From positions 1-22,660 of IMG/VR virus record IMGVR_UViG_3300031952_000161: DNA of 22,660 nt. The stretch is one strand, 5' to 3'. The DNA comes from a virus. How positions within the stretch are numbered: the stretch's first letter is position 1; each line of letters starts with the position of its first letter. The translations under genes and the position numbers were made by a program. This document shows positions 1-22,660 of this stretch, one piece after another. The notes under the pieces are model-generated. The model did no database searches and was not told the DNA's origin. It worked only from the letters and a program-made list of their open reading frames with translations.

Positions 1-2
1 TT

Positions 3-2903
3 GGAGAACCGTCTCATGCTACAGCTTTAGATTATTTAATTAATAAATATGATTGGAATACTCAATCATCTACTAGTGTTGAAAATATACAACCAGGTCT
101 TGATCTTTACAAAAATGCTCTTACAAAAGAAGAACAAAAAGAGTTTTATCAATTTGGTAAATCTGTTCTTGAACAACATGGTTATAATCCTTTTCCAGGA
201 TATGTAATGGCTTCAGCTGGTCAAATGGAATGGAGTCCTGAAATGGTTGTAGATAAACAAGGGAAATTAATAAATAGAGGGGAAAATTACAATAAAAAAA
301 TTACTTCTCATAAGAAAAAAGTTAAAGGTACAGATGGTGCAAAAGGTAATAGATTTACATACCATTATTATTTATCTAATTTAGATGGTAGTGGTATAAT
401 ACCTATTCCAGCTAATATAATTAACAGTTTAGAAAAGATCACAGGACAAAACATGTCTAATTATGATACAGTATTAATTAATCTTTATCCTATAGGTAGA
501 ACATTAGGATGGCACGTTGATGTATCAGAAGATTATAGAAACTTAGATAGAGATATTATATCGGTGTCTATAGGTGCTGATGCTGATTTTTATTATGCTA
601 ATACACCAGATGATTTTATATCAGGAGATCCTGAAAAATCAGGTTATACTGTTGAAAGTAAAAATTTAAAAAGTGGTGATATAATTGCTTTTGGAGGAAA
701 ATCAAGATTAATATCACATACTGTAAAAAATGTTAGTGGTACAACTGATTTAGGATCAATTGATCTTAGTAATTCTAATGTAAATGAGTTTTTTAAAGGA
801 GGTCTTAGTTTAGATAATTGGAGAATGAACTTTACATTTAGAGTAGCTGATCCCACTAATAACAAAGGTAAAAAAGCAATATCTACTCAATCATCTACTA
901 GTGTTGAAAAAAATGTCACTTTTGAAACAGCTGCCGGTAGTATATATACAATGTATCCTAATGGAAGAGTAGATAGATATAAAACAGCTACTAAAGAAAA
1001 ACAAGAAACAAATGATCTTATAGTATTTGTGAAGTTCAAAAGTCCAGAGCAAAAGCAAGATTTCTTACATGGAGTTCAAAGAAGACAAACATCTGGGACT
1101 AAAGTATATGTTATTGATGAAAAAGGTAATAAATATTCTAAAGGTTCTGATATAAAAGGTAAAGATGTAAAGCTTGTTTTAGTAGAAACCAAAACTAATA
1201 AAGTAATAGATATGGTTGAAACTAAACAAGAACCCACTATTGGTTATAATACTTATGACGAGAGTAGATATGTTGAGAATGGAGAGGCAATGAGAAGAAT
1301 GCATATTGGTAATGAAGTAACTAAAATTACATCTACTCAACCATCTACTAATACTCAAATTATAAATAATAAAGGTAGCAAGGTTAGAGATTTAAAAACA
1401 GGATTAATAGGTACTACAAATGGTTCTTTTGCAGAAAATTATGTTAATGTACTTTTTGAAAATGGTGATGAAATAGAAATTAACAAGAAAGATTTAGAAT
1501 TAATTACTACTCAACCATCTTCTAGTGTTACAGGTACTTTACCTAGACTAGATAATAATGTACAAGGAACACTTTTTTCATTAAAGGGTATTATAACGGA
1601 AAAAGCAAGTGAAAAATTAGATAAAATGTTAATAGAATATCTTAAACCTTTTAATATTAAATATGATGATATTAACAAAATAAAAGAAAGATATGATGTT
1701 GATAGTTTGGGTGCTGTTGATATTATTCAAAAAGTAATGTATTTAGCAGAAGAAAGAGATATTCAAACTCTTCCTGAAGAATTTTCTCATTTATTAGTTA
1801 TGTTAATGGGAGAAGCTAATCCAATAATAGAGGATTTATTAATAAATATATCTTCTTGGAGTGGATATAATGATATTTTAAATAAATATAATAAAAGATA
1901 TGAAGGAAATATTAAAAAAATAAAAGTTGAAGCTATAGGTCAATTAATTGGAAAAGCAATTGTAAGTAATTTTAAATCTGAAAATACTCAAGAACAATCT
2001 TGGTTTACTAAAATTAAAAATGCTATTTTAAACTTTTTTACTAAAGCTTCTAAAGAAGAAAAATTAATATATAATATAGCAGATAGAATAGCTAAAGATG
2101 TTTTAAAAGGTAAACAATTAGTTGAGATTCCTGAATTAGGAGGAAAAAGACCTTTAATGTATGATAAAATATTAGCAGATTATCCTGTTGTAAAAGAAAT
2201 AGTTAATAAATTTTCAAAAGAACTTCCTTTTAAGCTTACAGGTAGTTTAGCTATTGCTAAAGAACAGAACATATACAGACAAGAACAACAACCTCATGAT
2301 TTAGATTTTTCAGTTCCTTATAGTTGGGTACAAAGAAATCCAAATGTAGAAGATTTCTTTAAATTATTTGATGAACCTAACATAGAACAAGCACATGAAG
2401 GTTATTATAAAGATAATGAGATTTGTTTTTCATATTATATTTTAAAAGAAGGGTATACATTTGATAAATCAAAAACATTAAAAAATGTAAATAAAGCTGT
2501 TAAACAACCTTTTTTAGATTTATCAATTTTAAATAATAAAGGAGAAGAAGTAAAAGTATTAGATGTTATAAATGATAATATATTAATGGGAGTAGATTTC
2601 TTTTATCCTTTAGTAAATAAAGAAGAAAATTACAATGATAATGTTAATTCTTCACAATCTGTTTATGAAGGTAAATTAAATTTACAAGGAACTAATGAAA
2701 ATAATGAAGTGTTTTTTCAAAGACTTAAAGATCAAAATGATTATATAATTAGTAATTTTGAAAATCGTCAAAATCCTTTATTAAGTCATTTATATTTTAA
2801 TTTGTCTGATAATGAAGCAAAAAATGTAATTAAGAGTATAAATAATAGTATTTCTCAGAAAGATGTAGAAGATAATTCCATACAATGTAACCTAGACCTA
2901 TAA
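3..2903 (+). CDS. Giant multidomain (polyvalent-type) protein, 5'-truncated: AlkB-like dioxygenase + beta module + EEFSH segment + nucleotidyltransferase-like domain
   Basis: The frame is open to the left edge, so the gene starts outside the window and the ATG at 207 is internal. 966 codons are in view; residues are counted from the codon at nt 3. Residues 28-294 form an AlkB-type 2OG-Fe(II) dioxygenase: iron ligands H171 and D173 (GWHVD) and H239 (LISH), then R274 and R280 in NWRMNFTFR for 2-oxoglutarate. Members of this family demethylate nucleic acid bases. Residues about 303-444 are unrecognised. About 452-501 is a small beta-rich, SH3-like stretch. Residues 592-596 read EEFSH, followed by a helical region. 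About 740-850 look like a nucleotidyltransferase: GS at 747-748, DLD at 766-768, and a third Asp at 839 in FLDLSI. Four copies of a TQSSTSVE-like linker separate modules (about 20, 295, 445, 503). Ending TAA lies 5 nt before the next gene. The AlkB call is strong, the nucleotidyltransferase moderate and the rest weak. Packaging and injection with phage DNA is inference. Confidence 0.85.
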   Translation, partial: GEPSHATALDYLINKYDWNTQSSTSVENIQPGLDLYKNALTKEEQKEFYQFGKSVLEQHGYNPFPGYVMASAGQMEWSPEMVVDKQGKLINRGENYNKKITSHKKKVKGTDGAKGNRFTYHYYLSNLDGSGIIPIPANIINSLEKITGQNMSNYDTVLINLYPIGRTLGWHVDVSEDYRNLDRDIISVSIGADADFYYANTPDDFISGDPEKSGYTVESKNLKSGDIIAFGGKSRLISHTVKNVSGTTDLGSIDLSNSNVNEFFKGGLSLDNWRMNFTFRVADPTNNKGKKAISTQSSTSVEKNVTFETAAGSIYTMYPNGRVDRYKTATKEKQETNDLIVFVKFKSPEQKQDFLHGVQRRQTSGTKVYVIDEKGNKYSKGSDIKGKDVKLVLVETKTNKVIDMVETKQEPTIGYNTYDESRYVENGEAMRRMHIGNEVTKITSTQPSTNTQIINNKGSKVRDLKTGLIGTTNGSFAENYVNVLFENGDEIEINKKDLELITTQPSSSVTGTLPRLDNNVQGTLFSLKGIITEKASEKLDKMLIEYLKPFNIKYDDINKIKERYDVDSLGAVDIIQKVMYLAEERDIQTLPEEFSHLLVMLMGEANPIIEDLLINISSWSGYNDILNKYNKRYEGNIKKIKVEAIGQLIGKAIVSNFKSENTQEQSWFTKIKNAILNFFTKASKEEKLIYNIADRIAKDVLKGKQLVEIPELGGKRPLMYDKILADYPVVKEIVNKFSKELPFKLTGSLAIAKEQNIYRQEQQPHDLDFSVPYSWVQRNPNVEDFFKLFDEPNIEQAHEGYYKDNEICFSYYILKEGYTFDKSKTLKNVNKAVKQPFLDLSILNNKGEEVKVLDVINDNILMGVDFFYPLVNKEENYNDNVNSSQSVYEGKLNLQGTNENNEVFFQRLKDQNDYIISNFENRQNPLLSHLYFNLSDNEAKNVIKSINNSISQKDVEDNSIQCNLDL

Positions 2904-2908
2904 AAATT

Positions 2909-5900
2909 ATGATTTGTCCAAAATTTAATACCCAATCAGTAAAAAAATTAGAAAGTTATTTTACAACTCAAGGAGTAATGGAAATATATTCTAAATTACA
3001 AACTCCAGAATTTATAAGTTGGTTTAGTGGAGATGCTTCTATAAAAACAAAGGAAGCAGCAGATGAATTTATACAAAATAATAGTATTAATTCTATTAAT
3101 ATAGATAATGACTTTAATGTAGGTAATATAGATAATTCCAGTTTTTTACCTCTAACTAAATTTGTAACATTGTCTGATAATAATGGTAAAAAATTATCTT
3201 CTTCTGAATTAAAAGAAAAAATTGAGTATAATTTTTTTATCAAAACACTAGAACAAAGAAATGAAGATACAAAAAATGTCAATAATAGATATGAATATCA
3301 AGGTAAACCTTTATTGCATAGAGCCACTGACTTTGTTAAAAGATTTTATGAGTCTATTTTTAGAAATCCAAATAAAGAATTTGAAGAAAGAGCCCTAATT
3401 CTTGCTAAAAAAGGAACAGTTACTCATAGATATTTAGAATTAATTGGAGATAACACAATTAAAAAAGTAAATAAAACTTTAGAAGAAATAAGACAAGATG
3501 TAATTGATAGTTTTAAAGATAATCCAGATTTTAAAAATTTACCTGAAAAGTTTTTTAGTTATACTGATGATGAGATTAGACAGTGTAGAGAATATGTACA
3601 GAATATTATATTTGATATTTATGAACAAGATCCTGATGCTAAAATTTATACAGAGTTTAAAATAATAGATCCGGAAGCTTCTGTAGGTGCTACTTTAGAT
3701 TTAGTAGCTTTTTTATCTAATGGAAGAGTTTTAATTTATGATTGGAAATCTATGTTAGATTCTAATTTTATTGGAGAAGAAGATAATTTAGATTTAAAAG
3801 AATATAAAAAACAAGCATTTAATATTCAATTAAATAAACACAGAGAAATACTTGTTAAATCTTATAATGTAAAAAGAGAAAATGTTGAAACTAAAGCAGT
3901 TCCAATAATATATTCTATGCATTCAGATAAAAAAGGAAATATAAATGTAAAAAAAGGATTTAAAGAATTTAATATAGGAAATTATCCTGAATTTTTTGCT
4001 TTCAACTCTTTGACTAGACACCAAGATTTAAATAATATAATAGATAAAATGACTTTAAGAAGAAAAAGTCTTGAAACTAAATTAAAAAAAGACAGAAAGA
4101 ATCCTAAAATATTAAGTGATTTAAAACTTGTGGATAATATTCTTAGAGAAATACATGAAGAATTTAAAATAGATGCTTTATATAATAATTTATCTACTTT
4201 GTTACTAAGATTTGATAGTTTATTTAAAAGTATATCTGAAAATCCAGACACTGATTTTATTAATGATATGGCAAATATTTCTAATGAAATATCTTTATAC
4301 AAAAGTATTTTAGAAGATGTGTCTAAATATAATGAAAGTAGAAAACAAGATGCTAATTTTAATTATCAAGAAAATAATGAAAAAATAGCAATATTATCTA
4401 AAAGTATTTTTAATTCTGAAAGTCAGATAACTGCTTATTTTAGTGATTATATTACTAATAAGCTAAAAAGTACAGGTAGTTTTTTAGATATTAAAAATAT
4501 CTCAGAAGGAGGTTTTTTACAAAACTTTGAAGCTATTTCTGATATAAAAAATCCAATTATAAAAGCATTATATCCTCTTGTTTTAGCTCCCTCTGAAAAT
4601 GAAACAGTTTCTAAATTAAGAACTTTTAAAGAAACGGTTAAAGACTTTGAAAGAGATTTAAATGCTTATGCAAAAGAAAAAAATATGTCTTTAAATGAAG
4701 TTATAAGTATGTTTTTAAATGAGAATAAAGATTTTACAGGAAAGTTTGATAAAGAATATTTTAAGACTAAAAACTTAAAAATGCAGGAGTTAAAAAGTGA
4801 TACTCCTAAAATAAGAAAAGAAGCTATTAAATGGTTAAAAGAGAATAGTGAATTTGCTATAGAAGACTATGAAAATTATAAACAAAAAAGTTTTAAAGTA
4901 ATAGAAGATACGTATTTTGAAGATGAGGCTTTAGTATCAAAAGCAAAAGAAGATTTTGAAAAAACATTTGATATTACAAAACATGAATCTGCTTATCAAT
5001 CTAAAAATACTTTTATAAGATTAAAAGAATCAGATGAAAAAAATCTTTCTGAAAAATATAAAGTATTAAAGAATGATAAAAGACTATTAAATATTTTTAA
5101 TTATTTTCAAGATTTTAATAGGCAAGCCCGAAGAATTACAGGGAGAGAGTTAAAAGATAATTTTAATCCGAATGTACAAATGAGTTTTGCTCAAGCAGTT
5201 TCTGAAAATGGAAAATCTTTGTCTTCTATTCCTTCAAGTTTAAAAGAAGCCCTTGTTAATTCTTTTACAACTAGTGTAGAAGATGATGTAGTTTTAGGCA
5301 CTATTAATCCCGATGGTACAAAATCTGGAAATGTACCTTTATATTTTACAGAGTTGTTTATGCCGGAATTATCAGAACAAATAAAAACTTCTATAAAAGA
5401 AGGTTTAAATAATGATATAAAAAAAGGAGTTGCTGAATTTAAAAATTTAAAAGAAAATACTTTAGAATATGAAAATGAATTAAACAGAAGAATTTATAAA
5501 GAAAAAAATAAAGAAGCTATTAAAAACAAATCTTCTAATTTTTTGAATAATTATTTATTATTTGCAGAAAGTGTTTTTAGTTATGAGGCTTTAAATAATA
5601 GATTAGATATTGTTTATGCATTACAAAATTTATTAGATGCTTCTAGTCATGCTCCTACAAGCAGTACAGGAAATACATTTTTTAGTAATAATCTTACTAA
5701 AATAATGACAGTTGCTGGGGCTACTAAAGACGATAAAGAATTATTTGAAAAAGTAGTTAATCAGCATATTTTTGGTAATAAAATTTATTCAAAAGACGCA
5801 ACTATTAAACTATCTGGAGGTAAAAAAATATCTAGTATTAAGACTATAAATACTATAATGTCTTGGTTTTCTTTAAACGTATTAGGACTTAAACTTAATC

Positions 5901-7309
5901 TTGCTATTTATAATACTGTTCAAATAAGAGCAGCTAAAATAGTTCTAGCAAGAGAGGGAGTATACATGAACGCTGAGTCAAGTAAAAAATCTATAATAGA
6001 ATTAACAAAAGACAAAGATAAATGGTTGGCTTTTGGAGAGTTTATGGGAGTGGATCCTAGAGGATTAATAAATAAAGAAACAAGAACAATTGGTAGAAGT
6101 AAAATAGGTAAGTTACTAAATACTAATACTGCTTTTATAGGATTAACTATTCCTGAAGAACTCCAATCTTTTGATACTTTAGTTTCTATGAGTAATTTTT
6201 ATAGAGTTGTTAATAATAAAATAATTAATCCTCAAAAATTATGGAGAGAAGGAGACACAAAAGAAACTTTTGAAAGAAGATTGTCAAATTATCCCACAGT
6301 TTATGAGTCTATAGAAAAAACAAAAAAAGAAAATTCTGATGGTACTGTGGATTATGGAATTAAAAGTATTATTTCAGAAGAAGAGTTAAATAATTTTAGA
6401 TTAGTAGTTAGAAAAGTAAATAGTAGTATTACGGGTAATACTTCTGAATATGATAAATCTGTTGCATCTGGTAATATATATTTAAGAATATTAATGCAGA
6501 TGAGAAATTGGATACCTTTAACAGCAAAACAAAGACTTGCTAAAACCAGAATTGATACTGCTACTAATCAAATAGATGTAGGAAGATATGCTGCATTAGT
6601 TGGAGAGTTTTCAGTTTTAGGAGCCAATAAATTAGAAACAGTATTAAACTTAATTAAAGAAATAGGTTTATTTGGATATAACAAAGATAGTATAGCAAAT
6701 AGAGCAGTAGCTGAGTATTATTACACAGAATGGTTAGAAAGACAATTTCCTAATGATATAGAAAAAGGTAAATTAATCGTACCTTTTGAACAATATTTAA
6801 AATTAAGAGATAATAAATTGAAAGCAGCTGCTTTTGAAGCAAGAATAATTATTCTATTTATGATGGTTATAGCATCTTTATCTGCAGATTGGGATGATGA
6901 TGGGGAAGAAAATTACAAAGAATTTTATGGAGGTAAAGAAGCTTTTAAAATTTTAAACAGGTCTTATAATGAGTTAACATTTTTTATAAGCCCTGATTCT
7001 GCTGTTAATATAACAAAAGGTGCTGTACCTGTTGTAACTTTTATGCAAAAATCTGTACAACTAATGTATAATACTTATGATGAAACTAGAGATTTTATTT
7101 CTATATATACTACAGGACAAGATAAAAAAGGAATATGGAGAAAAGATACAAATGATATTAGTCCTATGTTACATTATTTTCTTTGGTTTTTTCCAGGTGT
7201 TTCTAATTTAAATTCAAATTTAGGTATTGACCAAGAATTATCAGAAGTAGTAGGAACACAGTTAGTAGAAAAAGAAAAAGAGACGGGACCTAATAGGATT
7301 AATAAGTAA
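2909..7309 (+). CDS. Giant protein with N-terminal PD-(D/E)XK nuclease domain and long helical tail
   Basis: 1466 residues. The ATG sits 5 nt after the previous stop in the context TAAAAATTATG. A Cas4/RecB-type PD-(D/E)XK nuclease occupies roughly residues 160-320: GTVTH (H173), E249 in TEFKI, D264 in GATLDLV, the D278-W-K280 core, then QLNKHREIL as the helical Q motif. All catalytic positions are present, so an active Mg-dependent DNase is plausible. The remaining 1100 or so residues are mostly helical, Lys/Glu/Asn-rich and unassigned. The region of about 985-1240 (from WFSLNVLGLKLNLAIY to the stretch around RNWIPLTAKQR) has the look of the long conserved tails of phage polyvalent proteins. 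A single hydrophobic segment near residue 1310 (ARIIILFMMVIASLSADW) could cross a membrane and is followed by an acidic DWDDDGEE patch. With its neighbour it probably forms part of the virion cargo that enters the cell with the DNA; this is inference. Confidence 0.85.
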   Translation: MICPKFNTQSVKKLESYFTTQGVMEIYSKLQTPEFISWFSGDASIKTKEAADEFIQNNSINSINIDNDFNVGNIDNSSFLPLTKFVTLSDNNGKKLSSSELKEKIEYNFFIKTLEQRNEDTKNVNNRYEYQGKPLLHRATDFVKRFYESIFRNPNKEFEERALILAKKGTVTHRYLELIGDNTIKKVNKTLEEIRQDVIDSFKDNPDFKNLPEKFFSYTDDEIRQCREYVQNIIFDIYEQDPDAKIYTEFKIIDPEASVGATLDLVAFLSNGRVLIYDWKSMLDSNFIGEEDNLDLKEYKKQAFNIQLNKHREILVKSYNVKRENVETKAVPIIYSMHSDKKGNINVKKGFKEFNIGNYPEFFAFNSLTRHQDLNNIIDKMTLRRKSLETKLKKDRKNPKILSDLKLVDNILREIHEEFKIDALYNNLSTLLLRFDSLFKSISENPDTDFINDMANISNEISLYKSILEDVSKYNESRKQDANFNYQENNEKIAILSKSIFNSESQITAYFSDYITNKLKSTGSFLDIKNISEGGFLQNFEAISDIKNPIIKALYPLVLAPSENETVSKLRTFKETVKDFERDLNAYAKEKNMSLNEVISMFLNENKDFTGKFDKEYFKTKNLKMQELKSDTPKIRKEAIKWLKENSEFAIEDYENYKQKSFKVIEDTYFEDEALVSKAKEDFEKTFDITKHESAYQSKNTFIRLKESDEKNLSEKYKVLKNDKRLLNIFNYFQDFNRQARRITGRELKDNFNPNVQMSFAQAVSENGKSLSSIPSSLKEALVNSFTTSVEDDVVLGTINPDGTKSGNVPLYFTELFMPELSEQIKTSIKEGLNNDIKKGVAEFKNLKENTLEYENELNRRIYKEKNKEAIKNKSSNFLNNYLLFAESVFSYEALNNRLDIVYALQNLLDASSHAPTSSTGNTFFSNNLTKIMTVAGATKDDKELFEKVVNQHIFGNKIYSKDATIKLSGGKKISSIKTINTIMSWFSLNVLGLKLNLAIYNTVQIRAAKIVLAREGVYMNAESSKKSIIELTKDKDKWLAFGEFMGVDPRGLINKETRTIGRSKIGKLLNTNTAFIGLTIPEELQSFDTLVSMSNFYRVVNNKIINPQKLWREGDTKETFERRLSNYPTVYESIEKTKKENSDGTVDYGIKSIISEEELNNFRLVVRKVNSSITGNTSEYDKSVASGNIYLRILMQMRNWIPLTAKQRLAKTRIDTATNQIDVGRYAALVGEFSVLGANKLETVLNLIKEIGLFGYNKDSIANRAVAEYYYTEWLERQFPNDIEKGKLIVPFEQYLKLRDNKLKAAAFEARIIILFMMVIASLSADWDDDGEENYKEFYGGKEAFKILNRSYNELTFFISPDSAVNITKGAVPVVTFMQKSVQLMYNTYDETRDFISIYTTGQDKKGIWRKDTNDISPMLHYFLWFFPGVSNLNSNLGIDQELSEVVGTQLVEKEKETGPNRINK

Positions 7310-7326
7310 AAAAAAATGCAAATGCT

Positions 7327-7926
7327 ATGGCATATCCAAAATCAGTTAAAAAATTTTTAAATGACTTAATAGAAAATTGCCAGAATAATAATGTTACTTT
7401 AAAACTAGAATATAAGAAGAATATAGCACTTTACAACACTAAGTTTGACGGATACTTTGCTGCTTCAAACCCATTAGTGTTAGCTGTAGCTACAAAGAAA
7501 GAACTAGATAAATGGTTAGAAGTACTTGTTCATGAAAGTTGTCATTTAGATCAACATCTAGAAGAAACATTTTCTATAGAAATAGATAACTTTAAAATAT
7601 TAAATGATTGGATATCTGGTACACCTCAAAAAAAGACTAAAGTTATACAGGCTGTAAATACGATTAAAAAGTATGAACTTGATTGTGAGAAAAGAGGAGT
7701 GGAAAAAATAATAAAGTATAATTTACCAATAGATACTACAACTTATATAAAAAAATCTAATATTTATGTTTTCTATTATAACTGGGTATTAGAAAATAGA
7801 ACTTTTGGTAAAGGTAAAATATATAATAATGAAATTTTAGAATTAATAAATCCTACTTTTTATAAAAGTTATTCTAAAACTCCTGTATTTTTACAAAACC
7901 ATTTTAATGAAGTATTAAAGAAATAA
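7327..7926 (+). CDS. Zincin-type metalloprotease-like protein
   Basis: 199 residues. HESCH at residues 69-73, inside VLVHESCHLDQHLEE, matches the HExxH zinc-binding motif of zincins. A downstream acidic cluster (E117, D119, E121 in KKYELDCEKRG) could supply the third zinc ligand. There is no signal peptide or membrane segment, so it acts in the cytoplasm or from the virion. It is the last gene of the plus-strand block, 17 nt after the giant nuclease gene, and its stop codon lies inside the terminator hairpin. It might process the neighbouring giant proteins or a host protein, but the sequence does not say which. Motif identification is good; substrate unknown. Confidence 0.75.
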   Translation: MAYPKSVKKFLNDLIENCQNNNVTLKLEYKKNIALYNTKFDGYFAASNPLVLAVATKKELDKWLEVLVHESCHLDQHLEETFSIEIDNFKILNDWISGTPQKKTKVIQAVNTIKKYELDCEKRGVEKIIKYNLPIDTTTYIKKSNIYVFYYNWVLENRTFGKGKIYNNEILELINPTFYKSYSKTPVFLQNHFNEVLKK

Positions 7927-7958
7927 CCTCATACCTAATTAAAGATATGGGGTTATTT
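7921..7958. terminator. Bidirectional intrinsic terminator between convergent blocks
   Basis: A 13-bp stem (7921-7933 with 7946-7958, one G-T wobble) closes a 12-nt loop. The stem base is A/T-rich so that each strand ends in a T-rich stretch. It overlaps the stop of the plus-strand zincin gene and lies just past the end of the minus-strand MazG gene, exactly where two convergent transcripts must stop. Confidence 0.8.
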
Positions 7959-7966
7959 TAATGTTA

Positions 7967-8521
7967 TCATTTTATTTCTATTTTAGTAGGATTATAATCA
8001 ATTTTAAAGACAGAAGATTGTTCTAAAGTTTTTCTTTCTTCTTCTAAGTTTCTATTTAAAGCCGCTTCTTCAGTAAATTTTTCAAGAAATCTTACTTTAA
8101 GTTTAGCTATATTATTATCTAATAACTTTGCATAATCTAAATTATAGTATTTTGCTATATGAATAAGATTAAAAGTATTTAAACTATATTCTAATGGTTC
8201 TCTAACTATTTCAAATAAAAGATTAAATACATCATTTTCATCTAATATTTTATAACCCTCATTAAAATAAGATAAATCTATTTCATCATTATCCATTGTA
8301 GCATAATTAGATAAATACCATTGTACATCAGCTATTTCTTCTCCTAAATTAATTATATCTATAGATTTACCATAAGCTATGTTTTTCTTAAATATATCTA
8401 TTATTTCACCTATTTCTGTAATTACACCCATTTTCATGTGTATAAAATTATTATTTCCTAATTCAACCCAAGTTCTCATAGCTTGGGATTGATACTCTTT
8501 TAGTTTTTCTTCTATATTCAT
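7967..8521 (-). CDS. MazG-like nucleotide pyrophosphohydrolase
   Basis: 184 residues. The all-alpha NTP-PPase signature is present: E36-x-x-E39 in TEIGEII, then E62-x-x-D65 in LGEEIADVQWYL, 22 residues apart. These acidic residues bind Mg in the MazG/dUTPase-like superfamily, which hydrolyses nucleoside triphosphates to monophosphates. Residues about 80-184 are an unassigned helical extension. Start ATG is preceded by ACAAAATT, the context shared with several other starts here. It is the last gene of the minus-strand block, ending in TGA just before the bidirectional terminator. Phage MazG proteins are usually linked to nucleotide-pool or (p)ppGpp control; the substrate here is unknown. Confidence 0.75.
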   Translation of the reverse strand: MNIEEKLKEYQSQAMRTWVELGNNNFIHMKMGVITEIGEIIDIFKKNIAYGKSIDIINLGEEIADVQWYLSNYATMDNDEIDLSYFNEGYKILDENDVFNLLFEIVREPLEYSLNTFNLIHIAKYYNLDYAKLLDNNIAKLKVRFLEKFTEEAALNRNLEEERKTLEQSSVFKIDYNPTKIEIK

Positions 8522-8562
8522 AATTTTGTTATTTTATTAATAAATTGGTTCCAACTTCCTTT

Positions 8563-8676
8563 TCAGATTATCTCATATTGCTTTTCATAAATATCATCAT
8601 GTTTATGGTTTAAAGTTTCTATTTCTATATGATGAAATCTTCCATCATAATAAAATTTAGCTTTAAAGTTATTTAT
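8563..8676 (-). CDS. Possible 37-residue small protein with ATA first codon
   Basis: No ATG/GTG/TTG-initiated gene fits the 151-nt gap between neighbours, but one frame is open between two TGA codons and reads like protein: INNFKAKFYYDGRFHHIEIE, then more charged residues, ending YEII. Its first codon is ATA at 8676-8674, overlapping the upstream gene's TAA as ATAA. Elsewhere in this block genes overlap as ATGA, so one G-to-A change would turn ATGA into ATAA, keeping the upstream stop but replacing the ATG start. It may be a gene using ATA, a gene that lost its start, or chance. No function is recognised. Confidence 0.4.
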   Translation of the reverse strand: MNNFKAKFYYDGRFHHIEIETLNHKHDDIYEKQYEII

Positions 8677-8849
8677 TCATAATTTAGTTTTATAATTCTA
8701 ATAAGTTTTTCATTTTCTATCATCTTTTTTTCTATTCTTTTATAATCAGAACTATCTTTAACTCTATTATATAAGTTTTCTAGTTCTTTATTATTACTTT
8801 CTAATTGTTTTCTGACATTAGAAAGAAAGTCTATTGGTACTTTATACAT
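8673..8849 (-). CDS. Small coiled-coil protein, unknown function
   Basis: 58 residues when started at the ATG 4 nt after the upstream stop (MYKVPIDFLSNV...). A TTG 24 nt further upstream lies inside the previous gene and is a poorer start. The sequence is highly charged and helical (about residues 10-50, Leu/Asn/Lys/Glu-rich) and likely forms a coiled coil. It ends in TAA. It lies in a run of very small genes between the sigma-like gene and mazG. No family recognised. Confidence 0.6.
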   Translation of the reverse strand: MYKVPIDFLSNVRKQLESNNKELENLYNRVKDSSDYKRIEKKMIENEKLIRIIKLNYE

Positions 8850-8853
8850 AATT

Positions 8854-9102
8854 TTAGTTTTTTCTATGTTCAAAACACGACTGAGTTTCTAATTGACAAA
8901 CATTTGCAATAAAAGAAACAGGTTTATCTAATTTACTACAATAACCATAATTAATTCTATGTGAGGGACTTGTTACTTGTCCTCTTTCATTAGTATATAA
9001 GTTATCAAAAGATTTATACTTATCAAAATCTCTTATCATAAATTTACAGTCATTACAATTACAATCTATCTTTTGTAATAATATAATACTTTCTTTATCC
9101 AT
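8854..9102 (-). CDS. Small Cys-rich, probable zinc-binding protein
   Basis: 82 residues. An N-terminal C-N-C-N-D-C cluster (residues 14-19) is matched by a second group of cysteines near the C-terminus (YGYCSK, NVCQLETQSCFEH), suggesting one folded zinc module. Its start ATG overlaps the previous gene's TAA as TAATG (9100-9104), indicating translational coupling to the sigma-like gene. No enzymatic motif is present. Function unknown; small zinc proteins of this kind often bind nucleic acid or a protein partner, but that is only a guess. Confidence 0.7.
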   Translation of the reverse strand: MDKESIILLQKIDCNCNDCKFMIRDFDKYKSFDNLYTNERGQVTSPSHRINYGYCSKLDKPVSFIANVCQLETQSCFEHRKN

Positions 9103-9881
9103 TAGTTATTTTTTTTAAATATAAACTTTTTATTCATATAAGAGTAAGTCCAAACACTTGACATTATAGGTTGTTCCAATACTTCAATATTAATTAAAGT
9201 TTTCATTACTTCATAATTAGTAACAGTCATTAAAATATCAAATTGTCTTTTATCTGGAAACTCCGTAATATATTTCTCACATAATTTATTTAAGTCTGCT
9301 ATTGAATTTACTTGTGTTTCTTCCATTTTTTTTGCTAATATTTTTTTTAATATTCTATTTAAACTACTAATTCTTCCTGATAATTGTGTATCAGATAAAT
9401 TATACTTATTTCTTAAATATTCTCTATCTCTAATTAATAAACATTCTTTATAAAATTCTAAATTAGATGGTTTTTTTATTAGTTTTTTATTTTGAGATAA
9501 GTATATTTCTAATAATTCAAATAATTCTGTTTTAGAAAAATAATAATTTGATTGAGTATCTTCATCTTTTAAAGAATTTATTAATGAATCTGGTAATTCT
9601 ACTATCTTAATAATATGATGCTGTCTATTATTAGAGTTTTCACCATTTTTTTCATGTATATAATCATAGCAAATGTATTTTAAGTTTGTTAAAAAATAAG
9701 CAGAAAACTCTTTTTCACTGATAAAGACTTTCTTTTCTTTTTCTAACACTCTTAAATTACATCTTGCTATAATTTCATTAATATCATCTAGTTCAAAAAA
9801 ATTATTTATTGATTTAACAAAACCTATAAAAGAATTAGATTTATAAAAGTTACCAAAATCAGTATCAATATTAAATATCAT
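9102..9881 (-). CDS. Putative sigma-factor-like HTH protein
   Basis: 259 residues. Residues about 52-78 (FISEKEFSAYFLTNLKYICY...) resemble the helical region 2 of ECF-type sigma factors. Residues about 140-182 contain a region-4-like helix-turn-helix (REYLRNKYNLSDTQLSGRIS, then SLNRILKKIL). An additional C-terminal domain of about 70 residues is unassigned. The start overlaps the stop of the small upstream gene as ATGA. A phage sigma-like protein could redirect host RNA polymerase between gene classes. The resemblance is by eye, and another HTH regulator is possible. Confidence 0.5.
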   Translation of the reverse strand: MIFNIDTDFGNFYKSNSFIGFVKSINNFFELDDINEIIARCNLRVLEKEKKVFISEKEFSAYFLTNLKYICYDYIHEKNGENSNNRQHHIIKIVELPDSLINSLKDEDTQSNYYFSKTELFELLEIYLSQNKKLIKKPSNLEFYKECLLIRDREYLRNKYNLSDTQLSGRISSLNRILKKILAKKMEETQVNSIADLNKLCEKYITEFPDKRQFDILMTVTNYEVMKTLINIEVLEQPIMSSVWTYSYMNKKFIFKKNN

Positions 9882-10081
9882 TTTAAATCTAATTTATTAA
9901 AGTGTTTAACTATTTCAAATTCTACTTCTCTTCTTTTATTTTCAGGTTTACCTGCTTCCCAATCAATAGTCCAACCTTCATTTTCATCTTTAATTATAAA
10001 GTTATAGTTAAAACCATCTCTTGTGAAAGTACCTTTGTATTTGTTTTCTTCAAAGGCTATTAAGTTTATATGTATGCTCAT
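9878..10081 (-). CDS. Small hypothetical protein downstream of polA
   Basis: 67 residues with start ATG at 10081, which overlaps the polymerase stop as ATGA; a TTG 9 nt upstream gives a slightly longer frame but is less convincing. Residues 1-45 look beta-rich (MSIHINLIAFEENKYKGTF, FNYNFIIKDENEGWTIDWE), and a short helix ends the protein. Its own TGA overlaps the next ATG as ATGA. It is therefore coupled on both sides. No family recognised. Confidence 0.65.
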   Translation of the reverse strand: MSIHINLIAFEENKYKGTFTRDGFNYNFIIKDENEGWTIDWEAGKPENKRREVEFEIVKHFNKLDLK

Positions 10082-12102
10082 TTTATCCAAATTTTTGTGA
10101 TTAAAGGTTCTGCAGTTAATTTAATTGTTTTACACCAATAACTTCCTGCATCTTCCATACTTTTTTGTAATATATCTTTCCATTCAGTAGTTATACTATC
10201 AGGGGTTTCAATAACATATTCATCATGAATAAAGTTTACTATTTTAACAGTCATAAAATTATTAGTTTCTACTATTTTATCAAATAACATTATTCCTGCT
10301 AATTTAGATATTCTTGATGAAATTCCCTGTACGGAATAGTTAACTGATTGTCTGTCTAATTCTGACTTTTTAGAAAAGTATTTTCTTACTTTAGGTTTTA
10401 AAACAGAATTAAACTTTAAAGTATCTTTTGCTTTTTCAATTTTATACTCATTCCAAAACTCATTAGTAAATTCTTTTTTTAATTCTTTAAATTCATCATA
10501 ATAAGGTATAAAACATTTAGAGCCGGTAAGCTCATCAATAGTTATATAACCGTTTTTTAAAGTAGCTTCATGACACTTTTTAAAGTAGTTTCTTAGTCCT
10601 GGAAAACTTTCAAAGTAAGTATTATAAACAAATTCTGCTTGTTCTAAGGTTATTTTACACTGCGCTGCTATGGTTATAGGCGTAGCACCATATACAATAG
10701 CAAAGTTAGCAACTTTGGCTATTTGTCTAAGTTCCGGGTATTGCTTCTTAATTTCTTTTAAACTAAGGTCTTTACATTCAGGATAAATTTGTTTAGCTAC
10801 AAAGCTATGTAAGTCTGATTCTCCTGATGTATAGAACTCTAATAATTTAGGCTCTAGGGACTCATTAGCCAATACAATAGTCTCTTGGCCAGAATAGTCT
10901 GAAATTATTAAACTATTGCTTTCTTCAGCCACAAAACAACCCCTTGTTTCAGGATCTGCAGGTATATTCTGAAAATTAATATAATCAATGTTATTTTGCT
11001 TATCCTGACCACCTGAACTGGTACGTCCACTATCCATTATTTGTGAAAAATTAGTATGAAGTCTGTTAGTTACAGGACTAATAGATTCTATAAAATTTTC
11101 TCCATAAGTAGATACTACTTTGTCTTTTGCTTTATAATTCAAATAAAGTCTCACTATAGGATGTTTATTAATCTCAGCTTCTAATACTGTAGCCTCTAAA
11201 CTGTCTTTAATTTCTTTAGTTTTCTTATCTTTAGTTTTAGTATTAATATCTAATTTATGAAAAATTGGGAGTACTTGTTTAGGAGAGGCCCAATTAATTC
11301 TAATTTTAGTCTCAGTTAAAAATAAGTCTAACTGATTATCAATAAATTTTTCAAAATTTATTCTATTATCTATAATAAAATTATCTAAAATATTTTCAGC
11401 TTCACTAAGATTAATTTTATCTTGTTGTATTTTAGCTAACCATTTGTCTTTGTCTAATTTAAATCCACAATACTCTATGTAGGCTAAACACTTTACATAT
11501 TTATTTTCAAGACTTAAATCTTTAAGTAAATTCCATTTATCTAATTCAGCAAATTGTTTATCCTTTATCTCTTTTAAATATTTAACATCATCAGCAGCAT
11601 ACTTAATAACTTTAGCACTTAAACCTTCTCTATGTATCATACCTCTGACAGTTTTATCCATGATAATATTTAAATACTTTTTACATAAGTAATCTAAAGA
11701 CTTTCTTTCCCAGAGTAGTCCTTTAGTTAGTATTCTTTCTGCTAAATAAGTGTCATAAATATTTACAGGTATAATATTATGATGATATAAGAACTTTAAA
11801 TCAAACTTAGCATTTTGAAATAAGAAAGCTAAATCTTCTCTTTTAAAATATTTTTGTAAAAAAATAAGTTTATCAGAATTAATATAACTCCAATCTATTA
11901 CAAACTGTGTTTTATAATCTCCTATTTGTAAACATATAATATCTTTTGTATGAGGATCAAAACCCGTAGTTTCAGTATCTATTCCTACAAAAGAATCTAA
12001 TATATTATTTTCTAAAGCATCTTTAAAAAAATTCCAATCACAAGTTTTATAAACATCATGAGGTATAGCTTTTGTTTGTTCTGTTACTAAATATATTCCC
12101 AT
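10078..12102 (-). CDS. polA: DNA polymerase I family (family A) with 3'-5' exonuclease
   Basis: 674 residues. The N-terminal DnaQ-like proofreading domain has Exo I D42/E44 (GIDTETTGF), Exo II N97/D101 (FQNAKFDLKF) and Exo III Y168/D172 (YAADDVKYL). The polymerase domain has motif A D402-YSGQ-E407, motif B R459/K463/F467/Y471-G472 (RQIAKVANFAIVYGAT) and motif C H626-D627-E628. All catalytic residues are in place. Motif A reads DYSGQE where most family members have DYSQIE, with D-to-E spacing kept. There is no 5'-nuclease domain; that activity is supplied by a separate gene at 14308-15114. A terminator-like hairpin lies only 18 nt upstream of the start. It ends in ATGA overlap with the next small gene. 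This should be the replicative polymerase of the phage. Confidence 0.97.
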   Translation of the reverse strand: MGIYLVTEQTKAIPHDVYKTCDWNFFKDALENNILDSFVGIDTETTGFDPHTKDIICLQIGDYKTQFVIDWSYINSDKLIFLQKYFKREDLAFLFQNAKFDLKFLYHHNIIPVNIYDTYLAERILTKGLLWERKSLDYLCKKYLNIIMDKTVRGMIHREGLSAKVIKYAADDVKYLKEIKDKQFAELDKWNLLKDLSLENKYVKCLAYIEYCGFKLDKDKWLAKIQQDKINLSEAENILDNFIIDNRINFEKFIDNQLDLFLTETKIRINWASPKQVLPIFHKLDINTKTKDKKTKEIKDSLEATVLEAEINKHPIVRLYLNYKAKDKVVSTYGENFIESISPVTNRLHTNFSQIMDSGRTSSGGQDKQNNIDYINFQNIPADPETRGCFVAEESNSLIISDYSGQETIVLANESLEPKLLEFYTSGESDLHSFVAKQIYPECKDLSLKEIKKQYPELRQIAKVANFAIVYGATPITIAAQCKITLEQAEFVYNTYFESFPGLRNYFKKCHEATLKNGYITIDELTGSKCFIPYYDEFKELKKEFTNEFWNEYKIEKAKDTLKFNSVLKPKVRKYFSKKSELDRQSVNYSVQGISSRISKLAGIMLFDKIVETNNFMTVKIVNFIHDEYVIETPDSITTEWKDILQKSMEDAGSYWCKTIKLTAEPLITKIWIK

Positions 12103-12110
12103 TTTTTTAA

Positions 12111-12147
12111 AATTAAAAACCTACTTACCTATTGCTAAGTAAGTAGG
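12111..12147 (-). terminator. Intrinsic terminator or attenuator upstream of polA
   Basis: A perfect 9-bp stem (12120-12128 with 12139-12147; CCTACTTAC/GTAAGTAGG) with a 10-nt loop is followed on the minus strand by TTTTTAATTTT. It follows the 12163-12510 gene and precedes the polymerase ATG at 12102. Because no room remains for a separate promoter before polA, it may be a leaky terminator that lowers polymerase expression, or a promoter may lie further upstream. Confidence 0.7.
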
Positions 12148-12162
12148 CTTTATGAATAAATA

Positions 12163-12510
12163 TTAATCTTTAACTTCTGTATTTAAATTCTTTAATTCAT
12201 CATTTAAGAAAGCTATTGTCTCTAAATGTTGCTTTAATACAGCCTCAGCCATAGTAATTTTATTCTTAGCTAATAATAATGCCTCTACATAAAGATCTCT
12301 ATTCGTAATAGGCTTACCTTCATTAATCCTTTTAGATACTAATTCATCTTTAGCATCTTCTATATTTTGCTTGAAATCTTCACTATCTCCTTCTAAAGAA
12401 GATATTTGAGATTTTAATCCTGCATTAGCCTGTCTAAATGCTTTCTCTGCATCGGCAGCAACATTGTCACCTTTAATTTTAGCGGTGTATTCTTTGATAA
12501 AACTGTTCAT
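12163..12510 (-). CDS. Small coiled-coil protein, unknown function
   Basis: 115 residues from the ATG at 12510 (MNSFIKEYTAKIKGD...), chosen because it has the AATAAAAATTATG context seen at other starts. An in-frame ATG at 12525, 6 nt after the upstream stop, would add five residues. The protein is highly helical: residues about 20-60 and 75-112 carry heptad-like Leu/Ile spacing around a less helical middle (SKRINEGKPITNRDLY). It has no catalytic motif. It directly precedes the terminator hairpin, so it is the last gene of the upstream transcription segment. Confidence 0.7.
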   Translation of the reverse strand: MNSFIKEYTAKIKGDNVAADAEKAFRQANAGLKSQISSLEGDSEDFKQNIEDAKDELVSKRINEGKPITNRDLYVEALLLAKNKITMAEAVLKQHLETIAFLNDELKNLNTEVKD

Positions 12511-12531
12511 AATTTTTATTGTCATTGGTTT

Positions 12532-14103
12532 TTAATTTGTTTCTAATAATTTTGTTTTAATCTTTTTAATCTTTTTTAAATTAGTATTAAATACTGTTGG
12601 TTCATCTTCTAAACTTAGCAAAGATACTTTTTGTTTATTAAAACAAGAAAGGTCTAAAGGATAATTAGTATCTAAATGATTTATTTCTATACAATTGAGA
12701 TCTTCAATTATACCCTTTAATTTAATATTATCAAGACTAGAGTATTCCCATCCTGTTAGTTTTCCTCCAGTATAAAGTGCAGCTCCATCATTATGTTTTA
12801 TAGTTTCTGTTATAGGTTTATTATTAGTAAAATTAAATTTAGAACCCCATGCTGTTAATAAGTTTTTACCAGAAATAAGTAAAGTTTGACCAAAACCAAT
12901 GATGGATTCATCAGTTGGTTTTTTCATACCTACCCATTCACATTCAGCTTTATAATAATTAGTAGTAAATAAATCTCTAGTTGAATAACGAGTACTATTA
13001 TTTACTCTAACCCTAATAAGAGTTTGATCTATTATTTTATCTATTTGATAATACTCACCAACTTTACAAACTTCTATACAATCTTGAATACATCTAACCC
13101 ATCCTCCAACTTGATATTCTTGTGATTTATTATTTTGTATATCAAAAGCTTCTTTAGTTGATGGTTTAAATTCTTCAGTCCAATTTCTCCAATAATGTTG
13201 TTGTAGTCCCCCAATAGTTCTATTAATTAAATCATCCCATTTATAAATTTTACCTATTTCAAAGCTATTTTTAGCATCACTTTTAAACCAATTGTTACTA
13301 TTAGTATATTCTACATATTCTGGATTTGATAGTTCTTCTTTTGAAATTACTGTATATCCTTTTTTATTACACCATTCATCAAAAGAATATATTTTATAAT
13401 TTTTTGTTTTATAAAAAAAAGTAGAAGCATGCTGATTAATATTTAAATTAATACAAGAGTTATGAATATCAGAAGACCATTTTCCAGTTGTCCAGGTATA
13501 ATTTAATTTATCAGTCACAAAATCCCATTGTTCTTGAGTCATACAATGTACTACTTCATAGTCATACTTTTTAGTAGCTAATGTAGTAACATCATAAGGT
13601 TTACCTAATTTATTATACTCAGCTATTTCCTCAGAAGTTGCATATCTCCATTTACCATATTCTCCTTGACCTAAAAAATCTACAGCAGCCCAGCCTGAAG
13701 TACTACTTTCAGCATTTTTTTCAGGTGACAAGTACACCGAATCATACTTTTGTTTAAATATATAATTTCTTGGAAAACAACTATCTTTTTCAGGAGTATT
13801 TAAACATACAATATAATCACCTTTTAAAAATTTATCTTTATTTTTCATAGTTTCTGTAATTTTATCTACATGACCTTCAGGAAGATATTTTTGTATTTCT
13901 GATAAATCTGTTAATAGTGTACCTGAATATCCATTAATTCTAAAATTATTCCAGCCCTCTTCTCCTACTTGTTTTTCATATGTTCCTTTTGGAATAGATA
14001 TATTTTCTTCATGTACCCATTTATCACCAATAAAACATTTAAACTTAGCATACCAGTTATATGCTGTTTTTAATCTATACCATTTACCTACTTCATATTC
14101 CAT
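12532..14103 (-). CDS. Repeat-module beta-rich protein, unknown function
   Basis: 523 residues, rich in Trp, Tyr, Asn and Cys, unlike the Lys/Glu-rich neighbours. A recurring opening motif of the type aromatic-x-x-G-x-aromatic/Ile-x occurs at residues 3-10 (YEVGKWYR), 92-99 (FLKGDYIV), 281-288 (FEIGKIYK) and 330-337 (YQVGGWVR). Each is followed by a beta-rich stretch; the second unit closes with GKWRYATSEEIAEY (about 150-163). This suggests several divergent SH3-like or similar small beta domains in tandem. No signal peptide, membrane segment or catalytic motif is seen. Start ATG has the TAAAATT context. It sits between a small conserved-looking gene and a coiled-coil gene inside the replication cassette, an odd place for a large binding-type protein. 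It might be a host-takeover or anti-defence factor, but there is no direct evidence. Confidence 0.75.
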   Translation of the reverse strand: MEYEVGKWYRLKTAYNWYAKFKCFIGDKWVHEENISIPKGTYEKQVGEEGWNNFRINGYSGTLLTDLSEIQKYLPEGHVDKITETMKNKDKFLKGDYIVCLNTPEKDSCFPRNYIFKQKYDSVYLSPEKNAESSTSGWAAVDFLGQGEYGKWRYATSEEIAEYNKLGKPYDVTTLATKKYDYEVVHCMTQEQWDFVTDKLNYTWTTGKWSSDIHNSCINLNINQHASTFFYKTKNYKIYSFDEWCNKKGYTVISKEELSNPEYVEYTNSNNWFKSDAKNSFEIGKIYKWDDLINRTIGGLQQHYWRNWTEEFKPSTKEAFDIQNNKSQEYQVGGWVRCIQDCIEVCKVGEYYQIDKIIDQTLIRVRVNNSTRYSTRDLFTTNYYKAECEWVGMKKPTDESIIGFGQTLLISGKNLLTAWGSKFNFTNNKPITETIKHNDGAALYTGGKLTGWEYSSLDNIKLKGIIEDLNCIEINHLDTNYPLDLSCFNKQKVSLLSLEDEPTVFNTNLKKIKKIKTKLLETN

Positions 14104-14107
14104 AATT

Positions 14108-14311
14108 TTATATTATTTTAATTAATTTATCTTCAATAATTATATTTTTACAAAAACCTTGTATTACTAATTTAGGTTGTTGCTTATTCCATTTACTATT
14201 ACAAGGTACTTGTACTTCTATATTTTCTGTTAATAGACAACTTCCTTTATAGTGTACCGTAATTTTATTATTTGGTTTGTTATAATGATAAAAAAACCTA
14301 TATTTTCTCAT
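14108..14311 (-). CDS. Small basic beta-rich protein
   Basis: 67 residues, net basic. The sequence (MRKYRFFYHYNKPNNKITVH..., LTENIEVQVPCNSKWNKQQPK, LVIQGFCKNIIIED) alternates short beta strands with two cysteines flanking the middle. Its ATG overlaps the stop of the exonuclease gene as ATGA, so it is translationally coupled to it. It ends 4 nt before the repeat-module gene. I recall similar short proteins in other Bacteroidetes phages, but no function is known to me. Confidence 0.75.
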   Translation of the reverse strand: MRKYRFFYHYNKPNNKITVHYKGSCLLTENIEVQVPCNSKWNKQQPKLVIQGFCKNIIIEDKLIKII

Positions 14312-15114
14312 AATTTCTGTATTAATTCTTCTGCATTATCCATTGCTAAGTTATCTAGTATTTTAAGTAGTTTATAATTTTTTAACATATTTATTAAGCC
14401 TTCTTCAATTCCATATTTATTAACATATTCATCAAAAACAAAGATTATTAATTCTTTTTGGTTAAACTCATCATAATAACTATTGATTAACTTTTCCCAA
14501 GATTCTTTACCAAAACCTTTTATTCCCTTAATATTATCTCCAGGTTGACCAACACAAAGATCTTTATAAAACTTATGAAGGGCTTGTGTTTGATTAACTT
14601 CAATAAATTCAAATTTCTTAATGTTAAAGTTTCTACCTTCTAAATATAATAAATCCCCATCATGTGAACAGATTATAGGCTCGTATATATCTTTTAAGTT
14701 CTTTTTTAAAGTAGCTAAGACATCATCAGCCTCATACCCCATACGGTAAACAGCTTTATATTTATCAATAATATAATTTTTAACTTCTGTATAACCTTCA
14801 GGTAATACTCTATCTTTTCTATTTGCTTTATACTCAGAGTCTACACTATGTCTATAAGTTAATCCGTCAAAAGATTTACTAAAAGCAATTATAAATTTAT
14901 TAGATTGACAATGGAATAAAATATTATAAAGTAGCTGATCTACTTCATTAAAAGAGTCCTGAAGACTCTTTGTTTCTTTTAAATTATTACCATCATCATC
15001 TAACATAGGATTACCATCAATATCTACTAATTTTTTACAATGTAATACAACAAACGGAAAATAATCTCCATCTATTAAACATATTTTTTTATTTAAGTCT
15101 TCTATTTCTATCAT
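14308..15114 (-). CDS. 5'-3' exonuclease / flap endonuclease (T5 FEN-like)
   Basis: 268 residues. The PIN-like FEN fold shows D15 (CLIDGD), YKANR at 95-99, E128/D130/D131 (EADDVLATL), D152/D154 (SHDGDLL) and the helix-hairpin-helix entry VGQPGDNIKGIKGFG at about 188-202. These are the metal ligands and the DNA-binding motif of phage 5' nucleases such as T5 D15 and T4 RNase H. It supplies the RNA-primer or flap removal missing from the separate family A polymerase. The start overlaps the upstream stop as ATGA, and the end overlaps the following small gene in the same way. Confidence 0.93.
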   Translation of the reverse strand: MIEIEDLNKKICLIDGDYFPFVVLHCKKLVDIDGNPMLDDDGNNLKETKSLQDSFNEVDQLLYNILFHCQSNKFIIAFSKSFDGLTYRHSVDSEYKANRKDRVLPEGYTEVKNYIIDKYKAVYRMGYEADDVLATLKKNLKDIYEPIICSHDGDLLYLEGRNFNIKKFEFIEVNQTQALHKFYKDLCVGQPGDNIKGIKGFGKESWEKLINSYYDEFNQKELIIFVFDEYVNKYGIEEGLINMLKNYKLLKILDNLAMDNAEELIQKL

Positions 15115-15737
15115 ATTTCAATTATTTTATTTATAGTTAAAGTTTCTTTATCTTCTTCGTATAAGGCACCAAGTTCTGCACCATCAGGAAGATTTACATC
15201 TAAATAATCTTCTAACCAAATTTTTCTATTTTTATCTTTTTTAAAAATTTTACAAATATCTCCCCAAAGAGAATAATTGTATTTTTCTGTTATTCTTTCT
15301 TTAGCAGATAATGAAAATTTACTGTACTCTCCTTTTAAAAAACAATCATAATCATTTTTAAATTTATTTGGTATATTAAATATATAACAGATATAATCAT
15401 CTTTAATATTTTTTAATTCTTCACTATAATAATCTTTTAAATTATAATTTGAAAAAAAGTTATCATTTTTATTTAGAAAATCATTTAATTGTAAATAATG
15501 ATAATTTTCTTCTAAACCATTTTTAGAATCTATTTCTAAAAATTTATATAATAGAAAAATAACTTTTTTATTCTTATAATTAGGAAAATTAAAACTATAT
15601 AAATAAGTATCTTTTAAAAAACTTGAATAATAACTGGGTATATCTAAAAGAGGATATACAAAATAAGTACTTATATTAAAAATAGGTATTTTATTTTCAA
15701 ATAAAGTTTGGCATTTATTACTTGATAGTTTAATCAT
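15111..15737 (-). CDS. Hypothetical protein, unknown function
   Basis: 208 residues, rich in Tyr, Phe, Asn and Lys. The middle (about 60-125) looks helical. A distinctive stretch at about 130-150 (DYDCFLKGEYSKFSLSAKER) looks like a conserved signature, but I cannot name a family. No membrane segment or catalytic motif is apparent. Its ATG overlaps the end of the RusA-like gene by 8 nt, and its TGA overlaps the exonuclease ATG, placing it firmly within the nucleic-acid-processing run. Confidence 0.7.
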   Translation of the reverse strand: MIKLSSNKCQTLFENKIPIFNISTYFVYPLLDIPSYYSSFLKDTYLYSFNFPNYKNKKVIFLLYKFLEIDSKNGLEENYHYLQLNDFLNKNDNFFSNYNLKDYYSEELKNIKDDYICYIFNIPNKFKNDYDCFLKGEYSKFSLSAKERITEKYNYSLWGDICKIFKKDKNRKIWLEDYLDVNLPDGAELGALYEEDKETLTINKIIEI

Positions 15738-16389
15738 TAATTTTATTATTTAAGTTGTTATTAAGTTTTATCTTAGTTATAACAAACTCAAATTTCTTTT
15801 TCTTTTTATCATCAACTTCTACATATTCTGTTCCTCCAGAAAATCTTACATATCTAATATCATCATCTTTCCATTTTTTATGTTCTGTTAAAGTATCATT
15901 AAACCATTTAGTCCAGGGCCATTTATTATCACAGTCCCAAAAATGATCTTCTGGCATTGTATCAAATATAACAAACTTAACTGATAAATATACTCCTTTA
16001 GTTAATTTAGAAGATAATTCAGGTAATTCTTTAGCATATCCATAAAGATATTCATGTACTTTAGTAGCTATTGATTTTCTTAACATAGGATGTAAAGTAG
16101 CACTATATAAATCATTACCATTTACCTTCCAATATTTAGGTTTTCCAACAGACCTATTATTTCTTATAACTTCTTTTTTCGTCTTTTTATTAAAAATTTT
16201 ATTATTTTTAATAACATACAGTTTTTTATTTAAATACTTTAAAGGAATTTTCTTATCCTTGTCAGTATTAAAATACTTAGCCCTTCTAGCTTTAGCAGTT
16301 TCTACATACTCTATAGGGTTTTTAATGGTCAATACTATTTCTTCTAATTTGTTATAGTATTCAACCGGTACTCTCTTTGTCACAATCAT
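15730..16389 (-). CDS. RusA-like Holliday junction resolvase (putative)
   Basis: 219 residues. The RusA-type acidic signature lies in the C-terminal half: D152-C-D154-N155-K156 (WDCDNKW), D165 (WFNDTL), then D175-D176-D177 (KDDDIRYV) and a final beta strand. RusA enzymes cut four-way DNA junctions, here presumably replication or recombination intermediates before packaging. It is longer than E. coli RusA (about 120 residues), with about 80 extra basic N-terminal residues. The start overlaps the primase gene by 29 nt. Identification rests on motif spacing and context, so it is moderate. Confidence 0.6.
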   Translation of the reverse strand: MIVTKRVPVEYYNKLEEIVLTIKNPIEYVETAKARRAKYFNTDKDKKIPLKYLNKKLYVIKNNKIFNKKTKKEVIRNNRSVGKPKYWKVNGNDLYSATLHPMLRKSIATKVHEYLYGYAKELPELSSKLTKGVYLSVKFVIFDTMPEDHFWDCDNKWPWTKWFNDTLTEHKKWKDDDIRYVRFSGGTEYVEVDDKKKKKFEFVITKIKLNNNLNNKIND

Positions 16390-17344
16390 TTATTGCATTA
16401 TTTAAAAATTCTAAAGTTTTTTCTTTTTTATATTTTAATATAAAATCAGAAATATCTTTAACTTTGTAAATATTATCTATTATTATACCTTTTAGATTAT
16501 ATTTTTCTTCATATTCTATCTTTCTTTTAATTCCAGCTTCGTCATTATCAAAAAAAGTAAAAGTTTTATTAGCTTTACTTTTAATCTTTTTAATTTCTTT
16601 TTCTTTAAAAGTTACACTTTCACTTGCTGCACAGACAGCATTGATGTTTAATGATTTTAATACCATTACATCTTTATAACTTTTAGTTATTATATTAAAC
16701 TCTGAATCTTCCAATTGAGCTAATCCTTTAATACAATAACTTCTTATATTACCTATATGTCTATAACTTTTTAAGGCTGTAGGCCTGTACCATTCTTTAT
16801 TATTTAAATAATTAATGTTGTATTCGTATATAGAACAATTTTTTACATTTAACCATTTTACATACCCGTTATAAAATAATGTTTGAACAGGTTTTACAGA
16901 ATATAACTCTAAAATATCTTCAGTAATATTTATACTACTCCAATACTTTAAATCTTGTAAATCCCAATCTCTATACTCAACAGTAAATAAGTCAGAAGCA
17001 TACATCTCCTGACTATTTATTGTCGTCTTATAGTCATTATTGATTATTAATGGTTTATAATTACCTATACTCAAAATATCATTACATTTACTTATAGCAG
17101 TTGTTTTATCTATATTATAATAAAGAGAAACAAATTTTATTACATTTCCTTGTTCTCCAGTACCAAAATCCTTAAAAAGAACAGTGTTCTGATATTTTTT
17201 ACAAGAAAATGAAGGGTGACTGTCTTTTCTCAATGGTGATTTTATTTTAATTCCAAAATTAAAATCTCCTATAATACTTTTAAAAACTATCTCTGAGTGA
17301 AATAATATATCTTTAATATCATATTTTTCAACACTAATTGGCAT
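16361..17344 (-). CDS. DnaG-like primase (TOPRIM)
   Basis: 327 residues. The N-terminal region has SPLRKDSHPSF (36-46) and LFKDFGTGEQGNVI (56-69), typical of the DnaG-type primase N-terminal domain, but without the CHC2 zinc-binding cysteines. The TOPRIM domain is at about 215-290, with DxD as D266/D268 in FTFFDNDEAGI. The usual TOPRIM glutamate of the EGxxD motif is replaced (ITKSYKD, K221 at the Glu position, D225 kept). No helicase domain is fused; the SF4 helicase is a separate gene at 21113-22105. The ATG follows a 253-bp structured non-coding region and has the AATTATG context. It should prime phage DNA synthesis. Confidence 0.85.
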   Translation of the reverse strand: MPISVEKYDIKDILFHSEIVFKSIIGDFNFGIKIKSPLRKDSHPSFSCKKYQNTVLFKDFGTGEQGNVIKFVSLYYNIDKTTAISKCNDILSIGNYKPLIINNDYKTTINSQEMYASDLFTVEYRDWDLQDLKYWSSINITEDILELYSVKPVQTLFYNGYVKWLNVKNCSIYEYNINYLNNKEWYRPTALKSYRHIGNIRSYCIKGLAQLEDSEFNIITKSYKDVMVLKSLNINAVCAASESVTFKEKEIKKIKSKANKTFTFFDNDEAGIKRKIEYEEKYNLKGIIIDNIYKVKDISDFILKYKKEKTLEFLNNAINDCDKESTG

Positions 17345-17383
17345 AATTATAATTTGATTAAAAAATTTAAATAAAAATCTTTG

Positions 17384-17553
17384 TAGAATACTTCTAAGAT
17401 ATTCCTAAACTACACAAAACCTCAGCCCTCCCAGAGGATGCTGGTGGTTACATTTATCTTCATATAAAATAACGTTGCTTAGAACAACTGTAATTACTTA
17501 GGACTGTATTACTGGATTTGAACCATACCTATCAGCTACCTGCTTTTAATTAC
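17384..17553 (-). ncRNA. Candidate structured RNA between ssb-like and primase genes
   Basis: This is the only sizeable gene-free stretch (17345-17597). On the minus strand it holds a series of nested and tandem helices. P1 (17553-17547 with 17496-17490, 7 bp) encloses a 3-bp hairpin at 17542-17533 and an arm TAGG/CCTA (17531-17528 with 17502-17499). That arm is capped by TGG-TTCAAAT-CCA, a 7-nt loop identical to a tRNA T-loop. Then follow a hairpin at 17488-17474, a 12-bp interrupted G/C-rich hairpin at 17449-17418 followed by TTTTGTGT, and a hairpin at 17407-17384. In 17421-17450, 18 of 30 bases are G/C in an otherwise very AT-rich region. It may be a small RNA, a primase leader, a terminator or a replication-origin structure. 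It is not a complete tRNA. Confidence 0.5.
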
Positions 17554-17597
17554 TATCTTATATTAAAGTACAAAGACTTTTATTTAAATTATATTAA

Positions 17598-18404
17598 CTA
17601 AAATGGTAAATCATTAACAACAGTAGATACTGGTATATTAGGTTTATTAGTTAATTGTTCTTTATTAAAAATAGTTAAATTATAAGGAGAATAACCATAA
17701 AAATCTTTAATATAACCTTCTTTAATATCAGAATCCAGAGTTAATATTAATCTATCAAAGTTCTTAGACCAAGCTCTTTCAAAAGCTTTATTATAAACAA
17801 CCTGATAAAATTTTTCTCCATCAGCAGACTGTTTAACACCAAGAGCAACTCCAATATTTCTCTTATTATTAAAAGTATTTAATAAATTTTTAATTTCTGT
17901 AACATCACCATTCTCATATAAAGAAGCCATATTATCTAATCTACATTCTTTATCTTTCTTAATATCTAATAAAGTTTTCAAAAAGGAAATTAAGAATTCT
18001 TCACCAGAATATGCTAAATCCATAGTATTGATATCAAAATACTTAACTCCGGCAGTAATTGGATTACCACTATCATCTAAAGCAAACCATTTAAAATTAC
18101 CTTTAGCATCAACATATTGTACATTACCAGGTTTAGATGCTACTCCTTTGTTACCTATAAAAAAGGAAACATCTCCTTTTATAACATTTTTATCTTTTGT
18201 AGTAGCATTAAATAAAAATTTAATTAATCTACTATTTGTTTTTTCATTAAAATATACAGGATCAGTATCCTTATTCTTAACATTATATCCTAAATTTTCT
18301 AATTCTTCATTAGTAGGATTAACTGTTAATATATTTACTTTAGTCATTCCCGTATACAGGGTTCTACCTTCACCTACGGACTCATTAGTCGTTTCAAATG
18401 CCAT
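17598..18404 (-). CDS. Single-stranded DNA-binding protein (putative SSB/gp2.5-like)
   Basis: 268 residues. The C-terminus ends in VVNDLPF, the hydrophobic-acidic tail typical of bacterial and phage SSBs (DDDIPF-like) that recruits other replication proteins. Residues about 20-130 are beta-rich, compatible with an OB fold, and a helical region follows at about 130-175. It is longer than bacterial SSB (about 170). It lies directly after the Sak4-like ATPase and one small gene, a common pairing for phage annealing recombination and replication. It ends in TAG. A 12-nt direct repeat lies upstream. The function is inferred from the tail, size and neighbourhood rather than from a named family. Confidence 0.65.
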   Translation of the reverse strand: MAFETTNESVGEGRTLYTGMTKVNILTVNPTNEELENLGYNVKNKDTDPVYFNEKTNSRLIKFLFNATTKDKNVIKGDVSFFIGNKGVASKPGNVQYVDAKGNFKWFALDDSGNPITAGVKYFDINTMDLAYSGEEFLISFLKTLLDIKKDKECRLDNMASLYENGDVTEIKNLLNTFNNKRNIGVALGVKQSADGEKFYQVVYNKAFERAWSKNFDRLILTLDSDIKEGYIKDFYGYSPYNLTIFNKEQLTNKPNIPVSTVVNDLPF

Positions 18405-18436
18405 ATTTATTATTTGTTTCTTGTTCTTATTATTAA

Positions 18437-18464
18437 TTATCTCTTAAAAATTTTATCTCTTAAA
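18437..18464 (-). repeat. 12-nt direct repeat upstream of the SSB-like gene
   Basis: Two identical 12-mers, TTTAAGAGATAA on the minus strand, lie at 18464-18453 and 18448-18437, a 16-nt period. They fill much of the 69-nt gap between the small beta-rich gene and the SSB-like gene. They could be a regulator- or self-binding site in the leader, or a promoter element. Confidence 0.5.
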
Positions 18465-18473
18465 TAAACTTTA

Positions 18474-18878
18474 TTACAATTCTATATTTGCTGTACTTGG
18501 TTTTCTAACCATTAAAGGTGTTATATCTTTTAAAGTTAAAAGCCAACAAGCCATACCATTAATCATTACTTGTTCTCCTAAGCTAAATAAAAAATTATTA
18601 TTTCTAGGAGTGTGAGAAACAGTATCTAACAATTCTATTGAAAATTGATTAGTATTAATATAATTATCTTTTACTGTAAAACCGGTATTATCTTCTAATT
18701 TAACTAAATAAACTTTTCCATTATCAGTACCCACTGTAACTGATTGATTTCCCATTAAATTTAAACTACGAACAGCCGCATCTGATAAGACTGTTGTGTT
18801 ACTTCCACCATTTACCTTTAATTCCATACTTTTTCTGAATTCAAGGTTCTTTTGATTTGATTTTCTAATTATATTCAT
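18474..18878 (-). CDS. Small beta-rich protein between Sak4-like and SSB-like genes
   Basis: 134 residues. After a basic N-terminus (MNIIRKSNQKNLEFRKSMEL) it is beta-rich with few charged helices: TVLSDAAVRSLNLMGN, SVTVGTDNGKVYLVKLEDNTG, EQVMINGMACWLLTLKDI. No catalytic motif is visible. The context TAATTAAATATG precedes the start. Its position suggests a role in recombination or replication, but no family is recognised. Confidence 0.7.
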   Translation of the reverse strand: MNIIRKSNQKNLEFRKSMELKVNGGSNTTVLSDAAVRSLNLMGNQSVTVGTDNGKVYLVKLEDNTGFTVKDNYINTNQFSIELLDTVSHTPRNNNFLFSLGEQVMINGMACWLLTLKDITPLMVRKPSTANIEL

Positions 18879-18891
18879 ATTTAATTAATTA

Positions 18892-19701
18892 TTATTTTTT
18901 TAATTGAGGAAAAATATTTTCCCAGTGAGTTGTTAATACACCTTCTTCATTCATTTCTGACATAAGAAATTCTTTCTCATTTAAATGTCTTGCTCTGGAT
19001 TTAGTAGTTAAATCTTTTTCATTAGTTTTAAAACTAAACATAACTTTATTACCATCTCTGTATATCATTGCACAAGCATCTGAATCTCTTAATAAAGATA
19101 GTTTCATTTTACCTGTTAATGCCATATCATTTGCATCTAATTTTACACCTTGTTTTACTAATGAGCCTTGTTTAGCATGAGCTATGAATATTACACACTC
19201 TTTAGCTAATCCTATACATTGGTCATATAATTCATCCCAAGCTCTATGTATCCATAACCAACCACTTTCAGGTACATCAGTTACTACATCATTAATAATA
19301 GCTCCTTTATTTATCATACCTTTTCCTACAATTGACTGTTTAAATAAATTAGTTGCATGAAGATGAGCTAATTTTTCTATAGCTGTAATACCATCAAAAA
19401 TAATATAATCATAAACATATCCTCCAGCTTTACCATTAGCTAACTTAATAGCTTTAATAGTTTCTAAAAAGGCTGTTCCTAATCCAATATTGTTAGTATT
19501 AGCTACTTCTTTTAAATTCATTCTTTTAGCATGGTAATGTTCTTTACAACCATCTTCAAAATCTACAACAAGACTGTTGGGTAGATTTGCACATAATTGT
19601 GTTTTACCTGTTCCCTGATGACCTACAAGTACTAATTTAGTTACTTTGTCATAAGCTGGAGAAACAGTCCTTTCTTTTGGTAATTCTAATGTTAAACTCA
19701 T
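18892..19701 (-). CDS. Sak4-like / AAA_24-type RecA-fold ATPase
   Basis: 269 residues. Walker A is GHQGTGKT at 27-34, followed by the characteristic NLPNSLVVDFEDG. Walker B ends at D103 in YIIFDGITAIE. A sensor strand VIFIAHAKQG follows, then a C-terminal segment LLRDSDACAMIYRDGNKVMF, typical of phage AAA_24 ATPases related to Rad51/RecA (Sak4). Such proteins promote ssDNA annealing together with a phage SSB, and an SSB-like gene lies two genes downstream. The start follows the previous stop immediately. Confidence 0.88.
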   Translation of the reverse strand: MSLTLELPKERTVSPAYDKVTKLVLVGHQGTGKTQLCANLPNSLVVDFEDGCKEHYHAKRMNLKEVANTNNIGLGTAFLETIKAIKLANGKAGGYVYDYIIFDGITAIEKLAHLHATNLFKQSIVGKGMINKGAIINDVVTDVPESGWLWIHRAWDELYDQCIGLAKECVIFIAHAKQGSLVKQGVKLDANDMALTGKMKLSLLRDSDACAMIYRDGNKVMFSFKTNEKDLTTKSRARHLNEKEFLMSEMNEEGVLTTHWENIFPQLKK

Positions 19702-19947
19702 TTATATTAAAGTGTTTTTAAAATCTGTTATTAAACTTATCTTTTGCATTATCTTTTGTTTTTCTGATAATAGGTTAGAACCATATTCTTGTATTTCAGA
19801 ATTAGTATTATCTTTTTTTAATAAATAACTAAAACCTTTAGAATGTATCTCATCTATATCATTTTTTGCCACTGTCATCTGCTTATTATATTCTTTATTA
19901 ATTTTATATAAAGACACATATCCAAATAATCTTAATATCCAATCCAT
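19702..19947 (-). CDS. Small hypothetical protein with hydrophobic N-terminus
   Basis: 81 residues. The first 15 residues (MDWILRLFGYVSLYK) are hydrophobic and aromatic and could form an amphipathic membrane-associating helix; the remainder is charged and helical. It ends with TAA directly before the ATG of the Sak4-like ATPase gene. No family recognised. Confidence 0.6.
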   Translation of the reverse strand: MDWILRLFGYVSLYKINKEYNKQMTVAKNDIDEIHSKGFSYLLKKDNTNSEIQEYGSNLLSEKQKIMQKISLITDFKNTLI

Positions 19948-19949
19948 AA

Positions 19950-20429
19950 TTAACTTCTTTTTAATAATGTTAAATCATTCTCTAATATCCAGTATAAACT
20001 TTCTGCTTCTTTATTATAAACTCTATATTCATAACAATAAAGTATTAAGTCACTGTCTATCTTTTTTAATGAAGCAGGTTCTACTACTAAATATTTATCT
20101 ATCTTATCTCCTACTTTATACAAAGCAGGTTTAGCCCTTTTCTTTATCTCATCTTCTCTTGTAGTAACTAATGCAGAAGTATCTTCTTTAATATCTTTTA
20201 CTAAACTTAACAAAATACTATCTTGATTATCTGTATTCCTTACTTCAGGAATAAAGTTTTGTCTAAAGTTTAAATTATTTATTAACTCTTTAACTTCAAT
20301 AATACTTACATCAGTAGCTAAATTATGTTTTTCTATTAACTTTTCTATATTAGTTAATCTTAAACTTTGTGCAATTAACTTCTCTTCTAAAAAGTTAATA
20401 TTCTTTGTTAGTTTTTCTATTCCAAGCAT
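19950..20429 (-). CDS. Hypothetical protein with N-terminal coiled coil
   Basis: 159 residues. Residues 1-50 form a likely coiled coil (MLGIEKLTKNINFLEEKL...). The C-terminal 60 residues (ALYKVGDKIDKYLVVEPASL, YCYEYRVYNKEAESLYWILE) are beta-rich and could be a small SH3-like domain. Its start overlaps the upstream gene by 13 nt. No catalytic motif and no recognised family. Confidence 0.65.
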   Translation of the reverse strand: MLGIEKLTKNINFLEEKLIAQSLRLTNIEKLIEKHNLATDVSIIEVKELINNLNFRQNFIPEVRNTDNQDSILLSLVKDIKEDTSALVTTREDEIKKRAKPALYKVGDKIDKYLVVEPASLKKIDSDLILYCYEYRVYNKEAESLYWILENDLTLLKRS

Positions 20430-20737
20430 ATTTTTAATTTTTTAAGATTATCTTTTTTAATTTTTAATTTTTTAATTTCTTGTATTAGTGAGTAGAGTTC
20501 ATTTTTTCCATAATACCTATAGTGATATTGCCAATCATCATTCCATCTTAATTTAGTTTTAAAATGAAGTTCTTGTTTTTTACGAGTGTAAATTCTAGTA
20601 AGATAACAATATTCACAATTACAAAAAGTAATACTAGAATTATGTTTTTCTATTAAAATTTGAAAATATGAAGTTATAATTTTATTGTGACTCTGACTTA
20701 CTTGAGTCTGTATTTTCTTTTTTATCTCCTCCAGCAT
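20417..20737 (-). CDS. Small Cys-motif protein, unknown function
   Basis: 106 residues from the ATG at 20737. It contains C-N-C-E-Y-C (residues about 39-44 in ITFCNCEYCYLTR), a compact Cys cluster that may bind metal, followed by a basic, aromatic region. It ends in TAG. This start overlaps the upstream gene by 56 nt, more than any other pair here. An ATA at 20677 in the context AATAAAATTATA, 4 nt after the upstream stop, would give an 87-codon version without the overlap. No family recognised. Confidence 0.6.
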   Translation of the reverse strand: MLEEIKKKIQTQVSQSHNKIITSYFQILIEKHNSSITFCNCEYCYLTRIYTRKKQELHFKTKLRWNDDWQYHYRYYGKNELYSLIQEIKKLKIKKDNLKKLKICLE

Positions 20738-21101
20738 TTCCTAATTTATTTAAAGTTTCAGAAAGTTTGTTATAAGATTCTTGAGTATTAGTTTCTAAAC
20801 AAGTTTCTAATTGTTTAACTAGGTTTTTTAATTTCTCTTTATCTTTTTCAATACTGTCTAGTCTAGCTTTTGAATAACTCTCTAATGTTATAATAACTCT
20901 ATTTTCATCATATTTAGCTTCTACATCTGGCTTATGAGATTTTTTAAATTCTTTCTCTAAAGCTTCTTGTTTTTCAACAGCCCTAGTTACTAGTTTTATT
21001 CTTCTTTCAATTTCAATTGATGCTAAAGAAAACACTACACTATCAATTATTTTTTCTCCTGAATTGCTGATCTTTTCAGCTACTTTTTCTTGTATTGTCA
21101 T
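20682..21101 (-). CDS. Coiled-coil protein with low-complexity tail, unknown function
   Basis: 139 residues, almost entirely helical and charged; residues about 25-50 and 75-115 are strong coiled-coil candidates (SIEKDKEKLKNLVKQLETCL). The last 20 residues (GDKKENTDSSKSESQ) are low-complexity and polar. It follows the SF4 helicase gene by 11 nt, which might hint at a helicase partner, but that rests on position only. Confidence 0.65.
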   Translation of the reverse strand: MTIQEKVAEKISNSGEKIIDSVVFSLASIEIERRIKLVTRAVEKQEALEKEFKKSHKPDVEAKYDENRVIITLESYSKARLDSIEKDKEKLKNLVKQLETCLETNTQESYNKLSETLNKLGNAGGDKKENTDSSKSESQ

Positions 21102-21112
21102 ATTTTAATTTT

Positions 21113-22105
21113 TTAAATTTCTGTAAATATTCCTGCTTGAGGATTAAATATTAATCCTGTAGCAATATTATCTTTACTTAACCTGTTCTTAATAATTTTA
21201 CACATAATAAAAGACTCTTTGTAAACATTTAAATCATAACCTAAACATCTGTTCATATCTAACTTCCAAGGACACATTAAACCTATTGCAACTTCACAAT
21301 CAGCGTAAGGTTGTCTTGTAGATTTAAAGTCAGTTATTTGTGGAGATAAATCTACGCCTTTAAACTTAGCTCTGTCTACACTACTGAGTCCGTCATTAAA
21401 CTGACTAACTACTATAGGAGTAATACCAAAAAGATTTCTACTTAATACCATGTATTCAGAAAATTTATCTATATTTTCTTTATTGTTCATGTTATTCTCT
21501 GTCTTTAGATTTTCTAAATTATCAGTAACAACTAAAATATATTGATCAGGATTATTAGGAGTATATCCTACTATCTTTTTCTTTTTAACATTAGAATTAT
21601 CTGTGTAATCTTCATAATGTATTTTACCTATAGATTCACAATGGTTAAAAATCTGATGATTAATACCGGTAGGATTAGTAGGTTGATACTCAAAATGAAT
21701 ATACTTTTTTAAATTATCTAATATTGGAATACATTTATCAATAAGTTCTTGTTCTTCTGTTGTTAATCTATTATCCCCTAAGCCTTTAATCTTTTCAGGA
21801 GAAATTATAACATTAAATTTATTAAAAGCTATATTACTTAACCAGTTACAATCTTTTGTTAATTTATCTATTTCAAAAGAATAATAAATAACATGAATAG
21901 GGATATCTTGTTTAATAGCATCTTCAATAGCACTTAATAACATAAAGTCTACTAAGGTTGTCTTACCTGAACCTGAAATTCCTCCTACTAAATAATAAGT
22001 GCTTCTTTGAATACCGAAAATATATTTTGATATTCCAGACAATTTTATATTAAGACCTTTATATTTACCAGCTAAACCGGCAGCAATTCTTTCTTTAATA
22101 TTCAT
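21113..22105 (-). CDS. SF4 DnaB-like replicative helicase (RecA core)
   Basis: 330 residues. Walker A is GISGSGKT at 42-49, YYSFEID with E78 matches the catalytic Glu motif of DnaB-type helicases, and Walker B ends at D195 in ILVVTDNLENL. The H3-like GITPIVVSQF (Q235) follows, and KIIKNRLSKDN near the C-terminus can supply the arginine finger. Only the C-terminal RecA-like motor is present; the DnaB N-terminal collar domain is absent. The start overlaps the upstream winged-helix gene's stop as TAATG. It should unwind DNA at the phage fork together with the separate primase. Confidence 0.88.
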   Translation of the reverse strand: MNIKERIAAGLAGKYKGLNIKLSGISKYIFGIQRSTYYLVGGISGSGKTTLVDFMLLSAIEDAIKQDIPIHVIYYSFEIDKLTKDCNWLSNIAFNKFNVIISPEKIKGLGDNRLTTEEQELIDKCIPILDNLKKYIHFEYQPTNPTGINHQIFNHCESIGKIHYEDYTDNSNVKKKKIVGYTPNNPDQYILVVTDNLENLKTENNMNNKENIDKFSEYMVLSRNLFGITPIVVSQFNDGLSSVDRAKFKGVDLSPQITDFKSTRQPYADCEVAIGLMCPWKLDMNRCLGYDLNVYKESFIMCKIIKNRLSKDNIATGLIFNPQAGIFTEI

Positions 22106-22660
22106 TAAATCTTGTTTACTCTTTCTTGTGAATTAAAGGTAGCTCCGGCAACAATATCTTCACAATATTGAGCAAGTCTTGATTTACTGACTCTTCTATT
22201 ATTATGTACTTCTTCTTTATAAATAAAATGATCGGCCTGCATGCAGTAAATAGGATTGGTTAATTCAGAAATATATAAATCTGTAGCCTTTAAAATTACA
22301 TCAGTAGAGAAATTATATTCTTTATAAAACTCTTGAAATTTTCTTATTAAATCTTTACCATTACCCATTTTACCTGAAACCATTATATTCTTTCTAGAAA
22401 ATTTATTTCTATAGCAATCTATAAAGTCTTCAGATACTTCTTGCTCAACATTCATTTTAAAATTATCTAAAAAAGATAATAGATTAATACCGTCACCAGT
22501 AATAAGAAAAACACGATTTCCTCCTACTGATAGTTCCGTTATTAAACTATTATCTAACAATTTTATTACATCAACATTATCAAAATGTTGATCACACTTT
22601 AAATTTAAAGCTTTAAGATAATAATATTCATTAATATTAATATTCTTTTCTTTTAAGGCT
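22105..22660 (-). CDS. Winged-helix, DnaD-like replication protein (putative), 5'-truncated
   Basis: The frame stays open to the right edge, so the gene begins outside the window; the TTG at 22560 is internal. 185 codons are in view. The visible N-terminal part (EYYYLKALNLKC, then VIKLLDNSLITELS and the wing-like NRVFLITGDG) resembles a winged-helix fold. The second part (FIDCYRNKFSRKNIMVSGK through SKSRLAQYCEDIV) is helical, as in DnaD-like replication or helicase-loading proteins. It is coupled by TAATG to the SF4 helicase gene, which supports a loader or origin-binding role. The family assignment is tentative and made by eye. Confidence 0.5.
   Translation of the reverse strand, partial: ALKEKNININEYYYLKALNLKCDQHFDNVDVIKLLDNSLITELSVGGNRVFLITGDGINLLSFLDNFKMNVEQEVSEDFIDCYRNKFSRKNIMVSGKMGNGKDLIRKFQEFYKEYNFSTDVILKATDLYISELTNPIYCMQADHFIYKEEVHNNRRVSKSRLAQYCEDIVAGATFNSQERVNKI

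Follow-up and report, generated by a model that had tools for sequence, protein, structure and literature searches.

The giant proteins encoded at the virion RNA polymerase locus of a large group of uncultured crAss-like viruses of bacteria, or by the genes adjoining it, contain arrays of cassettes whose joints are copies of a single DNA word, nearly invariant even at synonymous sites. Homology between genomes breaks at these joints, and single cassettes have passed between phages there. We consider it quite probable that these arrays are remodelled by homology-mediated, in-frame exchange of cassettes at the linkers. All of the exchange events are historical, having been read from metagenome assemblies.

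The array of the window

The window analysed here is an entire IMG/VR contig fragment of 22.66 kb, without structural genes, and its array occupies the start of the first ORF (Table 1). The four linker copies that the original prediction had read there are all present and share one frame. Copies 1 and 2 were claimed to be identical over 27 nt, third codon positions included, and they are: the 27-mer at 59-85 recurs at 884-910 as the sole exact repeat of that length in the window, while the longest repeat in 200 order-3 Markov simulations averaged 16.6 nt and at most reached 20 nt. The last two copies do flank a module of about 50 residues, as proposed, and the 3' half of each departs from the consensus.

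The claim that copies 1 and 2 bracket an AlkB module also held. Residues 71-280 match Pfam 2OG-FeII_Oxy_2 (PF13532; E 6e-20), and an AlphaFold model places a confident AlkB domain at about residues 25-287, leaving both linkers in its low-confidence flanks. The modelled domain superposes on Escherichia coli AlkB with a TM score of 0.78 and has the double-stranded beta-helix fold; H171, D173 and R280 of the HxD...H...R catalytic set are invariant in an alignment (A1), and relatives (L005-L007) share 65-72% amino acid identity with it. For the 143-aa module that follows, no relative was found in the viral contigs searched. The piece ahead of linker 1 was assigned from two related contigs: nt 1-84 are identical to L075, in which the matched r01 cassette is complete, and nt 1-59 to L094, both parting from the window just beyond the linker. 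Against L075, then, identity runs 84 nt up to and across the linker, and the sequences are unrelated beyond it.

Table 1. Coordinates of the linker array, its backbone and a candidate recombination gene in the window
Feature	Position (nt)	Strand	Basis or remark
First ORF with linkers	3-2903	+	5'-truncated (open at 5' end)
End of family r01 cassette (C-terminal, ends GEPSHATALDYLINKYDWN)	3-59	+	5' portion beyond contig
Linker 1, TQSSTSV	60-80	+	Identity with copy 2 covers 59-85
AlkB-type 2OG-Fe(II) dioxygenase cassette	81-884	+	Pfam, fold match, relatives L005-L007
Linker 2, TQSSTSV	885-905	+	Identity with copy 1 covers 884-910
143-aa cassette, function not assigned	906-1334	+	Without relative in viral contigs
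Linker 3, TQPSTNT	1335-1355	+	Departs from consensus in 3' half
51-aa cassette	1356-1508	+	Without family match
Linker 4, TQPSSSV	1509-1529	+	Right end of array
Post-array backbone, partly related to crAss001 gp49 and cr108_1 gp052	1530-2903	+	Sequence matches
gp49/gp052-like backbone continued, second ORF	2909-7309	+	Match to cr108_1 gp052
Sak4-like ssDNA-annealing protein with RecA core (candidate for a role in homology-driven exchange)	18892-19701	-	phrog_124, E 2.5e-10

Identity and exchange at the linker

The linker is a 21-nt word, ACTCAA[C/T]CATCTACTAGTGTT, which encodes TQ[P/S]STSV. Together with its close forms it occurs in 67 viral-contig stretches of IMG/VR, at 1-7 copies per genome, in frame throughout, and almost all of the copies lie in giant ORFs at virion RNA polymerase loci of the crAss-like type. 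When 49 records of up to 122 kb were searched whole, copies with at most 3 mismatches formed a single cluster on one strand, apart from one 3-mismatch stray, and the reversed control pattern gave 0 copies in those same records. The exact word is absent from a collection of bacterial and archaeal species genomes, and the best that a collection of annotated phages offered was a match of 88% over 25 nt. When 18-mers recurring in unrelated contexts were sought de novo in these loci, the linker ranked first with 29 contexts, the next unrelated word reaching 6. As a second universal joint we could put forward just a weak word, in 6 contexts, and rejected it as such; this word, GAACTAGCTGCTTTAGAA, which encodes ELAALE (in many cases with NAKYDA ahead of it), recurs in L014, L019, L031, L046, L082, L098, L105 and L117 and might be an older joint.

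Linker identity is maintained at the level of DNA and not for the sake of the peptide. Among 83 copies of TQ[PS]STSV, 80 share one coding, whose probability given the peptide is 0.004 under the codon usage of these genes. Because the seed pattern could have biased this count, the scan was repeated with five third positions unconstrained; among the 80 loci listed it added just four true linkers with 1-2 synonymous changes each (two independent forms), its remaining new matches being unrelated or due to chance and lying outside linker-type giant ORFs, and ascertainment bias can be discounted. The variants mostly change amino acids: those with at most 2 mismatches comprise 27 nonsynonymous and 4 synonymous changes, as against 739:914 in the surrounding aligned coding DNA (p 2e-6). 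The synonymous share, 13% against a neutral expectation of 27% (p 0.10), fits an absence of selection on the peptide. Identity also outlasts divergence of the carriers, whose polymerase cores have a median amino acid identity of 35%; 232 of 481 pairs below 40% still possess an identical 21-nt linker. Simple descent would have erased such identity, so that either continual exchange or selection on the DNA must maintain it. Homogenisation of the P/S variant within genomes is suggestive, its significance hanging on L075 (p 0.001 with this contig, 0.13 without it).

The ends of arrays are often half-decayed. First linkers often retain their 3' half only (AQPSTSV, DQPSTSV, AKPSTSV) and last linkers often their 5' half only (TQPSTTT, TQPSTQP), for example in L094, L095, L098, L079 and L121. 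This directional decay, on the 5' side of first copies and the 3' side of last ones (p 0.02), is expected if exchange renews only the halves that face inward.

Between the linkers, the cassettes occur in many combinations. With families defined by end-anchored clustering, 124 linkers yielded 105 types of left/right junction; an ART-like family (r02) of 13 copies has 10 kinds of left neighbour, and the AlkB family has 10 among its 10 copies. Homology breaks at a linker in both sequences at 37 of 76 internal HSP ends (HSPs of at least 200 nt and at least 85% identity), whereas a random-shift null gave a mean of 2.1 and a maximum of 7. Individual cassettes reach 96-99% identity in phages whose flanking sequences otherwise diverge: L074 and L075 have one in common at 98.5% amid unrelated flanks, and L075 and L106 one at 96%, their polymerase backbones being 67-75% identical where alignable. 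The converse is also found, since the backbones of L075 and L095 are 93-96% identical on both sides of arrays that are quite different, and the 9.5 kb over which L081 and L115 are 94% identical ends at the first linker of L081.

The original prediction had proposed that DNA-identical linkers make the modules swappable cassettes, and the base-exact loss of homology, fixed third positions and amino acid-changing variants support it. Across 60-odd related contigs, the linkers stay while modules are present, absent, replaced or re-ordered; neither homologues with the same domain order but without linker conservation nor a linker inside a single fold were found.

The RNA polymerase locus and its cassettes

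Linker-bearing ORFs are commonly 2,200-4,800 aa long and have portions related to crAss001 gp47 and gp50. The catalytic DFDGD motif of the relatives aligns with DFDVD of gp50, both of the DxDxD type of RNA polymerase. In most loci the array directly follows the polymerase part, and in L077/L078, L088 and L120 it precedes it; a gp49-like ORF is usually next after the linker-bearing ORF. In the window, the array stands immediately ahead of the gp49-like part, of which residues 568-704 match residues 213-354 of crAss001 gp49 (E 1e-9) and residues 566-679 match cr108_1 gp052 (E 2e-11). The second ORF carries this likeness on, with 24% identity to cr108_1 gp052 over 1,402 aligned columns (E 9e-65). 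At 2880-2909, the gp49/gp052-like protein is split over the end of the first ORF and the start of the second, which is in another frame; its counterpart in cr108_1 is a single 1,714-aa ORF, and the interruption may reflect a true split of the gene, a frameshift or a fault in the assembly.

The window is syntenic with cr108_1, a member of the Crassvirales, and its second ORF and DNA polymerase are similar to those of cr108_1, although the proteins of the RNA polymerase block of cr108_1 contain no linkers. A crAss-type major capsid protein, related to crAss001 gp32, is encoded in 20 of 29 linker-bearing records, in keeping with membership of that order. The DNA polymerase (10078-12102, minus strand) shares 45% identity with the enzyme of Leptolyngbya phage Lbo-JY46, a phage of cyanobacteria, and 40% with that of cr108_1; going by such matches, this crAss-like group may also have hosts outside Bacteroidota. 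A 199-aa ORF (7327-7926) with a weak match to the metallopeptidase-like DUF6782 stands between the polymerase block and the replication genes, which are on the other strand.

In crAss001, gp47, gp49 and gp50 are virion cargo (PMC7886860, PMC10172136), gp49 being RNA polymerase-associated, and mass spectrometry detected all three in crAss001 virions (PMC10172136). Because homologous proteins occur in those virions, the cassettes are probably virion cargo too, delivered into the host with the polymerase.

The 44 complete cassettes have a median length of 153 aa. Their domain matches include many to AlkB, along with NADAR, ART-PolyVal, cpYpsA/SLOG, DprA-like, DUF7831 and Zeta-toxin-like AAA_33, and several common families are without any match. 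This mix resembles that of polyvalent proteins (PMC5512222) and of the NAD/ADP-ribose conflict enzymes of phages (PMC9503650). For r01, the fold model was weak (pLDDT 58) and a PDB search gave no match; its GNPF...GK motif is reminiscent of DUF4326, with no match in Pfam, and is only a lead. A Zeta-toxin/AAA_33 kinase-like match falls in L104 (9043-10446, minus strand), within a separate linker-bearing ORF of 1,097 aa that is not fused to the polymerase.

Mechanism, alternatives and relation to known systems

In the mechanism that we propose, the linkers would serve as in-frame DNA joints, and each cassette, about 150 aa long, would correspond to a single domain with an enzyme or effector function. 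Co-infecting phages, or joints of a single genome, would recombine or anneal at the word of about 21-27 nt, and a cassette would thereby be inserted, deleted or swapped. Given that the same word stands in the same frame at every joint, such exchange would preserve the reading frame; annealing at the word would yield in-frame joins, the word being the sole homology between otherwise unrelated cassettes. An annealing protein or homologous recombinase of phage or host would perform the exchange, whose repetition would keep the joints identical, and the cassettes, entering the host together with the polymerase, would act there as enzymes of early host takeover or counter-defence. A candidate for the homology-driven step is the Sak4-like protein of Table 1, which is encoded in 22 of 29 records (the window and 21 of 28 relatives); phrog_124 also matches cellular RecA-core proteins, and the 7 records without a match are fragments. 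For RecA and lambda Red, a minimal homology of about 30 bp has been quoted (PMC2327257), so that identity over 21-27 nt is close to that limit and slightly short of it.

Should a dedicated enzyme (a site-specific recombinase, homing endonuclease or transposase) target the linker as an att-like site, the very high conservation of its DNA across phages with 18-40% polymerase identity would follow, and the decay of the outermost copies on their outer half (p 0.02) would be that of half-sites. Yet the word lacks long dyad symmetry and tolerates single substitutions, and neither tyrosine (PF00589) nor serine (PF00239) recombinases were found in any of the 29 records, which are themselves incomplete; we regard such an enzyme as unlikely. 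It seems a still poorer prospect that the peptide TQ[P/S]STSV is itself what is conserved, as a flexible spacer or as a protease site freeing the enzymes, even if it is Ser/Thr-rich, lies in frame between domains and is modelled outside the AlkB fold. Synonymous sites should then vary, whereas nearly all copies have the one improbable coding; synonymous variants are few and most variants alter the peptide, and the homology breaks at linkers would be left unexplained. For the same reason, the earlier suggestion that the linkers mark protease sites releasing separate enzymes is unsupported: peptide conservation with free synonymous change was predicted, and the reverse was observed. Fixed synonymous sites and nonsynonymous variants led us to reject a protease or spacer peptide as the cause of the identity, but a secondary role of the linker peptide as a spacer may exist.

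Hardest of all to credit is that the mosaic joins are assembly chimeras formed at a short repeat. Every relative is indeed a metagenome contig and the joint is a repeat of 21-27 nt, but the same arrays recur across IMG samples (L019/L036, L032/L037 and L045/L067), the frame is always kept, the adjoining backbone is continuous on both sides (L075/L095), and chimeras would fail to account for identical linkers in phages whose polymerases are 35% identical. Exchange at the joints by homology thus stays our preferred explanation. A larger proposal, which we entertain tentatively and would put somewhat short of even, is that of a dedicated cassette system at the level of the protein. A universal in-frame DNA joint, which continual exchange would keep identical throughout a large group of phages, would let the virion RNA polymerase locus carry a shared, swappable pool of injected effectors, as an 'in-protein integron without integrase'.

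In-frame domain rearrangement in phages has usually been inferred only from its outcome, whereas in these arrays the joint can itself be seen and put to the test. The word could be used to find new host-takeover or counter-defence enzymes, anything between two joints being a candidate, and as a natural marker of where domains end and where fusions are tolerated on a protein that is probably delivered by the virion. Such exchange would also account for how crAss-like phages may renew the effectors of early infection at a pace that evolution of their backbone does not match. Neither giant conflict proteins nor cassette recombination is without precedent; the novelty, to the extent that it could be checked, lies in a DNA-identical in-frame joint on a virion RNA polymerase with demonstrable exchange, neither the linker nor such joints being reported in the open-access literature (subscription papers lay outside the scope).

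Integrons hold arrays of exchangeable gene cassettes between repeated DNA sites, and the present arrays have this in common with them. Unlike those of integrons, the cassettes here are domains fused within a single ORF, the site forms part of the coding sequence, and no tyrosine recombinase was found in the 29 records. Polymorphic toxin systems (PMC3482391) likewise pair a constant delivery part with recombining effector cassettes; where they have one C-terminal toxin and an immunity gene, however, many cassettes stand in a row inside one protein here, no obvious toxin-immunity pair was noticed, and module content is suggestive of host takeover or NAD/ADP-ribose metabolism. The enzymes of NAD+/ADP-ribose conflict between virus and host (PMC9503650) provide a further parallel in their ART, NADAR and SLOG domains, for which packaging and early deployment are predicted. 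Viral Macro, NADAR and SLOG domains are typically standalone outside RNA-virus polyproteins (PMC9503650), whereas in the present arrays such domains are built into a giant protein as cassettes. As for the crAss-like transcription block of gp47, gp49 and gp50, the backbone of the linker ORFs is made of parts like these, and the accessible portions of PMC7886860 and PMC10172136 report no cassette array for it.

Closest are the polyvalent proteins, or effectors, of phages and conjugative elements described by Iyer et al. 2017 (PMC5512222), which are giant multidomain phage proteins, probably delivered early, that string together conflict domains. Several unrelated conflict-type domains share one phage polypeptide here too, ART-PolyVal matches among them. 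Cassette-like recombinational variability was already raised in that work for one locus type, and the words 'linker' and 'crAss' are absent from its text (PMC5512222). The present arrays differ in that their domains lie on or beside a crAss-like virion RNA polymerase, are connected by one DNA-identical joint, and demonstrably exchange there.

Follow-up and report, generated by a model that had tools for sequence, protein, structure and literature searches.

A structured, exchangeable intergenic element between the SSB-like and primase genes of a crAss-like phage, and tRNA-like occupants of the corresponding slot in the Suoliviridae

The DNA analysed here, IMG/VR record IMGVR_UViG_3300031952_000161 (22,660 nucleotides, referred to as the window), belongs to a crAss-like phage, the nearest named relatives of its primase being Crassvirales proteins that are about 34% identical, and a primase tree places it outside the Suoliviridae clade, at the end of a long branch. 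All genes between 7967 and 22560 are carried on the minus strand and the operon that they form includes genes for DNA polymerase A, a 5'-3' exonuclease, a Sak4-like AAA protein and a DnaB-like helicase. No gap between these genes is longer than the 253 nt at 17345-17597, which also form the longest non-coding stretch in the window, as the preliminary description had claimed, and which lie, again as described, between an SSB-like and a primase gene (Table 1). No family model in Pfam or PHROG matches the product of the upstream gene, and it is named SSB-like solely because it shares a DLPF end with the Suoliviridae gene at the same locus. Since both neighbours are coded on the minus strand, this is the relevant strand for the element between them, and its location, sense to both genes, is that of the Suoliviridae slot considered below. 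Elsewhere in the operon, a segment of about 1.7 kb (12268-14002), comprising most of a 523-aa gene (12532-14103), is missing from the otherwise near-identical contig behind L006, and a 16-bp hairpin, AAGCCTACTTACTTAG...GTAAGTAGGTTTTT, at 12103-12162 fills the space in front of the DNA polymerase A gene.

Table 1. Features at the SSB-like/primase junction, in window coordinates
Feature	Position	Strand	Basis
DnaG-type primase, downstream gene	16361-17344	minus	PHROG 12622 and Toprim_2 matches; 34% identity to Crassvirales primases
SSB-like gene, upstream	17598-18404	minus	acidic DLPF C-terminus; alignment with Suoliviridae gene before primase
Exchangeable island (structured RNA element proper)	17356-17582	minus	blastn against L005-L007
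Closing helix, 5' arm	17564-17590	minus	MFE fold; inverted repeat I1, 33 nt, 82% complementary
Closing helix, 3' arm	17364-17386	minus	MFE fold; inverted repeat I1
T-loop-bearing arm, closed by GTAATTA/TAATTAC	17490-17553	minus	MFE and centroid folds
D-loop-like GG hairpin candidate, AGC-AGGTA-GCT, directly 5' of T-loop	17534-17544	minus	by eye
T-loop box GG-TTCAAAT-CC (GGTTCAAATCC), T-stem of 3 bp (TGG/CCA)	17514-17524	minus	MFE and centroid folds
Short hairpin GTTGTTCTAAGCAAC	17474-17488	minus	MFE and centroid folds
G/C-rich hairpin followed by TTTTGTGT	17412-17449	minus	MFE fold; no score in terminator scan

Folding of the 253 nt yielded -57.9 kcal/mol and a z-score of -3.6 for the minus strand, and a z-score of -4.0 for the plus strand, with none of 200 dinucleotide shuffles being as good in either case. 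An AU-rich closing helix of about 27 bp, which the preliminary description had overlooked, begins 8 nt past the SSB-like stop codon and finishes about 19 nt before the primase ATG. It encloses the arm bearing the T-loop, a short hairpin, the G/C-rich hairpin with its TTTTGTGT tail, and one further hairpin. The D-loop-like hairpin is a weak candidate and is absent from the MFE fold. The slot had also been described as far more G/C-rich than its surroundings, which is an overstatement given a GC content of 26.9% compared with 25.0% for the window and 30-34% reached in coding windows nearby, although a core of about 145 nt attains 36.6%. Thus the structured domain, the additional hairpins, the location and the T-loop box of the original observation stand, while the strong G/C enrichment does not.

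The T-loop box, reported earlier as a TTCAAAT loop of 7 nt on a GG/CC stem, is the sole match in the window to the T-arm pattern GGTTCRANYCC when both strands are searched, with 0.03 matches expected, and it conforms to the sense-strand box GTTCRANYC of the Suoliviridae slot units. Its stem consists of three Watson-Crick pairs without an abutting acceptor stem, and the box is located 170-180 nt before the primase ATG; the strict Suoliviridae arrangement of a 5-bp T-stem, a 7-bp acceptor stem and a discriminator lying 15-30 nt before the primase ATG is absent. ARAGORN found no tRNA genes in the window and the tRNA model RF00005 gave no match to the element at E<=10, and on these grounds, together with the short T-stem and the missing acceptor, a tRNA gene was rejected as its identity. 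Because the strict acceptor/T-arm arrangement is lacking, the element is kept apart from the tRNA-like units and is regarded as another occupant of the slot. Rfam searches, which had been suggested as a check, revealed no known RNA family in the window at gathering thresholds (tmRNA, Y RNA, introns, riboswitches and others), and for the element with relaxed filters they produced only a chance match to SNORD96 (E 2.8). When applied to the window, the element, 20 related loci and the L023 slot, they detected tRNA in some of the relatives and nothing else. A group I or group II intron was likewise rejected, being without Rfam support.

Close relatives were sought via the SSB-like protein, the primase and PolA, and each time the same two IMG/VR contigs, and no others, were retrieved. 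They are 98% identical to the window over 5.1 kb upstream and about 92% identical over 3.4 kb downstream and both lack a 227-nt island (Table 1), in place of which blastn shows 101 unrelated nt; in the comparison of the window with L005-L007 the flanks of the island match to the base on both sides. The window and L023/L024 provide a case of exchange between near-identical phages, with the primase DNA of L023 being 98.9% identical to that of the window and its slot sequence entirely different. The 101-nt replacement likewise folds into a long stem (z -3.0) and holds, by eye, a D-arm-like AGTTCAGT...GGTTAGAGCT. Two 20-mers diagnostic of the window's element had no match in IMG/VR, blastn of the element against phage records gave short chance-like matches and nothing more, and local BLAST against all the slots yielded little except the T-box and short A/T-rich matches.

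The gap preceding the primase gene was compared for about 118 loci, which were gathered through related primases in phage records, IMG/VR and genome contigs. It extends from 64 to more than 1200 nt in the Suoliviridae-like clade, where the slot typically ends with a T-arm followed by a 7-nt strand, a discriminator, which is mostly A, and CA or CT; roughly 15-30 AU-rich nt then lead to the primase ATG. T-arms, for which a 5-bp stem was required, occur 103 times in sense and once in antisense orientation within 43.6 kb of slots, as against seven in sense within 508 kb of flanking sequence. Of the 60 non-redundant primase-proximal T-arms, 33 have a matching acceptor strand, near-perfect over 7 bp, no more than 120 nt upstream, while dealing the 3' strands anew among the loci produced a mean of 2.8 and a maximum of 7, expectations which are somewhat inflated because related loci have acceptor strands in common. 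Most acceptor pairs show four to six pair types, and there are 28 distinct 3' strands, indicating that the stems vary yet remain paired.

ARAGORN classifies ten of the 60 primase-proximal units as tRNAs (Leu, Trp, Glu, Arg, Thr) and leaves 50 unrecognised; across the relatives, slot tRNAs for Leu, Gln, Trp, Glu, Arg, Thr and Cys were found. Among the 50 unrecognised units, 29 can form an acceptor helix of 7 bp or more, as against 6.4 after shuffling (maximum 13). The bodies of the units range from normal, through those with abnormal anticodon arms, to those carrying inserts of tens to hundreds of nt. At the other extreme, in about eight units the acceptor strand is separated from the T-arm by just 10-15 nt, as in the armless example from L028, TAGCCTG-ATAGGAAATAT-TGTAG-TTCGATT-CTACA-CAGGCTA-ACA. 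The excess of this armless class is moderate, with ten observed, two of which are real tRNAs, against a mean of 3.1 and a maximum of 9 in shuffles, and single cases may therefore have arisen by chance. In a survey of crAss-like phages (PMC7886860), tRNAs were detected with tRNAscan-SE at a bit-score cut-off of 35, and its authors consider that suppressor tRNAs of high divergence could be missed. Searches of open-access papers turned up no description of a tRNA-like or other non-coding element at the SSB-primase site of crAss-like phages.

Slots of 45-320 nt have a median fold z-score of -2.1, compared with -0.9 for matched coding stretches (p 3e-5), and the window slot, with -3.8 in this comparison, is among the most structured. 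For slots lacking a T-arm the median is -2.6, several of them being plain hairpins. In the tRNA-like units and in the window alike, the slot structures end at a short and similar distance before the primase ATG. Since slots without T-arms are structured too, and the window branches outside the Suoliviridae, what the lineages have in common is RNA structure at the SSB-primase junction, and the tRNA-like units represent one widespread version of it. The slot element is absent from some crAss-like lineages, the gap before primase being 20 nt in crAss001 and 11 nt in L027.

Exchange of occupants was also seen between other pairs of close relatives. L050 and L077, whose primases are 97.4% identical, are identical in the near flanks of the unit, within which the former carries a tRNA-Leu(UAA) and the latter an apparently armless acceptor/T-arm unit. 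L025 and L104 (98.9%) have a 5' module in common and differ in having a His-like and a Thr-like body, respectively, and L099 and L101 (96%) share the trailer and are almost wholly different upstream. Moreover, in eight Suoliviridae-like genomes, which were read in pieces, tRNA-like units also precede the DNA polymerase gene and other genes. The place about 20 nt in front of DNA polymerase is taken by a non-tRNA unit in W01 and W08, by tRNA-His in W03 and by tRNA-Val in W05; the unit keeps its position but not its isotype or body. Positions of tRNA-like units include 70816 in W01, 92388 in W08 and 7616 in W02, with real tRNAs at the same places in sister genomes.

Additional features were encountered in the loci examined. 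A conserved hairpin module, consisting of GGTCAGTGGTGGAGG, a variable stem and CAGCCCC, is repeated in L044, L056, L063, L071, L082, L101 and about 45 more loci, up to 1.5 kb upstream of the primase gene and often with GGTGCTGACAACC later; its stem shows apparent compensation (GGCTAAC/GTTAGCC, GGTTGAC/GTCAACC, TGCTGAC/GTCAGC), and in sampled loci the module had no match in Rfam. Plus-strand CAGCCC and CTGGTGG in the window were likened to this module, a comparison that was rejected because they lie on the opposite strand and in the opposite order. A second type of T-loop recurs in slots of different lineages (L016, L029, L040, L047, L061), with UGYRAGU on GG/CC stems, as in ATAGG-TGTGAGT-CCTAT. 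Some crAss-like contigs, several of them of about 98-101 kb (L103, L104, L107, L111, L117 and others), occur in MAGs labelled Bacilli, Sphaerochaeta, Nanoarchaeota and Mollicutes, probably as a result of binning errors, and the primase gene of NC_055896.1 (L012, 1420-2418) has an in-frame stop near the C-terminus under table 11.

The slot before the primase gene is conserved in position, unusually structured, occupied in the Suoliviridae by acceptor/T-arm units and swapped between near-identical phages. The explanation that we favour, with a probability of roughly 0.4, is that the element is a cis-acting structured intergenic RNA which would provide interchangeable mRNA punctuation between the SSB-like and primase genes, the slot retaining an RNA structure while the identity of the occupant, whether tRNA, tRNA-like acceptor/T-arm unit, plain hairpin or, in the window, a multi-branch RNA with a long stem and a single T-loop, would be free to change. 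The element would be transcribed as part of the SSB-primase operon. An acceptor stem plus a T-arm is the least that RNase P and tRNA 3' endonucleases require of a substrate, and for tRNA-like occupants these two activities would cut the polycistronic transcript; in the window, the long closing helix could serve as an RNase III-type double-strand site or as a block to exonucleases. The SSB message would thereby be parted from the primase message, or their ends protected or stabilised, presumably permitting unequal expression of the two proteins, and the primase message would be left with a short AU-rich leader after separation. As the window lies outside the Suoliviridae on a long branch, we extend the Suoliviridae pattern to it by inference from position and behaviour, without sequence homology. 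A more general and doubtful proposal is that Crassvirales use tRNAs, anticodon-less tRNA-likes and bare acceptor/T-arm hairpins as punctuation before primase and DNA polymerase genes, such that selection would maintain a minimal RNase P/RNase Z substrate, or its equivalent, rather than a decodable tRNA, with the window's element as a non-tRNA occupant. The preliminary description had offered a new phage small RNA, a tRNA mimic, a primase leader or the replication origin. Among these the primase leader fits best if it is taken to mean an RNA structure that lies between the messages for SSB and primase; the tRNA-like lead gained support from the tRNAs or tRNA-like acceptor/T-arm units that nearly always fill the slot in the Suoliviridae, and the element may possibly be a small RNA or tRNA mimic.

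In the latter case a trans-acting RNA would be released from the operon transcript and would act as a decoy for tRNA-targeting defence nucleases or a tRNA-binding protein, or as a Y-RNA-like scaffold, its rapid turnover reflecting an arms race. This would accommodate the rare T-loop on the sense strand, the exchange of the whole sequence between near-identical phages and the tRNA-like, mostly non-decoding occupants in relatives, but we consider it unlikely in view of the tight placement, 15-30 nt ahead of start codons and only in sense orientation, which a trans-acting RNA does not need, the equal degree of structure in slots without tRNA features and the absence of Rfam matches to known tRNA mimics. 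The gap could instead be a graveyard in which tRNA genes are gained and decay, the window holding a decayed fragment in a neutral spacer; real tRNAs do occur in the slot, the T-arm of the window is partial and the replacement in its sister has only a D-arm-like piece. However, acceptor and T stems are preferentially kept, perfectly paired where the rest has gone, and decay should neither spare them, nor hold a fixed distance to the ATG, nor leave the window slot among the most structured, and the process is therefore an improbable source of the element.

A transcription terminator or attenuator between SSB and primase is suggested by plain hairpins with T-rich tails in several crAss-like slots without tRNA features (L017, L114, L119), by the tailed G/C-rich hairpin in the window and by the T-run of the hairpin in its PolA leader, and yet it has a low probability, given that a scan of 17200-17800 for a G/C-rich hairpin directly followed by at least five T in eight found no intrinsic terminator, that the closing helix and the T-loop arm would be superfluous for a simple terminator and that the tRNA occupants of relatives are not terminators. 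The long inverted repeats at the ends, and the clean presence or absence at one site relative to L023, recall a MITE-like, small non-coding mobile insert unrelated to tRNA, which is nevertheless most improbable for an element that is single copy in the window, whose diagnostic 20-mers found no copy in IMG/VR and whose site in the sister is filled by a different structured element rather than empty. Hardly any weight is given to the replication origin, despite the strong fold and the replication genes around it: GC skew, the check proposed for an origin, simply follows gene strand, switching once at about 8 kb with no inflection at the slot, neither iterons nor a direct-repeat array were found, and near-identical phages carry an entirely different sequence there.

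Among the viruses of the human gut, crAss-like phages rank with the most abundant. If punctuation by exchangeable RNAs is the correct reading, swappable tRNA-like RNAs would cut their operons into separate messages, which would explain part of their puzzling tRNA content, the isotype changes between near-identical genomes and why some expected crAss-like tRNAs escape detection, and tRNA scanners would overlook most such units, as ARAGORN does at the primase. It would also constitute tRNA punctuation in a bacterial virus, with natural armless tRNA-like genes outside mitochondria. The slot units would then supply a set of naturally occurring minimal RNase P/RNase Z substrates that is directly testable.

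In mitochondria, tRNAs, some of them armless, lie between co-transcribed genes, and RNase P and RNase Z free the flanking mRNAs. The Suoliviridae slot resembles this arrangement in retaining exactly the acceptor/T-arm part while the isotype varies, and differs from it in that the phage case is known from sequence alone and at few replication-gene junctions, the phage occupants are mostly not decodable and the window's element is without an acceptor stem. Bacterial Y RNAs and YrlA are tRNA mimics with a terminal stem plus a tRNA-like domain carrying a T-loop, to which the terminal stem and T-loop domain of the window's element may be likened by analogy, whereas it had no Rfam match to them at E<=10 and no test made gave homology. 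The tRNA genes of crAss-like phages, suppressor tRNAs included (PMC7886860), are found in the same genomes and some slot occupants are ordinary tRNAs; the available part of that survey has no description of the SSB-primase slot. In contrast to such genes, 50 of the 60 primase-proximal units are unrecognised as tRNA and their isotype is unconserved. The known intergenic cleavage sites for RNase P and RNase III in polycistronic mRNAs are individual cases. The proposed endonucleolytic separation at a structured intergenic site would be similar in kind, and it differs in that a single slot persists here across a virus family while what occupies it is exchanged.
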